Both the position numbers and the translations under genes were made by a program. A DNA stretch of 64,000 nucleotides from contig CAMCWF010000002.1 of assembly GCA_945882095.1 (NCBI GenBank), forward strand, positions 124,001 through 188,000, read 5' to 3'. Each line of letters begins with the position of its first letter. Position 1 is the stretch's first letter. The notes under the pieces were generated by a model that was not told where the DNA came from, made no database searches, and saw only the letters and a program-made list of their open reading frames with translations. Origin of the DNA: Chryseobacterium gleum. Its GTDB lineage: Bacteria; Bacteroidota; Bacteroidia; Flavobacteriales_D; Crocinitomicaceae. Of the stretch, positions 1 through 64,000 are shown piece by piece.

Positions 1-115
1 ATGATGTAAAGCTATACCTAATTGAGTTGGCAAATCATAAAATTTATCAATACGAACATCAATTTATTTTATCGGAAAACCCTCGAACAAAAATGTGAAG
101 CGGATTCATTTTCAA
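1..115. other. left-edge non-coding stretch
   Basis: No ORF, RNA gene or convincing signal is seen here. It lies just downstream of the minus-strand folB stop. A weak AAAATG/CATTTT hairpin on the minus strand near 85-115 could end the folB-gltX transcript, but it has a short stem and a large loop, so I do not call it a terminator. Confidence 0.5.
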
Positions 116-469
116 TTACCCTTCAATGACAATGGATACCTCCCTTGTGTCGCCATCAATGGGGGGGGATAACTTATGAATCTCAATGCGTAAAGCGTTG
201 ATTCCGTTCAATTCCTTTTGAATGCGCGAAAAAATTCGTTGGCCTACATGTTCTATCAATTTGGATCGAATCGCCATCTCTTCATCTACGATTTTTTGAA
301 CACCACAATAATTGACCGTATGGATCAATTCATCGCTCGCAGCGGCCTTGGAAAAGTCGGTTTTGATGTCAACATCTATAATGTAATTTCCCCCAATGCG
401 CGCCTCCTCTTCCATGCAACCATGAAAAGCGTAACAACGAATTCCGCGTACGTGAATGCTATGCTTCAT
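116..469 (-). CDS. folB: dihydroneopterin aldolase (FolB)
   Basis: This 117-residue protein has the usual family length and should convert 7,8-dihydroneopterin to 6-hydroxymethyl-dihydropterin in cytosolic folate synthesis. Visible family features are the N-terminal IRCYAFHGCMEEEARIGG segment with the conserved Y-x-x-HG pattern, the central VNYCGV, and the C-terminal IEIHKLSPPI with the conserved lysine. Its start overlaps the end of gltX by 11 bases on the same strand, so the two are probably translationally coupled. A run of eight G on the plus strand (C on the coding strand) at 161-168 sits near the 3' end and encodes the SPPI region. Slippage there would change only the last dozen or so residues. 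Confidence 0.93.
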   Translation of the reverse strand: MKHSIHVRGIRCYAFHGCMEEEARIGGNYIIDVDIKTDFSKAAASDELIHTVNYCGVQKIVDEEMAIRSKLIEHVGQRIFSRIQKELNGINALRIEIHKLSPPIDGDTREVSIVIEG

Positions 470-1988
470 GGAGGAATGCTTCTATTTTTGGTAAATTTTC
501 GTTCATACGTGCAAGAACCTCATCTTTTCCTAAAAAGGATGAAATTTCAAACATTCCAGGACCTGCACCTACGCCGGTTAAGCAAAGACGATAGGGAAGA
601 AGTACAGCCCCAATTCCAAGCCCTTTTTGGGCCAAGAAATCCTTGAAAGCCAACTCTATGGAATGGGCAGAAAAATCATTTAGGTCATTCAATATAACTT
701 TCCATTCTTGCAAATAACCACTTGTTTCAGGTTTCCATTTCTTGCGCAATGTATCCGTTTCAATTGTTTCTGGGCGACTCATCAAATAGGCTCCTTCCGT
801 TAAGATGTCACCCGCGAAAGTGGCCCGTTCTTTCATGAGGTTCACAACCGTTTCCAAGGCATCGTCATCCATTTTAATGTCACTGTTGATTATTCTCAGT
901 TCGGTGGCGATGACATGGTTGGATTGCATACGCAACCAACTTTGTTGAAACCACTTTGTTTTGTCTGGGTCAAATTTCGCCCCCGATTTAGAAACACGCT
1001 CCAAGGAAAATGCTTCTACCAATTCTTCAAGTGTAAAAATTTCTTGCGTGGTCCCTGGATTCCATCCCAACAGTGCCAGCATGTTGACAAAAGCTTCGGG
1101 GAGGTATCCTTTCTCGCGGTACCCAGAATACAATTCACCTTCTGCCGTAATCCAATTCGTTGGAAACACAGGGAAGCCCAATCGGTCGCCATCGCGTTTA
1201 GATAGTTTTCCATTGCCATCAGGACGCAACAACAAAGGTAAATGTGCGAATTCGGGTGCTTCCCAACCGAAGGCTTCGTACAAGAGAACATGTAAAGGCG
1301 CCGAAGGCAACCATTCTTCTCCACGAATTACATGACTGATTTCCATCAAATGGTCATCCACCACATTCGCTAAATGGTAGGTTGGCATTCCATCGCTTTT
1401 GAAGAGGACTTTATCGTCGAGGTTGTTTGTATTCTCAACCACCCACCCACGAATCAAATCATGAAACCGAACATCGTGGTTTCGAGGCATCTTCATTCGT
1501 ATAACATAAGGTTCTCCTGCTGCCAGTTTTTTGTCAATTTCAGATTTTGGAAGCGTCAACGCATTCTTCATGGCGGTACGGGTCACTCCGTTGTATTGCC
1601 AATTGGGCATTCCCATTTCTTTGGCGCGTTCGCGCATTTCTTCTAATTCTTCAGAAGTGTCAAAGGCATAATAGGCATGTTCTTTTTCAATCAATTCTAA
1701 GGCATAAGGATGGTACATTGCTTGTCTTTCAGACTGGACATAAGGACCAAAATCCCCGCCGAGGCCAGGCCCTTCCGTGGGCATAATCCCACACCATTCC
1801 ATTGCCTCCATTATGTAGTCTTGCGCCCCAGCTACAAAGCGCGTTTGGTCGGTATCTTCGACGCGAATGATAAAGGTACCTTGGTGTTTTTTCGCAAATA
1901 AATAATTATAAAGTGCAGTCCTAACGCCTCCCATATGTAAGGGGCCTGTAGGTGAAGGGGCAAAGCGAACGCGAACGGGTTTCGACAT
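459..1988 (-). CDS. gltX: glutamyl-tRNA synthetase
   Basis: Class I aminoacyl-tRNA synthetase that charges tRNA-Glu in the cytosol. The Rossmann fold opens with FAPSPTGPLHMGG, the HIGH-like signature, and carries KLSKRDG as the KMSKS-like loop near residue 260. The length of 509 residues is normal. The ORF track begins six codons upstream at 2006, but a perfect TAnnTTTG promoter box lies at 2004-2011 with a transcription start predicted near 1998. The family start MSKPVRVRFAPSPTG therefore fits ATG at 1988. The gene is the first of a gltX-folB pair. Confidence 0.96.
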   Translation of the reverse strand: MSKPVRVRFAPSPTGPLHMGGVRTALYNYLFAKKHQGTFIIRVEDTDQTRFVAGAQDYIMEAMEWCGIMPTEGPGLGGDFGPYVQSERQAMYHPYALELIEKEHAYYAFDTSEELEEMRERAKEMGMPNWQYNGVTRTAMKNALTLPKSEIDKKLAAGEPYVIRMKMPRNHDVRFHDLIRGWVVENTNNLDDKVLFKSDGMPTYHLANVVDDHLMEISHVIRGEEWLPSAPLHVLLYEAFGWEAPEFAHLPLLLRPDGNGKLSKRDGDRLGFPVFPTNWITAEGELYSGYREKGYLPEAFVNMLALLGWNPGTTQEIFTLEELVEAFSLERVSKSGAKFDPDKTKWFQQSWLRMQSNHVIATELRIINSDIKMDDDALETVVNLMKERATFAGDILTEGAYLMSRPETIETDTLRKKWKPETSGYLQEWKVILNDLNDFSAHSIELAFKDFLAQKGLGIGAVLLPYRLCLTGVGAGPGMFEISSFLGKDEVLARMNENLPKIEAFLHEA

Positions 1989-2003
1989 GAGGATAGTTTT
2001 TTG

Positions 2004-2011
2004 CAAAGGTA
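2004..2011 (-). promoter_or_regulatory. -7 box of gltX promoter
   Basis: The minus strand reads TACCTTTG, an exact match to the Bacteroidota -7 consensus TAnnTTTG, about 16 nt before the chosen gltX ATG. No clear TTTG -33 element is visible at 17-23 nt. Its position rules out the longer ORF-track start at 2006. Confidence 0.55.
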
Positions 2012-2075
2012 ATCAAATGAAGCTCGTATGCATTCTGGCTCTGAAATTTCTAGCCTCTCAAGATTCTGATGAAAA

Positions 2076-4910
2076 TCAATATTTTAATACCACAAAGCCG
2101 TGCATTTTTACAGCTGCACCCCCTTCCTTGATGGCATCAATGAGGTAAAAATAAGTGCCCTCAGTTACCAAATCTCCATTTTTATCCTTGCCATCCCAAG
2201 CACCATTCACGTCATTGATTTCGTTTATGAGATTTCCCCAACGGTTTAAGATTACACAGTGAAATGAGGAGATGCCAGAGGTATTGACAAAAAACAATTG
2301 ATTTCCATTGGTAGAAGAAAGGGAAACGATGTTTGGCACTTGAATGTCACAAAGGTAGAAATCAACCAAAGCTGTATCGGTGAACGTATAACAATCATTT
2401 GATATGGTATACATGTAGTTCCCTGAAGAAGTTACTTCAAGCGAAGGCAGGGTGGAGCCATTAGACCAAATTCCTGTCCATGTAGGCACGTAATTGGGCT
2501 GTAAGGTGAACGCGGTTAAGGATGTATTTTGAGGGATGGGAAAAGAAACAGGAACCAAACCAATGGTGCTTCCAATGCAGGACGACGGATCTTGTAATTG
2601 TGTTTGCAAGTAAGGAGGAAAGTGAATTTGGGCACTGATTGTTTCGTTACAAGCAATGTCTTGAAAGGTCAAAGTATATACCCCTGCATATTGTGAGAAT
2701 ACCAAAGGATTGTTGTCATTTGGATTGGAAAAATGCACGCAAGTATCTGAAGCACTCCAGGTTCCGCCAAGGTCTGTTATCGTTCCAGCAATTTGATATT
2801 GATAATTACAAGCCAAGGTATCTATAGATATGGAGGGAACAACTTGGAAATGAAGTACAGCGGTTTCACTGTGGTTACAAATGCTGTCGGTAAAGGTTAA
2901 TTGGTAAAAACCAACATTATTGACGGTAAGTGTAGGATTGTTTGCTTGGTTGTTTGGATTAAAATTTAACGTATTCCCCGGGGAAGAAAGATACGTCCAG
3001 GTTCCTCCGGTTGGGTCACATAGGGTTCCTGTAACATTGAATCCCAAACCACACAAGGTTGAATCACTGAAGATTTGAGGCGATACGGGCAAGGTGAGGT
3101 CTACATTTAAGTTTTGGTTGCAAGCATTGTCTAAAAAAGTCAATGTGTATGTTCCTCCTGCGGCAATGGTCACGGTTGGACTTAAGCTGTTGACATTGTC
3201 AAACGAAATTTGGTTGGAAGTACTGCTCCAAACACCACCGTTGGATACGATGGGTGGACATTGAAACGAGGGGTTGCAAACCAAGGTATCGTTGAATATT
3301 ACAGCCGAATTCGCACCCGTAATTAAAAAGGTGGTGTCAGAACCGCATAGGCCTGAGAAATCCATCACCGTTATGGTATAGGTGCCAATGGGAACGGTTA
3401 CAGTCGGCAATGAATCCAATGCTGGATTAGGTAACCCCCAAGAAATTGTGGAATATTGATTTGGATTCTGCAAAGAAATTGTCGTCGCGGTATCTGGAGG
3501 ACAATAGCTAAAGGAACCTGTAAGGTTAATCGGTACAGGTTGGGCAATGATAAAGGTATCTGCGATGTAGCGGAAACAACCATCTAGGCTTACCGTTACC
3601 CCAAAAAATTGATTTGCGTTCAGGGAATTCGTACTGTCCATCGAAAAATCATCCCATAAATAGGAATCATACGGACCGTTTGCAACCCCGATGTTTACGC
3701 TTCCGCAAGTATCTGTGGTTAATAAATACGAGGAGTCCAATGCGTTGAGGGTCGTGTCTATCTGGATGACAAAGGGTAAAACCGTTACACCCGGGGGGCT
3801 AGCGTCGTCTGTCGCAGTTATGGTAACATTGTAAATACCTAAATTCGAGGCGTTTCCTACAATTTGGAGTACAATGTTTGCAGAATTCCCACTCGTGTTG
3901 GATACTTGCGTTAAGGTATTTAATCCCCCATTGTTAAAGGACACGGTCGTAATTTGCCCTATTTCTGGAGATAAGAAATCTACCGAGAATAGAGCGGTAT
4001 CGCCAATCGAACAAATTTTCAGCGTATCACAACTTGTGATGCCTTGAGGAATGGGCGGGATGTTACCTGAACTGGAAGCATCAAAAGCGAAGCTTTTATA
4101 ATCTAACCAATCGATCCCATCTGGAACGCCTTGTGGTCCATCAAAACTTCCGCCCGCATGGTCAAAATAGGAAATAAGGAAATAAGCCACACCATCACCA
4201 GCATTTGCCCCGCAAGTCGCTGGAATACCATAAAAACCATTGATCCCAGATGAAGCGTCGCCGGTTGTCCATTCCATGTCTTCGTAACAAAAAGCAACAT
4301 TTCCACCTTGAATAATGGGGTCGGAACCGTCGGTAATGATCAGTTGAAAGGTATTTAATTTATCACCGTGAACATTGAAATAACCAACATTCTCCCAATT
4401 GATGAAAACCGCCGTGGGTGTAATCTTATAAACCACCTGTCCATTTCCATTGCGTGTATCTACATCTGCCCAGAACGGTGCGACTATGGAATTGATAACA
4501 GAGGGAAATGCCGAGGCAGAAAAGGTAGCCATCGCTCCATTAAAAGTGATGTTTCCATTGTTATTGATGTAAATACCGTTGTACACATTCCCATACAGAT
4601 TAAAACCAAATGGAATCGGGATGTATGCTGAAGAACCATCGTCGTTCGGTTGCATGGCTAAGGTGTAAGATGCATCGGGTTGAATGTAACAGTTGCAAGA
4701 AGATGCTTTTTCAGAAGTGAAGGGTTTTGTTTTTGCAGGAGGAAGGGTGCCAACGGAAGGGTTAACCTGAACCGTTCCCAACTGTCCTGAAGCTTTTAAT
4801 TGCTGATACAGAGGCGAATCCGCTAGGATTTGTCCGAATGAAAAGTTGAAATACCCTATGAAAAACATAAGGGAAATAAGTAAAATGCATTGCTTTTTTG
4901 CCAATCTCAT
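2076..4910 (-). CDS. NIDO-domain exported protein with T9SS type B sorting domain
   Basis: A 944-residue exported protein, probably surface-attached or secreted through the type IX system. A signal peptide covers about residues 1-26, ending SFGQ. Residues about 95-280 resemble a nidogen-like (NIDO) domain, with FGFNLYG, INNNGNITF and APFWADVDTR. Three tandem modules of about 75 residues (about 536-608, 613-690, 695-766) each carry GG-x-W, a G-x-YxLTFxD segment and a CN pair. The last about 85 residues (from VPNIVSLS through ILNRWGNLI and AWDGKDKNG to the C-terminal VVLKY) match the gliding-motility-associated/CHU_C type B domain. The substrate is unknown; adhesion is a guess. It stands alone between gltX and a divergent lipoprotein gene. 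Confidence 0.85.
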   Translation of the reverse strand: MRLAKKQCILLISLMFFIGYFNFSFGQILADSPLYQQLKASGQLGTVQVNPSVGTLPPAKTKPFTSEKASSCNCYIQPDASYTLAMQPNDDGSSAYIPIPFGFNLYGNVYNGIYINNNGNITFNGAMATFSASAFPSVINSIVAPFWADVDTRNGNGQVVYKITPTAVFINWENVGYFNVHGDKLNTFQLIITDGSDPIIQGGNVAFCYEDMEWTTGDASSGINGFYGIPATCGANAGDGVAYFLISYFDHAGGSFDGPQGVPDGIDWLDYKSFAFDASSSGNIPPIPQGITSCDTLKICSIGDTALFSVDFLSPEIGQITTVSFNNGGLNTLTQVSNTSGNSANIVLQIVGNASNLGIYNVTITATDDASPPGVTVLPFVIQIDTTLNALDSSYLLTTDTCGSVNIGVANGPYDSYLWDDFSMDSTNSLNANQFFGVTVSLDGCFRYIADTFIIAQPVPINLTGSFSYCPPDTATTISLQNPNQYSTISWGLPNPALDSLPTVTVPIGTYTITVMDFSGLCGSDTTFLITGANSAVIFNDTLVCNPSFQCPPIVSNGGVWSSTSNQISFDNVNSLSPTVTIAAGGTYTLTFLDNACNQNLNVDLTLPVSPQIFSDSTLCGLGFNVTGTLCDPTGGTWTYLSSPGNTLNFNPNNQANNPTLTVNNVGFYQLTFTDSICNHSETAVLHFQVVPSISIDTLACNYQYQIAGTITDLGGTWSASDTCVHFSNPNDNNPLVFSQYAGVYTLTFQDIACNETISAQIHFPPYLQTQLQDPSSCIGSTIGLVPVSFPIPQNTSLTAFTLQPNYVPTWTGIWSNGSTLPSLEVTSSGNYMYTISNDCYTFTDTALVDFYLCDIQVPNIVSLSSTNGNQLFFVNTSGISSFHCVILNRWGNLINEINDVNGAWDGKDKNGDLVTEGTYFYLIDAIKEGGAAVKMHGFVVLKY

Positions 4911-5068
4911 GCTGCCTGAATTTTAATGAATTCGGTTGTAAACCAATGACTAAATTAGCATTTATATTTTTGAATGAAGGAAGCATCCTCTAACGAATGC
5001 CATTGCAAACTGTAATAACCGGCATTAAGATGATTAGGATTTTGTTTTTAGCTCCTTTTTATCGCCTT

Positions 5069-5085
5069 TACATTTTGTATTTTTG
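5069..5085 (+). promoter_or_regulatory. candidate promoter of the 5090 lipoprotein gene
   Basis: Two overlapping -7-like boxes occur here: TACATTTT at 5069-5076 and TATTTTTG at 5078-5085. The second is an exact TAnnTTTG but ends only four bases before the ATG, so using it would give an almost leaderless mRNA. No clean -33 element is visible. Confidence 0.35.
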
Positions 5086-5089
5086 AACC

Positions 5090-5746
5090 ATGAAAGCGAT
5101 ACCCTTTTTATTCAGTTTACTCTTGTTAACAGCATGTGTTCAGGTGAATTACGTAAACGACGTTATTCCCATTACCCAAAAACACCTTACCATTGCCGTT
5201 TTGCCACCGCAAACCAGCATCGAACGTAAAATTTGGATGTCAAATGAAAAATATGCCGAACTTACCACAGACAATCAACTTCATCTTCAAAATAAACTGA
5301 TAAAATCCTTTGAGAAACGTATGAACTTTGGGGAATGTTTTGTCGCTATTTTAGACCAACCCACAACCAATGCAGTCGCTTTGTTGGATGGTTTACAGCC
5401 CAATCCTGCTTCGCCCTCGTCACTTTGCAGACAATTGCACGTCGATGCGGTTATTCAGTCTGCCATAGACATTCGGGAACCCGTTTCTGAAGCCACCGCT
5501 TTTCTCTTTCAACGTTCAACCGGAACAAACTTGGTGACCAATTCAATGACGCTGAATGCAAGGTTGATAGACACCCTCAATGCTCAGCCCCTGTGGAGTT
5601 TAAGTGCTTCGAAGTTTGGTTATCTCGGATCGATCAAATGGGTAATTGAGAATAAAATTATACGAAGGACAACGCGCAATACGCCTTACAACCTGAAGAA
5701 AAACCCGTACAAAAAGCTTTACGTGAAATATACCCAAGGGTCCTAA
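5090..5746 (+). CDS. putative outer-membrane lipoprotein, unknown function
   Basis: A 218-residue protein opening with a lipoprotein signal (MKAIPFLFSLLLLTAC), so the mature protein should be lipidated at Cys16. The body contains a segment (LTIAVLPPQT) and a later VDAVIQS strand reminiscent of CsgG/LpoB-like lipoproteins, in which an AVLPF strand is typical. The match is too weak to assign a function. The C-terminus is basic (NLKKNPYKKLYVKY). The gene runs convergently into the phosphatase-fold gene, sharing four bases (CTAA) that hold both stop codons. Confidence 0.7.
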   Translation: MKAIPFLFSLLLLTACVQVNYVNDVIPITQKHLTIAVLPPQTSIERKIWMSNEKYAELTTDNQLHLQNKLIKSFEKRMNFGECFVAILDQPTTNAVALLDGLQPNPASPSSLCRQLHVDAVIQSAIDIREPVSEATAFLFQRSTGTNLVTNSMTLNARLIDTLNAQPLWSLSASKFGYLGSIKWVIENKIIRRTTRNTPYNLKKNPYKKLYVKYTQGS

Positions 5747-6696
5747 TCTCTTTTATTCTCAAGGAAGATTCCTTCTAAAAAATCCCCTTTTCCCGTCGGG
5801 AAATCTATACCCAACATACGCGCAATCGTCACAGGAATGTCAATCATTTCAGCTTTTTTGGTAATTTCTTTACCGGGCGCAACATCCGGGCCCAACACCA
5901 ATAAAGAAATATGTCGACATCCTTCACACCCATCGCCGTGGCTAATAAATCCGTTTTTTACCTTCGGTAAATGCCTTCCGTGGTCGTTGGTAATGAATAA
6001 GGTGGTTTTGTTGCGCATCGATGCATTTTCTTGAATGGTATTCCAGAGTTGCAGTGCGTAAACATCCGTAAGCTGAATGTTCTCCAAGTATTTTTCCCAG
6101 TGGTTTGCATGTCCTTCGACATCTACCCCCAATAAATTAATCAACATTAAATGAGGGGGGGCAGAGGAACTCAAAGATTCAGTAACTTTCTGCATGGTCT
6201 GAAAATCATCCCCATACCCAAGCCCATTTCCATTCGGACCACAATAGGAATATGGAAGATAGGTATCCCGCCATTTCTTGTTTTTCGTGTTCGATAACAC
6301 ATTGAGTTTCCCTTTACTTGCGATGACTTGCGCGTCTTTGGTTAAGGTATGTTTTTCCTTAATGTAGTATTGAAACAAAGAGGGATTTTTTGGCAATTGC
6401 CCTCCAATATTAGAGATGTGCTGGTAATTCCCTGTCATGATTGCCGTATGCCCAGGAACCGTTAAGGTCGGTCCGTCATTTTTGAAATTTGAAAAGAAAG
6501 TCCCATAAGGTCTTAATTGGGTGCACAAGTTGGGAATGTATTTACAAGTGGAATCACCATAGGTTTCACTGTAACGAGGTCCGTCGATTACGAGAATCAC
6601 AAAATACGCTGACTTGTATTGAATTTCTTTCGATTGGCAATGGGCTGTGTTAGACAAGAAAAGGATGAAAAGAAAAATGAAAGTGTACTTTACCAT
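5743..6696 (-). CDS. alkaline phosphatase superfamily hydrolase, exported
   Basis: A 317-residue protein with a signal peptide (about residues 1-20, ending HCQS) followed by an alkaline-phosphatase/phosphodiesterase fold. Motifs in order are VILVIDGPRYSET (first metal Asp), GPTLTVPGHTAIMTG (nucleophile Thr region), VDVEGHANHWEKY (metal Asp/His), TNDHGRH (metal Asp-His) and the late SHGDGCEGCRH. All expected metal ligands appear present, so it is probably an active phosphatase, phosphodiesterase or sulfatase-like enzyme of the periplasm or surface. The substrate cannot be told. A seven-G run at 6155-6161 lies in the coding region. Confidence 0.82.
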   Translation of the reverse strand: MVKYTFIFLFILFLSNTAHCQSKEIQYKSAYFVILVIDGPRYSETYGDSTCKYIPNLCTQLRPYGTFFSNFKNDGPTLTVPGHTAIMTGNYQHISNIGGQLPKNPSLFQYYIKEKHTLTKDAQVIASKGKLNVLSNTKNKKWRDTYLPYSYCGPNGNGLGYGDDFQTMQKVTESLSSSAPPHLMLINLLGVDVEGHANHWEKYLENIQLTDVYALQLWNTIQENASMRNKTTLFITNDHGRHLPKVKNGFISHGDGCEGCRHISLLVLGPDVAPGKEITKKAEMIDIPVTIARMLGIDFPTGKGDFLEGIFLENKRD

Positions 6697-6713
6697 TGCA
6701 AATGTTGTTTCGA

Positions 6714-6721
6714 CAAAAATA
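6714..6721 (-). promoter_or_regulatory. -7 box before the phosphatase gene
   Basis: The minus strand reads TATTTTTG, matching TAnnTTTG, 17 nt upstream of the ATG at 6696. The upstream -33 element is weak. The spacing would give a leader of about 11 nt, as seen for several genes in this window. Confidence 0.5.
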
Positions 6722-6788
6722 AGGATTCTTTGTATTCCAATTTGTAACGAAATGTTTACTTCAAACTTTGCAATCCTAAAACCTCATC

Positions 6789-7379
6789 ATGCGAATTGGA
6801 CTGCTTATTCTGCTTATCTGCAAGGTTTCCTCGTTGGATTCCCAAATTTATATGAGAAAGAAACAAAACATTGGATTTTATACCCAAGGAAATTTTAAAA
6901 ATGCACAAATCGAAAATATGGGATTTGGCGTAACGCGTTTAACCTTAAAGTACTTTGAACCTGAAATCGGCGTGAGGACAACCTTTCCTTTGGCCACAGA
7001 ATCCAATTTATTTACACCCAAACATTTCTATTTGGATGGCGCTTTGAACATTCGTAAATCTCTGTGTGTGCTCAATGAACGTAAAAAGGGAAGGTCGTGC
7101 AGAGGGGAGGTTCTCGAAATTTTTGTGGCACCCGAATACCACCTTTTGTTAAAGAATGGCACCGCAAGGAATGACATCGGACAAGGTTCAATTCGAGCAG
7201 GGTTGGGACTTTTCCATTACCAAACGGGATTCTCCAAAAGAAACAAAACGTACACCTTAAAAATTCAATGCTATTATCGTTGGGTTCCAGGACCAAAAAC
7301 AGTTACCCAAACGATTGGGAATGAATGGGGCGTTCAGCTCAGGTTGTTTAAATTTAAAACCTATGATTTCGTGAAATAA
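6789..7379 (+). CDS. putative exported beta-rich protein, unknown function
   Basis: A 196-residue protein with a short hydrophobic start (MRIGLLILLICKVSSLDSQ) that could be a signal peptide. The rest consists of alternating strand-like segments (IGFYTQGNF, FGVTRLTLKYFEPEIGVR, IRAGLGLFHYQTGF, WGVQLRLFKFK), consistent with a small outer-membrane barrel or surface protein. I do not recognise a family. It lies divergent from the phosphatase gene and converges on the SIMPL gene with a 2-base gap and no terminator. Confidence 0.6.
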   Translation: MRIGLLILLICKVSSLDSQIYMRKKQNIGFYTQGNFKNAQIENMGFGVTRLTLKYFEPEIGVRTTFPLATESNLFTPKHFYLDGALNIRKSLCVLNERKKGRSCRGEVLEIFVAPEYHLLLKNGTARNDIGQGSIRAGLGLFHYQTGFSKRNKTYTLKIQCYYRWVPGPKTVTQTIGNEWGVQLRLFKFKTYDFVK

Positions 7380-7381
7380 AA

Positions 7382-8122
7382 TCAATCGATCTCATACTTA
7401 AGTCGAATGGTTATGTTTGCTGTTTTTCTGCGAGAGGAGGTATTAAAACTTCCACCCCATTCATAATCTTCCGCACTGTGCTCTGCTGTGATTTGAAAAA
7501 CACCCATTTCCGCATTTTTGAGGGAGCCTAAGGATCCGCCGCCATTCTCAGCAATCTTCGTTGCCCGCTCATTCGCATCTCTGGTGGCTTCCTCAATCAT
7601 CTTCAATTTTAGCTCTGACAACTTGGTGTAGTAATATTGTGGGGATTGTGAATTTAACTCAATGCCTGCGTCAATTAATTCGGAAACCTCCCTGGAAACT
7701 TTCTCGATCAAAGCGACATTTTTAGACTGAATCTTTACATTTTGGGTAATGTTATACCCTGTGAAATAGGACGAACTAACATTTCCATTTTCATCATATT
7801 CCGTGGAGAATTCCTTTTGAATGTTTGCCGCTTCAATAATAATATCCGCTTCCGATACCCCTTTGCGCTTGAAATACGTTTTTAATTTTTTTAAATCTCC
7901 ATGCAGGTCTGCGTATGCTTCTTTTAACTCCAAGCTGTTCCTGCTAAAGGAGGCGTTCCACACGATTAAATCAGAATCAAATGAAGCCTCGCCCATACCG
8001 ATAACACTGATATTTGGGTCTGGTTTACCTTTGGATAAATAGGACCTACCCAAAATCAATCCAGTGATGACCACCGATAGTGAAATAAGTAGGGTTGCGA
8101 AATGGCTTTTCAAAAAATTCAT
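7382..8122 (-). CDS. SIMPL domain protein (DUF541)
   Basis: After trimming to ATG at 8122 the protein is 246 residues and opens with a membrane or signal segment (MNFLKSHFATLLISLSVVIT). The ORF-track start at 8194 adds an unlikely extension. The SIMPL/DUF541 pattern is visible: ISVIGMGEASFDSDLIVWNASF, then YADLHGDLKKLKTYFKRKGVSEADI, YNITQNVKIQSKN and the late ATRDANERATKIAE. Family members are periplasmic or outer-membrane associated proteins with poorly known roles, some linked to oxidative stress. TAATTTTA upstream is a one-mismatch -7 box. Confidence 0.85.
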   Translation of the reverse strand: MNFLKSHFATLLISLSVVITGLILGRSYLSKGKPDPNISVIGMGEASFDSDLIVWNASFSRNSLELKEAYADLHGDLKKLKTYFKRKGVSEADIIIEAANIQKEFSTEYDENGNVSSSYFTGYNITQNVKIQSKNVALIEKVSREVSELIDAGIELNSQSPQYYYTKLSELKLKMIEEATRDANERATKIAENGGGSLGSLKNAEMGVFQITAEHSAEDYEWGGSFNTSSRRKTANITIRLKYEID

Positions 8123-8241
8123 GGTTTTAATTTTATTTAAAATTACAAAAAAAACACATACACAGCCACCAACCGATATGGAAAAAAACACCACTTCTAT
8201 CTTGCCAAGGTCGATGACTGTTTCGTTCTTTTTGTTTCAGA

Positions 8242-11037
8242 TCATCGAATCATGGCAATGTGACCCGTTATGTTTTCCTTCTTCGCACTGTCTTTGTATC
8301 CAAAGCAAATGTTATAAATATAGACTCCATCTTGAACAGGCAATCCGTTGGTTCCATAGGTTCCGTCCCATCCCACATTCGAATTGTAACTTTCCCATAC
8401 AATTTCTCCCCAACGGTTGAAAATCGAAACATGATAGTTTTGAGGATCAAGTCCTTCTGTAAAAACGGGCTTCCAAACATTGTTAAATTGATTCCCGTCG
8501 GGTGTGAAGGCATTGGGCACATAATAGGTTAACTCTTCATGAATTTCTATGATTTGATAACTCGTGTCTGTACACCCGTATTCATTGGTGGTCACTAGCA
8601 TTACCTCATAGGAATTTGCTTCATTTACGGGGAAAGCATGGTATGGATTTTCCTGGCTATTTACAGGGGATCCGTCGCCAAAATCCCAGGTATACACACT
8701 GCCACCCGAACTCATGTTTTCCAAGGTAACACCATTGTAAACCGTTGTTAAATTTTGGTTGGGTACATTAAAACTTGAGGTGGGAACAGGAAAGGTGCAG
8801 ATGGCATTGGCTTGAGTAGTCGAATATTGACATCCTAAGGGAGTCGTTACTTGCATAGAAACATCAAAACATCCGACTTCTTGGAAAAGGGTATGAATTG
8901 AATCGCCCACTAAAAATGCTCCATTGCTAAAATTCCATAGCACGTTCGTGAATACATTTCCTGTGCTTTGATTGTTTAAACTCACCGCCAATGGGGCACA
9001 TCCGCTTGCCGGACCATACGAAAAATCCAATGTGGGAATGGAGTCGATTCCGATGTGGAGGCTATCCACATTTGAACAACCATGAAAATCAATCCCTGTG
9101 ACCGTTAGGTTTTGGTTTAGTAAAACATTCATGGAGCTGCCATTCGGCAATTGATTAGACCACTGATAATTGCTTGCCCCCACAGCTTGAAGGATTGTTT
9201 GAGAACCTGCACAGACAATGGTATCATTTCCCGCATTTACATTGGGTAATGGATAGACTTCAAGGGATACCGTGTCGCTTGAAGCGCATCCATTTAGGTC
9301 GGTTCCATGTACGACGAAGGTGCTCATTCCAACATTCGGGGATACAAAGGCACCATTCAAAAGATTTCCTTCCCAAAATAAATTCCCCCCAACCGTTGCC
9401 ATCAATTGTGCGCTGTCGCCTGAACAAATGGGTTGAAGATTTTGGGCTTGTACACTGTCAATTACATAGATTCCAACATGTAAACTATCGAAGGCAACAC
9501 AATTTAGGGAATCGGTCCCCAGGACTGAAATCCAATCGTTTTGCGTAGGAACAAAGCTTTGGTTTTGTTGGTAAGGTACTTCCCATTGGTAAGAACTTCC
9601 TCCACTTGCTTGAAGTAGTACTGAATTTCCAGGGCACACATCAACATCGATCCCTGCATTGATGTTTGGCAAAGGATAAATGTTTAAAGGGGTAACCAAG
9701 GTGTCGTAACATCCATTGTTTCCTTGACCTATTAAAGTGAGCGTGTACAAACCTGGATTTGTGTAGGTGTGGATTGGACTGAGTGAGTTAACGGAATTAC
9801 TCCCATCACCAAAATTCCAATATAAATTATTTACACCGAAGAGACTTGTCAATGAAAATGAGGTGGATTGTTGAATGCAATTTCTATCAACTTGGAGGGC
9901 TAAATGCGGCGCAGGTAAAACCATAACATTTTGAGTCGAAGTATCTACACAACCATTGGAGCTTTGGGTGATGAGGGTGACAGTATAATTTCCAGGGTTA
10001 GAAAAGAGGGCGGTGGGGGTATTTGCATTTCCTCCGAGGCCAATGCCATTTCCGAAATTCCAGGTATTCTGAATGGTAACATTCGGCGAATTACTGCTCA
10101 AAGTTGAAGTGGATTGAAATTGAACGGGTGTGTTTTGGCAACTTGCGGCATACACAAAACTGGATTGAACCAGGGTGGGAGATGCTTGCACATTTAAATT
10201 CACTGAACACGTGCCTTGGTTGGAATAAGTGGTCATAGTACACGTGTAAATTTGGTTGACGTTGGGATTGGCAATCACAACCTGTTGTCCACTTAAATTT
10301 CCCGGTTGCCATTGGTAGGATTGAAAGCCTGTGGGTGCTGTCAGGGTTAAGGGTTGTGTCCCCCCACAAAAATCGACGTCAATGGCGAGCGGTAAGCATT
10401 GTGCAGCAATGTATGCATAGCCATAATGACCACCTTGGGCGCAATCCCATGTGGTGAATTTTATTTGAATGGTCTGGCCCATGTACGGCGTTAAATCCAA
10501 TCCAACCGTGGTCCAAGGCAACCATGTATTCATTCCGCAGGATTGAAAATTTTGCCCTGGTTGACCGCCATAAACAGTGTAGGTGCCACAACCTCCTCCA
10601 ATCGGCAGGCCGGCAGCGTTGAGAATTTCTGTCTCAAATTTTGGTTGTTGAGGTGCGGTATGACCCGGGTTTTGAAGGACAACGGCATATTTGTATACAA
10701 AGAGATTGCTTTGTGGCGTAACGTTAATGGTGTACACAAGTTCCTCTGCCTGTGCTCCAGAGATTGCGTTGCCAAGTTTTACAGATGCATTGTGTCCGGG
10801 TGGGATTACCGATAGTCCATTGCAAGTGTTTGGGTCTGTGGATTGGGTAGATACGATGGTGTGTCGACCTTGCGTGATTCCGAAATTGGTCCCCGGGGCA
10901 TAATACGTACCTGTGTAGCCAGTCCAATTGTTGAAGTTTCCCAGGGATAAATCTACATTTGGACAGCTTTGGTTTTGAGAAAATAAAAAGCAATAAAATA
11001 CCGTTGCCGTGAAGGCAGAAAAAATCTTTAACATCAT
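8242..11037 (-). CDS. PKD-domain exported protein with T9SS type B sorting domain
   Basis: A 931-residue exported protein. The signal peptide is about residues 1-21. Residues about 25-215 form a jelly-roll-like N-terminal region (LGNFNNWTGYTG, IQIKFTTWDCAQGGHYGYAYI). Several PKD or Ig-like domains follow, around 290-375, 376-455, 670-745 and 752-835, marked by WNFGNG, WNFGDGS and WDFGDGS plus GxYTVTL strands. Between them are two NVNAGNDTIVCAG-like repeats. The last about 90 residues (YVPNAFTPDGNQFNNVW, FNRWGEIVWE, GWDGTYGTNG) are a typical type B/CHU_C sorting domain. A surface adhesin or matrix role is likely by family but the ligand is unknown. A second Met codon follows the first, so the start may be 11034. 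Confidence 0.88.
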   Translation of the reverse strand: MMLKIFSAFTATVFYCFLFSQNQSCPNVDLSLGNFNNWTGYTGTYYAPGTNFGITQGRHTIVSTQSTDPNTCNGLSVIPPGHNASVKLGNAISGAQAEELVYTINVTPQSNLFVYKYAVVLQNPGHTAPQQPKFETEILNAAGLPIGGGCGTYTVYGGQPGQNFQSCGMNTWLPWTTVGLDLTPYMGQTIQIKFTTWDCAQGGHYGYAYIAAQCLPLAIDVDFCGGTQPLTLTAPTGFQSYQWQPGNLSGQQVVIANPNVNQIYTCTMTTYSNQGTCSVNLNVQASPTLVQSSFVYAASCQNTPVQFQSTSTLSSNSPNVTIQNTWNFGNGIGLGGNANTPTALFSNPGNYTVTLITQSSNGCVDTSTQNVMVLPAPHLALQVDRNCIQQSTSFSLTSLFGVNNLYWNFGDGSNSVNSLSPIHTYTNPGLYTLTLIGQGNNGCYDTLVTPLNIYPLPNINAGIDVDVCPGNSVLLQASGGSSYQWEVPYQQNQSFVPTQNDWISVLGTDSLNCVAFDSLHVGIYVIDSVQAQNLQPICSGDSAQLMATVGGNLFWEGNLLNGAFVSPNVGMSTFVVHGTDLNGCASSDTVSLEVYPLPNVNAGNDTIVCAGSQTILQAVGASNYQWSNQLPNGSSMNVLLNQNLTVTGIDFHGCSNVDSLHIGIDSIPTLDFSYGPASGCAPLAVSLNNQSTGNVFTNVLWNFSNGAFLVGDSIHTLFQEVGCFDVSMQVTTPLGCQYSTTQANAICTFPVPTSSFNVPNQNLTTVYNGVTLENMSSGGSVYTWDFGDGSPVNSQENPYHAFPVNEANSYEVMLVTTNEYGCTDTSYQIIEIHEELTYYVPNAFTPDGNQFNNVWKPVFTEGLDPQNYHVSIFNRWGEIVWESYNSNVGWDGTYGTNGLPVQDGVYIYNICFGYKDSAKKENITGHIAMIR

Positions 11038-11217
11038 GTAATAGAAGGGTTTAGGTTGTTGGGATGGTAAACGATTTCCCTTTAAAATTCTTGTGTTTTG
11101 TTAATAAATGGCATGAATTTTAAATGGGTTATTAAAAAACGCCTTTATTGGCAACGCGTTTGTTAAAATGGACGTTTGTGAAAAAAAAATCTTAAATTCG
11201 AACAATAAAAACAGCTT
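11038..11217. other. divergent intergenic region
   Basis: About 180 bases separate two divergent exported-protein genes. The only motif I see is TAAATTCG at 11193-11200 (TAnnTTCG type) with TTTG at 11175-11178. The spacer is 14 nt, shorter than the usual 17-23, and consists largely of an A9 run. No RNA gene or terminator is visible. Confidence 0.35.
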
Positions 11218-11583
11218 ATGAAAAAATTATTTATCCTTTTTACCTTAATGCTTGTAGGTTATTTCAACGTTGAGGGCCAAGTTTACGCAGTCGCAGCTTC
11301 AAAAACGGATTATGCTAAACAAAAAGCAGATGGCATCATTACTTTTAGATTTGGATCTGACGTACTCCCTGAAACAATCCTTACCAATGGTGAGAATTTC
11401 ACAGAGAATTTTAAGACTAAGTTTGATGCATCAACGTATGTAGGAACATTCACCATGAACGAGAATACGGAAATGAATCGATTGATGCTGGGACGTCTTT
11501 TAATCATGTCTGGTGTTGAGGTCATTGAATTTGATGGCGCACAAATCCCAGTCTTTCAGTTTTCTAACGATCAACTAAAATAA
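11218..11583 (+). CDS. small exported protein, unknown function
   Basis: A 121-residue protein with a clear signal peptide (MKKLFILFTLMLVGYFNVEGQ), so it is exported. The mature part (IITFRFGSDVLPETILTNGE, then FTMNENTEMNRLMLGRLLIMSGV) is unfamiliar and has no cysteines. It is followed within 10 bases by an intrinsic terminator, suggesting a single-gene transcript, although the next start codon directly touches the terminator T-run. Confidence 0.65.
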   Translation: MKKLFILFTLMLVGYFNVEGQVYAVAASKTDYAKQKADGIITFRFGSDVLPETILTNGENFTENFKTKFDASTYVGTFTMNENTEMNRLMLGRLLIMSGVEVIEFDGAQIPVFQFSNDQLK

Positions 11584-11587
11584 ATAC

Positions 11588-11608
11588 AAGCCCTGAGGGG
11601 CTTTTTTT
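11588..11608 (+). terminator. intrinsic terminator after the 11218 gene
   Basis: AAGCCC-TGAG-GGGCTT forms a six-base-pair stem with a four-base loop and is followed by a T-run (11602-11608). The ATG of the adenosine-deaminase-family gene starts at 11609, directly after the T-run. Confidence 0.8.
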
Positions 11609-12607
11609 ATGAATTTTACCTTCCCAAAAGTTGAGTTGCATTTGCACATCGACTGCTCACTAAGTTTTGCATTTGTATCTAAATACGTTCCAGGAATAAC
11701 CCTCGAGGAATATTCCAAAACCTACAACGCACCTGTAAATTGTTGTTCACTCATTGATTACTTGGCCTGTGCCCAAGCAGCCATCCAATTGATGCAATCG
11801 CGTGAACAATTGTACGATGCAACGATGGATGTTATTCAACAGTTGGAAGCGGATCAGGTTATCTACGCCGAGCTAAGGTTTGCGCCTTTACAACATTTAC
11901 ATTTAGGACTTACCCCAGATGAAGTGGTTGAAGTATGCCTTTCCGCCATGGAGGATTACGAAGGAAATGTAAAAGTTCGAATGTTGTTATGTACCCTGCG
12001 GCATTTTTCAAAAGCGGAAAGTGACCTAACCGCTGAATTGGTAATTAAATACCACAACCGAGGGGTAGTGGGATTGGATTTAGCTGCGGATGAAGCAGGT
12101 TTTGGTTTGGAAAATCACCAAAGCGCTTTCGAAAAAGTCAACCTTGCCGGAATTTATTGTACCTCTCATGCAGGAGAAGCTTGTGGACCAGAATCTGTTT
12201 GGGAAACCATTCAAAAACTTAACGCCAGGCGAATTGGTCATGGAATTCGAAGTGTGGAGGATGAAGACTTGCTCATAAAATTGAAAGAGGCAGAAATCCA
12301 TCTTGAAATATGTCCTACCAGCAACCATATGACAAGGGTTTTTCCCGAAACCAACGACTACCCTGTAAATCACTTATTGCTTCATGATGTTTCTTTTGGT
12401 ATTAACACTGATGGTCGCGCAATTTCTAATGTTACCTTGGGAGATGAATACCGCTGGTTGCATACCGAAAAAGGTTGGACCCTCGAAGATATGTTTAAGG
12501 TAAATTCCAATGCCATTCATGCGGCTTTTATTCCAGAGATGGAAAAGGATATACTTATGAGTCAATTGAGAGATGGATTCGAACGAACTAACGGTTTTTC
12601 AAATTAA
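11609..12607 (+). CDS. add: adenosine deaminase family protein
   Basis: A 332-residue member of the adenosine/AMP deaminase family, expected to deaminate adenosine or a related 6-aminopurine nucleoside in the cytosol. Visible signatures are FPKVELHLHIDCSL (two zinc His; Asp-Cys where many members have Asp-Gly), SHAGEAC (His and catalytic Glu), RRIGHGIRS (His), CPTSNH and INTDGRAIS (zinc Asp). The residue after that Asp is Gly, not the second Asp of the classical NTDDP, so substrate preference may differ. The conserved FPKVELHLH fixes the start at 11609, directly after a terminator. The 3' end overlaps the convergent DUF6089 gene by 20 bases. Confidence 0.85.
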   Translation: MNFTFPKVELHLHIDCSLSFAFVSKYVPGITLEEYSKTYNAPVNCCSLIDYLACAQAAIQLMQSREQLYDATMDVIQQLEADQVIYAELRFAPLQHLHLGLTPDEVVEVCLSAMEDYEGNVKVRMLLCTLRHFSKAESDLTAELVIKYHNRGVVGLDLAADEAGFGLENHQSAFEKVNLAGIYCTSHAGEACGPESVWETIQKLNARRIGHGIRSVEDEDLLIKLKEAEIHLEICPTSNHMTRVFPETNDYPVNHLLLHDVSFGINTDGRAISNVTLGDEYRWLHTEKGWTLEDMFKVNSNAIHAAFIPEMEKDILMSQLRDGFERTNGFSN

Positions 12608-13490
12608 ATATCAGCGAAATCCCCAGTCTGTAATAGACATCTTTTTGGTTAGAATCCCCCCTGCGTTTACCAGGCAAGAACAATTCAGGACTAAGACTTG
12701 GGTTAGAAAGATAGATAGCCGCAGGATCCGTAAGTACACCCGTTTCGGGATAAAATCTTGAGACGTCGTCCATGTAATCTGTAAACGTTTTAAAACAGGT
12801 AGCCTCGATACCTACACGAATTTGTTTAGAGATTCCCAATCGAATGCCAAAACCCACAGGAATGATAAGCGTAGCCTTGCCGTAGGGCGTAGATTGTCCT
12901 TCTGTTTTTAGGGGACGTAATTCGACCAAGGTACCCTGGAAACTTGCTTTGGGATTGAAAGTCGAAAACCCCATCCCTGAAAAGGTATACAATTGAAAAT
13001 TGGATCGTTTTCTGCGCATTCTTGAGGTCAATTGGTAGAAGCGTCCATTGAATTCTTGTGCCAAAAATATCAATTCTAACCTTTGTGAAAACTCAAAATT
13101 GTTGCTTTTGAAAGACAAGTTACGTGCATGACGCAAGGGATTTTCAGCATAAAAATCGCTGCCCATGATTTGAAAAAAGGAAAACTCAGTTTTGGTGGCA
13201 AAATACCTCGAAAACCTAAACTTGAATGCGGCTTGAACCCCTTTTCCTGTTGATTCCCAATCAATGTCTTTGGTAGAATAATCGATTCCTTTTCCGCCGC
13301 CTCCTCCAAGGTCACCGGTGAATTGTGTGGCGCAGAATCCTGCTTGTAATTCCAATCGATTGGAGCGCCAGTTGGTTCGGTTGTTAAAATTTTCCCACTT
13401 TAATTTTTTTTGACCAAAAACCATGGTGTTTAAAACCAATAGTAAAAGGATGAATGGGATTCTTAGCGGTAAAAAAAAGGGTGCTTTCAT
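12588..13490 (-). CDS. DUF6089-like outer-membrane protein
   Basis: Trimmed to ATG at 13490, this is a 300-residue protein with a signal peptide (residues about 1-26, ending VFGQ). It resembles the DUF6089 family of Bacteroidota: a GDLGGGGGKG glycine-rich turn near the start, FKFRFSRYFATKTEFSFF, RHARNLSFKSNNFEFSQRLE and a late TDYMDDVSRFY. The alternating strands indicate a beta barrel in the outer membrane; function is unknown. A perfect TAATTTTG -7 box sits just upstream. The ORF-track start at 13541 lies before that box, which supports the shorter start. Confidence 0.78.
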   Translation of the reverse strand: MKAPFFLPLRIPFILLLLVLNTMVFGQKKLKWENFNNRTNWRSNRLELQAGFCATQFTGDLGGGGGKGIDYSTKDIDWESTGKGVQAAFKFRFSRYFATKTEFSFFQIMGSDFYAENPLRHARNLSFKSNNFEFSQRLELIFLAQEFNGRFYQLTSRMRRKRSNFQLYTFSGMGFSTFNPKASFQGTLVELRPLKTEGQSTPYGKATLIIPVGFGIRLGISKQIRVGIEATCFKTFTDYMDDVSRFYPETGVLTDPAAIYLSNPSLSPELFLPGKRRGDSNQKDVYYRLGISLIFNLKNR

Positions 13491-13501
13491 GGTCAATGTG
13501 T

Positions 13502-13509
13502 CAAAATTA
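13502..13509 (-). promoter_or_regulatory. -7 box before the DUF6089 gene
   Basis: The minus strand reads TAATTTTG, an exact TAnnTTTG, 12 nt before the ATG at 13490. This predicts a leader of only about 5-6 nt. The -33 element is not clear. Confidence 0.45.
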
Positions 13510-13544
13510 ACGAATGCATTTGTAAATAAGTATACCTGCAATGA

Positions 13545-13575
13545 TTTGTTAACTCTTGAACAATCTTTATCTTTG
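13545..13575 (+). promoter_or_regulatory. promoter of tRNA-Leu
   Basis: TTTG at 13545-13548, a 19-nt spacer, then TATCTTTG at 13568-13575: a complete Bacteroidota sigma-A-type promoter. Transcription should begin near 13582, about 20 nt before the tRNA. Confidence 0.75.
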
Positions 13576-13602
13576 TCGGCTTAGGTCTTGAAGTTACAAG
13601 AT

Positions 13603-13684
13603 GCCCACGTGGTGAAATTGGTAGACATGCCATCTTGAGGGGGTGGTGCCACTAGGCGTGCTGGTTCGAATCCAGTCGTGGGCA
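13603..13684 (+). tRNA. tRNA-Leu(GAG)
   Basis: The sequence folds as a class II tRNA. The acceptor stem is GCCCACG/CGTGGGC with discriminator A at 13684. The anticodon stem is CCATC/GGTGG with loop TTGAGGG, giving anticodon GAG at 13637-13639. The variable arm has a GCC/GGC stem, and the T arm has loop TTCGAAT. The long variable arm and GAG anticodon assign leucine, reading CUC and CUU. The next bases are CGA, so the CCA end is not encoded and must be added by the tRNA nucleotidyltransferase. It has its own promoter and terminator. Confidence 0.97.
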
Positions 13685-13690
13685 CGAATT

Positions 13691-13725
13691 AAAAGTCTGG
13701 AGAAATACCAGACTTTTTTCTTTTC
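13691..13725 (+). terminator. intrinsic terminator after tRNA-Leu
   Basis: AAAAGTCTGG-AGAAATA-CCAGACTTTT is a perfect ten-base-pair stem with a seven-base loop that runs into a T-rich tract. Confidence 0.9.
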
Positions 13726-13760
13726 CATCTGTTAAAATGTATACAGTATTAAAGTGAAAT

Positions 13761-13787
13761 AAAAAGGATGGCTGCGACAGCATCTTT
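13761..13787 (-). terminator. likely terminator after the MFS transporter gene
   Basis: On the minus strand GATGCTG-TCG-CAGCCATC forms a stem with one bulged C. It is flanked by AAA upstream and CTTTTT downstream, directly after the transporter stop codon. Confidence 0.5.
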
Positions 13788-13788
13788 A

Positions 13789-15078
13789 TTAAATAAATTC
13801 CTCGTGATAATTCAGGTCTTTAGAAAAAGTTTCTCGCAGGTTGTAGGTTCCCCAAAGTGCTAAGAAAATACACAAACATCCAACGAAACAAGCGGCAAAA
13901 TCTGTCGGTAGAAAGGAGGTGAATAGCGCGAACAAGGACACAATGGCAAAGACACTTCCGCGTACAAAATTTGGAATCGTATTGGCAGCGGTGGATCGAA
14001 TGTTTGTACCGAATTGCTCGGCTGCAATGGTAACGAAAATGGCCCAATAGCCTGTGCCTGCACCCAATAAAAAGCAAAACACATAGTAGACATTCAAGGA
14101 CATTCCCTTGCCAAGGAAGAGAAAGCACATCATAAGAATAAAGGTCATAGATAGGAAAATAAACACCACTTTTCTTCTGCTTTTTAAGAATTGACTTAGC
14201 ATCCCCGCAAGTAAATCACCCATGGATAGACCGATGTAAGAATACATGACTGCTTTGCCGTTGTTTACATTGTGGAGCCCAACCATCGGACCGAAATCAT
14301 CTTTGGAATTCATAATAAGCAACCCTACTACGAACCAAATGGGTATGCCAACGAGGATACAATTAAAGTAGGTTTTAAGGTTTTGTTTCTTGGTAAAAAT
14401 CAGTTTCAGGTCCCCTCGTTTAATGCCATCGTTTTGGTGCATTTGATGAAACATCGAAGATTCCAAAGAGCCCATGCGAACAACCAAAAGCATAAGTCCA
14501 AGTATGCCACCTACAATGTATGCCACCTGCCAATTGAGGAGAGAGCGGTTAAATACCCACGATAGAAAGGAACCAATGGCTTGCCCTTGTTCACCTACAA
14601 TTGTAGCCACGACAGCACCCAGTGCTCCAAAGCACACAATGATCATCGTTCCATATCCCCTTTTTTCCTTAGGCATTAATTCAGATACCAAAGTGATTCC
14701 AGCGCCTAACTCGCCAGCCAATCCAATTCCAGCAATGATTCTTATGACAATGTATGTTGGAAGGTCGGTTACGAATGCATTGGCAATGTTCGCAATCGAG
14801 TAGAGCAGAATAGATCCAAACAAAACCTTAACCCTCCCTTTTTTATCTCCCAAAATCCCCCATAAAATGCCGCCGATCATCATCCCAATCATTTGCATGC
14901 TAAATAGCATCTTACCCGTAGCAGCTCTGTCAATGTCCGATGCCTTCGGTAATATGGTTAGAAGGCTTTCTGCTTTGACTACGCTAAACAATACCAAGTC
15001 ATAGATGTCAACGAAATATCCGAGAGAAGCGATAATTACCAATAAAGTAACTTTCTTATTCATAGGTTTTGGTTCCAT
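13789..15078 (-). CDS. MFS transporter
   Basis: A 429-residue integral membrane protein with about 12 hydrophobic segments, a normal major facilitator size. The loop 2-3 signature GILGDKKGRVKVLFG is clear, and the opening LGYFVDIYDLVLFSVVKAES resembles the metabolite:H+ symporter branch. The later GLAGELGAGITLVSELMPKEKRGYG segment matches the loop 4-5 region of sugar or organic-acid porters. The substrate is not evident; the dctA gene transcribed divergently next door makes an organic acid plausible. ATG at 15063 (MNKKVTL) is an alternative start, favoured if the TATATTCG box at 15087-15094 is the promoter. Confidence 0.85.
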   Translation of the reverse strand: MEPKPMNKKVTLLVIIASLGYFVDIYDLVLFSVVKAESLLTILPKASDIDRAATGKMLFSMQMIGMMIGGILWGILGDKKGRVKVLFGSILLYSIANIANAFVTDLPTYIVIRIIAGIGLAGELGAGITLVSELMPKEKRGYGTMIIVCFGALGAVVATIVGEQGQAIGSFLSWVFNRSLLNWQVAYIVGGILGLMLLVVRMGSLESSMFHQMHQNDGIKRGDLKLIFTKKQNLKTYFNCILVGIPIWFVVGLLIMNSKDDFGPMVGLHNVNNGKAVMYSYIGLSMGDLLAGMLSQFLKSRRKVVFIFLSMTFILMMCFLFLGKGMSLNVYYVFCFLLGAGTGYWAIFVTIAAEQFGTNIRSTAANTIPNFVRGSVFAIVSLFALFTSFLPTDFAACFVGCLCIFLALWGTYNLRETFSKDLNYHEEFI

Positions 15079-15086
15079 AATGGCCT

Positions 15087-15094
15087 CGAATATA
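15087..15094 (-). promoter_or_regulatory. candidate -7 box before the MFS gene
   Basis: The minus strand reads TATATTCG, one mismatch from TAnnTTTG. Transcription would begin near 15080, almost on the first ATG and 17 nt before the second. Confidence 0.35.
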
Positions 15095-15220
15095 ATTATT
15101 TGTAGGGAAAATCTCGTTTTATGTTGAGAATCCCCTTCTTTCCCTTTCGTTTATTAATTCTATCTTTAATCTGCTTCTTCGTATTTAGAAGCTACAAAAG
15201 GAACAATAAAACCCAATTCA

Positions 15221-16432
15221 ATGATAAAGAAGATCTTAAAACATTTAACCTTTTATGTAATTCTAGCCATCATCGCTGGGGTATTACTTGGGCATTTCAA
15301 TCCTGCGCTTGCGGTAAAAATGGAATTTCTCGGAAAGCAATTTATTGCCATCATTAAACTGTTCATTGCGCCTATAATTTTTCTTACCATTGTTTTAGGG
15401 ATAGGCTCGGTAGGTGACCTAAAAAAAGTCGGGAGAATTGGTATAAAATCTTTGGTATATTTTGAAGTGGTAACCACTTTGGCACTTGCCATTGGCGTAT
15501 TCTGTGCATGGTTGTTTCAGCCCGGAAGTATTGATAAATCCAGTTTAAAACTTCACGATGCCTCAAAGTATACCGAGAAAGCATCAGAAGGATTCAGTTG
15601 GATTCGCTTCTTTCTGGATAATTTTACCATCCAGGTTTTGGTGGTAGCCATTGTTACAGGAATCATTGTTAACCAAATTAAATCAAAGGATAAAATCCTA
15701 TCTCATTTCAGTTTTGCATCTAAATGGGTTTTTAAAATCCTAAAATTTGTAATGTACCTTGCTCCGTTAGGCGCGTTTGGAGGAATTGCTTATGCAGTGG
15801 GAGAATTTGGACTCGCGACCTTGGTTCCCTTGGGAAAATTGGTACTTAGTGTCTACGGTACCATGGTGATTTTTGTGGTTCTGGTTTTAGGAGGTATAAT
15901 GCGTTTGGTTAAATTGAACATCTTTAAATTCCTGCACTACATCCGCGAAGAAATTCTCATCGTTTTGGGTACCTCAAGTTCGGAATCTGCCTTGCCCAAT
16001 TTGATGGAAAAACTGGAGAAATTGGGATGTAAGAAATCTGTAGTTGGATTGGTGGTGCCAACGGGTTATTCTTTTAATTTGGACGGAACCTCTATCTATC
16101 TGTCCATGGCAGTCATATTTCTTGCGCAACTTTACGATGTACATCTTTCTATGGGAGAAATCGCCATGATCATCGGTATTCTAATGCTAACCTCAAAAGG
16201 CGCTGCCGGGGTCACAGGAAGCGGCTTTGTCGTATTGGCCTCTACCTTGGCCTCACTGCATAAAATTCCATTGGAAGGATTGGCGTTTTTGCTGGGCGTT
16301 GATAAATTTTTGAGCGAAGCAAGGGCGATTACCAACATTATCGGAAATGGCGTCGCAACCCTCGTTATTGCCAAAAATGAAAAAGAATTTGATGAAGAAA
16401 TTTACCACAAGGAAATTAATTCCAATGTGTGA
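15221..16432 (+). CDS. dctA: C4-dicarboxylate/amino acid:cation symporter (DctA-like)
   Basis: A 403-residue inner-membrane carrier of the DAACS family, moving dicarboxylates (or glutamate/aspartate) with H+ or Na+. Diagnostic segments are LGTSSSESALP (serine-rich reentrant loop 1), PTGYSFNLDGTSIY (the NLDGT of DctA), TSKGAAGVTGSGFVVLAS (reentrant loop 2) and LSEARAITNIIGNGVATLVIA. The DctA-specific wording of these loops favours succinate/fumarate/malate. TATCTTTA at 15161-15168 is a near-consensus -7 box upstream. The gene is divergent from the MFS transporter with a shared 142-base region. Confidence 0.9.
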   Translation: MIKKILKHLTFYVILAIIAGVLLGHFNPALAVKMEFLGKQFIAIIKLFIAPIIFLTIVLGIGSVGDLKKVGRIGIKSLVYFEVVTTLALAIGVFCAWLFQPGSIDKSSLKLHDASKYTEKASEGFSWIRFFLDNFTIQVLVVAIVTGIIVNQIKSKDKILSHFSFASKWVFKILKFVMYLAPLGAFGGIAYAVGEFGLATLVPLGKLVLSVYGTMVIFVVLVLGGIMRLVKLNIFKFLHYIREEILIVLGTSSSESALPNLMEKLEKLGCKKSVVGLVVPTGYSFNLDGTSIYLSMAVIFLAQLYDVHLSMGEIAMIIGILMLTSKGAAGVTGSGFVVLASTLASLHKIPLEGLAFLLGVDKFLSEARAITNIIGNGVATLVIAKNEKEFDEEIYHKEINSNV

Positions 16433-16515
16433 TTTCGGAAGATTTTTTCGGTATAAAAATTTTGAAAATGAATCCTTTACTTTTTAATGCCTAATTTCGT
16501 AAAAACCTTGGATTG

Positions 16516-17163
16516 ATGATACACAACTTATCCCTAAATGGATCTTTGATTACCAATTATTTAGCTGAAATAAGGGACGTCGAAATTCAGAAGGACGCGA
16601 TGCGGTTTAGGTTGAATCTGGAACGAATGGCAGAATTGATGGGTTATGAAATCTCGAAGACACTTCCACATCACCAAAAAGAAGTAAGAACCCCACTTGG
16701 GATTTCCAATGATTTTGTTTTGTCAGAGCAGCCGGTTTTGGTCACGATTTTACGCGCTGGATTGGCCATGCACAATGGTTTGTTGCGTGTTTTTGATCGG
16801 GCGGATAATGGTTATGTTTCAGCGTATCGCAAACATACTACCCCAGAAGATTTTGACATCCATGTAGAATACTTAGCATCGCCCTCGCTGCATGATAGGA
16901 TCTGTATTTTAAGTGATCCGATGTTGGCGACCGGAAACTCTATGTTGGCTGTGTTAGATGCCCTTAAAGAAATAGGTGAGCCCAAAAAAATAATTGTTAT
17001 AGTCGCTATTGCCACACCTTTAGCCTTGGAAAAACTGCAAAAAGCCTTCCCTTCAGACACGGAGTTTTGGGTGGGAGCCATTGATGAGACCTTAACGGCC
17101 GAGTCCTATATCGTACCAGGTTTAGGTGATGCCGGCGATTTGGCATTTGGGGTAAAATTATAA
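16516..17163 (+). CDS. upp: uracil phosphoribosyltransferase
   Basis: Converts uracil and PRPP to UMP (pyrimidine salvage, cytosol). The 215-residue length is normal. Motifs are TILRAGLAMHNGLL (first conserved loop), ILSDPMLATGNSMLAVLDALK (PRPP-binding loop) and the C-terminal PGLGDAGDLAFG (uracil-binding). The ORF-track start at 16513 is a TTG; the ATG one codon later is used here. TAATTTCG at 16492-16499 is a possible -7 box. A small membrane-protein gene follows after one base and a HAD-phosphatase gene after that, so the three are probably cotranscribed. Confidence 0.96.
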   Translation: MIHNLSLNGSLITNYLAEIRDVEIQKDAMRFRLNLERMAELMGYEISKTLPHHQKEVRTPLGISNDFVLSEQPVLVTILRAGLAMHNGLLRVFDRADNGYVSAYRKHTTPEDFDIHVEYLASPSLHDRICILSDPMLATGNSMLAVLDALKEIGEPKKIIVIVAIATPLALEKLQKAFPSDTEFWVGAIDETLTAESYIVPGLGDAGDLAFGVKL

Positions 17164-17164
17164 T

Positions 17165-17626
17165 ATGAAGTGGCACATCCTTACGAGCATGTTTTTGCTC
17201 TCCATGGTGAAATTCATGTTTGCAGCTGCGCCTGGTGCACATCAAGAAGTTCCTTTTTGGGCAACCGTTATTTCCATAATGTTAGGTGCAATGATCAGCT
17301 CGGCATTCTTTTATTTTGGAAGCGAATGGGTGATTAAATACACCCTTAATAGAAAAGCGAAAAAAGAGGCGAATTTGGTAGCGCAAGGAATCACGCCTAA
17401 ACGTAAAAAGAGTTTTACACGCACCAATAAACTTATCATTCGCATTAAAAACACCTTTGGGATTTATGGGGTTTGTTTTCTGGCTCCGTTGATTATCACC
17501 ATACCCCTTGGCAGCATTGTTTGCGCGAAATTTTATGGCGACCAAAAAAGAACCTTTTTGATCATGGCCATAGGAATCATGGTTAATGCTGTTTTTCTTA
17601 CGACAATCTGGTATGGCCTTTTCTGA
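17165..17626 (+). CDS. small membrane protein, unknown function
   Basis: A 153-residue protein with hydrophobic segments near residues 1-20, 31-52, 100-120 and 130-150, separated by a strongly basic loop (LNRKAKKEANL, TPKRKKSFTR). The segment YGVCFLAPLIITIPLGSIVCAKFYG is reminiscent of small DedA-like or multidrug-export-like membrane proteins, but I cannot assign a family with confidence. It starts one base after upp and its last 14 bases overlap the YjjG-like phosphatase gene, so it sits inside a tight operon. Confidence 0.65.
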   Translation: MKWHILTSMFLLSMVKFMFAAAPGAHQEVPFWATVISIMLGAMISSAFFYFGSEWVIKYTLNRKAKKEANLVAQGITPKRKKSFTRTNKLIIRIKNTFGIYGVCFLAPLIITIPLGSIVCAKFYGDQKRTFLIMAIGIMVNAVFLTTIWYGLF

Positions 17627-18323
17627 CAAACACATTTTTTTTGACCTTGACAGAACCCTGTGGGATTTCGATAGGAATTCAGAAACAGCCCTTCGTATTC
17701 TCTTCGCTGAACATCAATTACATACGGTAATCCCTTCGTTTGAAACCTTTTATAAGGTCTATAAAAACAGAAATCAAGCACTGTGGATACGATACAGCAA
17801 GGGTAAAATGACCAAAGAAGCGCTGCGTTACGAAAGATTTCGATCTACGTTTTCCAAATTTAACTTGACAAATGAAACCCTTACCAAAGAAATGGGTGAT
17901 GGCTATGTCGATCTTTCCCCAAAACAAACCCACTTATTGCCGTATGCAAAAGAGGTTTTAATTGATTTACGGGAAATGGGTTTTAACCTTCACGTCATTA
18001 CCAACGGATTTGTGGAAGTGCAACATGTGAAATTGGAACAGGCAAGTCTGAAATCTTATGTTGAACATGTCGTATGCTCTGAAGACATCGGATTCAGTAA
18101 ACCCAATTTGAAGATTTTTTCTCACGCCATGCAACTGGCAAATGCCATCCCTGCAAAAAGTTTAATGATTGGGGATGATTACCATGCGGACATTTCTGGC
18201 GCAATCAAGGCAGGTATGCACGCCATTTGGTATGAGCCCAAAGAAATTAAAAAAAGCAAGTACGAACACAAAATTACTTGTCTTCGTGAGGTTCCAACAC
18301 TCGCAGCACGCTTACTTCAGTAA
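17613..18323 (+). CDS. YjjG-family HAD pyrimidine nucleotidase
   Basis: A 236-residue HAD phosphatase starting MAFSDKHIFFDLDRTLWDF, where FDLDRT is the catalytic DxD motif with the nucleophile Asp. Motif II appears as VITNGF, the lysine of motif III in GFSKPNLKIF, and motif IV as MIGDDYHADI. The large cap and wording match YjjG, a house-cleaning 5'-nucleotidase for non-canonical pyrimidine nucleotides, which fits its position behind upp. The ATG at 17613 is chosen over the longer ORF-track start because homology begins there. It converges on rlmB with a 1-base gap. Confidence 0.85.
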   Translation: MAFSDKHIFFDLDRTLWDFDRNSETALRILFAEHQLHTVIPSFETFYKVYKNRNQALWIRYSKGKMTKEALRYERFRSTFSKFNLTNETLTKEMGDGYVDLSPKQTHLLPYAKEVLIDLREMGFNLHVITNGFVEVQHVKLEQASLKSYVEHVVCSEDIGFSKPNLKIFSHAMQLANAIPAKSLMIGDDYHADISGAIKAGMHAIWYEPKEIKKSKYEHKITCLREVPTLAARLLQ

Positions 18324-18324
18324 A

Positions 18325-19095
18325 TTAACGGTTTTTTTCTTGACGAAGTTTTTCAAACATCGCAATTCCGGCAGCTACGCCTACGTTAAGTGAGCTAATG
18401 TTTCCGGGCATTGGAATGCGAACCCGCATGTCTGCCATGTTTATGATGTCTTGCGTAATTCCATCTTCCTCAGATCCCATCACAAGGGTTATCGGGCCAC
18501 GTAAATTCACACCGTCCAATTCTACCTTGGTTTTTTCCGTAACAGCGATGATCCGAATTCCATTTTGTTGAATGTAGAATAAAGAAGCCTTAAAATCATC
18601 GGTTTTACAAACTTTGATACGACTTAAGGCGCCTGATGAAGCTTTCAATGCATCCGCAGTCACGGTTGCTGATCCTTTGGTGGGTATTAACAAAGCATCA
18701 ACGCCCATACATTCCGCAGTTCTTCCAATCGCTCCGAAATTTCGTACATCCGTAATTCGGTCCAATGCCAAAATAAAAGGTTTCTTTTCCTCCATTACCC
18801 ACTGGTCGACCAAGGTTTCAATTTTTTCGTAGGCAATCGGTGAGATGTATGCAACAATACCTTGGTGATTTCCCTGTGTCAAACTGTTCAGCTTTTGCAC
18901 GGGAACGTATTGAATGAAATAGTTTTTGGAGGTCAAAAAAGTCCTGATTTCCTCGAATGCATCTTTGTCAATTCCCTTTTGGATCAGGATTTTGTTGATT
19001 TCCCGATCCGCCGCAACAGCCTCCTTGATGCTATGAATACCAAAGATGATATCTTCCTTGGGTTTGCGGACATACTTTTTGTGTTTCTCTTCCAT
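18325..19095 (-). CDS. rlmB: 23S rRNA 2'-O-methyltransferase RlmB (TrmH family)
   Basis: A 256-residue SPOUT methyltransferase expected to methylate G2251 of 23S rRNA. The N-terminal substrate-binding domain opens IIFGIHSIKEAV. The catalytic knot shows LDRITDVRNFGAIGRTAECMG (motif 1), LVMGSEEDGIT (motif 2) and IPMPGNISSLNVGVAAGIAMFE (motif 3). The ATG overlaps the stop of the upstream osmC-like gene by one base (TAATG), indicating translational coupling. The basic extreme N-terminus (KHKKYVRKPK) is lineage-typical. Confidence 0.93.
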   Translation of the reverse strand: MEEKHKKYVRKPKEDIIFGIHSIKEAVAADREINKILIQKGIDKDAFEEIRTFLTSKNYFIQYVPVQKLNSLTQGNHQGIVAYISPIAYEKIETLVDQWVMEEKKPFILALDRITDVRNFGAIGRTAECMGVDALLIPTKGSATVTADALKASSGALSRIKVCKTDDFKASLFYIQQNGIRIIAVTEKTKVELDGVNLRGPITLVMGSEEDGITQDIINMADMRVRIPMPGNISSLNVGVAAGIAMFEKLRQEKNR

Positions 19096-19490
19096 TAAAT
19101 AAAATTATATGCTATGATTACATTTTCACCCAAAGTTAGGGCGATAGGACATGTTTTCCCTGCCCTTATGACGCGTTCGGTCGTTTTTTCATCCCAATTG
19201 TTTCCACGAAAATCCACATCCAAAACGAGTCGTTCTACTTTTCTTGGATTGCTCGCCATGTGCTTTTCCACCTTGATTTCCGCATGGTTAAAAGGAATGG
19301 AATGGGTTTGACAATAGATGCCAACAATGGTAAGAAAACAAGATCCCAACGAAGCAGCCAACAAATCTGTTGGAGAGAATAATTCCCCTTTCCCATGGTT
19401 GTCTATGGGTGCGTCCGTCAGTATTTTTGTCCCGTTCTCATGAATGCACTCATTCCTTAATGAACCTAAATACGTTATCGTTGTTTTCAT
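19095..19490 (-). CDS. OsmC family peroxiredoxin-like protein
   Basis: A 131-residue OsmC/Ohr fold protein. Both family cysteines are visible: Cys51 in LAASLGSCFLTIVG and Cys113 in GKTCPIALTLG, separated by the usual distance. The conserved FSPTDLLAASLGSC segment precedes the first. Members reduce organic or inorganic hydroperoxides in the cytosol, though the YhfA-like subgroup has an uncertain substrate. It is the first gene of an osmC-rlmB pair; a perfect -7 box lies upstream. Confidence 0.87.
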   Translation of the reverse strand: MKTTITYLGSLRNECIHENGTKILTDAPIDNHGKGELFSPTDLLAASLGSCFLTIVGIYCQTHSIPFNHAEIKVEKHMASNPRKVERLVLDVDFRGNNWDEKTTERVIRAGKTCPIALTLGENVIIAYNFI

Positions 19491-19506
19491 GTATTAATAT
19501 AGAATG

Positions 19507-19514
19507 CAAAATTA
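19507..19514 (-). promoter_or_regulatory. -7 box of the osmC-rlmB operon
   Basis: The minus strand reads TAATTTTG, an exact match to TAnnTTTG, 17 nt before the ATG and giving a leader of about 10 nt. The -33 element is not obvious. Confidence 0.55.
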
Positions 19515-19549
19515 CAACTTATCGCGTTAACATCTAGAACGCTGTCCCT

Positions 19550-19582
19550 TTTGCTTTCGTGACTGTTTTTTCTTTAATTTTT
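19550..19582 (+). promoter_or_regulatory. candidate lipA promoter
   Basis: TTTG at 19550-19553, a 21-nt spacer, then TAATTTTT at 19575-19582, one mismatch from TAnnTTTG. The predicted leader before the ATG at 19599 is about 10 nt. Confidence 0.5.
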
Positions 19583-19598
19583 ACGAAATTTGTCCCCA

Positions 19599-20453
19599 AT
19601 GGAAAACAACATTCGAATCAAGAAGCCAAATTGGTTGAGGGTAAAATTACCCACGGGAGAAAACTACAAGAAAGTTAGGGGATTGGTGGATCAACATAAA
19701 CTCCATACCATCTGTGAAAGTGGAAGTTGTCCTAACATGGGCGAATGTTGGGGAGAAGGAACCGCTACTTTTATGATCCTTGGTAACGTCTGTACGCGTT
19801 CATGTGGCTTTTGTGGTGTGCAAACAGGAAAACCCCAAGAAGTGGATGTGTTCGAGCCAGGGAAAGTAGCACACAGTGTTAAAACCATGGAGATTAAACA
19901 TGCAGTACTTACCTCAGTTGACCGCGACGATTTAAAAGATGGAGGTTCTGAAATTTGGGTTCAGACCATCAAAGCAATCCGTCACCAATCTCCAGGTACG
20001 ACCTTAGAAACATTGATTCCAGATTTCGCTGGAAATTGGGAAAACCTTCAAGCCATTATTGACATAGCTCCCGAAGTAGTGTCTCACAATTTAGAAACCG
20101 TTAGAAGACTAACCAAACAAGTACGCGTACAAGCCAAATATGACCGCTCCTTAGAATTGTTATTTAGGTTGAAAAAAGGAGGTATGCGAACGAAATCAGG
20201 TGTCATGCTGGGATTGGGTGAAACCCATGAAGAAGTCCTTGAAACCTTAGAAGATTTACGCAATGTTTCGGTGGATGTGATTACCCTTGGTCAATATTTA
20301 CAACCATCCACTAAACACTTACCCGTTGCTGAGTTTATTACACCGGAAAGGTTTGAAGAATACCGTTTGTTGGGATTGAAAATGGGCTTTATGTATGTCG
20401 AAAGTGGACCCTTGGTTCGTTCGTCTTACCATGCTGAAAAACATGTGCGCTAA
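19599..20453 (+). CDS. lipA: lipoyl synthase
   Basis: A 284-residue radical-SAM enzyme that inserts two sulfurs into octanoyl groups on E2 and GcvH proteins. The auxiliary-cluster cysteines are in [12 protein letters not shown] and the radical-SAM triad in CTRSCGFC. The C-terminal RSSYHA holds the serine ligand of the auxiliary cluster. The ORF-track start at 19590 is a TTG; the ATG at 19599 ([18 protein letters not shown]) matches the family. Its product would modify the dihydrolipoamide acyltransferase encoded at 44770-46065. Confidence 0.96.
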
Positions 20454-20541
20454 AAATTTAATTTAAGGTGTGTGTTTTTGGAATTTTTCAGCATTTATTG
20501 CTAAATTGGCAGACTGAAATTGTTAAATTAATATAAATACA

Positions 20542-23499
20542 ATGAGAAAAAGAATGTATCTTGTTGGTACTCTGATGATTGCAACCATTTTAACAATGGT
20601 CGCAGGATACCAATTGCAAAAAGCAAACCTAGGTTCTTATGTTCAAAAGAATTTTTCTGATTTAGGTTCATCCGGATCAGGGAGCGAAGCGGAAGGTAAA
20701 GGTGCAGACAAAGCACTTGAATGGATGAAGGCGCGCTATGTCGATGTGAGTACCGGTCTACCCGTGACCCAAGAGAAATTGGCACAAATCCAGAAAGAAA
20801 TTTCCATGATGGATCGTTCTAAAAACATCAGTTTTATTGAACAAGGCCCAGATAACATTGGAGGAAGAACACGTGCCATTCAAGTGGACAGGTCAAACAT
20901 CAACCGTGTTTGGGCAGGAGGTGTTTCTGGGGGATTGTTTGTTTCCTTAAATAAAGGAAATCTATGGAATCGTGTAGAAGAATACTTTAATGCAGGTGCA
21001 AACCCATTCATTTCAAGCATGACGCAAACCAAAGACAATACGTTTTATGTTGCAACGGGATCCAACCAAGAAGGATGGAATGGAAACGGTGTTTGGTATA
21101 CAACGGATGCAGGGGCAAGTTGGACCGTAATTCCTGGAACAAATAATTGTACACAAATCGTAAGTTCAGACGTGGATGATTATGTGTGGATGGCAACTTC
21201 AACTGGGTTGAAAAAATGGAAATTGAACGATGCGGCTTTAACCTCGGTAACGGTAACGGCAGGATCTTGTACGTCACTTGAAATCTCTAAAGACGGACAA
21301 ATCGTTGTTTGTGCCTTTGCTTCTAACAAAACGTATGTATCCACAGATGGAGGTGCAAGTTTTTCTGATAAATCAGGAACCGCTGCAAACAACCTAGTGC
21401 CCAATGGTGCGCAAAGAATTGAATACGCAGTGTCTGCCATTAAAAACAGTTCAAACCACTATTCACTGTATGCCGTTCGTACAAATTCAAACCTACTAAG
21501 CATGCATGTCTCTCATGATGATGGACAAACTTGGACACAATTTGTAGGCGCTTCTGGTCCCCCAAGTGAATTTGACATTTTCCGTGATCAAGGAACGTAC
21601 AATTCAATTGTATCTGTTGTTCCCAATGACCCAGAACAAATTTTAATCGGTGGAATTGACATTTGGAGATGGAAACAAACCGTAAACAATCCTCCTTCCG
21701 GTGGTTTCCAAAAGATTTCCCTCTGGTCGATATCTCCAAGTTCTTCTATCTATGTCCATGCAGATAACCACGAAATGAAATGGGATGGCAACAACCGTTT
21801 CTACGCTGGAAATGATGGAGGTGTAAGCATCACAAACAATTATGGATCAACTTGGTTTGTAGCCAACAGAGGGTATAACGTAACCCAGTTTTACGGAATA
21901 GCCTTTGATCGTGATGGTGCCGTAATGGGTGGAACACAAGACAATGGAACCCTTTACAACAATCATACACTTTCGACTTATCAAGAATTTAGAGAAGTGA
22001 ACGGTGGTGATGGTTTTGAATGTGAGATTTCTTATTTTAATCCTGCAGTAATGTTCTCTACCATTTATTTCAACAACATTTCTCGTTCAGGAGACAAGGG
22101 GAATACATGGAATTCATTTGAACCATTGTTGCCAGGTTCTTATGATCCGGCAGGTACAGACGAAAGCCCTTACCATCCTTTTCATTCTGAAATTTTCTTG
22201 GCAGAATATTTTGATCCGAATTCTGAAGATTCTGTGACGTATGTTCCAACCAAAAATTATGCAAATGGTAACTTAATCCGCATACCTAGTAAATCTTCAG
22301 GGGATTCTATTTCTTATTTCACCCCTACGCCTTTGTATTTTGATGATACCTTGCACTACAATCCAGCTTTGACAGCGGGGGGCATCAACTATGGACAAAA
22401 CGCAGCAACAGGAGAAGTTGTAGCCATGGGATCTGATACAGTGGTTTACAATGTTACCTGGGATACCCTTCGCGTTGCGGATCCTTTTCAATCTTGGTTT
22501 TTAGTGTATGTTAATGCCAATGGTGGTGAATTATGGGGTACAAGAAATGCCCTTAGGTTATCCGTAACTTCCGTTCAATGGGCTTGCATCGCACGTGGAA
22601 TTGGCGGTGGCTTGTTTAACAGTGTTGACGTAGAATTTACAAAAGATTTAGAGCATTGTTACGTGAGTGCAGGAAGCGGTGTTTGGAGAATTGATGGTTT
22701 AGGCAGTGCCTACAGCAGCGATCCAAATTTCATAGCAAAAGTTGGGTATGTGGGAACAGGACCTACGGGGACTACGCCAACCTTTACCTCTGCAGTGAAA
22801 ATTACCACAACCAATTATGAGGGACTCGCCGTGAATCCGTCCAATCCAAATGATATCGTATTGTTTACCGGATTTGGAGGAACGAACAAGCGTTCTTTGA
22901 ATGCCACCAATGCCGTTCCTACCTTTACTACCTTGGGTAATATTTTACCTTCCAACCAACCAGCTTGTTATGATGGTATCATTGACAGAGATGATCCAAA
23001 CATCATCGTAGTTGGAACTTCAAACGGTGCATTTGTAACCGAAAACGGAGGTGCTTCGTGGGAGAATGCTTCAGCAGGTTTCGAAGGTACGCCTGTGTAC
23101 GAGGTAAGACAAAGTTGGAGAACGTTCCAAGAAGGAAATAACCGTCCTGGCGAAATCTACATTGGAACCTTTGGTCGTGGAATTTGGAGCTCAGAGGCAT
23201 ACTTAGGATTGGGAGAAAACGGTTCAAGTACCAACTCGAAATTTGATACGAAATTACTTACCTACCCGAATCCAACACGTGACAACACAACCTTGTCCTT
23301 CCAATTGGAGAAAAGCGGAAACGTTTCAGTGAATGTATATTCTATCACGGGTATTTTGGTGAAATCAATCGTTCGTAACCAAATGTCTGCCGGAGAAAAC
23401 ACATTGTTTATCGATGGAAATGAACTTTCAGCTGGAACTTACATCGTGAAACTGGTATCTGGAAAACAGAGTGAATCAGTGAAATTCATGAAATTCTAA
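20542..23499 (+). CDS. BNR/sialidase-like beta-propeller protein with T9SS type A sorting domain
   Basis: A 985-residue exported protein. It opens with a hydrophobic signal or anchor (MRKRMYLVGTLMIATILTMVAGY). The middle is built from BNR/VPS10-type propeller repeats: WYTTDAGASWTVI, YVSTDGGASFSD, HVSHDDGQTWTQF, ITNNYGSTWFV and VTENGGASWENA. The last about 86 residues (LLTYPNPTRDNTTLSFQLE, NVYSITGILV, LSAGTYIVKL) are a type A Por-secretion domain. The SxDxGxxW boxes mark glycosidase-like or Vps10-like propellers, but catalytic residues cannot be placed. A strong terminator follows, so it is probably monocistronic. Confidence 0.87.
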   Translation: MRKRMYLVGTLMIATILTMVAGYQLQKANLGSYVQKNFSDLGSSGSGSEAEGKGADKALEWMKARYVDVSTGLPVTQEKLAQIQKEISMMDRSKNISFIEQGPDNIGGRTRAIQVDRSNINRVWAGGVSGGLFVSLNKGNLWNRVEEYFNAGANPFISSMTQTKDNTFYVATGSNQEGWNGNGVWYTTDAGASWTVIPGTNNCTQIVSSDVDDYVWMATSTGLKKWKLNDAALTSVTVTAGSCTSLEISKDGQIVVCAFASNKTYVSTDGGASFSDKSGTAANNLVPNGAQRIEYAVSAIKNSSNHYSLYAVRTNSNLLSMHVSHDDGQTWTQFVGASGPPSEFDIFRDQGTYNSIVSVVPNDPEQILIGGIDIWRWKQTVNNPPSGGFQKISLWSISPSSSIYVHADNHEMKWDGNNRFYAGNDGGVSITNNYGSTWFVANRGYNVTQFYGIAFDRDGAVMGGTQDNGTLYNNHTLSTYQEFREVNGGDGFECEISYFNPAVMFSTIYFNNISRSGDKGNTWNSFEPLLPGSYDPAGTDESPYHPFHSEIFLAEYFDPNSEDSVTYVPTKNYANGNLIRIPSKSSGDSISYFTPTPLYFDDTLHYNPALTAGGINYGQNAATGEVVAMGSDTVVYNVTWDTLRVADPFQSWFLVYVNANGGELWGTRNALRLSVTSVQWACIARGIGGGLFNSVDVEFTKDLEHCYVSAGSGVWRIDGLGSAYSSDPNFIAKVGYVGTGPTGTTPTFTSAVKITTTNYEGLAVNPSNPNDIVLFTGFGGTNKRSLNATNAVPTFTTLGNILPSNQPACYDGIIDRDDPNIIVVGTSNGAFVTENGGASWENASAGFEGTPVYEVRQSWRTFQEGNNRPGEIYIGTFGRGIWSSEAYLGLGENGSSTNSKFDTKLLTYPNPTRDNTTLSFQLEKSGNVSVNVYSITGILVKSIVRNQMSAGENTLFIDGNELSAGTYIVKLVSGKQSESVKFMKF

Positions 23500-23520
23500 G
23501 AACCTGAATTTATATTTTGA

Positions 23521-23545
23521 AAGGCGGAGAAATCCGCCTTTTTTA
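23521..23545 (+). terminator. intrinsic terminator after the BNR/T9SS gene
   Basis: AAGGCGGA-GAAA-TCCGCCTT is a perfect eight-base-pair stem with a GAAA tetraloop followed by a T-run. Confidence 0.92.
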
Positions 23546-23679
23546 TTTACATAGGTTTTTTCACTGCACCTTCGAGCTATGTATGGATTGCGCAGAATCC
23601 CATAAGCGTGATATACAATGAATTGATTTAGGTCAACAACATGACGTCTATCCTGTCGTAGTTTGAGAGGGTTTTTCGT

Positions 23680-23687
23680 TACATTTG
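23680..23687 (+). promoter_or_regulatory. -7 box of the FNR-like regulator gene
   Basis: TACATTTG matches TAnnTTTG exactly, 18 nt before the chosen ATG at 23705. TTTG at 23662-23665 is only 14 nt upstream, closer than usual. The ORF-track start at 23663 would lie upstream of this box, which supports the shorter gene. Confidence 0.5.
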
Positions 23688-23704
23688 TTAATACCCCAAA
23701 ACGC

Positions 23705-24394
23705 ATGTTAGAAAAAGACCACAGAAACATTACTTGTAGCACCTGTAGAAAAAGAAAGGAAAGTTTACTTGTGGGATTGGAGCAAAACGAGGTTACCCAT
23801 CTTGAGGACCATAAAACTTGCAGTTACTATAAAAAAAATCAATCTTTGTTTTTAGAAGGTTCTTATCCTCGAGGTGTTTTTTGCATCAATGAAGGGAAGG
23901 TTAAGATTTTCAAGCGAGGGGACGGTGGAAAAGAGCAAATCATTCAAATCGTAAAAGGGGGAGAATTGGTAGGTTTCCGCGCCTTATTTTCTGAAGATTA
24001 CTACAAAGTTTCTGCAGAAACTTTGGAAGATTGCAACATCTGTTTTATCCGAAAAGAGGATTTTATGTCCATGATGGATACCAATCCAATGTTGCGCAAC
24101 GGAATCCTAAAAGAAATATCTACAGAGCTGGCGGATCGTGCAGATTTTATCACAAACATGGCCCAGAAATCGGTTCGTGAACGGTTGGCTTTTGCCCTGT
24201 TGATGCTTATGGATATTTACGAAGACGAACCCATCAATCTGTCGAGAGAGGACATGGCCAATTTTGTAGGTACAGCCACAGAAACCTTGATTCGCTTATT
24301 GAAAGAATTGAAAACCGAAGGGTTGATCGAAATTCAAACACGGAAAATTACCGTATTGGATCGCAAAAAACTCTTGGACATCGCTGGTCATTGA
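23705..24394 (+). CDS. Crp/Fnr family regulator, FNR-like
   Basis: A 229-residue regulator when started at ATG 23705. A cyclic-nucleotide-binding-like beta roll covers about 40-130, then a dimer helix, then the winged helix-turn-helix NLSREDMANFVGTATETLIRLLKELK (about 178-203), whose E-x-x-x-R pattern resembles FNR. Cysteines occur at 11, 14, 39, 60, 110 and 113. The N-terminal C-x2-C plus inner cysteines recall the [4Fe-4S] arrangement of FNR-type oxygen sensors, though spacing differs from E. coli FNR. Oxygen or redox control is therefore plausible but unproven. Its 3' end overlaps the convergent amidotransferase gene by seven bases. Confidence 0.88.
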   Translation: MLEKDHRNITCSTCRKRKESLLVGLEQNEVTHLEDHKTCSYYKKNQSLFLEGSYPRGVFCINEGKVKIFKRGDGGKEQIIQIVKGGELVGFRALFSEDYYKVSAETLEDCNICFIRKEDFMSMMDTNPMLRNGILKEISTELADRADFITNMAQKSVRERLAFALLMLMDIYEDEPINLSREDMANFVGTATETLIRLLKELKTEGLIEIQTRKITVLDRKKLLDIAGH

Positions 24395-24951
24395 TTGCAA
24401 ATGCGTACAAAGTTTTCAATTAGAATGTATCCGTAATTCCCCGAAACTTCTGGGTGAAATTGAACCCCATAAATAGGTTTGGATTCATGTTGCATAACTT
24501 CATTAATACAATCATCTGAATTTGCTACCAATACAAAGTCTTTGGGAATGGAAATGCCTTCGCAATGGTCTTCCATCATTTCAAAAATAGCAGGTAAGCG
24601 ATCCAAAAGCGGAGAATCTACAAATTGTTCGATTTCATTATAGCCTCTGCATTCTTTCATTCGGTCTCCTTGTGCCTCGAATAGCAACCCGATGATCTGA
24701 TGACCAAAACAAATCCCTAAAATTGGCATCGTGGCTTCTTTCACCCAGTTAATCTTTGATAAGAAGGGATCTACATCTTCCTCTGTAATCAGAATCGGCG
24801 CACCTGAAAATATTACGCCTGAATAGGTTGAAAGTTGGGATTCATCAACTTCAAAAAAGGGAACTGTATCAAAATCGCAATATTCGTCTACTGCAGATTC
24901 AATGTCTGGTGTTTTTTGACTTCCGCAATCAATGATCAATATTTTTTTCAT
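24388..24951 (-). CDS. class I glutamine amidotransferase domain protein
   Basis: A 187-residue stand-alone class I GATase domain. The nucleophile elbow is LGICFGHQIIG and the His-Glu pair is in YGVQFHPEVSG, so the glutaminase triad is intact. The substrate of the released ammonia is unknown; it resembles GMP-synthase-like amidotransferases rather than PabA/TrpG, which has its own gene at 48519. It begins directly after the stop of the endonuclease/phosphatase-family gene (0-base gap) and is the last gene of the mutL operon. Confidence 0.85.
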   Translation of the reverse strand: MKKILIIDCGSQKTPDIESAVDEYCDFDTVPFFEVDESQLSTYSGVIFSGAPILITEEDVDPFLSKINWVKEATMPILGICFGHQIIGLLFEAQGDRMKECRGYNEIEQFVDSPLLDRLPAIFEMMEDHCEGISIPKDFVLVANSDDCINEVMQHESKPIYGVQFHPEVSGNYGYILIENFVRICNQ

Positions 24952-26049
24952 TTATTGATTTGAGGTGATTACAATTCTACAACGAATTGGCTTGTGGTCA
25001 GAGAAATTATTTTGAAAAATCTTAAAATCTGAGCATTCTATTCCTTCGGAACGAAAAATATAATCGATCCTTCCAGCAGGAATTCTCCCATTATAGGTGG
25101 ATCCCAGTCCCCAAGAGGCTTCACGGAATCCATCTGTAAGTTTGTTTTGAAATTGATTGTAGGTATAGGACATTGGGGTATCATTGAAATCTCCACAAAC
25201 CAAAACTGGGTATGGGGAACTTTCCATGTGCTCGATCACTTTTCTCGCTTGATCCGCTCTTTTTGAACTTGCGGTCTGCATCTTTCTAAAACCAATTCGT
25301 AGTTTTTCAATCCTTCCAAGGTCCGTTTTTTTTCCTGTTTCACTCAGACGAATGGACTGGAGGTGTACATTGTAAATTCTGAAAGTATCCGAATGTGCAA
25401 CGATGTCTGCAAAAATACAATAGTTAAAGTCCATCATGCTTTGACTTTCAAAAATGACATCACCCCTTGCAATCATTGGGTATTTAGAAAAAATAGCGAT
25501 GCCAAAATTCCTTCTTCCATTCTCGTTATGCGCACTTCGCTCGTGATAATCAACGGATTTTAAAATTGTTTTGATCGAATCAAAAGTCTCGAATTCTGTA
25601 GGTTTATCTTGTCTATAATATTCTTGAAAACATGCCACATCTGGTTGCTCAGCGCGAAGAAATTGAAAAATACGGTCGCGGGACGCAGTTGTACTGGCGT
25701 CGTACAAACCAAAAAGTCGGACATTATAGCTCATTATGTAAATCGAATTTTTAGCTGGACTGCCCTGAAAAAAGGAGAATCCCACTAGGCGCAAATGAAA
25801 CTTTATGCCAATTACCAAAAGAATCAAGCATATATATTTCCAATTGGATTTCTTAATAAACCAGAAAAGGGTAATCAAAATTACAATGAGAACCCAAATA
25901 GGGTAGGATAGTCCAAAAAACGGAAGAAAAGGTACCGTGTCGGGATGGAAATAAGGTGCACAATAACCAAAAACCAGGCACAGCAATGCCATAGAGGTAA
26001 GTACCTTCATAATCCTTCCTGAAGTGATGGCTTTTGGATTATTCATCAT
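24952..26049 (-). CDS. membrane-anchored endonuclease/exonuclease/phosphatase family protein
   Basis: A 365-residue protein with three hydrophobic segments in the first about 95 residues (around 15-30, 45-63, 72-90), then an EEP (DNase I-like) domain. Motifs are IMSYNVRLFG, VACFQEYY (catalytic Glu), YNVHLQS, LVCGDFNDTP (Asp-Asn) and NFSDHKPI (terminal Asp-His), so the hydrolase is probably active. The catalytic domain should sit outside the cytoplasm or at the membrane face, so a phosphodiesterase or nuclease role is possible. It overlaps the upstream rhomboid gene by 11 bases. Confidence 0.86.
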   Translation of the reverse strand: MMNNPKAITSGRIMKVLTSMALLCLVFGYCAPYFHPDTVPFLPFFGLSYPIWVLIVILITLFWFIKKSNWKYICLILLVIGIKFHLRLVGFSFFQGSPAKNSIYIMSYNVRLFGLYDASTTASRDRIFQFLRAEQPDVACFQEYYRQDKPTEFETFDSIKTILKSVDYHERSAHNENGRRNFGIAIFSKYPMIARGDVIFESQSMMDFNYCIFADIVAHSDTFRIYNVHLQSIRLSETGKKTDLGRIEKLRIGFRKMQTASSKRADQARKVIEHMESSPYPVLVCGDFNDTPMSYTYNQFQNKLTDGFREASWGLGSTYNGRIPAGRIDYIFRSEGIECSDFKIFQNNFSDHKPIRCRIVITSNQ

Positions 26050-26908
26050 TGCTTTGATTGAAAAGAAAATCTTTTTCGTTTTTAGTTAAGGATTCATAAC
26101 CTGATTTTGAAATTTTGTCAAGAATCGCATCGATTTTCATTTGTTTTTCGCGCTTTTCGGCGTTGTATTGCTCATCTGTTTTTGGACGTCGTTTTTGGGT
26201 TTTCTGAACGGTATTCTTCGCAAACAAATTAGACACTAAATTCACTGGATTGTTGCTGCTCATTATGTTCCTTGTCGCTAAAAATCCGAACAAAGCTCCC
26301 CCTATATGTGCAAAATGTGCAATGTCGTCTTCACCAACAATCCCAACAATGTCCTTAATGATGAAAAAGAGGGCAAAAACAAAAATAGGAACGGATATCA
26401 ATCCAAAAATACTTACCGGGGTTTGTGGACGGTAGAAGGATACGGCTGCAAAAATCGCCATGATTGATCCGCTTGCGCCAAGTACAAAGCTGCTGTTTTC
26501 GGGTAAAACAATGGCTGCCAGAACCTCAAACAATGACCCCGTTACGCCCCCAAGTATGTAGGTGATTAATAGTTTATTTGCACCAAACAACTGTTCGTAA
26601 TAGGTCCCTGCGAAATACAAAAACAACATGTTGAATAAAACATGACTAAAGGATAAATGAACGAAAATGGAAGTGAAAATCGTCCAAGGATGTGTCAGCG
26701 CGCTTAGCCAGTTCGTATTTAATGCAAAAACCTGTTCGAGGTAATATTGGGTATCGCCTCCAAATTTAAATAGCGTTGATATTCCAAGAATGAGTTGTAA
26801 AACCACAAATACAATGCAGTTAGCAACCACTAACTTTAGGGTCATTGAACCTTTTGTTAATTGGTCTTTTACGTTTTTAAATTCGGTTTTAAACTCGCTG
26901 CTTTGCAT
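26039..26908 (-). CDS. rhomboid intramembrane serine protease (second of pair)
   Basis: A 289-residue rhomboid. The HLSFSHVLFNMLFLYFAG segment carries the H-x3-N oxyanion motif, the serine is in VLGASGSIMAIF, and the catalytic histidine is in AHFAHIGGALFGF. The C-terminal cytoplasmic tail (about residues 210-289) is highly basic and Gln/Lys rich (KNTVQKTQKRRPKTDEQ) and ends in a charged helix. Substrates are unknown. It starts two bases after the stop of the preceding rhomboid. Confidence 0.9.
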   Translation of the reverse strand: MQSSEFKTEFKNVKDQLTKGSMTLKLVVANCIVFVVLQLILGISTLFKFGGDTQYYLEQVFALNTNWLSALTHPWTIFTSIFVHLSFSHVLFNMLFLYFAGTYYEQLFGANKLLITYILGGVTGSLFEVLAAIVLPENSSFVLGASGSIMAIFAAVSFYRPQTPVSIFGLISVPIFVFALFFIIKDIVGIVGEDDIAHFAHIGGALFGFLATRNIMSSNNPVNLVSNLFAKNTVQKTQKRRPKTDEQYNAEKREKQMKIDAILDKISKSGYESLTKNEKDFLFNQSNDE

Positions 26909-26910
26909 CG

Positions 26911-27681
26911 CTAGTAAAAATTAGAGCGGTCGGTTTTTCGCCAATACAATACCATAATCGCCCCTACAATCGCCCCTCCAAGATGGGCTAAATGCGCCAC
27001 TTGGTCTGTTGGACTGTTCTTGAATGACAGATAGATTTCCAATAGAATGTAGGCTCCGAAAAGGTATTTTGCTTTCACTGGAATCGCGAAATACAATAAG
27101 AACTCCATGTTAGGAAAAAGGATGGCGAAAGCAGCAAGTACACCGAAAACAGCTCCCGATGCCCCAAACATGGTCACCCTCGTTAAATCAAAGTAGCGCT
27201 GAATTCCTTCACCAGATGCCAATTGTTTCTCATTGAAATAAGAATTTAAAGCATCTACTGTGTTCGCATCCGAAGTATTACGAATAATGTTGTCGATGCT
27301 TTCCATCGGGTAATTCATTGACAAAGAATGCCTTAATTCATAGATTTGGTAAACCCCAATTCCGTTGTGTAAAATGAAAGCACCAAGTCCGCAGAGGATG
27401 TAGAAAATAAAAAAACGTTTCGGTCCCCACAATCGTTCTAAGTGACCACCTAGCATAACAAACAACCACATATTCATCAAAATATGGAGAAAGTTCTCGT
27501 GAATAAACATATGGGTGATTGCTTGGTAAGGCTGGAAATCAGGTGAGTTGAGGTAATGCGCGCCTAAAATGGTGCGAAGGTTGATTCCTTTTGATTCTAA
27601 AAATAAAGTAACCAAAAAGAACAGAACGTTCAGAATCATTAGGTTCTTGGTAACTTGAGGTATATTGTTTAAAAAGTTCAT
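26911..27681 (-). CDS. rhomboid intramembrane serine protease (first of pair)
   Basis: A 256-residue rhomboid with six or so membrane spans. HENFLHILMNMWLFVMLG holds the H-x3-N motif, FGASGAVFGVLA the catalytic Ser, and AHLAHLGGAIVGA the catalytic His. A soluble insert of about 60 residues (IDNIIRNTSDANTVDALNS) separates the middle spans. Its ATG overlaps the mutL stop by four bases, so translation is coupled to mutL. The mutL-rhomboid order is common in Flavobacteriia by general knowledge. Confidence 0.92.
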   Translation of the reverse strand: MNFLNNIPQVTKNLMILNVLFFLVTLFLESKGINLRTILGAHYLNSPDFQPYQAITHMFIHENFLHILMNMWLFVMLGGHLERLWGPKRFFIFYILCGLGAFILHNGIGVYQIYELRHSLSMNYPMESIDNIIRNTSDANTVDALNSYFNEKQLASGEGIQRYFDLTRVTMFGASGAVFGVLAAFAILFPNMEFLLYFAIPVKAKYLFGAYILLEIYLSFKNSPTDQVAHLAHLGGAIVGAIMVLYWRKTDRSNFY

Positions 27682-29474
27682 TTAAGTAAATTGGATAATT
27701 GGTCGAAAGGTATCATTTTTAGAATTGATTCATTGGATGGGCTTACATTGGGTTCTTCCGATGCGAAAAGTTTTTCCATCACATATTGTGCTTCTGCGTT
27801 GGATTTTATTTGAATGAATTTGGAAGATTGTTTGGTCATTTCTCTTACTAAAATATGTGCGAGGTCTCCTTGGTCTTGGTCTTGAAAGTTTAAAGTTGTT
27901 ATCAAAGCTTCCAAACATTCCAAAATACCAGATTCTTCAATGATTTCGGGAGCGCCAATGATTTCTAAAATCTCCTCGTTTAGCGTGAATTGAAAGCCCA
28001 GTTGGGTCAGGATATTGGTATGGGTTCTGATGGCGCGAATCTCGTTTTTAGCCAATTGTTTTTCGATCGGAAACAATAACATTTGATGATGTAAAGGTTG
28101 CGAAATAAAGGATTGAATCACTTGATCATAGTATATTCTCTCCATCGCTTTCCTACTGTCAATCAACAGAATGCCATTGTTTGTGGTGGCAATGATGAAT
28201 TTTCCTGAGACGATGAATTCCTTAAATGCTGTTTCAGATGCGTCTTCAAAAAGTTTAGGTGATTCCGGCAACGATTCTTGAACTTCATACAATGATTGCC
28301 AATTGACTAGGGATTCTGTACCAAATCCAGCATCGCGAATCGCCTGAGAATTCCCATTGGATTTTTGCGATATAAAAGGGTTAAATGTTGGATCTACCTT
28401 AATTACGGGTGCTACGATGGGTTGTTCTCTGAAACCATGTGGCAAATCAAATACGGTATCTAAATTGAAGTCTAAACTGGGTGCAATATTGTACATCCCC
28501 AGGGATTGCCTAACCGTACTGTGTAGGATTGAATAGATAAACCGATCTTCCTCAAATTTAATTTCGGTTTTTGTTGGATGGATGTTTACATCGATTTTAG
28601 CAGGGTCAATTTCAAAAAATATGAAATAACTTGGATAGGTTTTTTCGGGAATTAAGCCTTCAAATGCCTTCGAAACTGCATGGTGGAAATAGCTGTTTTT
28701 AAAATAGCGTTGGTTTACAAAAAAGTATTGCTCACCTCGGCTCTTTCTCGCCGTTTCAGGTTTGCCAATGTAACCTTCAATGCTTATGATATCGGTTTGA
28801 GTTTCTATTGGAAAAATCTTTTCGCTGCCATTCTTTCCCAACAGATCTGCAATCCTCTTTTTTAATACAACCGCTGGCAAATTGAACAATTCCTGTTGAT
28901 TATTAAAAAACTGAAAGGAAACTTCTGGATGCGCCAAGGCAATGTGAAAAAATTCATCCTCAATGTGATTGAATTCAATGGCATCTGATTTGAGAAAATT
29001 TCTTCTTGCCGGCACATTAAAAAACAAGTTTTTCACCTCGAGGCTTGTACCCACTGGACATACGGTTTCAGTCGTTTCAATACAATTTCCTCCTTCAAAT
29101 TTAATCAAGGTCCCTGTTTCCTCATCTTCTGTCCGTGTTTTTAGGATAACTTGAGATATGGCGCCGATGGAAGCCAATGCTTCCCCTCTAAAACCTTTTG
29201 TATGTAAACTAAACAAATCTTCTATCGCGTTCAGTTTACTTGTTGCATGCCTTTCAAAACACAACATAGCGTCATCCTTGCCCATTCCTCTTCCATCATC
29301 CGTAATCAGCAATTGTGTTCTTCCTCCATCTTTTACAGACAAAACGATGCGTTTTGCACCCGCGTCTATTGAATTCTCCAAAAGCTCCTTGACCACAGAA
29401 CTTGGACGTTGTACCACCTCACCTGCGGCGATTTGGTTGGCAAGATGTATGGGTAAACGCTTTATGATTTGCAT
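27678..29474 (-). CDS. mutL: DNA mismatch repair protein MutL
   Basis: A 598-residue MutL. The GHKL ATPase is complete: ELLENSIDAGA (motif I), ITDDGRGM (II), TKGFRGEALASI (III) and the NVPARRNFL loop, with transducer VNIHPTKTEI near 297-305. The C-terminal dimerisation domain (about 410-598) has IDSRKAMERIYYD where endonuclease-type MutLs have DQHA-x2-E-x4-E, and no CPHGRP-like motif near the end. The latent endonuclease therefore looks degraded or absent. It coordinates strand-discriminated repair with MutS. It is the first gene of a five-gene operon. Confidence 0.95.
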   Translation of the reverse strand: MQIIKRLPIHLANQIAAGEVVQRPSSVVKELLENSIDAGAKRIVLSVKDGGRTQLLITDDGRGMGKDDAMLCFERHATSKLNAIEDLFSLHTKGFRGEALASIGAISQVILKTRTEDEETGTLIKFEGGNCIETTETVCPVGTSLEVKNLFFNVPARRNFLKSDAIEFNHIEDEFFHIALAHPEVSFQFFNNQQELFNLPAVVLKKRIADLLGKNGSEKIFPIETQTDIISIEGYIGKPETARKSRGEQYFFVNQRYFKNSYFHHAVSKAFEGLIPEKTYPSYFIFFEIDPAKIDVNIHPTKTEIKFEEDRFIYSILHSTVRQSLGMYNIAPSLDFNLDTVFDLPHGFREQPIVAPVIKVDPTFNPFISQKSNGNSQAIRDAGFGTESLVNWQSLYEVQESLPESPKLFEDASETAFKEFIVSGKFIIATTNNGILLIDSRKAMERIYYDQVIQSFISQPLHHQMLLFPIEKQLAKNEIRAIRTHTNILTQLGFQFTLNEEILEIIGAPEIIEESGILECLEALITTLNFQDQDQGDLAHILVREMTKQSSKFIQIKSNAEAQYVMEKLFASEEPNVSPSNESILKMIPFDQLSNLLK

Positions 29475-29503
29475 AAAAAAAATTCGCTATGACCGCGAAT
29501 AAA

Positions 29504-29511
29504 CAAAAATA
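29504..29511 (-). promoter_or_regulatory. candidate -7 box of the mutL operon
   Basis: The minus strand reads TATTTTTG, matching TAnnTTTG, 30 nt before the mutL ATG. It coincides with the T-run of the terminator that ends the upstream sigma operon. Confidence 0.45.
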
Positions 29512-29536
29512 AGGATTATCCCGAGAAATAATCCTT
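29504..29536 (-). terminator. intrinsic terminator of the sigma/anti-sigma operon
   Basis: On the minus strand AAGGATTAT-loop8-ATAATCCTT is a perfect nine-base-pair stem followed by ATTTTTG. It lies 25 bases past the stop of the anti-sigma-like gene. Confidence 0.82.
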
Positions 29537-29561
29537 ACTTAACATTTCTTGACACAAAGAA

Positions 29562-30830
29562 TTACATTCGAACGACGGTTCCTAAGTAATCTGATTTTTC
29601 TCCGATTTCTGGTGTTACTAAGGTAACTTTCCAGATAAATGCTTTGTTTGTTTCTACCATTTTTCCATTTCTTCGGTCGATACCATCCCAAGGAAGGTTT
29701 ACATCCATGGTTTCAAAAACCAATCCACCATCTGAAGGGTCTAATATCACCATCTTGAAGGGTGTGTTACGTTTGGTAAGGGCGTAAGGAAGAAAGGTGT
29801 TTTTTCTTATGTCAGAAGCGTTGGGGTCAAAAGCATTTACAGCCAATAGGTTGTAGGCATCAGACACATAAAAATTTTCAGAAATAACATTGCTGCATCC
29901 AGATTCATCAATGGTGTTAACCTTTAACTGATATTGACCTGCTTCAAATATATTGACCTCTAAGTCTTTGGAAGTTTTGCCAATGTTCTTGTGGTTGATT
30001 TGTATGCTTTGAATGTTGGATTCGGTTTTTATATGGATTCCTTTAACTGGCAAACCATTGCTGTAATTTACATCCTCTAATTGTACCTCAGTTGAGAATG
30101 GTTTTTTAACCCATTGGGTTTGTATAGCTTTCTCGGCTAATTTACCCGCTTGCATTTTAAAGACCTCAATCGCGCCGGTTTCTTTGATTTGTATTTTTTT
30201 ACCTGAATTTGCAGGGATTTGTAGGTAGAATTTCGCACCTACTAAACAAATGTCAAAATCATTTTTGTTCTCAATCAACGCTTCTTCATCCGCACATTTT
30301 GGCAATACAATAGGTTGATAAATTTTGCTGTCTATTGAGTTGATTGGATTGGCATTGTTTTTTAATTCCAATTGCGCTTTATCTTTTAATTGGGTGTCAG
30401 CAGCGACAACATCTGATTCTGAAGTTGACCATTCATCAATGGCCTTGATGACAGGAATTGCTTCTTGGTTGGTTGTTTCAACTGCAACAGGAACATTTGT
30501 TGTATTGGAATTTTGAACCTTTGGAGATGGCTTTGTAAGATTTTCTGAAAGGGATTTTTCAGGGGTGTTTTCCAATTGTCTTGGACCCTCATTTTCCGTT
30601 TTATCACTTTCTTTTGCCAATTTTTCATTGGAATTTGAACTGAAATACCAAAGGGCAACAGAGGTACAAACAACCACAGCTGCACCTGGTATACCCCATT
30701 TGAGAAAAGGATTTTGCTTGGACGGCATTTGCGCATCCAAACGCTTGGAGATGGCATCCCATGAGCTGGGATCAAAAGGCTCGGATTGATTTCCTAAAGC
30801 TTCTTTAAATATTTTGTCAATTTTGTCCAT
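29562..30830 (-). CDS. anti-sigma-like membrane protein with T9SS type B-like C-terminal domain
   Basis: A 422-residue protein. A short cytoplasmic start (MDKIDKIFKEALGNQSEPFD, SSWDAISKRLDAQ) leads to one membrane span (about 46-65), then a Ser/Asn/Glu-rich linker to about 175 and beta-rich domains to about 325. The last about 95 residues (NAFDPNASDIRKNTFLPYAL, LDPSDGGLVFET, PWDGIDRRNGK, YLGTVVRM) resemble the gliding-motility/CHU_C type B domain, though degenerate. It starts 12 bases after the ECF sigma gene, the usual place of an anti-sigma factor. Its N-terminus lacks a cleavable signal, so it should stay in the inner membrane with the sorting-like domain outside. Confidence 0.72.
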   Translation of the reverse strand: MDKIDKIFKEALGNQSEPFDPSSWDAISKRLDAQMPSKQNPFLKWGIPGAAVVVCTSVALWYFSSNSNEKLAKESDKTENEGPRQLENTPEKSLSENLTKPSPKVQNSNTTNVPVAVETTNQEAIPVIKAIDEWSTSESDVVAADTQLKDKAQLELKNNANPINSIDSKIYQPIVLPKCADEEALIENKNDFDICLVGAKFYLQIPANSGKKIQIKETGAIEVFKMQAGKLAEKAIQTQWVKKPFSTEVQLEDVNYSNGLPVKGIHIKTESNIQSIQINHKNIGKTSKDLEVNIFEAGQYQLKVNTIDESGCSNVISENFYVSDAYNLLAVNAFDPNASDIRKNTFLPYALTKRNTPFKMVILDPSDGGLVFETMDVNLPWDGIDRRNGKMVETNKAFIWKVTLVTPEIGEKSDYLGTVVRM

Positions 30831-30842
30831 TCTTGTTGGCGC

Positions 30843-31403
30843 TTATTTAATTTTCGTTGTTAACATTTTCTGCAAGTTTACCCTTGCTTTTGATAAATTA
30901 GATTTTGACGTTCCTTCACTGATTCCGAGTATGTCTGCAATTTCTTTATGAGAGTATTCTTCAAATACATATAAATTAAAGACTGCTCTGTAGGCGGGCG
31001 ATAACTTATTTACACATTCTTTTGCAATTTCGTATTTCAAATGAAGGGCTTCGAGTTCTTCCTTTTCTTCTAAAGGATTTTCCGTGGGCGTTTTAAAGTC
31101 GGTGTCCTTATCGCTTAAAAAAGGATTCCGTTTTGCTTTCCGAATGGCATCAATGGCAGTATTCGAGAAAATTCTACGCATCCAACCTTCGATCGAACCT
31201 CTGAAGTCAAACATTTCCAATTTGTCAAAGACCTTTATAAATCCATCTTGTAGAACCTCTTGCGCGCTGTCTCTGTCACTTATGTAACGAAAACAAACCG
31301 CCATCATTTTGCCTTGATACATTTTGAAGAAGGTCTGCTGTGCTCGACGGTCATTTCGAATACATGCCTCAACAATTTGTCTCAACGCCTCTTGGTTCTC
31401 CAA
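30843..31403 (-). CDS. ECF RNA polymerase sigma factor
   Basis: A 186-residue sigma-70 family ECF factor. Region 2 is RDSAQEVLQDGFIKVFDKLE followed by GWMRRIFSNTAIDAIRKAKR; region 4 is LSPAYRAVFNLYVFEEYSHKE with helix-turn-helix IADILGISEGTSKSNLSKAR. The reading frame is closed by a stop two codons upstream of a TTG that must serve as start (TTG at 31403-31401), since no ATG precedes region 2. It leads a two-gene operon with the membrane partner at 29562 and probably directs a small surface or envelope regulon. Confidence 0.9.
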   Translation of the reverse strand: MENQEALRQIVEACIRNDRRAQQTFFKMYQGKMMAVCFRYISDRDSAQEVLQDGFIKVFDKLEMFDFRGSIEGWMRRIFSNTAIDAIRKAKRNPFLSDKDTDFKTPTENPLEEKEELEALHLKYEIAKECVNKLSPAYRAVFNLYVFEEYSHKEIADILGISEGTSKSNLSKARVNLQKMLTTKIK

Positions 31404-31551
31404 TTTTTATGTCTTTTACGATGTTTAACAAAGGTCAGTTGCCTTGAATTTTTAGGTCAACAAAAAACTTTTTCAAATTAAAGAAAAAAATTAATGTAGT
31501 TGTAGTAAATTCGCCGTGACAATAATAGAAACAATTTCAACAATAAATCAA

Positions 31552-32490
31552 ATGAAAATAACAGTTGTAGGAGCAGGTAATGTAGGGGCAACATGCGCAG
31601 ATGTTTTGGCATCAAGAGAAATCGCGAATGAAATCGTATTGTTGGACATTAAAGAGGGTTTTGCGGAAGGCAAAGCACTTGATATTTGGCAAACAGCACC
31701 CATCAATCAATATGATTCAAGAACCATTGGTTCTACCAACGATTATGAAAAAACGAAAGATTCTGATGTCGTTGTGATTACTTCAGGATTACCTAGAAAA
31801 CCAGGGATGTCGAGAGATGATTTAATTGCTACCAATGCAGGCATCGTTAAAACGGTGACAGAAAACGTAGTTAAACATTCTCCAAATGCAATCATCGTGG
31901 TTGTATCCAATCCTTTAGATGTCATGACTTATTGTGCCTTTTTGAATGCCAATATGGATTCAAGTAAGGTATTTGGAATGGCAGGTGTACTAGATACGGC
32001 AAGATACCGTGCGTTCCTTGCAACAGAATTGAACATTTCTCCTAAAGACATCCACGCTGTGTTGATGGGCGGACATGGTGACACTATGGTTCCACTTCCA
32101 AGGTATACTACGGTTGCTGGAATTCCAGTTACTGAACTTATTTCCGAAGAAAAATTGAATGAAATCATTGAACGAACTAAGTTTGGAGGTGGCGAAATCG
32201 TAAAATTGTTAGGTACATCAGCTTGGTATGCACCGGGAGCTGCTGCAGCGCAAATGGTTGAAGCCATTGTAAGAGATCAAAAAAGAATTTTCCCAGTTTG
32301 TGCTTGGTTGAATGGTGAATATGGCCTGAAAGACATTTACCTGGGCGTACCTGTTGTATTGGGTAAAAATGGAATTGAAAGAATCATTGAATTGGATTTA
32401 AATGATGCTGAGAAAGCGCTCTTGAACGAATCTGCTGAGGCTGTTAAAGCGGTGATGGATGTTCTTGACGACATGATCGAAAAGGCATAA
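31552..32490 (+). CDS. mdh: malate dehydrogenase
   Basis: Interconverts malate and oxaloacetate with NAD (TCA cycle, cytosol). The 312-residue LDH-like MDH opens MKITVVGAGNVGATCADVLA (Rossmann GxGxxG) and contains LLDIKEG (NAD-specific Asp), SGLPRKPGMSRDDL (mobile loop with substrate Arg), VVSNPLDVMTY and MGGHGDTMVPLPRY (catalytic His). The ORF-track GTG at 31516 adds 12 non-homologous residues, so ATG 31552 is used. TAAATTCG at 31506-31513 is a possible -7 box. A strong terminator follows. Confidence 0.96.
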   Translation: MKITVVGAGNVGATCADVLASREIANEIVLLDIKEGFAEGKALDIWQTAPINQYDSRTIGSTNDYEKTKDSDVVVITSGLPRKPGMSRDDLIATNAGIVKTVTENVVKHSPNAIIVVVSNPLDVMTYCAFLNANMDSSKVFGMAGVLDTARYRAFLATELNISPKDIHAVLMGGHGDTMVPLPRYTTVAGIPVTELISEEKLNEIIERTKFGGGEIVKLLGTSAWYAPGAAAAQMVEAIVRDQKRIFPVCAWLNGEYGLKDIYLGVPVVLGKNGIERIIELDLNDAEKALLNESAEAVKAVMDVLDDMIEKA

Positions 32491-32511
32491 TCTAAGGCTA
32501 ACATTATTTTG

Positions 32512-32537
32512 AAAGGGGGTATTGACCCCCTTTTTTT
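32512..32537 (+). terminator. intrinsic terminator after mdh
   Basis: AAAGGGGGT-ATTG-ACCCCCTTT is a nine-base-pair stem with a four-base loop and a T-run. It overlaps the stop of the convergent beta-helix gene by two bases; on that strand the hairpin is followed only by TTTC, so it is a weaker terminator there. Confidence 0.9.
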
Positions 32538-33918
32538 AATTTACCTCAACCGCGCCAATGTCCGGCGGATTGTTTCTCGTAATACCAAAATAATCCAGTG
32601 ACGTAGTAGAAAAAACGCCATTGTCATTTAAGACAGAGTTGGGTTGAAAGATAAAATCTCCTTGCGAAAGGTCAACAAACATTGGGTCCTGATTCCAAAA
32701 AATACTTGTGTAAAAAGGATCGTTGAAAGTTGTACTGCTCTTTATCAAATTATGGGTGAAGTTAAAATTCAAGGTCACCCCGGCCATTTGTAAGGTATCC
32801 AAAGCAAATTCATCCTCAAGGTTCCCGTAAATCACGCAATTGGAAAGCGTTCCTTCGTTGATTGAGCCAACATTGGTTACCCCTGTAAATCCATTGTTGT
32901 AATAGTTGCTAATGCCCACAGCAGGGACTTGAGCACTTCCATAACCTAACAAATCGCAGTGATTGAAGTTAAAATCGCCGCCTTCCAATACCAAAAGTGC
33001 ATGGCTTTGGTTTTTAGAAATTATACAATTTTCAGCCTTAACCTTGGCTCCTGAATAAATAAAAACGCCATAACGAGAAACATTAAATATTTTGGTGTTT
33101 TGAATTTGAAGGGTATAACCCATATTGGAAGGGTCCTCCCCAAATAAGTGAACACCCACGGTTCCATTTTTTATAATTCCATAATCAATAGACGATGGCA
33201 AGGCCTGGTGAAAGTAAATGCCATAATATTGTCCTGCAACGTCATCGTACATTGCTTCCAATCGGTCACCTTGAAAGACAACCTCATTCCCTAAGGTTCC
33301 ATTCACATTCAGACTGCCTTTATAGACATATAGAATAGAATTTTTATGCAAATGTATTTTTGTTCCCGCTTGAATCGTGAGGCTTTTAGAGGAATCAACG
33401 GCAGCATAACCATAAATCACATGAGGCTTGTCGTTTGGCCATATTCCCTCGTTCAAATCTTTGTAATGAAAATACGCATCTTGTCCCCAAACGGTTAACT
33501 TGACATATTGATCCACACCATTGGTTCTAAAACGAATGGAATCCTCCACAATCATCGGTAAAGTTTGGTTGTTGGGGTCTAAAGTGACTTCAACAAAATT
33601 AAAAAGACTGTCCTTTCCCGCCAGTTCTATATCCTTTAAATAGATGCCTTTTACGCCATCCAAATTAAACCTAAAGTGAGAGTTTTGTCCTCCCATTAAT
33701 TCTACCTCCTCAATGTTTATTGTGCGGTTACTGGGATTGTAAATCTTGAATTGTTGGGTAGTGGAGCCAATGGTTGTAAAAACCGTATCAAAAACCAAGG
33801 TGTCTACTGAAAAAGTAAGGTGCTCCTTGGAAAACGCACTGAATTTTTTACAACTGCTGTTAACGAGTAGGGTGGAAAGCAATAAAGCGAAAAGTGAAAT
33901 TTTGAAATATTTTTTCAT
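32536..33918 (-). CDS. right-handed beta-helix lipoprotein
   Basis: A 460-residue lipoprotein: the signal ends LLVNSSCKK with a lipobox Cys at 23. The first part (FDTVFTTIGSTTQQFKIYNPSNRTINIEEVEL) resembles an Ig-like DUF1573-type strand set. The C-terminal two thirds look like a parallel beta-helix: LTIQAGTKIHLHKNSILYVYKGSLNVNGT, IQNTKIFNVSRYGVFIYSGAKVKAENCIISKN, LSNCVIYGN. It ends DIGAVEVN, typical of such surface proteins. Function is unknown; an adhesin or polysaccharide-binding role is possible. Confidence 0.8.
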   Translation of the reverse strand: MKKYFKISLFALLLSTLLVNSSCKKFSAFSKEHLTFSVDTLVFDTVFTTIGSTTQQFKIYNPSNRTINIEEVELMGGQNSHFRFNLDGVKGIYLKDIELAGKDSLFNFVEVTLDPNNQTLPMIVEDSIRFRTNGVDQYVKLTVWGQDAYFHYKDLNEGIWPNDKPHVIYGYAAVDSSKSLTIQAGTKIHLHKNSILYVYKGSLNVNGTLGNEVVFQGDRLEAMYDDVAGQYYGIYFHQALPSSIDYGIIKNGTVGVHLFGEDPSNMGYTLQIQNTKIFNVSRYGVFIYSGAKVKAENCIISKNQSHALLVLEGGDFNFNHCDLLGYGSAQVPAVGISNYYNNGFTGVTNVGSINEGTLSNCVIYGNLEDEFALDTLQMAGVTLNFNFTHNLIKSSTTFNDPFYTSIFWNQDPMFVDLSQGDFIFQPNSVLNDNGVFSTTSLDYFGITRNNPPDIGAVEVN

Positions 33919-34043
33919 CGGCTGGCTAACGTGTAAAGCTAAAGATTATTTAATTAAGGACAATGCGGATGTTTATTCATATTTTAGATATAGAATTGAA
34001 CCCTTTTCCTAGATGGATGTATACGAGAAAAAAAATGTTAAAA

Positions 34044-35165
34044 ATGAAAGCACTTATTGGCTTGTTTTTCCTTCTTTCGTTTCAAATCAACGCCCAGCCG
34101 CCACAAATTTCGACCAATAATGCCCCACTTAACGGGACCTTTAACCAACTCTTAGAGGTAAATATGGATTCCTTGCAATTCCGTGAGGAAATCAATCCTT
34201 CAGATGATGCCAATGAGAAATTGGAAATAAGGAACTTGGAAAAAGATATAAACGACTATAAAACGATTCGAACGCAAACGAAATCAAATGCCTATGCGCG
34301 AAGTCCCTCCGAAGGAGCGCAACGGTTGTTAGATAAAAATGTACAAGAAATACAAACCATTGCGCCTGAAAGCATTGAAGCAGATATTTTATACTACGAT
34401 GCAGGAAACTACAATGCGGACCGGGCAAGTGCTCTTCAATCATCCCTCGAAAAAGCCGCTGAAAATGAGGAGGCTTTAACCCTTTGGGTTGCGAATTCCT
34501 TGGTGGTTGGAGATACTACCGAAGCCTTTGCAACTTTGAAAAAAATGGAGGCGCTTAATTACATTCCGAGGGAGGTATTGTGTTATGCAAAGGACTTGTA
34601 CGCCTCCGTTCCTAAAAACGCCATACTCATTACCCATGGAAAATGGGATACCTATGGCTTTGTGTATGAACAAATGTATGGACGCGACAACCAGCAAATA
34701 CTCAATGTCTCTTTGGATTTACTTCAAAGTCCGCAATATCGAAAATTGCTAAAGCGTAATGGCCTTATGCTTCCAGAGGGAAAGCGAATTGACGTAGAAT
34801 ACTTCAAGGCACTGTGTGAAATCAATGACGAGAGACAATTTGCATTTTCTATGACCATACCAAAGGAATACCTAGTGTCCTTTGCGAAGCAAATGATTCC
34901 CAATGGGTTGGTATTTCTCTATCCCTCATCAAATGAAGTCGACCAGGTTGTAGCCAACAATGAAGCTTACCTCGATTCCTTCTTGTTCATGGATTGCGGT
35001 CAAATGGAGAACAATTCCTTGGTAGGTTTGAACGCAAATTATTTACCGATGCTCATGCTTTTGGAACAGCAATATGAGAGTGACAAAGGAAGCAATGTTA
35101 AATTGACCCAAATCCAAAAACACAGGGAAAAATTAAAAAGAAGGATCGATAAATCTCCGAAATAG
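34044..35165 (+). CDS. exported TPR-like protein preceding an ECF sigma gene, unknown function
   Basis: Started at ATG 34044 (34035 is an alternative) this 373-residue protein has a signal peptide (MKALIGLFFLLSFQINAQ), so it is periplasmic or surface. A helical TPR-like stretch (RASALQSSLEKAAENEEALTLWVANSL) precedes a segment NAILITHGKWDTYGFVYEQM with LNVSLDLLQSPQYRKLL. That segment recalls the conserved 'naiLithGdnDtyp' region found in DUF2723-like and TPR proteins of Bacteroidota. The activity is unknown. It lies five bases before the sigma gene and is probably the first gene of that operon. Confidence 0.62.
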   Translation: MKALIGLFFLLSFQINAQPPQISTNNAPLNGTFNQLLEVNMDSLQFREEINPSDDANEKLEIRNLEKDINDYKTIRTQTKSNAYARSPSEGAQRLLDKNVQEIQTIAPESIEADILYYDAGNYNADRASALQSSLEKAAENEEALTLWVANSLVVGDTTEAFATLKKMEALNYIPREVLCYAKDLYASVPKNAILITHGKWDTYGFVYEQMYGRDNQQILNVSLDLLQSPQYRKLLKRNGLMLPEGKRIDVEYFKALCEINDERQFAFSMTIPKEYLVSFAKQMIPNGLVFLYPSSNEVDQVVANNEAYLDSFLFMDCGQMENNSLVGLNANYLPMLMLLEQQYESDKGSNVKLTQIQKHREKLKRRIDKSPK

Positions 35166-35170
35166 CATTC

Positions 35171-35749
35171 ATGCGAAGATTGAAAAGTAGTTTTTTAGAA
35201 TATACGGATGAAGCGCTCATGAAAGCCCTTACCCAAGGGGAGAAATCAGCGTTCGATGAATTGTATGCGAGATATTCTTCGAAATTATTTGGGTATTTTA
35301 TGAAAATGTTGTGGAACAATAGGATCAGGTCTGAAGATTTGTTACAAGATTTATTTGCCAAAATCATATCTCAACCGCACCTTTTTGATCCTTCCAGAAA
35401 TTTTAAAACGTGGGTATATGCGGTGGCGGCGAACATGTGCAAAAATGAATACAAACGTAACGAGGTAAGAAGCAACACGAGCAATGGAATTGACCAACAT
35501 TATTCTTTAAGTTCTTCCGAAGATGTAGGTAAAACGGTGGAAGAAAAAATGTTTAAAGAAGCCTTGGGACATGAATTAGACAACCTTGACCACAAACATC
35601 GGGAGGTTTTTATCTTGCGTCACATCGATGGATTGTCCATTAAAGAAATTGCTGAAGTCATCGACATCAATGAGGGAACGGTGAAATCCAGGTTGTTTTA
35701 CGCCATTAAAAAACTAGCGAACGAATTAAAAATGTTTGAAATATCATAA
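35171..35749 (+). CDS. ECF RNA polymerase sigma factor
   Basis: A 192-residue ECF sigma factor. Region 2 is FGYFMKMLWNNRIRSEDLLQDLFAKI with NFKTWVYAVAANMCKNEYKRN; region 4 is LDHKHREVFILRHIDGLSIKE with helix-turn-helix IAEVIDINEGTVKSRLFYAIKK. It is a different subgroup from the sigma factor at 30843. Its stop is one base from the start of the likely membrane partner at 35751, indicating coupled expression. Confidence 0.92.
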   Translation: MRRLKSSFLEYTDEALMKALTQGEKSAFDELYARYSSKLFGYFMKMLWNNRIRSEDLLQDLFAKIISQPHLFDPSRNFKTWVYAVAANMCKNEYKRNEVRSNTSNGIDQHYSLSSSEDVGKTVEEKMFKEALGHELDNLDHKHREVFILRHIDGLSIKEIAEVIDINEGTVKSRLFYAIKKLANELKMFEIS

Positions 35750-35750
35750 T

Positions 35751-36524
35751 ATGGAAGCCCTAGAGATCATTGAAAAATACAATTCCTACGGAATGATAAC
35801 GCCCGAAGAGAAAATCGAATTGGGAGATTTTTGTCCGGATGAAGCATCCTTTGATGCCATTAAATTTCTTTTGAATCAATCGCTGGATATGCAAAAGGAG
35901 GAACCCTCTAAGCATGTCAAGGCAAACTTGGATCATTTGTTTGCAAGCCAATTTCCTGTAAAAAGCAATCCGCCTACCTACCGAAAATTGACTTTGTATG
36001 CCACCATCGGTATCGCAGCATCGTTGGGATTTATTCTGACCATGAGGATTTTCAATTTCGAGAACGTTACGCCAAAGCAATTGGCTTCTGCGGAAAAGCA
36101 AAGACCAAAAGTGGATGGCAGAAAGAAGGAGGAGTTGCCTGTAATCCCTAACAAAACAGAACCCAAACCCATGGAACAGAACCTTCCTGAAATAAAAAGG
36201 GTAGCGATGGATGAAATGAATACGGCGATGTACGATGCACCTGTGCCCACAAATGAATGGCATCCTGAAGAAGTTCATGAACCGGCCGTCGTGGAATACA
36301 AGGCAAGCGACATGGAAGATGTAAAAGCCACCTTCAAAATGGATTCTGACAACCGTTCAGATGAATTGGGTTATGAAGTAGCAACCGTCGCTCAAAAAAA
36401 TAATAAAATCAAGGCAAAAACACTGAGCGAGGTCGATGTAAAAAGTAGGAAAAACAAGAAAGAAGAAAGCCAAACCGAGGTTCAAACGGATGAAATGTTG
36501 AATGCTATTTTCGCCTTGTATTAA
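35751..36524 (+). CDS. putative anti-sigma factor, single-pass membrane protein
   Basis: A 257-residue protein (ORF-track start at 35736 is a TTG; ATG 35751 is used). Residues 1-75 are a charged cytoplasmic region (MEALEIIEKYNSYGMITPEE, LLNQSLDMQKEEPSKHVK), followed by one span (about 80-98, LTLYATIGIAASLGFILTM) and a Lys/Glu/Pro-rich extracytoplasmic tail with no recognisable domain. Position directly after an ECF sigma gene and this topology suggest an anti-sigma factor, but no zinc-binding HxxxCxxC motif is present. The last four bases (TTAA) are shared with the convergent methyltransferase stop. Confidence 0.72.
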   Translation: MEALEIIEKYNSYGMITPEEKIELGDFCPDEASFDAIKFLLNQSLDMQKEEPSKHVKANLDHLFASQFPVKSNPPTYRKLTLYATIGIAASLGFILTMRIFNFENVTPKQLASAEKQRPKVDGRKKEELPVIPNKTEPKPMEQNLPEIKRVAMDEMNTAMYDAPVPTNEWHPEEVHEPAVVEYKASDMEDVKATFKMDSDNRSDELGYEVATVAQKNNKIKAKTLSEVDVKSRKNKKEESQTEVQTDEMLNAIFALY

Positions 36525-37309
36525 TATCGAATTACGAAGTGTTGCTTTTCTTGCTCACTACGCGGAATTAAGAGGCCAAAAGAGAACAAGTCGAGGGTCA
36601 CATGAAATTCAGTTTGTTTTATGCATTCTTTCCAAGCATCGAACATAGAATCACTCCAGCGGATGTCGTCCAAAACAATGACCGTTTGGTTATGGATGAA
36701 GGGACGAAGTTTTGAAAGGTAGTGCAGCATTGCCTTCCCATCGTGATGCCCGTCAATGAAAATTAAATCATATTTCTTCGCCAAATGGGTATCAATAAAG
36801 CCATCAAATGTGGCATGGTAAAAGTGAATGTTTTCTTTATTTTCCGAGAAGCCATTGATGTTGTTTTTTGCAAACTCACAAATGTCGTTATTTGCTTCCA
36901 CGGTATCGATTTTAGCCTTTGAATTTCCTAAATGCATGCTCAATGTCCCCACGCCAAGGGATGTGCCGAATTCCAAGATGTTTTTTGGTTGATAATGTTT
37001 GGAAATCGCATATAAGAGCCTTCCGTTCCTTTTTGAAGTTGCACTTTGTAAATAGATTTCCCGAATGCTTCTGTTTATACCCAAACGTTTTGATCCGGCC
37101 CCAAAATCCTGAAAAGCGATTTGTTGGGTGTTGTTTTTTAGCGATGTTCTGTACCCATGTAACAAAGCTTGATGACTTGGCAAACATTGGGTTACAAGTA
37201 CTTTTGAGGCAAATTCGTAGACGAAAGGAGAATGAATGCGGTATCTTCCTTTGGCTTCTAGTTGATATTTTATAAATTCGAACGCTAAATTCACCCTACA
37301 AAGTAACAT
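36521..37309 (-). CDS. class I SAM-dependent O-methyltransferase-like protein
   Basis: Trimmed to ATG 37309 (MLLCRVNLAFEFIKYQLEAKG) the protein is 262 residues. The methyltransferase core has motif I NILEFGTSLGVGTLSMHLG, an acidic strand end in DTVEANNDICEFA, and YDLIFIDGHHDGKAMLHYL (a DGxH motif of the Methyltransf_24/O-methyltransferase type), then VIVLDDIRWSDSM. The substrate is unknown. The ORF-track start at 37447 would overlap the divergent DUF4301 gene and is rejected. Its start codon is only 11 bases from that gene's start. Confidence 0.82.
   Translation of the reverse strand: MLLCRVNLAFEFIKYQLEAKGRYRIHSPFVYEFASKVLVTQCLPSHQALLHGYRTSLKNNTQQIAFQDFGAGSKRLGINRSIREIYLQSATSKRNGRLLYAISKHYQPKNILEFGTSLGVGTLSMHLGNSKAKIDTVEANNDICEFAKNNINGFSENKENIHFYHATFDGFIDTHLAKKYDLIFIDGHHDGKAMLHYLSKLRPFIHNQTVIVLDDIRWSDSMFDAWKECIKQTEFHVTLDLFSFGLLIPRSEQEKQHFVIRY
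37250..37280 (+). promoter_or_regulatory. promoter of the DUF4301 gene inside the methyltransferase gene
   Basis: TTTG at 37250-37253, a 19-nt spacer and TAAATTCG at 37273-37280 (one mismatch). It lies entirely within the opposite-strand methyltransferase coding region and would give a leader of about 35 nt. Confidence 0.55.
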
Positions 37310-37320
37310 TTTTCTACCGA

Positions 37321-38703
37321 ATGAAATCCCAAATTTTACAAGCAATCGATGAACAAAGAAAATTGGTTTTTCAAGACGTTGCAGAACTACAAATTGAAGG
37401 TCCTTGTCTTTCGGGACATGGCATCTATGTGTGGACCCCAGAAACATTACAATTCCACCAATCCCTTTTCAAAGAATTCAACGGAAAGTTGACATTTTTT
37501 ATCCCTTCCTCCGGTTCTGGCTCTAGAATGTTTGCTTTCTTACAACAATATTTGCGAAATCCAAGCAATGAAAGTTTACCTGAGATTGAGCGGTTTTTTA
37601 AGCACTTGTCAGAATTCGCCTTTTACGATGTCATAAGTAAGGACTGGAAACATCAATTGGAAACCTCACGAGTTGACCCCCTTGCTTTTCTAACGTATTT
37701 AATGGAACCCGAAGGACTTAATTTTTCCAATTTACCGAAGGCAATATTTCCGTTCCACCGCACTTCACAAGGCATTCAAACGCCAATTGAAGGGCACCTA
37801 AGACAAGGAGATGGGTTTGAGAAAGCAAATATTGCGTATCATTTTACCATTCAACATGGATTTGAGTCCCTAATTCGAGAGATCATAGGAAGTCACGACT
37901 CCCATATTCAATTTTCATATCAATCGCTGGCTTCTGATGCTTTTGTATTCAATGATTCTCAAGAGGCCATGGTGGATGCTTCAGGGGAATTGATTCGTCG
38001 GCCAGCTGGCCATGGCGCTTTGCTTGAGAACCTTAATCATTTGGATTCGGACATGATTTTGGTAAAAAACATTGACAACATTCAATGCCATGCTGAACAG
38101 GACTTGTCGCTAGACATTTGGTCGGGACTGTGCGGATTGATGTTGGAAATTCAGTCGCAATTTAAAGCTGTATTGGCGACGAAGGACATAGGTTTACTGG
38201 AGGTTTTGAATCAGAAATACAACGTTTTCTCCCAAAGTCAATTGGAAGAAAATACCTCTTGGGAAGCATTGCAATTGCTTTTAAACCGTCCTTTGCGAAT
38301 CTGTGGCATGGTACTGAATGAAGGCCAGCCCGGAGGTGGACCGTTTTGGGTGAACCACAATGGGGTGAGTTCGAAGCAAATCATTGAAAAGTCTCAGCTT
38401 ACGTCATCGGCTCATTTTTCATGTTTATTGAACAGCACCCATTTTAACCCCGTAATGATGGTGGTTTGCACGAGAGATTTATCAGGTGAAACCCTTGACC
38501 TCGAGAATTTTGTTAGAAAAGACTTAGGCATCATTGTCCAAAAAAATCATTTTGGTGAGCACATTAAATATGTTGAAAAACCAGGGTTATGGAACGGTGG
38601 GATGTATGATTGGAATTCTGTATTTGTTGAAATTCCTTCCGCTGTATTCAGTCCCGTTAAAAATGTAATGGATCTCCTTAACCCAGTGCATGCAGGGAAT
38701 TAG
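37321..38703 (+). CDS. DUF4301 family protein
   Basis: A 460-residue cytosolic protein of a Bacteroidota-typical family of unknown function. Recognisable segments are FIPSSGSGSRMFAFLQ (a P-x-SGxxxRMF loop that looks nucleotide- or phosphate-binding), IERFFKHLSEFAFYD, FHRTSQGIQTPIEGHLRQG, RPAGHGALLENLNHLDSD (the RPGGHGAL-like motif), NIDNIQ and NEGQPGGGPFWV. These recall sugar-nucleotidyltransferase-like folds, but no activity is established. The family-wide motifs are intact and the length is near 500 residues as expected. Confidence 0.82.
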   Translation: MKSQILQAIDEQRKLVFQDVAELQIEGPCLSGHGIYVWTPETLQFHQSLFKEFNGKLTFFIPSSGSGSRMFAFLQQYLRNPSNESLPEIERFFKHLSEFAFYDVISKDWKHQLETSRVDPLAFLTYLMEPEGLNFSNLPKAIFPFHRTSQGIQTPIEGHLRQGDGFEKANIAYHFTIQHGFESLIREIIGSHDSHIQFSYQSLASDAFVFNDSQEAMVDASGELIRRPAGHGALLENLNHLDSDMILVKNIDNIQCHAEQDLSLDIWSGLCGLMLEIQSQFKAVLATKDIGLLEVLNQKYNVFSQSQLEENTSWEALQLLLNRPLRICGMVLNEGQPGGGPFWVNHNGVSSKQIIEKSQLTSSAHFSCLLNSTHFNPVMMVVCTRDLSGETLDLENFVRKDLGIIVQKNHFGEHIKYVEKPGLWNGGMYDWNSVFVEIPSAVFSPVKNVMDLLNPVHAGN

Positions 38704-38779
38704 CATTGTTGTCTCAATAACTAAAGTATCTCTATAAGTCGCCCAATTTGTCTTTTTTCTTGCTTAATTTTACTTCACG

Positions 38780-40993
38780 ATGAAATTTCTTGTAAGAAAG
38801 CTGGTTTTTTTTTTGCTGATCTTCCTACCTGTACATGGATGGTCGCAATTTCAATTTGATTTTAACGATTCGATTCCTGTGGTTAAATTGGGGAATACAC
38901 TTGAAAACCCATGGGCAGGGGGGTTAAATTACCCGCAATTTACCGACCTTGATTATGATTTCGATGGAGATTTAGACTTGATGGTTTTTGACCGAAGCAA
39001 TGACCAGATTCGTGTTTTTCGCAACGATCTTATTGTTGGGGTTCGTTCCTACCATTTTGATCCATACGCTGAATACAAATTCCCTTCTGATGTACGTTAC
39101 CGAGCCTTTTGTTATGATTATGACTTGGATGGTAAAAAGGACTTGTTTACGTATGGAATTGGAGGGATCAAAGCGTATCGCAACGTAGGAAATGGTGCCG
39201 TAGGTCTTCAGTGGGCACTCGCGAAGAACTTAATCTACTCAAACTACAATGGTACTTTTATGGGACTGTATGTCAGTTCTGCGGATGTGCCAGCTTTGGT
39301 GGATGTTGACGGAGATAATGATATGGATATCCTCACTTTTTCAATCTCAGGAGACCATGTTGAATACCATAAAAATATCTCCCAAGAACTGTATGGTCAC
39401 GCAGACAGTTTGGTATTCGTATTGAAAAACAAATGTTGGGGTGGGTTTCGTGAAGATGTAACTTCCAATGCAATCACACTCTTTGACAATTCATCCGTTT
39501 GCACTGGATCCAATGTGCCTAACCCTGAATTCCCAACGCATCCATCGCCCGAGGAAAAAGCGCATACAGGGTCAACCCTTTTAGCATTCGATATTGACAA
39601 CAGTGGTGTTCTCGATGCGGTAATTGGCGATGTATCGCATTCAAATTTAACTTTACTTATCAACGGAGGGGCCTTACCAAATGCCAATTCTCAGATGATA
39701 TCAACGAATGCCTCCTTTCCTTCAAATTCGATTGCCGCAAATCTGCAAATTTTTCCTGCGGCCTATTACTTGGATGTAGACTTTGATGGAAAAAAAGACA
39801 TCGTTGTGAGCCCAAATGCCAGGGGAACTTCGGAAAATGAGTCAAGTGCATGGAAATATAAAAACCAAGGAACGGTTGCAAATCCTGTTTTCATTCATCA
39901 AACCAATGCATTTTTACAGGAAGAGATGATTGAACATGGCATTGGCAGTGTTCCTGTTTTTGCAGATGTTACGAATGACGGTTTACCTGACCTCTTTGTT
40001 TCAAACTATTTTGCATATAAACCAACGCTGCAAAAGGAGACCCGGATAGCTTACTACAAAAACACAGGAACCTTGAACGCACCTGTTTATACTTTTATAG
40101 ATGATGATTTCTTGAATTTAAGTCAACAAAATCTCGGATTTAGAATGATTCCAACATTTGGAGACCTCACGGGTGACGGTAAGCCTGAATTGTTGATTGG
40201 ATTGGAAAACGGTTCAATTTTATATTTTCAAAATACAACGATGGGAAGTTCTCCAACCTTTTCCGCAAGTCAATCCAATTATGCGGGGATACAAATTGGA
40301 CAATATGCAGCGCCACAGCTTTTTGATTTAAATAAAGATGGGCTTTTGGATTTGGTGGTGGGAGAAAAAACAGGGAAACTTTTGTATTTCCAGAATGCAG
40401 GAACGTCGAGCACTCCTGTTTTTACGCAAGTTTCAGCTTTGTTGGGAGGAATAGACATTGAAACGGCGACACCAGATGGTTTTCCTCAACCACATTTTTT
40501 TACGCATTTAGATACGACGTATTTAATGGTTGGTGGATACGATGGTAAAATTAGGTTTTATGACAGCATCGATGTTAATCCTTTGGGAAATTACCACCTT
40601 CGTTCTTTTCCATTTTTAGGATTACAAGTGGGTGCTTTTTCTGCTGTATTTGTTGCGGACATCGACAATGATTCGCAATTGGATTTATATGTTGGACAAG
40701 ATTTGGGGGGGGTGTTTCGCTTGGAGCATAAAACAGGCGCGAACCTGGGAATTTTTGAAAATCAATCTGTTACCTTGGAGTTGTTTCCAAATCCTTTGTT
40801 TGATGGCATCCTTACGGTTCGGTCTACCCAAAACATTGGATGGGTGACAGTTTACGATGTCTATGGAAAATTGAAAAAGGAAATCCAAAGCGACACGATG
40901 TTGTTAGACATTGACCTTTCGGATTTGGAGAAAGGGGTTTATTTCTTGAGGACATCGAATGGAAAATCCCTCCATCGTTTCGTGAAATTGTAG
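38780..40993 (+). CDS. FG-GAP/VCBS-repeat exported protein with T9SS type A sorting domain
   Basis: A 737-residue exported protein with signal peptide about 1-22 (ending GWSQ). Calcium-type FG-GAP/VCBS repeats are plain: DLDYDFDGDLDLMVFD, YDLDGKKDLFTYG, DVDGDNDMDILTF, DVDFDGKKDIVVS, LNKDGLLDLVVGE and DIDNDSQLDLYVG. These suggest an integrin-like beta propeller. The last about 75 residues (LELFPNPLFDGILTV, VYDVYGKLKKE, LEKGVYFLRT) are a type A sorting domain. A T10 run lies in the signal-peptide codons (38805-38814) and a G8 run at 40705-40712. It ends flush against the convergent FAH-family gene. Confidence 0.88.
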   Translation: MKFLVRKLVFFLLIFLPVHGWSQFQFDFNDSIPVVKLGNTLENPWAGGLNYPQFTDLDYDFDGDLDLMVFDRSNDQIRVFRNDLIVGVRSYHFDPYAEYKFPSDVRYRAFCYDYDLDGKKDLFTYGIGGIKAYRNVGNGAVGLQWALAKNLIYSNYNGTFMGLYVSSADVPALVDVDGDNDMDILTFSISGDHVEYHKNISQELYGHADSLVFVLKNKCWGGFREDVTSNAITLFDNSSVCTGSNVPNPEFPTHPSPEEKAHTGSTLLAFDIDNSGVLDAVIGDVSHSNLTLLINGGALPNANSQMISTNASFPSNSIAANLQIFPAAYYLDVDFDGKKDIVVSPNARGTSENESSAWKYKNQGTVANPVFIHQTNAFLQEEMIEHGIGSVPVFADVTNDGLPDLFVSNYFAYKPTLQKETRIAYYKNTGTLNAPVYTFIDDDFLNLSQQNLGFRMIPTFGDLTGDGKPELLIGLENGSILYFQNTTMGSSPTFSASQSNYAGIQIGQYAAPQLFDLNKDGLLDLVVGEKTGKLLYFQNAGTSSTPVFTQVSALLGGIDIETATPDGFPQPHFFTHLDTTYLMVGGYDGKIRFYDSIDVNPLGNYHLRSFPFLGLQVGAFSAVFVADIDNDSQLDLYVGQDLGGVFRLEHKTGANLGIFENQSVTLELFPNPLFDGILTVRSTQNIGWVTVYDVYGKLKKEIQSDTMLLDIDLSDLEKGVYFLRTSNGKSLHRFVKL

Positions 40994-41602
40994 TTATTTG
41001 ATGTTTACTTCAAACATCGTATGTCCATTTAACGTTCCTACCAAGGTATCACCAATTTGAATTGGAGCTACACCGGCTGGAGTCCCTGTAAAAATCAAAT
41101 CCCCCGTTTTTAAAGTAAAGAATTTTGAGGCGTAAGCTATGATTTGATTCACATTGAAAATCATATCTTTTGTAAGGCCAACTTGTCTTTTTTCTTTGTT
41201 TTGGAAAAATTCAAAGGTGAGCGCTTCCCAAGGATGTTCTTCTAAGGATAACCATAGATTGGAAAGTACCGCGCTGTGGTCAAATGCTTTTGAGATTTCC
41301 CATGGCGCACCCTTTTGTTTACATTCGTCTTGCAGGTCTCGGGCCGTGAAATCGATGCCTAAACTGACAGATGAATAGTATTTGTGAGCAAATTTTTCAT
41401 CGATGTGTTTTCCTACTTTATCAATTTTTATGACCAGTTCACATTCAAAATGAATGTTATTAGAGAAAGATGGGTAATAAAAATCAGGTTCACGCAGCAA
41501 CGCTGTATCTGGTTTAAGAAAAAGCAAGGGAACAGAGGCAATGTCCGCATTCATTTCTTTCGCGTGCGCTGAAAAGTTTCTGCCTACACAGATGATTTTC
41601 AT
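40994..41602 (-). CDS. fumarylacetoacetate hydrolase family protein
   Basis: A 202-residue FAH-fold enzyme, the short FAHD1/acylpyruvase-like form. Motifs are IICVGRNFSAHAKEMN, NNIHFECELVIKI (metal-binding Glu pair), GIDFTARDLQDECKQKGAPWEISKAFD (substrate loop and metal Asp region) and FTGTPAGVAPIQIGD. Family activities include acylpyruvate hydrolysis and oxaloacetate decarboxylation; the exact substrate is unknown. Its ATG overlaps the exonuclease stop by four bases. Confidence 0.9.
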   Translation of the reverse strand: MKIICVGRNFSAHAKEMNADIASVPLLFLKPDTALLREPDFYYPSFSNNIHFECELVIKIDKVGKHIDEKFAHKYYSSVSLGIDFTARDLQDECKQKGAPWEISKAFDHSAVLSNLWLSLEEHPWEALTFEFFQNKEKRQVGLTKDMIFNVNQIIAYASKFFTLKTGDLIFTGTPAGVAPIQIGDTLVGTLNGHTMFEVNIK

Positions 41603-42441
41603 TTTTTATTGAATTTTGTCGCCAAGGAATCCAGTTTACTTTGAAGCTCTTGGGTTTTTCCTTTTTCTCGATTCCCTTTGATCCTCGCAACCTCAACCCG
41701 TAAACAATCTTTGGTTTGGAAAGGAAAATCAGCCTCAAGCATCCAACCGTAATAACCAGGTTCTATTTTCAGAATTTCCTCGACGGTTTTTCCTTTGTGT
41801 TTACCGAAGTTGTACATCACTTCATTTTTAGCATTGCGAGCCAGGCGTCCGGCAAAGTCAACCATGCCGAGAGGAGAATTTCGTGTGAAATCCGATAAGG
41901 GTGCTACGTCGCTTGGAAGCGTTGGGTATTTGTCCATTTGTGAAACAAAGACTTCCATGGTTACTTCTGCATCGTAAAGCGCGTTGTGTGCATTTTCCAT
42001 GGTTTTGCCACAATAGAATTGATAAGCTGCAGCCAAGGTTCTTTGTTCCATTTTGTGGAAGATGTTTTGTACGTCAACAAAAGAGCGGTTTTCCATTGGA
42101 AAGGGCGTTCCAACTCGGTAAAATTCCTCTACTAAGAATGGAATGTCGAATTTATTAGAATTGTAACCTGCTAAATCTGCGTCTCCAAAGAACGCGATGA
42201 TTTCTTCTGCGTAGGCATCTAAGGTCGGGCATTCACGTACCATTTCATCTGTAATTCCGTGAATTTCAGAAATTTCTTTTGGAATCGAAATCCCTGGATT
42301 GACTAGGTAATTACATTTTTGTTGGGTGCCATCAGTGGACAACTTTACAACCGCAATTTGTACAATTCTATCCTTTGTGATTTGTATGCCCGTTGTTTCT
42401 AAGTCGAAAAAACAAAGGGGTTTCGTTAGGTTTAGACGCAT
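41599..42441 (-). CDS. DnaQ-like 3'-5' exonuclease with ExoX-like C-terminal domain
   Basis: A 280-residue DEDDh exonuclease. Exo I is FFDLETTG (Asp-Glu), Exo II is LAGYNSNKFDIPFL (Asp) and Exo III is HNALYDAEVT (His and Asp), all intact. A C-terminal module (about 205-255, YNFGKHKGKTVEEILKIEPGYYGWML) matches the small ExoX-like C-terminal domain seen in related nucleases. Likely roles are proofreading or DNA repair in the cytosol. It sits 14 bases after the PorE-like gene and four bases into the FAH gene. Confidence 0.9.
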   Translation of the reverse strand: MRLNLTKPLCFFDLETTGIQITKDRIVQIAVVKLSTDGTQQKCNYLVNPGISIPKEISEIHGITDEMVRECPTLDAYAEEIIAFFGDADLAGYNSNKFDIPFLVEEFYRVGTPFPMENRSFVDVQNIFHKMEQRTLAAAYQFYCGKTMENAHNALYDAEVTMEVFVSQMDKYPTLPSDVAPLSDFTRNSPLGMVDFAGRLARNAKNEVMYNFGKHKGKTVEEILKIEPGYYGWMLEADFPFQTKDCLRVEVARIKGNREKGKTQELQSKLDSLATKFNKK

Positions 42442-42455
42442 TATGTAGCACTAAA

Positions 42456-44756
42456 TTATTTAAGGATGATGAATTCTGTCCTTCTGTTTTGTAAATGATC
42501 TTGTTCAGTGCAACTTACGCCGTCTCCACAAGGTTTTAGCAATTCGCTCTCACCAAATCCTTTGCTCGTCACACGATTGGGATTCACAATGTTTGCTTGG
42601 ATGTACTCTCTAGCTACTTTGGCGCGCATGTCAGAAAGCCATTGGTTGTAGATGGCAGGTCCACGGCTGTCGGTATGTGAACGAATTTCAATTTTCAGGT
42701 TTGGATTGTCGTTCATGATCTTGATTGCTTCCTTCAATTTGTTTTTAGAGTAATCTGTCAAAAACGATTTGTCAAATTGGTAATTCACAAAGTAGGGCCC
42801 TAGAATTCCTTTGGAGGTAGCGTCCAATTGGAAGTTCACCGTAACCACAGAGTCTGCGAGGAGTAAACGATCAACATTTGTGGTGACTGCTAAATAGCCT
42901 TCTGCCTCTGCGCGAATGGTACCCGAAATTTTTGAATCGAACGCATATTCAGAAATCATTTCGGAGTTGTAAACGCCATTTTCTTTAGCATTTTTCGCGT
43001 CGTTTTTACCGTCAATTAAGAGTTTAATGGAGGAATTGGCAATCGGCGCACCTGTATTAATGTCAGTAACAACCCCTCTAATTTCATAGGTTGGGAAAGG
43101 AACAATTTTGTTTTCGTCTTCAAGGATGAGCACTCTTTTGGTTATTACCTCGAAAGCACCATCACAACTTGTTTTGAAAGTATTTCGATATGGATTTTTT
43201 GTAAGGGCACCATAGTAATATGTTAATTCGTATTCTTTGCACTTTTCAAGGGAGGCCATAAAGACACCATCGCGTATTCTTGGGGTAAGTAGGTTTTCAG
43301 AGGTCGTTGCGCAATCCAAACATTTAAGTGTCATGTAAGATTGTTCAGGTAGTTGAAAGTTTTTCAAACTGATGATTCTTCCGTCCAACAATGACATTCC
43401 TGAGGGTGTTTCGTTTATTTCTGCAGAAAAAATATCGTTCATTCCAGTACTGCCTATGCGGTTTGAGCTGATGAATCCTTCTTTGCCATTTGCAGTCATG
43501 CTGAATGCGATGTCATCTGAAAAAGAGTTGGTTGGATAACCAATGTTTTGAGGTTTTGACCACATTCCGTTTTCGTCCTTGATGGATTTAAAAATGTCGA
43601 AACCACCGATGCTTTCTGTTGAATTACTTGCGAAGTACAAGGTTTTACCATCCAAAGAAACGTAAGGAGCTATTTCATCGGAAACGGTATTGACCATAGA
43701 AAGGTTTTTGGCGGCAGACCAGTTTCCGTCTATGTTTTCTGACATAAAAATATCCCAACCACCTTTGCCAGTAATTGCGTTGGAAACAAAGTAGGCTGTT
43801 TTTCCGTCGGTACTTACGTTGAAGTGCATGTTAAAGGGAACTTCTTTCGATTTACCGTTGTCAACTGCAACCTTAATGGTTTTAGGTGTATTAAATTGAC
43901 CGTCTACAAATTCGCTACTCGAAAAAGCGCTTACATTCCAACTTGAATAGGTAAGTTTTCTTTCATCCATGGATAAGGTCGCTAGACGTTCATCGACTTT
44001 TGGGTCGTTCATTTGGAATAACTCCAATGAACTCCATTCGTTTCGATTGTTTTTTGTTTGTTGGTATATGTCCGCTGGTAATTCATTATACATGGGTTCG
44101 ATGCTAATCTTTGATAAGTTGTCCTTGCGGTTGCGTGTGGAAGAAACCAAAAGCGATTTACCGTCACCGGAGATCATTGGGTTTATTTCATCGTAACTTG
44201 TATTTACTTCACCACCCATGGCAACAGGTGCTGGTATGATGGGGTTTTGCAATACCTTTTTTGCATTGGCAACTTGTGCAACCCGGATTTTCGCTGGCGC
44301 AATTAAATTAGATTGTTTGTTGCTTTCTTCAATAAATTTCTGATAATATTCCAATGCCTTGTCCAAATTCCCAAGTCTATGATAGCAAATACCCATGTGG
44401 TAATAAACATCAATAGGAGCTGATTTTTCGGAGGGGGAGTAGATGTCGTAATTGATTTTAACATCTTTAGAAGCAATCAACAAGTGGTTGAGGGCTTGTT
44501 CTGGATCCATGTTCATTTCGAGCAGTATGAATCCTTTTCTATAATTGTAATTACCGTTTTTGTTGTCGTATTTCAATAATTTGTCAGTAACCATGTTTGC
44601 GAAATGGACAAAGTTCTCTTGAAGGAACCGCGAAGATTCTCCGACCAACTTTTCTTCATTAGCATTTTCAATCATCGTTTTCACTTCCGATTCAATCATT
44701 TGAGCACCAACGCTTAATGAGGTGAAAATAAAGGCTATAAGTATAATTTTGCTCAT
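42456..44756 (-). CDS. PorE-like TPR/PD40/CRD/OmpA-family protein
   Basis: A 766-residue envelope protein whose domain order matches the T9SS component PorE: TPR-like helices (about 50-165, e.g. YYHMGICYHRLGNLDKALEYY), a PD40/WD40-like propeller (about 185-445; DIFKSIKDENGMWS, DEIAPYVSLDGKTLYFAS), a carboxypeptidase-regulatory fold (about 555-645, IRGVVTDINTGAPIANSSI) and an OmpA domain (about 655-766; IEIRSHTDSRGP, RAKVAREY, NRRTEFIIL). PorE anchors the Por machinery to peptidoglycan. The signal ends SVGAQ without a lipobox Cys, unlike the lipoprotein PorE, so it may be a paralogue. Confidence 0.82.
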   Translation of the reverse strand: MSKIILIAFIFTSLSVGAQMIESEVKTMIENANEEKLVGESSRFLQENFVHFANMVTDKLLKYDNKNGNYNYRKGFILLEMNMDPEQALNHLLIASKDVKINYDIYSPSEKSAPIDVYYHMGICYHRLGNLDKALEYYQKFIEESNKQSNLIAPAKIRVAQVANAKKVLQNPIIPAPVAMGGEVNTSYDEINPMISGDGKSLLVSSTRNRKDNLSKISIEPMYNELPADIYQQTKNNRNEWSSLELFQMNDPKVDERLATLSMDERKLTYSSWNVSAFSSSEFVDGQFNTPKTIKVAVDNGKSKEVPFNMHFNVSTDGKTAYFVSNAITGKGGWDIFMSENIDGNWSAAKNLSMVNTVSDEIAPYVSLDGKTLYFASNSTESIGGFDIFKSIKDENGMWSKPQNIGYPTNSFSDDIAFSMTANGKEGFISSNRIGSTGMNDIFSAEINETPSGMSLLDGRIISLKNFQLPEQSYMTLKCLDCATTSENLLTPRIRDGVFMASLEKCKEYELTYYYGALTKNPYRNTFKTSCDGAFEVITKRVLILEDENKIVPFPTYEIRGVVTDINTGAPIANSSIKLLIDGKNDAKNAKENGVYNSEMISEYAFDSKISGTIRAEAEGYLAVTTNVDRLLLADSVVTVNFQLDATSKGILGPYFVNYQFDKSFLTDYSKNKLKEAIKIMNDNPNLKIEIRSHTDSRGPAIYNQWLSDMRAKVAREYIQANIVNPNRVTSKGFGESELLKPCGDGVSCTEQDHLQNRRTEFIILK

Positions 44757-44769
44757 GTGACTAAGTTAG

Positions 44770-46065
44770 TTAAAATTTTCGATTTACATCAAATTGCTCG
44801 AGATAATCAGCAACACGTTTTACAAATTGCCCTCCCAAAGCACCATCGACAACGCGGTGATCGTAGGAGTGAGACAGGAACATTTTTTGTCGAATTCCGA
44901 TGAAATCACCTTCGGGTGTTTCCACAACCGCGGGCACTTTACGAATGGCACCCAGTGCTAAAATGGCGACTTGAGGTTGGTTGATAATGGGGGTTCCCAT
45001 CACATTTCCGAAAGTACCTACATTGGTAATGGTGTAAGTCCCACCTTGAATGTCTTCAGGTTTTAGCTTATTGTTTCGGGCATTGTTTGCCAATTCATTT
45101 ACCGCTTTTGTAAGTCCTACTAGGTTCAAGCGATCGGCATTTTTAATAACCGGAACAATTAAATTCCCAGAAGGAAGGGCAGTGGCCATTCCAAGGTTAA
45201 TGTCTTTCTTTTTGATGATGGTGGTGCCATTTACCGAAACGTTGATCATTGGAAAGTCAACGATGGCTTTAACTACGGCTTCCATGAAAATAGGTGTAAA
45301 GGTGATGTTTTCACCAATTTTCGCCATGAAGTCTTTTTTCACTTTGTTTCTCCAATTTACGATGTTGGTCACATCTGCTTCTACGAAGGAGGTAACATGT
45401 GGCGAAACGCTTTTAGACATAACCATATGCTCAGAAATAAGCTTACGCATCCGGTCCATTTCAATGATTTCGTCACCAGGACTTGGAATCACTACAGGCG
45501 CTTGAATTACGGGCTTGGCTTCTGTTTTCACAACCGGAGCGGCGATGATAGGTGCGGTCGTTTTATTTTGCAAAAATGTTAAAAGGTCTTTTTTGGTAAC
45601 GCGACCTTCGGCACCTGTTCCAGTAATTTGGTCCAATTGGCTTTGCGTGATGCCCTCGCTGGCAGCTATGCTTTTCACCAAAGGAGAATAAAATCGGTCG
45701 TTCGAATGGATGGTTTCTTGAGAAATCGAATTGCCGACATGGGTTGGCACTGCATTCACAACGTTCGAAGGAACGGAGGTCGGTGTTGAATTCGTTTTTG
45801 ATTCAGGGGAGGGTGCCGATTCTCCTCCAGAAGAAAGTATGGCAATAACGTCTCCCACTTTCGCCACTTGGTCTTTTTCGAACAATTGTTTGATCAAGAT
45901 TCCTGATGCTTCGGAGGGAAGTTCATTGTCTACTTTGTCGGTAGCAACTTCCACCAAAGGTTCGTCTAAAGCAACGCTGTCACCCACTTGTTTCAACCAG
46001 TTTGTAATGGTTGCTTCAGTAACACTTTCTCCCATTTTGGGCAATCTGATTTCTATTTCCGCCAT
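44770..46065 (-). CDS. 2-oxo acid dehydrogenase E2 (dihydrolipoamide acyltransferase)
   Basis: Trimmed to ATG 46065 this is 431 residues. The lipoyl domain opens MAEIEIRLPKMGESVTEAT and carries the lipoylated Lys44 in EVATDKVDNEL. A Ser/Thr/Pro linker, a peripheral-subunit-binding domain (YSPLVKSIAASEGITQSQLD...GRVTKKDLLTFL, about 125-165) and a catalytic core with SHSYDHRVVDGA follow. It is the E2 of a pyruvate, branched-chain or 2-oxoglutarate-type complex; wording resembles the branched-chain/generic E2 of Flavobacteria. A perfect -7 box just upstream supports the trimmed start. Confidence 0.92.
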   Translation of the reverse strand: MAEIEIRLPKMGESVTEATITNWLKQVGDSVALDEPLVEVATDKVDNELPSEASGILIKQLFEKDQVAKVGDVIAILSSGGESAPSPESKTNSTPTSVPSNVVNAVPTHVGNSISQETIHSNDRFYSPLVKSIAASEGITQSQLDQITGTGAEGRVTKKDLLTFLQNKTTAPIIAAPVVKTEAKPVIQAPVVIPSPGDEIIEMDRMRKLISEHMVMSKSVSPHVTSFVEADVTNIVNWRNKVKKDFMAKIGENITFTPIFMEAVVKAIVDFPMINVSVNGTTIIKKKDINLGMATALPSGNLIVPVIKNADRLNLVGLTKAVNELANNARNNKLKPEDIQGGTYTITNVGTFGNVMGTPIINQPQVAILALGAIRKVPAVVETPEGDFIGIRQKMFLSHSYDHRVVDGALGGQFVKRVADYLEQFDVNRKF

Positions 46066-46083
46066 TCCTCTTATATAATGATG

Positions 46084-46091
46084 CAAAAATA
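46084..46091 (-). promoter_or_regulatory. -7 box of the E2 operon
   Basis: The minus strand reads TATTTTTG, matching TAnnTTTG, 19 nt before the ATG at 46065. A TTTC lies 18 nt further upstream as a partial -33 element. Transcription would begin near 46077, after the ORF-track start at 46086. Confidence 0.55.
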
Positions 46092-46119
46092 ATAAAAAAG
46101 CCCGAATAAGAAAGGGTAT

Positions 46120-48099
46120 TTACACTTTACGGTCCAAATGTCGGAAGCCTTCTGCAATTATTTTGGCGTCTTTGAGAATGCTAAAATCTCGGGCATAGAT
46201 TAAATTCAATTTGTCGGATTGGTGGCTGGTGATGTTTTCCATACCATCCAATGGGTTTAAGATGCCTTGTTTTAGCCTCGGTAATTGCGGGTCGACGTAG
46301 CCAGTGCTTTTAGCATAAAACCCTACCCAAGTCCGCTTAGACAGGATTACCGCATAAATATTCTTGTAAAATTGCCATTTGGAACCATAAAGCCAAAGTA
46401 ACACCGGACTCAAAATTAAAAGGAGAGCCCCTAAAATGAGGTCAAAAAATCTTTTGGAACGAAGGTTTTCGGGTTTTGCGAGGTTGTTGATGTTAACACG
46501 GTAGGTTTCTCCTGTGGTTTCAATGGAGTTGCTGCCAATGATAAAATCTGTATCCGGTTGGGCAATTTTGAAATCCAAGTGTGCAGCATTGATTTGGCTC
46601 ATCCAAGAAATGATTTGCGCTGCATCGAGGTCCTTTGCACTGAAAATGATTTCATTGTAGTCTGAAAAATCAATTTTCTCGGGAAATTCCTCCAAATTAC
46701 ATTTGGCTTCGGGATAACTTTCAGTCTTGTACACCCCATGAATGTAGGCTATGGGTTTGATGTTTTGGATTAGGAGGTTTTTTAACCTTTTAAATTCCTG
46801 TTGGTCTCCTAAAATCAAGAATTTCTTTTTTGGGTTTAGCAACCATCCCATGGAATTTTTTAGCAACAAGCCTTGCAGCAGTTTGTCTGTTACCACCCAA
46901 GCAAAGTACCACGCCGCACCCGCCAAAATATAAAGTCTTGAAAACTGAAAGTCCTTCGGCATAAGCGCATAAATCACCAAGATTACCAAGGTGCCTATCA
47001 CAGTTGATTTGGCAAACTTTCCGATTTTAAAAGGTGCGTCAAAAGCCCCCATGATTAAATTTACGCAGGTCCAGGTTAAAAAATAGAACGGAATGACAAT
47101 GTCGTACGCAATTTCTGGAAAGGTGACATCGTGCATGCGCCAACGATGGGTCAATGCAAACAAACCCAGTAATAAAACGCCTCCACTCCATAGGACAGGA
47201 ACCACTTTTTCTAACATTCTTCTAACAAGAGCCAAAGTCGCTCTGAGGTAGATTCCCAAATAAATAGCGAAGGAAAAAAAAGCTGCGTTGTTTTGGGTAA
47301 AATGCTTTTTTGCAAAAATGATCATCGCTTTGTAAAAGACAAAGACATAATTTACCGAGCTTTTTTTCGTGCTTTCGCCTTTGTAATGAATGATGGTAGT
47401 CTCGGGAAAATACACATTTTTGTAACTACCTTTCAAGATTCTATAAGACAAATCGATGTCCTCTCCATACATGAAAAAGGTTTCGTCCAGTAAGCCCACT
47501 TCATTCAACGTTGAAGCACGCATGCACATGAATGCTCCGCTTAGAATTTCAACTTCATTCGTTGCAAATTCATTTAAATAAGTGAGGTGGTATTTACCGA
47601 ATTTCTTTGATTTTTTAAACAAGGATGCCAAGCCAAAAATCTTATAGAAAGCAACAGCCGGTGTTGGAAGTCCTCGTTTTGATTCGGGTAAAAAATTCCC
47701 TTTTCCGTCCACCATTCGAACCCCTAATCCACCAATTTTCGGATCGGATTCCATGTGTGAAACAATTTTTTCAAATGTACTTTCTTCCACTACGGTGTCT
47801 GGATTCAATAACAAGACGTACTTGCCTTTCGCGATTCGCATGGCTTGGTTGTTTGCGCGAGAAAAACCAACATTCTCCTTGTTTTGAATTAAAATCACTG
47901 AGGGAAATTTTTCCAATACCATTTCATTGGAATTATCGCTGCTTCGGTTGTCAACAACAAAAACTTCTACAGAAATGCTTTGGGCACTCTTGTAAACAGC
48001 ATTTAAGCATTGCTCTAAAAAGTAGGCAACGTTATAATTTACAATAATTACCGAAAGGGTTATTTCGTTTGAGGGATTCAAGCTTTTATGGCAATACAA
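46120..48099 (-). CDS. family 2 glycosyltransferase fused to a degenerate sugar-transferase-like membrane region
   Basis: A 659-residue inner-membrane protein. Residues about 15-250 are a GT2 of the rhamnosyltransferase type: VIIVNYNVAYFLEQCL, VDNRSSDNSNE, LLLNPDTVVEE and MYGEDIDLSYR. Several membrane spans follow (about 275-410), then a Rossmann-like stretch (about 427-525). The C-terminal FFDLILGALLLILSPVLLWL, VILSKRTWVGF and LPRLKQGILNP echo the bacterial sugar-transferase domain, but its KFRSM, DELPQ and GPRP motifs are absent. It probably adds sugars to a lipid-linked or surface glycan. The start overlaps ridA by 22 bases. Confidence 0.85.
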   Translation of the reverse strand: MYCHKSLNPSNEITLSVIIVNYNVAYFLEQCLNAVYKSAQSISVEVFVVDNRSSDNSNEMVLEKFPSVILIQNKENVGFSRANNQAMRIAKGKYVLLLNPDTVVEESTFEKIVSHMESDPKIGGLGVRMVDGKGNFLPESKRGLPTPAVAFYKIFGLASLFKKSKKFGKYHLTYLNEFATNEVEILSGAFMCMRASTLNEVGLLDETFFMYGEDIDLSYRILKGSYKNVYFPETTIIHYKGESTKKSSVNYVFVFYKAMIIFAKKHFTQNNAAFFSFAIYLGIYLRATLALVRRMLEKVVPVLWSGGVLLLGLFALTHRWRMHDVTFPEIAYDIVIPFYFLTWTCVNLIMGAFDAPFKIGKFAKSTVIGTLVILVIYALMPKDFQFSRLYILAGAAWYFAWVVTDKLLQGLLLKNSMGWLLNPKKKFLILGDQQEFKRLKNLLIQNIKPIAYIHGVYKTESYPEAKCNLEEFPEKIDFSDYNEIIFSAKDLDAAQIISWMSQINAAHLDFKIAQPDTDFIIGSNSIETTGETYRVNINNLAKPENLRSKRFFDLILGALLLILSPVLLWLYGSKWQFYKNIYAVILSKRTWVGFYAKSTGYVDPQLPRLKQGILNPLDGMENITSHQSDKLNLIYARDFSILKDAKIIAEGFRHLDRKV

Positions 48100-48458
48100 G
48101 AAATTTCTACAATGGCATCCATCGGAAGTCTACTAATTTCAATGGTTTCCCTGGCAGGAGGGGTTTCAGGAAAGTAGGTTCCATAGGCTTTGTTTACCTT
48201 TTCAAAATCGTTCAAATCTTTTAAAAAGAGGGTACATTTTACGACGTCGGCGAGGGTAAATCCGGCGGCAAGAACAAGTGATTTTAGGTTTTCCATAACC
48301 TGAATTGTTGCCAACTCTATGTCATCCTTAACCAACGATTGGGTAAGAGGATTCATTGGGATTTGACCACTTACAAACAATTGATTGCCAATGCGAATGG
48401 CCGGGGAGTATGGGCCAATGGGTTTGGGTGCATTTGGAATGCTAATGCTTTCTTTCAT
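48078..48458 (-). CDS. RidA family enamine/imine deaminase
   Basis: A 126-residue RidA (YjgF/YER057c/UK114) protein, normal length. Signatures are PIGPYSPAIRIGNQLFVSGQI, NLKSLVLAAGFTLADVVKCTLFL and the catalytic-arginine region PPARETIEISRLP, with the Glu in VEISCIA. It hydrolyses reactive enamines and imines such as 2-aminoacrylate in the cytosol. It overlaps the downstream glycosyltransferase gene, so it probably shares its transcript despite the unrelated job. Confidence 0.93.
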   Translation of the reverse strand: MKESISIPNAPKPIGPYSPAIRIGNQLFVSGQIPMNPLTQSLVKDDIELATIQVMENLKSLVLAAGFTLADVVKCTLFLKDLNDFEKVNKAYGTYFPETPPARETIEISRLPMDAIVEISCIAIKA

Positions 48459-48460
48459 GT

Positions 48461-48494
48461 TTTGTCGCTTGAATGTTTGTACTGACTACTTTTG
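48461..48494 (+). promoter_or_regulatory. promoter of the pabA/trpG-like gene
   Basis: TTTG at 48461-48464, a 22-nt spacer and TACTTTTG at 48487-48494. The transcription start is predicted near 48500 with a leader of about 19 nt before ATG 48519. Confidence 0.65.
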
Positions 48495-48518
48495 TAAAAT
48501 TAAAAACAATTGACGCAA

Positions 48519-49091
48519 ATGCGCATTCTTGTTATAGATTTTTACGATTCCTTTGTGTTTAACTTGGTCCATTATTTTGAGGAGCATGCGGCGGAGGTTG
48601 TGGTTTTATCAGACCTAGAAATCGAGTTGAGTCAGTTGGATTTTTTGTTGGGATTTAATGGGATTGTCCTTTCACCTGGCCCTGGATTGCCTCAAGAAAC
48701 GCTTTCAATGATGCGTGTTCTTACTTTTGTAAAAGGAAAAGTACCCGTTCTAGGGGTTTGTCTCGGCATGCAAGGAATCGCCTTGGCTCTGGGTGGAAAT
48801 TTGTATAACCTAAACGAAGTGCGACATGGTTTTGCTGTGAATCTCATTCAAAAACCTACATCAACCATAGGTAAAGGGATAGACTCCAATGTAAAAGTAG
48901 GACTCTACCACAGTTGGGCAGTGGAGAATTTGCCCGAAGAATGGATTGGAAGTTTGGACGAGAAAGGCGTGGTTATGTCGTTGGAATGTCCGGAATTTAA
49001 ATGGTATGGCGTACAATTTCATCCCGAATCAGTTTTGACGCCTGATGGAAAAAAAATGATTAAAAACGTGATTGAACATATTTTTACATAA
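48519..49091 (+). CDS. pabA: aminodeoxychorismate/anthranilate synthase glutaminase subunit
   Basis: A 190-residue class I glutamine amidotransferase that feeds ammonia to chorismate-utilising enzymes for folate or tryptophan. It opens MRILVIDFYDSFVFNLVHY (TrpG/PabA signature), with LSPGPGLP, the nucleophile in VLGVCLGMQGIAL and the His-Glu pair in GVQFHPESVLT. No PabB/TrpE gene is adjacent, so PabA is slightly favoured over TrpG; the sequence alone cannot decide. The ORF-track TTG at 48510 is replaced by ATG 48519. Confidence 0.88.
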   Translation: MRILVIDFYDSFVFNLVHYFEEHAAEVVVLSDLEIELSQLDFLLGFNGIVLSPGPGLPQETLSMMRVLTFVKGKVPVLGVCLGMQGIALALGGNLYNLNEVRHGFAVNLIQKPTSTIGKGIDSNVKVGLYHSWAVENLPEEWIGSLDEKGVVMSLECPEFKWYGVQFHPESVLTPDGKKMIKNVIEHIFT

Positions 49092-49117
49092 CTTTAGGAC
49101 TTATAAATTTTAATCCG

Positions 49118-49678
49118 ATGAAAAAATTTCTGTTAATCTTCTGCCTATTTGTCTTTTTAAACACAGGGTTTGCACAAACGAAAAAGTACCACGGGGTAAC
49201 CTTTTACACGGAAACCAAAGTGGGTGATACGCCCGTTGTAATCAATGGAGCAGGGTTGCGTACGAAATACTTTATGGACATGTATGTCGTAGCCTTGTAC
49301 CTTAAGAAAAAATCAACCGATGCAGTGAAGGTGATAAACGCCAACGAAGAAATGGCGATGCATATTAAAATTACATCAAGCATGGTAACGCGTGATCGTT
49401 TTAAAGAAGCGGTTACCGAAGGATTTGCGAATGCCACCCAGGGAAAGGCAACGAAAGAGGACCAGAAAAAATTTATGGGATACCTAAGCGAATCCTTTTC
49501 GGTGGGAGATAAAATTTATTTGGATTACATCCCTGAAAAAGGCGTGAAAGTGACCAAAAACGGCGAGTACAAAGGGTTGATCTCAGGCTTGGATTTCAAA
49601 AAAGCATTGTTCTCCATTTGGCTTGGAGGGGAACCTGCCCAGGAAAGTTTAAAGGCAGAGCTCTTAGGGAAAGATTAA
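49118..49678 (+). CDS. chalcone-isomerase-like exported protein
   Basis: A 186-residue protein with signal peptide about 1-20 (ending GFAQ). The mature part matches the bacterial chalcone isomerase-like domain: INGAGLRTKYFMDMYVVALYLKKKS, the long helix FKEAVTEGFANAT, and GDKIYLDYIPEKGVKV followed by KNGEYKGLISGLDFKKALFSIWLG. Bacterial members are periplasmic, likely ligand-binding and not chalcone isomerases; their job is unknown. TAACTTTA at 49089-49096 is a weak promoter candidate. Confidence 0.87.
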   Translation: MKKFLLIFCLFVFLNTGFAQTKKYHGVTFYTETKVGDTPVVINGAGLRTKYFMDMYVVALYLKKKSTDAVKVINANEEMAMHIKITSSMVTRDRFKEAVTEGFANATQGKATKEDQKKFMGYLSESFSVGDKIYLDYIPEKGVKVTKNGEYKGLISGLDFKKALFSIWLGGEPAQESLKAELLGKD

Positions 49679-49698
49679 GAAATTCCTGAACAAATTGC

Positions 49699-49706
49699 TA
49701 AGTTTG
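49699..49706 (+). promoter_or_regulatory. -7 box before the TonB-dependent receptor
   Basis: TAAGTTTG matches TAnnTTTG exactly, 23 nt before the ATG at 49729. No clear -33 element. Confidence 0.5.
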
Positions 49707-49728
49707 GTGTTTTTTTCTAAAACATTGC

Positions 49729-52173
49729 ATGCGTAATTTTCTACTTTTTTCCTTTTTGCTTTCTGGATTTTCTTTAATGGCCCAATCGGGTTTGGTCCGA
49801 GGTAAAACGTTCAGCATCTCCAACAACGCGGTAATTTCCGACGTAAAAATTCAAATCATAGAACTTAGCAAAGGGGTGAAATCCGATTCTTTGGGCGCTT
49901 ATGAAATTGGCGCAATTCCTCCTGGGATTTATACTTTTAAAGCCGTAGCAACCGGATTTAAGCCCGCATTTCAAAATGAAATTACGGTCACCAATGCAAG
50001 AACGGTTACATTGGATTTTTACCTCGAAGAAATCATATCTGGGAAGGATGCTTCTGAGGTTGTGGTAAAAGGGCCCAAATTTGTCCGAAGCACAGAGTCT
50101 CCGGTATCCTTGAAAACGTTGAATGCGACAGAAATCGAAAGACTTCCAGGTGCGAATCGCGATGTGAGCAAGGTTATTGCTGCGCTTCCAGGGGTTGCTT
50201 CCCGAGCGACCTTCAGAAACGACATCATCATTCGAGGTGGTTCTCCAGGGGAAAATAAGTTTTACCTAGACGGTATTGAAGTCCCCAACATCAATCACTT
50301 TGCAACACAAGGGTCAAGCGGCGGTCCCGTTGGTTTGTTGAATGTCAATTTTATCAGTGAAGTTGATTTCTATTCAGGGGCATTTCCATCCAATCGTGCA
50401 AATGCATTGAGCAGTGTGCTTGCGTTTAAGCAAAAAGAAGGCAATGAAGATGGCTTAATTGTCAATTTCGCGTTAGGTTCCAGTGATGCAGCACTTACCC
50501 TCGATGGTCCCATTGGAAAAAAGGCAAATTTTATTTTTTCAGCCAGAAGATCCTATTTGCAACTCTTGTTCGCGGCTTTGAAGTTACCTATTTTGCCTAC
50601 GTACAATGACTTTCAATATAAGGTTAACGTGGACCTTAATGCAAAGAATAGAATTTCCTTTATTGGGTTGGGTGCCGTCGATCAGTTCGGGCTAAACGCC
50701 AAGGTAAACGATGGAATTACCGATACAGCAACCTTGGAATATAACAACTTTTTATTGGGCAACATACCGATGCAAAATCAGTGGAATTACGCCATGGGTG
50801 TCAATTACCAACACTCTGGAGAACACTCTTTTCAAAACATTGTGGTGAGTAGAAACATGTTGAACAATGAAGCCTATCGCTACAAGGATCTCATTGAAAT
50901 TCCGTCCAATTTACTGCAAAACTACAGTTCATTCGAAGCAGAAAACAAGGTGAGAATCGAACATACCTACCGAAAAAATGGTTTTCGTTGGAATGTGGGA
51001 GCAGCGTATGAATATGCACGTTATCACAATGAAAGCTATTTGAACATAACAGTACAAGGCTTTCCAGTGGTTGTTGATTTTCAGTCAGATATTTTTCTCA
51101 GTAAATACGGTGTTTTCTCCCAAGTAAGTCAATCCTTCTTTAAAGAACACCTGAACGTATCGCTTGGGATTCGCATGGATGGTTCCAACTATTCAAAGTC
51201 GCTTTCAAATCTATTAGAACAAAGCTCCCCTTCATTGTCCATTAACTATCGAATCAATGATAATTTTGCCTTGAATGCAAACATTGCTCGCTACCATCAA
51301 TTGCCTTCCTACACAATTTTAGGTTTTAGAAATGGTCAGGGAGAATTGGTGAACAAGACCAACAACGTCAAATACATTCGTGCGGACCACTTCGTTTTTG
51401 GTGCTGAATACCGAACAAAGTCGAGTTCGAGGTTTACCTTGGAAGGATTTTATAAAAATTACACCAGGTATCCCTTCTCGCTGAAAGATTCAATCTCCCT
51501 TGCAAACATTGGTTCAGACTTTGGCGTGGTGGGAAATGAAGCCGTACAAAGCTCTTCTTCCGGTAGATCCTATGGTGGCGAGTTCTTATTTCAACAAAAA
51601 TTGTTCAAAGGCTTTTACGCCGTTGTGGCCTACACGTATGTGATTTCTGAGTTTAAGGATAAAAATAACAAATATGTACCGACTGCTTGGGACAGTAGGC
51701 ACATCGTTTCACTTACCGGTGGTAAAAGGTTCAAAAAAGGATGGGAATTGGGAATGCGTTGGTTGTTTTCAGGAGGCTCTCCTTACACACCTTATGATGT
51801 ACCCACCTCAAGTCTGATTTCAAATTGGAACATCAATGGGTTTGGCTTGTTGAATTACAACCAATTGAATACCCAAAGGGAATCGAGTTTTCATCAATTA
51901 AACCTACGTGTGGATAAGAAATTGTTCTTGGATAAATTCAATTTGAATTTTTACCTAGACATCCAAAATGCCTATGCGTACAAAGCCAAACTTGCCCCGA
52001 TTTTATTGGTTGAAACAGATGCAAATGGTGCGCCCGTGGTAGACCCAAATGACCCAACGCGGTACAAAACCAAATTTGTAGAAAACAGTTCTGGAATTGT
52101 TCAGCCCACGATTGGGATCATTATTGAATTTGCTACGAAGAAAAAAAGGCTTCCACAAGTTACCAACCCGTAA
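49729..52173 (+). CDS. TonB-dependent receptor with carboxypeptidase-like N-terminal domain
   Basis: An 814-residue outer-membrane receptor. Signal peptide about 1-18 (ending LMAQ), then a CarboxypepD_reg-like domain (about 22-100, VRGKTFSISNNAVISDVKIQ), plug domain (about 120-230, with NDIIIRGGSPGENKFYLDGI) and a 22-strand-type barrel to the C-terminus. The late WELGMRWLFSGGSPYTPYDV is typical of Bacteroidota receptors. No SusD-like gene is adjacent, so it is not a classical SusCD pair. The substrate is unknown; small ligand or iron/vitamin import is possible. Its 3' end overlaps a convergent lipoprotein gene by 14 bases. Confidence 0.9.
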   Translation: MRNFLLFSFLLSGFSLMAQSGLVRGKTFSISNNAVISDVKIQIIELSKGVKSDSLGAYEIGAIPPGIYTFKAVATGFKPAFQNEITVTNARTVTLDFYLEEIISGKDASEVVVKGPKFVRSTESPVSLKTLNATEIERLPGANRDVSKVIAALPGVASRATFRNDIIIRGGSPGENKFYLDGIEVPNINHFATQGSSGGPVGLLNVNFISEVDFYSGAFPSNRANALSSVLAFKQKEGNEDGLIVNFALGSSDAALTLDGPIGKKANFIFSARRSYLQLLFAALKLPILPTYNDFQYKVNVDLNAKNRISFIGLGAVDQFGLNAKVNDGITDTATLEYNNFLLGNIPMQNQWNYAMGVNYQHSGEHSFQNIVVSRNMLNNEAYRYKDLIEIPSNLLQNYSSFEAENKVRIEHTYRKNGFRWNVGAAYEYARYHNESYLNITVQGFPVVVDFQSDIFLSKYGVFSQVSQSFFKEHLNVSLGIRMDGSNYSKSLSNLLEQSSPSLSINYRINDNFALNANIARYHQLPSYTILGFRNGQGELVNKTNNVKYIRADHFVFGAEYRTKSSSRFTLEGFYKNYTRYPFSLKDSISLANIGSDFGVVGNEAVQSSSSGRSYGGEFLFQQKLFKGFYAVVAYTYVISEFKDKNNKYVPTAWDSRHIVSLTGGKRFKKGWELGMRWLFSGGSPYTPYDVPTSSLISNWNINGFGLLNYNQLNTQRESSFHQLNLRVDKKLFLDKFNLNFYLDIQNAYAYKAKLAPILLVETDANGAPVVDPNDPTRYKTKFVENSSGIVQPTIGIIIEFATKKKRLPQVTNP

Positions 52174-52738
52174 CCCTTCCGCTGTTCTTACGGATGAAGT
52201 TTTGTAGTTCAAGAGACTTTTCAAACTTCATTTTACAAAATTCGCCGAATTCAGGTGTAAGAAAAAAGGTGTTGTACATTTTTTCTGCGTAGGCGTGAAC
52301 CACTGTTTCCTTTTCCATCGTAAGGCTTGGTTTTGAATCAAGGTTGTTTTGACATCCTACCAAAAAGTGATACACACTTTCATTGTAGACAGACATCCAT
52401 TTTGAATCGTTCCCAAAGGTTTCGTCCCATTTTGTTTGGTTTGGATTGACATAGGGAACATCAAGGTCAGGAATTGCAACTTCTATCGCTGACGAATTTT
52501 TCTTGGCTTCCCTGTTTTTAACTACCTTCTTTACGGGTTTTGTCTTTGGATTCGAGGCGGGTACTTCCTTTCTTTTTTCTTGTCGAAGGGGAGGTTTTGC
52601 ATTTTGGGATACCGAAGCAACTTCCTTTTTTCGGAGAATCAATGTGGGAGATGCATCTTCATTTTTAGGTTCATTCGAACACTGTAAAAGCAAAAAAGAA
52701 AAGAGTCCAAGAAATGTGCAGAGGTAATATTTCTTCAT
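52160..52738 (-). CDS. putative lipoprotein, unknown function
   Basis: Trimmed to ATG 52738 (MKKYYLCTFLGLFSFLLLQC) this is a 192-residue lipoprotein with lipidation at Cys20. A Lys/Pro-rich linker (KRKEVPASNPKTKPVKKVVK) is followed by a folded C-terminal part (WDETFGNDSKWMSVYNESVYHFLVGC, EKMYNTFFLTPEFGEFCKMKFEKS). I do not recognise a family. The ORF-track extension upstream to 52933 runs through the opposite-strand ndk gene and is rejected. Confidence 0.65.
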   Translation of the reverse strand: MKKYYLCTFLGLFSFLLLQCSNEPKNEDASPTLILRKKEVASVSQNAKPPLRQEKRKEVPASNPKTKPVKKVVKNREAKKNSSAIEVAIPDLDVPYVNPNQTKWDETFGNDSKWMSVYNESVYHFLVGCQNNLDSKPSLTMEKETVVHAYAEKMYNTFFLTPEFGEFCKMKFEKSLELQNFIRKNSGRVTGW

Positions 52739-52763
52739 ACGTTGGTGAATGACATGTGCAGGA

Positions 52764-52794
52764 TTCGTTACAAAGAAAAGAATATCTATCTTTG
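52764..52794 (+). promoter_or_regulatory. ndk promoter
   Basis: TTCG at 52764-52767, a 19-nt spacer and TATCTTTG at 52787-52794 (exact -7 consensus). The leader before ATG 52815 is about 14 nt. Confidence 0.7.
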
Positions 52795-52814
52795 AGCCGA
52801 AAAAAATATACAAA

Positions 52815-53234
52815 ATGACGACAAATAGAACTTTTACAATGTTAAAACCCGATGCCATTGAAAATGGAAACATGGGTAAAATTATTGACATGATTTTGAA
52901 CGCTGGTTTTGAAATTAAAGCCATGAAATACACTCAATTGACAGAGGATCAAGCAAAAAAGTTTTATGAAGTTCACAGCGAACGTCCTTTTTACGGAGAG
53001 TTGGTTGAATACATGACATCAGGACCTATCGTTGCAGCGATTTTAGAAAAAGACAATGCAGTGGCAGATTTCAGAGCGTTGATTGGTGCGACAGATCCAA
53101 TGGAAGCAGCGGAAGGTACCATTCGTAAATCCTATGCTGAAAGCAAAGCAAAAAATGCAGTGCACGGTTCTGACTCTGATGAAAATGCAGAAATTGAAGG
53201 CAAATTTCATTTTGCACCTTCCGAGATATTTTAA
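52815..53234 (+). CDS. ndk: nucleoside diphosphate kinase
   Basis: Transfers phosphate from ATP to NDPs through a phospho-histidine (cytosol). At 139 residues from ATG 52815 ([19 protein letters not shown]) it has normal length. The catalytic His is in [16 protein letters not shown]-like [21 protein letters not shown] and the C-terminal PSEIF are all present. The longer ORF-track start at 52749 lies upstream of a perfect promoter box and is rejected. A strong terminator follows. Confidence 0.96.
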
Positions 53235-53254
53235 GCTTAGCGACCCATTATATG

Positions 53255-53286
53255 AAAGACTGCCCTCGGGCGGTCTTTGTTTTTTA
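53255..53286 (+). terminator. intrinsic terminator after ndk
   Basis: AAAGACTGCC-CTCG-GGCGGTCTTT (one G-T wobble) followed by a G then a T-run. The prfC ATG comes six bases later. Confidence 0.85.
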
Positions 53287-53291
53287 GGAAT

Positions 53292-54890
53292 ATGAAAAAT
53301 CAAGAAGCCGTTGAAAAACGCAGAACGTTTGGCATCATCTCTCACCCGGATGCTGGAAAAACTACCCTTACAGAAAAACTATTGTTGTTTGGAGGAGCCA
53401 TTCAAACTGCGGGTGCGGTAAAGAACAATAAAATCAAGAAGTCCGCCACCTCGGATTTCATGGAGATTGAAAAGCAAAGAGGGATCTCGGTTGCTACGTC
53501 GGTTATGGCATTTCAATACAAAGGAAAACAGATTAACATCCTTGATACACCTGGACATAAGGATTTTGCCGAAGATACCTTCCGCACCCTTACCGCTGTA
53601 GATTCAGTGATTTTAGTAATTGACTGCGCAAATGGGGTGGAGGAACAGACCAAGCGCTTGATGGAAGTATGTCGAATGCGTATGACCCCGGTGATTATTT
53701 TCATCAACAAAATGGACCGAGAGGGAAAGGATGCGTTTGACCTTTTGGACGAGTTGGAAAAAGTGTTGGACATCAAAGTCTGTCCCTTGACTTGGCCCAT
53801 TGGAATGGGTGACCGTTTTCAGGGGGTTTACAACATTTACCAAAAAGGATTGAATCTTTTTTCGGCGAATAAAACCAAAATTTCTAACGATTCTGTACAT
53901 ATACAGGACATCAATGCCCAGGAATTGGATGAAATCATTGGAGAAAAGCCTGCACAAGAATTAAGAGAAGAGCTGGACATTATCGATGGGGTTTATGATG
54001 CTTTTAATAGGGAAAGCTACCTTTCCGGTGAAGTTGCCCCTGTGTTTTTTGGCTCTGCAGTAAATAATTTTGGCGTTCGTGAGCTGTTGGATACCTTTTG
54101 TGAGATTTCTCCTTCCCCTAGGGGTAGGGAAACAGACCTTCGCTTTATAAAACCGGAGGAGGATAAGTTTAGTGGGTTTGTATTTAAAATTCACGCCAAC
54201 CTAGATCCAAAACATCGGGACCGAATCGCCTTCCTACGCGTGGTTTCAGGTAAGTTTGAAAGGAATCAATTTTACCACCATGTTAGGAACAATAAGAAAA
54301 TGAAGTTCCCCAATCCTACATCTTTTATGGCGCAGGACAAAAGTATTATTGACGATGCTTACCCTGGCGATGTGATTGGTTTGTACGACTCTGGAAATTT
54401 TAAGATTGGAGACACCTTAACCGAAGGGGAAAAGATGATGTTTCAAGGAATCCCAAGCTTTTCACCTGAAATCTTTCAAGAATTGGAAAACCTCGATCCA
54501 CTTAAATCCAAACAATTGGAGAAAGGCATACGTCAGCTCATCGATGAAGGGGTAGCCCAATTGTTCATCCAACAACCCGGAAATCGTAAAATTGTAGGAA
54601 CCGTTGGTCAGCTTCAGTTTGAGGTGATTACCCACCGATTGATCAACGAGTATGGGGCAAATTGTCGATTTGTTCCTCGGAATTACGCCAAAGCGTGTTG
54701 GATTACGTCAGAAAATCCCGAAGAAATTGAAAGGTTTAAAAAATCAAAAGTCAACCACATGGCGATGGACAAAGATGATAATTGGGTGTTTATGGCAGAG
54801 ACGCCTTTTCTATTAAGCATGGCAGAAAAGGATTATCCAGAAATCACCTTTCATACATCTTCTGAATTTAAACTTAAACGAGCTGAGTAA
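53292..54890 (+). CDS. prfC: peptide chain release factor 3
   Basis: A 532-residue translational GTPase that recycles RF1/RF2 from the ribosome. G1 is [17 protein letters not shown]2 lies in [13 protein letters not shown]3 is [13 protein letters not shown] and G4 is [10 protein letters not shown]. The wording [11 protein letters not shown], rather than HVDHGK, is diagnostic of RF3. ATG 53292 is used because the ORF-track TTG at 53277 lies inside the ndk terminator. It converges on the Crp/Fnr gene with a 2-base gap. Confidence 0.96.
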
Positions 54891-54892
54891 AC

Positions 54893-55516
54893 CTAAATCG
54901 AAAGAAGTATTATTCTATTTCGTTTGATGTCAATGATTCCTTTAATTTCCAACTGTTTAAGGAGCCTAGAAATAGCTACCCTTGAAGAATGTAAGTCGTC
55001 GGCAATTTGTTGGTGTGTATGATGTAATTCTAAAGATCCTAACAGTTTCGCCTGGTCTTTCAAGTATTTCAACAATCTTTCATCCAAGCGCATGAAGGCA
55101 ATCGCATCAATGGTTTCCATAAGTTCCAACATTCTCGTATGGTAGGATTGCATAATGAACGCACGCCAAGAAGCGTATTTGTCCATCCAAATCTGCATGT
55201 ATTCACTTGGAAACATAAGCAGCAAGGAAGGCTCCATGGATGTCGCTTTAATTTGAGAATCAGATTTTTGAACACAACACTGCAAGGTCATAGCACATGT
55301 GTCACCTCCTTCTATGTAATAAAGCAATAATTCTTCACCCTCTGTATTTTCCCTGGAAATTTTTATGGATCCGGATATTACGATCGGAATCATTCGTAAA
55401 GGATCTCCTACGTTGATTATGGTTTCTCCAGGAATGGTTTCACGTATCTTGGCTAATTTGCTCATTTCATCCATTAGCGCGTCTTCAAGAAGATAACCGA
55501 TGGTGCTTTGAAGCAT
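54893..55516 (-). CDS. Crp/Fnr family regulator with Cys-x5-Cys motif
   Basis: Trimmed to ATG 55516 the protein is 207 residues (the ORF-track extension overlaps the DUF983 gene). The cNMP-binding-like roll contains SGSIKISRENTEGEELLLYYIEGGDTCAMTLQCC, with Cys74, Cys80 and Cys81, in place of cyclic-nucleotide contacts. The helix-turn-helix is HTHQQIADDLHSSRVAISRLLKQLE (about 165-190). As I recall the family, related flavobacterial regulators keep the C-x5-C pair and lie near sulfur/persulfide genes, so redox or sulfide sensing is an inference. It follows DUF983 by seven bases, so it is probably cotranscribed and autoregulated. Confidence 0.85.
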   Translation of the reverse strand: MLQSTIGYLLEDALMDEMSKLAKIRETIPGETIINVGDPLRMIPIVISGSIKISRENTEGEELLLYYIEGGDTCAMTLQCCVQKSDSQIKATSMEPSLLLMFPSEYMQIWMDKYASWRAFIMQSYHTRMLELMETIDAIAFMRLDERLLKYLKDQAKLLGSLELHHTHQQIADDLHSSRVAISRLLKQLEIKGIIDIKRNRIILLSI

Positions 55517-55523
55517 TTGTCTC

Positions 55524-55907
55524 TTATTTGATGACTGGAGCATTCTTATCATATTTAATGAACAAATTTGCCCATATAATTTTTGAAAGTGCATACAAAT
55601 AAGGTCCCAAACCAATTAAAGCAATCAAAACCAATGTGATTTGTGTCCACACACCCACATTGGAGAAAAACCAGTTGCAAGATGCCCAAATGGCCACGAA
55701 AATGGCCACACCTAAGCCATAAGAAACATACATGGCTCCGTAGTAAAACCCCGGTTCAGGCATGTAGTTCAAACCACAATTAGGACAATGGTCATAAATT
55801 TCACCTGGTTTCGATAAATTGTAAGGATGCGTAACCAAGAATTTTCCTTCTTGACACTTGGGACATCTCATTTTTAAAATGCTATAGAGTTTCGTTCCTT
55901 TTTTCAT
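55524..55907 (-). CDS. DUF983 zinc-ribbon membrane protein
   Basis: A 127-residue protein of the DUF983 family. The N-terminal zinc ribbon is plain: MRCPKCQEGKFL then DHCPNCGLNYMPEPGFYYGAMY. Two hydrophobic spans follow (about 62-82 and 88-108). Family members occur across Bacteroidota and Proteobacteria with no settled function, sometimes near oxidase genes. It heads a two-gene operon with the Crp/Fnr regulator. Confidence 0.88.
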   Translation of the reverse strand: MKKGTKLYSILKMRCPKCQEGKFLVTHPYNLSKPGEIYDHCPNCGLNYMPEPGFYYGAMYVSYGLGVAIFVAIWASCNWFFSNVGVWTQITLVLIALIGLGPYLYALSKIIWANLFIKYDKNAPVIK

Positions 55908-55919
55908 CTCAACTTTTTA

Positions 55920-55927
55920 CAAAGGTA
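55920..55927 (-). promoter_or_regulatory. -7 box of the DUF983-Crp operon
   Basis: The minus strand reads TACCTTTG, an exact TAnnTTTG, 13 nt before the ATG at 55907. TTTT 17 nt further upstream is a partial -33 element. The transcription start is predicted near 55913. Confidence 0.6.
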
Positions 55928-55949
55928 CCAACACTTGCGCATCTAAAAT

Positions 55950-55963
55950 GTAACATAGGTTAC
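55950..55963. promoter_or_regulatory. palindromic operator candidate for a Crp/Fnr regulator
   Basis: GTAAC-ATAG-GTTAC is a perfect inverted repeat with a four-base spacer. Its centre lies about 43 nt upstream of the predicted transcription start of the DUF983-Crp operon, close to the -41.5 position of class II Crp/Fnr activators. The regulator encoded in the same operon is the natural candidate to bind it. Confidence 0.55.
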
Positions 55964-56665
55964 CTAAATTAATGTTCCGTGGTAGTTTTGGGTGATTTCT
56001 CGGTATTTTTGGGTGTAAGCCCCGTTTTCATCCCTGATTTTAAGCTGTTCGATATGAGGTTTTGCTGTTTGGGTAGGACTGTAATTCCCAATCGTTCTGA
56101 CGGGAACATTGCTTTTGCCAAGGATTTCGTATTGAGCTACGTTGTGGAATCCCGTTTCAAAAAGCAATCTATGGTAGGTTTTCGTTTCGTTGCTGGGAAA
56201 AATAATCCAAAAATTTCCGTTCGGATCAAGTTTGTTAAATATCACTTGAAACCATCCCTGTAGGGCCTCGATGCTGGTGTGTTTTTCGCGTTCGTTAGCA
56301 TGGGTTGAAGGATTGTTGCTCAGGTAGTACGGGGGATTTGTAATGATTAGGTCGTATGTGACTCCCGAGTAAAACGACAATATATTTTCATGAAAGCACT
56401 TGATTTGAGGGGAAAAGGGAGACTTTTTGACATTGTTTAATCCTTCCAAAAAGGCATTTTCCTCAATTTCAACGGCGTGAATGGTAAGTGTCTCACTTTT
56501 CTGAGCCATCATGAGACTCAAAACACCTGAACCAGATCCAATATCCAGTGCGAAGGTTTTACATTCTACATCCACGAGGGCACCCAGAAGCATGGAATCA
56601 GTGCCAATGCGGTGGGAATTCGTGTTTTCAAAGATGGTAAAAGCCTTGAAATGAAAGGGTTTCAC
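55964..56665 (-). CDS. tRNA1(Val) adenine-N6-methyltransferase-like protein (TrmN6/YfiC)
   Basis: An N6-adenine methyltransferase of about 233 residues. FTIFENTNSHRIGTDSMLLGA is the family opening, LDIGSGSGVLSLMMAQ is the SAM motif I, and IITNPPYY is the catalytic NPPY motif. It probably methylates A37 of tRNA1(Val). A GTG at 56665 gives the family-like start KPFHFKAF and lies just after the proS stop. The ORF-track ATG at 56701 would overlap proS by 35 bases and is less likely. Confidence 0.87.
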   Translation of the reverse strand: MKPFHFKAFTIFENTNSHRIGTDSMLLGALVDVECKTFALDIGSGSGVLSLMMAQKSETLTIHAVEIEENAFLEGLNNVKKSPFSPQIKCFHENILSFYSGVTYDLIITNPPYYLSNNPSTHANEREKHTSIEALQGWFQVIFNKLDPNGNFWIIFPSNETKTYHRLLFETGFHNVAQYEILGKSNVPVRTIGNYSPTQTAKPHIEQLKIRDENGAYTQKYREITQNYHGTLI

Positions 56666-56666
56666 A

Positions 56667-58139
56667 TCAATATGCTTTGGCAAAAATAACCCGGCAAGCA
56701 CTGGGTTTACCTGTTACCATGCATTTTCCTTCTTCGGGCTCTGTGTCTAAAGGAATGCAGCGAATGGTCGCTTTGGTTTCGTTTTTTACCAAGGTTTCGG
56801 TTTCAGCGGTACCATCCCAATGGGCCAGAAAAAAACCTCCACTGTCAATTTTGGATTTAAACTCTTCGTACGTATCGACCTTAAATGTATTTGCAGCGCG
56901 GTGCGCAAGGGCTTTCTCAAACATCGCTTGTTGAATCGTTTCGAGCAACGTCGCAATTTTCGCTTGAATTCCCTCAAATGGAACGACTTCCTTTGTTTTT
57001 GTATCCCTGCGGGCGACTTCAACGTGACCGTTTTCTAGGTCTCTTGGACCCATTGCGAGTCTGATGGGCACGCCTTTCACTTCATATTCGTTGAATTTCC
57101 ATCCGGGACGCTTGTTGTCGTCTGCGTCAAATTTGAAAGAAATGCCTGCCAACTTGAGTTGTTTACCAAGTTCAATAAACTTTTCAGAGATCGAATCCAA
57201 TTCCTCCTGCGTTTTGTATATCGGAATCGCTACCACTTGGATGGGTGCCAATTTTGGCGGAACAATCAATCCTTGGTCATCTGAATGCGTCATTACCAAA
57301 GCACCCATAAGTCGGGTAGAAACCCCCCATGAGCTGGCCCAAACGAAATCCATTTTTCCGTTTTTATCGGTGAATTTCACTTCAAAAGCCTTGGCGAAAT
57401 TTTGTCCTAAGAAATGTGAGGTCCCTGCTTGAAGTGCTTTTCCGTCTTGCATCATTGCCTCAATACACAAGGTGTCCTCTGCACCTGCGAATCGTTCACT
57501 TTGGGTTTTTCTTCCTTTGATCACGGGCATTGCCATGTAATGTTCTGCAAAATCCGAATAAACTTGAAGCATTTGCTCCGTTTCTGCGATTGCTTCTGCC
57601 TTGGTTGCATGGGCGGTATGACCTTCTTGCCAAAGAAATTCAGAGGTTCGCAAGAATAAACGTGTACGCATTTCCCAACGAACGACATTCGCCCACTGGT
57701 TGATGAGTATGGGTAAATCTCGGTAGGACTGGATCCAATTTCGATAGGAATTCCAAATAATGGTTTCAGACGTTGGGCGCACGATAAGTTCTTCTTGAAG
57801 TTTCGCATCGGGATCCACGACGACGCTTTTACCATCTTCCGAAGCTTTTAAGCGGTAATGGGTTACAACAGCACATTCTTTGGCGAATCCTTCAATATGG
57901 CTTGCTTCTTTACTTAGGTAAGATTTTGGGATAAACAGTGGGAAATAGGCATTGGAATGTCCGGTATCTTTGAATTTTCTATCCAGTACATCGCGCATGT
58001 TTTCCCAAATAGCGTATCCATAGGGTTTGATGATCATGCATCCCTTTACATCGGAATGTTCTGCCAGGTCAGCGTCGTAGACCAAATCATTGTACCATTT
58101 AGAATAATCTTCTGCTCGAGTGGTGGTTTGTTTTGCCAT
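56667..58139 (-). CDS. proS: prolyl-tRNA synthetase (eukaryotic/archaeal type)
   Basis: Charges tRNA-Pro. At 490 residues with no editing insertion it is the archaeal/eukaryotic-type ProRS found in many Bacteroidota. Class II motifs are visible: [18 protein letters not shown] (motif 1), [29 protein letters not shown] with [26 protein letters not shown] (motif 2), and the C-terminal CIPLDTEP plus KCMVTGKPS (zinc-like end domain). A perfect -7 box lies 17 nt upstream of the ATG. Confidence 0.96.
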
Positions 58140-58155
58140 GTTGTGTTATTGGTGG

Positions 58156-58163
58156 CAAATTTA
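58156..58163 (-). promoter_or_regulatory. -7 box of proS
   Basis: The minus strand reads TAAATTTG, matching TAnnTTTG, with a leader of about 10 nt to ATG 58139. The -33 element is weak. Confidence 0.55.
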
Positions 58164-58195
58164 AGGAAAGCTAAGAAAAGATTGAATTTTTTCTT

Positions 58196-58558
58196 TTAGA
58201 ACAGGAACTCTTGCTTTGTGGTTTTGAAGCCTTCAACAAAAACCGTTTTGATGGTATCGGATGTTGGGGAATTTTTAATCAAAAACACAGTAACATCTAA
58301 AGTTGCACCCCCATAAGATCCTGGTTTGATGTATTGTTCAAGGTTAAATTCAGCCAATCCATTTACGTCGGTGTATTCTGTCATCACCAAGGGCGTGTAA
58401 GGCGCGTTTTGGGTTACGCCATTGATGATCACTTTTGCGCTTAATTTAGGTTGACCATTGTAGCCAACATATACCCTTAGAATGGTTTCGTTTTTTTTAT
58501 TGCAACCGTTTAAGGAAAACAATAAAATCAGCAATGCAAAAGGAAGAAATATTTTCAT
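58196..58558 (-). CDS. small lipoprotein, unknown function
   Basis: A 120-residue lipoprotein (signal MKIFLPFALLILLFSLNGC, lipidation at Cys19). The mature part looks like one beta-sandwich domain of the carboxypeptidase-regulatory or Ig type (LRVYVGYNGQPKLSAKVIINGV, YTDVNGLAEFNLEQYIKPG, DVTVFLIKN). No specific function can be given. It has one of the best promoters in the window and is probably monocistronic. Confidence 0.7.
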   Translation of the reverse strand: MKIFLPFALLILLFSLNGCNKKNETILRVYVGYNGQPKLSAKVIINGVTQNAPYTPLVMTEYTDVNGLAEFNLEQYIKPGSYGGATLDVTVFLIKNSPTSDTIKTVFVEGFKTTKQEFLF

Positions 58559-58574
58559 AGTTAAAATCTTGATT

Positions 58575-58606
58575 CAAATATACTGAATTCAAAGTTTACC
58601 GACAAA
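58575..58606 (-). promoter_or_regulatory. promoter of the 58196 lipoprotein gene
   Basis: The minus strand reads TTTG (58606-58603), a 20-nt spacer and TATATTTG (58582-58575): both elements match the consensus exactly. The leader to ATG 58558 is about 10 nt. Confidence 0.8.
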
Positions 58607-58628
58607 AATTCCCTAAATTAGCTTCAAT

Positions 58629-59450
58629 ATGACGCTTGAGCAATTTTTTGGGAGCATTCATCCCGTAGCCGCCGCACTAATTGCTACCGTTTTTACTTGG
58701 TTGGTCACCGCCGCAGGAGCCGCCTTGGTCTTGTTTTTCAAAACCATGCACCGAGGGGTTTTAGATGCCATGTTGGGTTTTACAGGTGGGGTAATGGTAG
58801 CGGCAAGTTTTTGGTCCTTGCTAAATCCTGCCATTGAAATGTCGGAAAAATTTTACCCTGGTTATTCTTGGATGCCTGCCGCTGTTGGGTTTTTGACGGG
58901 CGCACTTTTCTTATACTTTTTAGATAAAAAACTCCCCCATTTACATCTCAATTTTAACGACGATGAATCGGAGGGAATGAAAACGCAGTTGCATAAAACC
59001 ACCTTGTTGGTTTTAGCCATTACCTTGCACAACATCCCAGAAGGACTTGCCGTTGGCGTGTTATTCGGTGCAGCTGCGAATGGAATGGAAGGCGCAACCA
59101 TTGGAGGAGCCATTGCCTTAGCGATTGGAATCGCAATCCAGAATTTCCCGGAAGGATTTGCCGTTGCTATGCCGCTCAGAAGGGCAGGTGCAAGTAGGTT
59201 TAAGGCTTTTTGGTACGGTCAACTTTCCGCCATTGTTGAACCCATTGCCGGGGTAATCGGGGCGGTTGCTGTCATTTACATCCAACCCATTCTACCCTTT
59301 GCTTTGTCTTTTGCCGCTGGCGCAATGATTTTTGTGGTCGTCGAAGAAGTGATTCCCGAAACGCAAAGGGATAAATATACCGATTTAGCGGTACTGGGAT
59401 TTATCGCAGGATTTGTGGTGATGATGGTCTTAGACGTAGCCTTGGGTTAG
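58629..59450 (+). CDS. ZIP family divalent metal transporter
   Basis: A 273-residue inner-membrane transporter of the GufA/ZupT branch of ZIP proteins. The metal-site helices are LHNIPEGLAVGVLFGAAANG (span IV) and IQNFPEGFAVAMPLRRAG (span V), both intact. A His-rich loop (LPHLHLNFNDD) lies between spans III and IV. It probably imports zinc or other divalent metals. Its last four bases (TTAG) are shared with the stop of the convergent phosphohexomutase gene. Confidence 0.9.
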   Translation: MTLEQFFGSIHPVAAALIATVFTWLVTAAGAALVLFFKTMHRGVLDAMLGFTGGVMVAASFWSLLNPAIEMSEKFYPGYSWMPAAVGFLTGALFLYFLDKKLPHLHLNFNDDESEGMKTQLHKTTLLVLAITLHNIPEGLAVGVLFGAAANGMEGATIGGAIALAIGIAIQNFPEGFAVAMPLRRAGASRFKAFWYGQLSAIVEPIAGVIGAVAVIYIQPILPFALSFAAGAMIFVVVEEVIPETQRDKYTDLAVLGFIAGFVVMMVLDVALG

Positions 59451-60856
59451 GCACCAATCGTCTCCTGGGTGATTTTCAGTATTTCTCTTACTTCTTCCAG
59501 TGTTGGTGCTTCTGCATAGGTTCTTAATACAGGTTCCGTTCCCGAAGGACGAATCATTACCCATCTTTCGTCGTCGAAGAAAAATTTGAATCCATCCATC
59601 GTTTGAACTTCCCGTACTTTGTAAGGACCAAATTCGGTATAGCGATTGGCTTTACAATTTGCAATTATCTCGTTTTTCAAGGCGTCTGTAATGTGTAAAT
59701 CGTTTCTTTCAAATTTGAATTCACCGACGATTTCATATACTTCTGCGATGAGGGCATCCAAGCTTTTTCCTGATTTTGCCATGAATTCCCAAATGATCAT
59801 ACCCATCCAAATTCCATCTCGTTCAGGAATATGTCCTTTCACGGCGATGCCTCCAGACTCTTCACCACCCAATAAAACATCCTCTTTAACCATGATGGCA
59901 GCGATGTCTTTAAATCCAATCTTCGTCGTAACGTGCTCAAGTCCGTAATGCGCGCACATGATGTACACACGAGGCGTTACACTGAATGCAATGGCTACTT
60001 TTCCGCTTAATCCTTTGTATTTTACGAGGTAATGGATCAGCAAGAGAATGATGTGGTGTGAATCGATGAATTCCCCATGACTGTCATACAATCCAATGCG
60101 ATCTGCATCGCCATCTGTAGCCAAAGCGCAATCCACATTTTTTTCCTTTTTAATGTAATTGGCTAATTCCTGTAAATTTTTGGCGATGGGTTCAGGGGCC
60201 TGGCCATAGAAACTTGGATTGTTTTCGCAATGCATAAGTTTTGCCTCGGGTAGGATTTGTGGGAGCACACGTTGTCCTGCGCCATACATTGCATCGTACA
60301 TCAAGCGCAGTCCTGATTTCCGAATCGCATCGAGGTCAAAATAATTTTTAACATGGTCAATGTATTCTTTTTCCAAAGGGATTACTTGAATTTCTCCTGA
60401 TTGAATGGCTTTTTTTACATCCAATGATTTGTAATCAATGCTACAAACATCTGGAATCAAGGCTTCAATTTCATTGATTTTTTCGGGTTGTAAAGGTCCT
60501 CCAAATTTTGCTTTAAGTTTAAATCCATTGTAGGCTGGGGGGTTGTGACTTGCGGTGATGATGATGCCGATTTCACAATCGTGTTTGAAGGCGCCGAAAG
60601 AAATCATAGGGGTAGAAACAAATCCTTCACTGATGGTAACTTCAATGCCTTGTTGCAACAATACTGAAGCTGCGGTATGCATAAACAGTTCTCCAGCAAA
60701 CCTACAATCGTGACCGATGATTACTTTGGGATTTTGGAAATGGGCTTTCAACCAATTTCCAGTGGATTCGGTAACGCGGGCAACGTTTTCTACGGTAAAT
60801 TCCTCTGCGATAATGGCTCTCCAACCATCGGTTCCAAATTTTATTTTATTTGCCAA
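59447..60856 (-). CDS. phosphoglucomutase/phosphomannomutase family enzyme
   Basis: A 469-residue alpha-D-phosphohexomutase. The active-site Ser loop is IIITASHNPPAYNGFKLK, the Mg loop is ATDGDADRIG, the sugar-binding loop is LGGEESGGIAVKGH and the phosphate loop is RPSGTEPVLRTYAE. It interconverts hexose 1- and 6-phosphates for glycan or glycogen metabolism; glucose, mannose or glucosamine specificity cannot be told. It begins four bases after the rocD stop, so the two are probably cotranscribed. Confidence 0.92.
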   Translation of the reverse strand: MANKIKFGTDGWRAIIAEEFTVENVARVTESTGNWLKAHFQNPKVIIGHDCRFAGELFMHTAASVLLQQGIEVTISEGFVSTPMISFGAFKHDCEIGIIITASHNPPAYNGFKLKAKFGGPLQPEKINEIEALIPDVCSIDYKSLDVKKAIQSGEIQVIPLEKEYIDHVKNYFDLDAIRKSGLRLMYDAMYGAGQRVLPQILPEAKLMHCENNPSFYGQAPEPIAKNLQELANYIKKEKNVDCALATDGDADRIGLYDSHGEFIDSHHIILLLIHYLVKYKGLSGKVAIAFSVTPRVYIMCAHYGLEHVTTKIGFKDIAAIMVKEDVLLGGEESGGIAVKGHIPERDGIWMGMIIWEFMAKSGKSLDALIAEVYEIVGEFKFERNDLHITDALKNEIIANCKANRYTEFGPYKVREVQTMDGFKFFFDDERWVMIRPSGTEPVLRTYAEAPTLEEVREILKITQETIGA

Positions 60857-60860
60857 AATC

Positions 60861-62129
60861 TTATTTTTTAAAATGGGTAAAAGTATTGCGAATAATGTCT
60901 ATGCACTCCATCAATTGGGTCTCGGTCATGACCAATGGAGGTGCGAAGCGAATGATGTTTCCGTGGGTGGGTTTTGCCAACAAACCATTTTCTGCAAGCG
61001 ACATACAAAAGTTCCAAGCCGTTTCACTTTCAGGGGAATCATCGATTACAACGGCATTGAGTAAACCTTTTCCGCGTACCGTTTTGAACAGTCCATTTTG
61101 GTCTACTAATTTTTGCATCTCTTCGCGAAACAGTTTTCCTAACACCCGTGCATTTTGCATCAATTTTTCATTCTGAATCACATCTAAAGACGCCATTGCG
61201 ACCTTTGCTGCCAAAGGATTTCCTCCGAAGGTAGAACCATGCTGTCCCGGTTTTATCACGTCCATGATTTCATTGTCAGCCAACACAGCAGAAACGGGAT
61301 ATACACCTCCGCCCAATGCTTTTCCGAGTACCAAAATGTCTGGTTTTACATAAGATGCTGCACGTTCACAAGCGTTGTCACATTGGCAATTTCCACAAAC
61401 CGCCAACAGGGATCCGGTTCGGGCCAAACCTGTTTGTATTTCATCGGCAATAAACAACACCTGGTTTTTGTCACAGCTTTTTCGAGCTTTGAACAAATAG
61501 TCGGAATCCGGTACCACTACGCCAGCTTCACCTTGTATCGGTTCCACCAAGAATCCAATCACATTTGGAAGGGCCAGTGCATTTTCTAGGGCATCAAGGT
61601 CATTGTATGGAACGCTTACAAATCCCGGTGTGTAAGGCCCGAAGTTGTTTTTTGCATCTGCGTCTGAAGAAAAAGAAATGATGGTGGTTGTTCTTCCGTG
61701 AAAATTTCCGTCACAAACGACAATGGTTCCTAAGTTGGTGGGTATTCCTTTTTTCTCATAACCCCATTTTCTGCAAAGTTTAATGGCGGTTTCTACGGCT
61801 TCCGCGCCTGTATTCATCGGCAAAACTTTATCGAAACCAAACAAATTCGTGATGTAGGCTTCAAAAGGCCCTAACACATTGTTGTAGAAGGCTCTTGAAG
61901 TAAGGGATAAGGTCTGTGACTGCTGCACAAGCGCGTCTATAATGTCAGGGTGGCAATGGCCTTGGTTTACGGCAGAGTAGGCCGATAAAAAGTCAAAATA
62001 TTGTTTGCCGTTGATGTCCCAAAGGTAAACACCTTCTCCTCGTTCGAGTACGACCGGTAGTGGGTGATAATTGTGTGCGCCATGCACATTTTCTAATTCA
62101 ATAAAGTCCATGAGTATGTCTACTTGCAT
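60861..62129 (-). CDS. rocD: ornithine aminotransferase
   Basis: A PLP enzyme (422 residues) converting ornithine and 2-oxoglutarate to glutamate semialdehyde and glutamate in arginine/proline metabolism. [17 protein letters not shown] is diagnostic of [15 protein letters not shown] and ADEIQTG precede the PLP lysine in VLGKALGGG (Lys270). A cysteine-rich insert, [10 protein letters not shown] (245-254), sits just before it. ATG 62129 is kept because a perfect -7 box at 62149-62156 predicts a leader of about 12 nt; ATG 62111 ([15 protein letters not shown]) is an alternative. Confidence 0.93.
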
Positions 62130-62148
62130 TGCGCTTTGGTTCTGGGTT

Positions 62149-62156
62149 CAAAGATA
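62149..62156 (-). promoter_or_regulatory. -7 box of the rocD operon (proximal)
   Basis: The minus strand reads TATCTTTG, an exact match. TTTT 19 nt further upstream is a partial -33 element. Transcription would begin near 62142. Confidence 0.6.
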
Positions 62157-62189
62157 GGGTTTTGCGTTATTTAATAAAAATCCAAGCAA

Positions 62190-62197
62190 CAAAGATA
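62190..62197 (-). promoter_or_regulatory. second -7 box upstream of rocD (distal)
   Basis: A second exact TATCTTTG on the minus strand, 41 nt upstream of the first. TTG lies 16 nt further upstream. It could be a tandem promoter. Confidence 0.4.
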
Positions 62198-62281
62198 CAC
62201 GTGATAAATTTACCAACCCTTAGCTTTCAGGATTGGCGTATTTGCCTTTGTTGAGAAAGGAATTTCATGAGAAAGGGGTAT

Positions 62282-62310
62282 TTCGGAAATCGTTGGAATT
62301 GATACATTTG
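62282..62310 (+). promoter_or_regulatory. promoter of the DUF2490 gene
   Basis: TTCG at 62282-62285, a 17-nt spacer and TACATTTG at 62303-62310 (exact -7 consensus). The leader to ATG 62366 is about 50 nt. Confidence 0.55.
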
Positions 62311-62365
62311 TGAATGTGGCGAGTTTCAAACACCCTTAGTCAGCCAAATAAAATAAAAAACAACT

Positions 62366-63127
62366 ATGAAAAATCTAGTTTTCTCCCTTTGTATTTTGTT
62401 GATTTTTTCTTCGGCTTTTACCCAAAAAAACATAAGCAATCAGTTTCACGGTTGGGCTTTGTATACGGGTACCCATAAAATCACTTCTAAATGGAATGTT
62501 TTAACGGAATACCAATGGCGACGTTCCGATGGTTTTCAACAGTGGCAACAATCCCTTATGAGACTGGGGCTAGAATACAACCTACATCCAAAAGTTTCCG
62601 TAATGGCTGGCTATGGTTGGATTCGAACCTTTCCTTATGGAACACAACCCATCGTCGCCGTGTTTGATGAAAACAGGATATTTGAACAGGTAAATTTCAA
62701 AGACAACATAGGCCGTTTTGAGTTGCAACATCGCTATCGCTTTGAGCAAAGGTTTTTAGAACAATTTGCGAAAAATTCACAGGGTGAAATCATCCAAGTA
62801 GATCCGGTTTTTAGAAATCGAATCCGCTACCGAGCCTTGATGATGGTCCCCCTCTCCAGAAAGGAAATGGTGGATCAGACACTGTTTTTTAGCCTAAGCA
62901 ATGAGTTGTTTGTAGGGTTCGGGAAAGGCATTGCGAAAAACCCAATTGACCAAAATAGGTTTATCGCCGCGCTTGGATGGCGTTTTAACTCGCATGCAAA
63001 CATTTCATTGGGTTACTTAAACCAATTTGTGATCAAAACCAATGCGATAGACATGGAACGAAATCACACATTGTGGGTTAGTACCGTATATAATTTCGAT
63101 TTAACGAAGTTATTTGATGCGAAATGA
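62366..63127 (+). CDS. DUF2490 outer-membrane protein
   Basis: A 253-residue exported protein with signal peptide about 1-19 (ending AFTQ). The DUF2490 pattern is clear: KWNVLTEYQWRRSDGFQQWQQSLMRLGLEYNLH, then VMAGYGWIRTFPYG, GRFELQHRYRFEQRFLEQ, FRNRIRYRALMMVPL and a C-terminal set of strands ending near YNFDLTKLF. It should form a small barrel in the outer membrane. Function is unknown. It converges on fabI, whose terminator lies between them. Confidence 0.87.
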   Translation: MKNLVFSLCILLIFSSAFTQKNISNQFHGWALYTGTHKITSKWNVLTEYQWRRSDGFQQWQQSLMRLGLEYNLHPKVSVMAGYGWIRTFPYGTQPIVAVFDENRIFEQVNFKDNIGRFELQHRYRFEQRFLEQFAKNSQGEIIQVDPVFRNRIRYRALMMVPLSRKEMVDQTLFFSLSNELFVGFGKGIAKNPIDQNRFIAALGWRFNSHANISLGYLNQFVIKTNAIDMERNHTLWVSTVYNFDLTKLFDAK

Positions 63128-63131
63128 GTGC

Positions 63132-63167
63132 GAAAAAGCGAAGCTTTCGATTCTGAAAGTTACGCTT
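63132..63167 (-). terminator. likely fabI terminator embedding its stop codon
   Basis: On the minus strand AAGCG-TAA-CTTTC-AGAATC-GAAAG-CTT-CGCTT makes an imperfect 13-base-pair stem (one A-A mismatch, one G-T) followed by TTTC. The fabI stop TAA lies within the first arm. Confidence 0.5.
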
Positions 63168-63984
63168 CCTCGGTGCTTCCGAATTTGTCTATCACTTGTT
63201 GGGTAACCCCTGTATTTGAAAACCCTCCGTCGTGGAAAAGGTTTTGCATGGTTACGTACCTAGTGTAATCTGAGAACATTGAGATACAGTAATTTGCACA
63301 AGCCTCAGCGGGCGCATTTCCAAGAGGTGACATCTGTTCGGAAAAATTAATGAATTCCTTGAATCCTTTGATGCCTTGTCCTGCGGTCGTAACCGTTGGC
63401 GACTGAGAAATGGTGTTTACTCGTACTTTTTTTGCGATGCCATAATGGTAACCAAATGACCTTGAAATGGATTCTAACAGTGATTTTGCATCCGCCATGT
63501 CATTGTAATCAGGGAAAATTCTTTGGGCAGCAATGTAGGTTAGGGCAACAATGGAACCCCATTCATTCATTGCATCGTGTTTGTACAACGAAGCAAGTGT
63601 TTTGTGAAGCGACATGGCCGAAACATCCATTGTTTGTTGATAATACTGGTAATTGTTCTCTGTGTAATGCTTTCCTTTTCGAACATTGGGTGACATGCCA
63701 ATGGAATGTAAAACAAAATCAATTTTCCCACCCAAAATTTCCATGGATTGCGTGATTAGGTTGTCCAATTCTTCCACATTCGTGGCATCTGCGGGTATGA
63801 TTTGACTGCCTGTCTTCGCGGCTAATCCATTGATCTCTCCCATACGCATTGCGATCGGGGCATTGGTTAATACAAATTCAGCACCTTCTGCATGGGCAGC
63901 CTCGGCAACTTTCCAAGCGATGGATTGGTCGTTCAGAGCACCGAAAATAATTCCTTTTTTACCTTTTAATACGTTATGTGACAT
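63160..63984 (-). CDS. fabI: enoyl-ACP reductase (FabI)
   Basis: NADH-dependent reductase of the last step of each fatty-acid elongation cycle (274 residues, normal). It opens MSHNVLKGKKGIIFGALNDQSIAW with the FabI-type G-x5-S-I-A cofactor loop. LHSIGMSPNVRKG follows, and the active-site pair appears as LTYIAAQRIFPDYNDMADAK, giving Tyr-x6-Lys. TVTTAGQGIKGF forms the substrate loop. The start is the first ATG; its promoter lies beyond the window. Confidence 0.96.
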   Translation of the reverse strand: MSHNVLKGKKGIIFGALNDQSIAWKVAEAAHAEGAEFVLTNAPIAMRMGEINGLAAKTGSQIIPADATNVEELDNLITQSMEILGGKIDFVLHSIGMSPNVRKGKHYTENNYQYYQQTMDVSAMSLHKTLASLYKHDAMNEWGSIVALTYIAAQRIFPDYNDMADAKSLLESISRSFGYHYGIAKKVRVNTISQSPTVTTAGQGIKGFKEFINFSEQMSPLGNAPAEACANYCISMFSDYTRYVTMQNLFHDGGFSNTGVTQQVIDKFGSTEEA

Positions 63985-64000
63985 TTCGAATGGTTTTGAC

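Follow-up and report, generated by a model that had tools for sequence, protein, structure and literature searches.

A membrane-anchored partner of an ECF sigma factor in Bacteroidia that is predicted to end in a diverged type IX cargo sorting domain

FlgM and the flagellar sigma factor sigma-28 link gene expression to the status of an export apparatus, and FlgM itself is exported. The PorXY-SigP pathway of Porphyromonas gingivalis is known but, to our knowledge, its input is not. Dma proteins, which hold ECF21 sigma factors, have the same layout as the protein described here but carry a barrel (PMC13088901). PorA of P. gingivalis, a protein with a C-terminal domain of the type IX secretion system (T9SS), feeds the ECF sigma factor SigP, which controls T9SS genes (PMC7712824). 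In Flavobacterium psychrophilum, the SM6 promoters are ECF-type with a CGT -10 box, and among them are those of an ECF/anti-sigma pair and of the T9SS genes GldN, PorU and a PG0189 homologue (PMC9723704). Type B sorting domains of T9SS cargo bind PorP/SprF-like outer-membrane proteins (PMC9143113, PMC12618676). A literature search found no anti-sigma factor with a type B sorting domain, in agreement with the preliminary description of the present locus, which knew of no described system with this layout.

The locus lies in the window, by which we mean the whole stretch of 64,000 nucleotides that was analysed. The open reading frames were re-examined, and the genes, strand, lengths and 12-bp gap given in the preliminary description were all as described. 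The features are as follows.

31418..31444, minus strand: promoter-like element AGGCAAC-N17-CGT, located 14 bp before the sigma start and conserved at the level of the order
30843..31403, minus strand: ECF sigma factor of 186 aa with a TTG start (open reading frame with Sigma70_r2, Sigma70_r4_2 and TIGR02937 matches)
29562..30830, minus strand: anti-sigma-like partner of 422 aa, starting 12 bp past the sigma stop
30696..30830, minus strand: partner residues 1-45, a short two-helix cytoplasmic segment with an invariant W24 (alignment, AlphaFold2, hhalign)
30636..30695, minus strand: partner residues 46-65, single membrane span (hydropathy, AlphaFold2)
30315..30635, minus strand: partner residues 66-172, a variable, predicted disordered tether of about 100 aa (pLDDT, low conservation)
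29856..30314, minus strand: partner residues 173-325, a pair of beta domains with a PKD-like profile, recognisable as PKD in distant members
29565..29855, minus strand: partner residues 326-422, a predicted diverged homologue of the type B (CHU_C) sorting domain without NRWG (genome search, Pfam, hhalign)

Elsewhere in the window, the plus strand at 20542-23499 encodes an exported protein of 985 aa that matches Sortilin-Vps10 and has a T9SS sorting domain of type A (Por_Secre_tail).

The sigma protein matched Sigma70_r2 (3.6e-13) and Sigma70_r4_2 (3.2e-17) in Pfam and TIGR02937 in NCBIfam (3e-29, 101.8 bits, cut-off 42.9), and it is an ECF sigma factor in being short (186 aa) and having regions 2 and 4 only. 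The partner is predicted to be N-in with a single span. Its hydropathy maximum is at residues 42-65, and an AlphaFold2 model built with 67 related sequences has helices at 2-13 and 21-33 and a membrane helix at 50-64, in keeping with the one span placed earlier at about 46-65. No signal peptide lies ahead of residue 42, and the protein does not have the Sec signal peptide of T9SS cargo, because 45 hydrophilic conserved residues precede its sole hydrophobic segment. In the model, residues 64-168 have pLDDT below 50 and are predicted to be disordered, and confident beta domains extend from about 178 to 422, with pLDDT 93-97 over the last 97 residues. Conservation in the family is highest in the C-terminal sorting-domain homologue (mean identity score 0.58), followed by the N-terminus (0.39), and lowest in the tether (0.12). 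The partner alone had no significant match in Pfam, NCBIfam or a PDB sequence search. Residues 1-45, which had been described as an anti-sigma-like start, matched no anti-sigma model in Pfam or NCBIfam. In a Foldseek search with the model, the PDB hits were all strings of Ig-like domains with low TM-scores, among them fragments of the Aureispira adhesin GhpA and of PorU, and this search was uninformative; no structure of a type B domain has been solved (PMC12618676).

The resemblance of the C-terminal block to the CHU_C/type B domain, noticed earlier from the letters alone, was borne out as homology, although not by the window sequence itself. Searched directly, the partner is below the cut-offs of Pfam PF13585 (CHU_C) and NCBIfam TIGR04131, whereas 25 of 34 homologues from the order matched CHU_C (best 2.8e-16) and 15 of the 34 matched TIGR04131, with PKD present in 19. 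A whole-genome search covering 100 related genomes aligned partner residues of about 296-420 with the C-termini of frames of 900-4600 aa, down to E about 1e-10, and large exported proteins whose C-termini match the partner typically end in a sorting domain. In hhalign, the profile of the last 100 residues of the family aligned with true cargo sorting domains at 97.9% (E 4.9e-13) and with the PKD domain that precedes cargo sorting domains at 0.6%; an identity as Ig/PKD only, which had been named as one finding that would overturn the proposal, was rejected on these two values. Because the genome search, the CHU_C/TIGR04131 matches of the homologues and hhalign agree, we regard the partner C-terminus as homologous to the sorting domain, and its last ~97 residues are, as judged from sequence, a diverged CHU_C/type B domain. 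The idea of a non-cleaved copy of the sorting domain in a membrane-anchored partner is thus supported.

The copy differs from cargo domains in one motif. NRWG, which is located between the acidic loop and W-D-G in cargo domains, was lacking in 120 of 120 anti-sigma domains, whereas 82 of 85 cargo domains have it, a count made across the loci examined with the automatic classes corrected by hand. All 30 motif-driven cargo domains, i.e., those behind the promoter described below, carry it. The anti-sigma domains keep the W-D/N-G, Y-x-W/Y-x-V and terminal G-x-V landmarks, and in the genus of the window the acidic NGDG loop is lost as well. SprB of F. johnsoniae has five conserved type B motifs, and its secretion requires every one of them (PMC12618676); NRWG may be one of the five. 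The simplest reading is that the anti-sigma domain may be a copy that is recognisable but not exportable.

The sigma/partner pair is widely conserved. A sigma gene lies immediately upstream of 104 of 115 distinct partner homologues, most commonly with a 4-bp overlap (64 loci), and therefore the pairing exceeds chance. The non-adjacent loci are contig ends, L139, which is frameshifted yet abuts a sigma gene, and L045, which is ordinary CHU_C cargo and not a member of the partner family. At the level of the class, nine or more further families have full-length partners (frames of 407-470 residues), and the pair was found in 27 of 27 loci with a recognisable sigma gene. In one family of the order (f4) the pair was not seen, and the matches there were large cargo frames only. 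Taken together, the gene neighbourhoods indicate that the pair recurs across the class Bacteroidia. The search for homologous pairs proposed in the preliminary description thus gave a positive answer, and homologues away from sigma genes, which would have spoken against a functional pair, were not what was found.

The promoter-like element shows the same conservation. AGGCAAC-N16/17-CGT was found upstream of the sigma gene in 137 of 137 order-level loci with an adjacent sigma gene, where its usual form is AGGCAAC-N16-CGT[T/C], about 40 bp upstream of the sigma start, and in 25 of 27 class-level loci. This is the autoregulated promoter typical of ECF sigma factors, as far as sequence can tell. 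The spacer of the sigma-gene promoter is 17 in the clade of the window and 16 nearly everywhere else, and the cargo sites of that clade keep 16. Ten other sigma-like genes of the window's genome are without this promoter. Since the looser pattern GGCAAC-N15-17-CGT occurs in the window twice versus 0.98 expected, the window count carries little, and the promoter claim rests on position and conservation; it is by its autoregulatory position and conservation that the promoter is predicted to belong to this sigma factor. In three genomes from other families of the order (L334, L336, L345), the gene behind a GGCAACC-N15-CGTC promoter encodes a small membrane protein (about 140-150 aa) that is conserved.

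We surveyed the predicted regulon by pattern search and genome stretches in 61 genomes of the genus; most genomes surveyed are metagenome-assembled, and distances and counts depend on automatic start calls. The total number of motif matches in the genus scan was not clearly above that of the reversed pattern, and therefore the regulon claim rests on site position and downstream genes. Among the first 30 loci, 28 motif sites had a start codon within 110 bp; with the reversed pattern only 2 of 30 sites did, and 27 of these 30 lay inside coding frames. Twelve of the 28 promoter-placed sites belonged to the sigma gene itself, and the other 16 all preceded genes for signal-peptide proteins. Across the 61 genomes, 31 of 58 complete non-sigma targets matched CHU_C and 7 of 58 were type A; the 58 targets form 22 N-terminal clusters, 11 of which have CHU_C ends. 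The background is 27-49 CHU_C matches per genome of 2.2-2.9 Mb, or about 2% of genes; binomial estimates take no account of residual relatedness and serve as a rough guide. As only a few of these 27-49 genes per genome carry the element, the regulon would be a subset of cargo, and it also includes type A cargo and small exported proteins. Two families of the latter, 102-121 aa long, lie directly behind the promoter of this sigma factor (L162, L167, L178, L212 and L237, L243, L244, L249, L255), and these proteins are possible modulators. In the genome of the window, the promoter-placed sites precede the sigma gene, an 817-aa CHU_C protein (L189) and an exported protein cut by the contig end. 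In eight genomes of other families, what follows the sites includes the sigma gene, genes for exported proteins and one for a small membrane protein. The T9SS link that the preliminary description drew from the C-terminus is independently supported by this predicted regulon rich in type B cargo. Genes of the T9SS machinery were considered as a regulon, and none was among the genus-level sites. Non-coding targets of this sigma factor were also considered, and of 12 sites without a good downstream gene a terminator-like hairpin was seen at L229 only, so we do not propose such targets.

The same genome encodes a second ECF sigma/partner pair, outside the window (G000:C3:49811-50605; loci L291, L351). 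Its partner has 265 residues, is membrane-anchored and matches CHU_C above the cut-off (39.4 bits versus 27). The second pair is conserved in the genus; 29 of 30 loci have the partner next to its sigma gene, and the promoter in most of them is of another type, ATGCAACYT-N16-GTC. In the genus this promoter is enriched over the reversed control, and the genes behind it encode CHU_C cargo, small exported proteins and the second sigma factor itself. An operon follows it in eight genomes and consists of a gene for a small exported protein (usually 133 residues) and one for a CHU_C protein of 746-786 residues. Apart from anti-sigma proteins, the closest relative of the second partner's domain in most of the genomes listed is the latter cargo family. 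The first pair differs in this respect: within the genus, the CHU_C proteins closest to its partner's sorting domain are not among the predicted targets. The two partner families have homologous N-termini (hhalign 97.4%, E 1.2e-11). The class-wide conservation, the conserved autoregulatory promoter, the loss of NRWG and the second paralogous pair were not foreseen in the preliminary description. Behind the second sigma's promoter we also observed, in three genomes (L386, L398, L407), a 214-aa response-regulator-like protein at a distance of about 107 bp. Two further loci, L423 (G027:C15:15500-16700) and L424 (G017:C1:577900-579000), are tandem arrays of about five short units, each consisting of this promoter, about 60 nt and then a strong terminator hairpin. 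From their sequence the arrays look like sigma-dependent small RNA genes, and the units had no Rfam match over threshold.

The explanation we lean towards, and which we regard as somewhat probable, is that the partner acts as a trans-envelope anti-sigma factor of the Dma kind and senses by means of a copy of the cargo signal that is not itself exported, so that cargo transcription is coupled to the occupancy of the T9SS or its shuttle. The partner is predicted to bind the sigma factor via residues 1-45, and its extracytoplasmic sensor, judging from the alignments, has its origin in the type B sorting domain of T9SS cargo; that sensing is done by this copy is what we infer. The domain would dock on the receptor that normally takes type B signals, which may be the SprA translocon or a shuttle of the PorP/SprF kind; the genome encodes SprA and 13 PorP/SprF matches. 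Because it is without NRWG, the domain would presumably be bound but not exported. A free receptor would engage the domain, and the strain, or proteolysis resulting from it, would release the sigma factor and turn on cargo genes; when cargo fills the receptor, the domain would be displaced and the sigma factor held again. Transcription would in this way be matched to secretion capacity, and competition by cargo would provide the signal. Of all the steps, the direction of the switch is the least certain; activation when receptors are free is preferred because the predicted targets are cargo genes. The cell would then be monitoring the traffic through its own secretion system. More tentatively, and with somewhat less confidence than we place in the case of this locus, the same may hold as a principle throughout Bacteroidia: anti-sigma sensors would be disabled copies of type IX sorting signals, cargo and copy would compete for the secretion receptor and thereby determine how strongly cargo is transcribed, and paralogous pairs with different copies and promoters would serve different cargo sets.

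The layout of the partner would also suit a sensor of tension or integrity across the envelope. A T9SS or PorP/SprF-like protein would hold the domain at the outer membrane, disturbance of the envelope would free the sigma factor, and the cargo regulon would be merely surface remodelling. The order of N-terminal domain, span, disordered tether and C-terminal outer-membrane module equals that of Dma (PMC13088901), the tether has about 100 disordered residues, and the C-terminal domain is the most conserved part of the partner, all of which such a sensor would share. We nevertheless consider it rather unlikely: the absence of NRWG from every anti-sigma copy argues against export to the surface, and the predicted regulon is rich in cargo, not in chaperones, Bam or lipid genes.

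The loss of NRWG in all copies, together with that of the acidic NGDG loop in the window's genus, can also be read in another way, namely that the domain is now an Ig-like fold that binds an unrelated ligand, such as a glycan or one of the small exported proteins in the regulon, and that descent from the sorting domain is its history and not its function. The recurrent small exported proteins of ~102-121 aa in the regulon would be possible ligands. This reading seems to us improbable, since two separate anti-sigma families carry the domain, both with cargo-rich targets, and the signal has retained its remaining landmarks (W-D/N-G, Y-x-W/Y-x-V, terminal G-x-V). That the partner is a secreted or surface protein merely co-transcribed with the sigma factor, with no anti-sigma role, agrees with the failure of Pfam/NCBIfam anti-sigma models to match residues 1-45. 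It is very hard to reconcile with a pair of overlapping genes conserved across the class, with an N-in single span and no signal peptide ahead of residue 42, and with an N-terminal segment that has an invariant W and is common to a second sigma-adjacent family, and we give it hardly any weight.

If the coupling to receptor occupancy holds, the locus offers a physically simple answer to how Bacteroidota match type IX cargo production to export capacity, i.e., a sigma-factor brake wearing the cargo's tag. It would also add another kind of sensor to the trans-envelope Dma anti-sigma factors described recently, and a promoter and a regulon are now predicted for a so far unannotated sigma/anti-sigma family. 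Dma anti-sigma factors are alike in occurring in Bacteroidota only and in the adjacent ECF sigma gene, the N-terminal segment, one span, a long disordered tether and a C-terminal envelope-targeted module. The adjacent sigma gene, N-terminal segment, single span and disordered tether are all found here, but the C-terminus of Dma is an outer-membrane beta-barrel and that of the partner is, by prediction, a type B sorting-domain homologue, and the predicted regulon here is T9SS cargo. Class II anti-sigma factors (CnrY-like, PMC7406223) resemble the two-helix start of the partner only in length and helix count. With the T9SS type B domain (CHU_C PF13585/TIGR04131) the partner shares the W-D-G, Y-x-W-x-V and terminal G-x-V landmarks; unlike type B cargo, it is membrane-anchored and has neither a cleavable signal peptide nor NRWG. 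The likeness to the F. psychrophilum ECF/anti-sigma pair is in the CGT -10 box and the T9SS-linked promoter group, and the available text of that study reports no sorting domain for its anti-sigma factor (PMC9723704). In PorA/PorXY-SigP, a separate surface protein acts through a two-component system and SigP controls T9SS genes including the machinery, whereas here the anti-sigma-like protein carries the domain itself and the targets are cargo. FlgM is exported, whereas the partner is membrane-anchored and probably not exported; the likeness is in the working principle.
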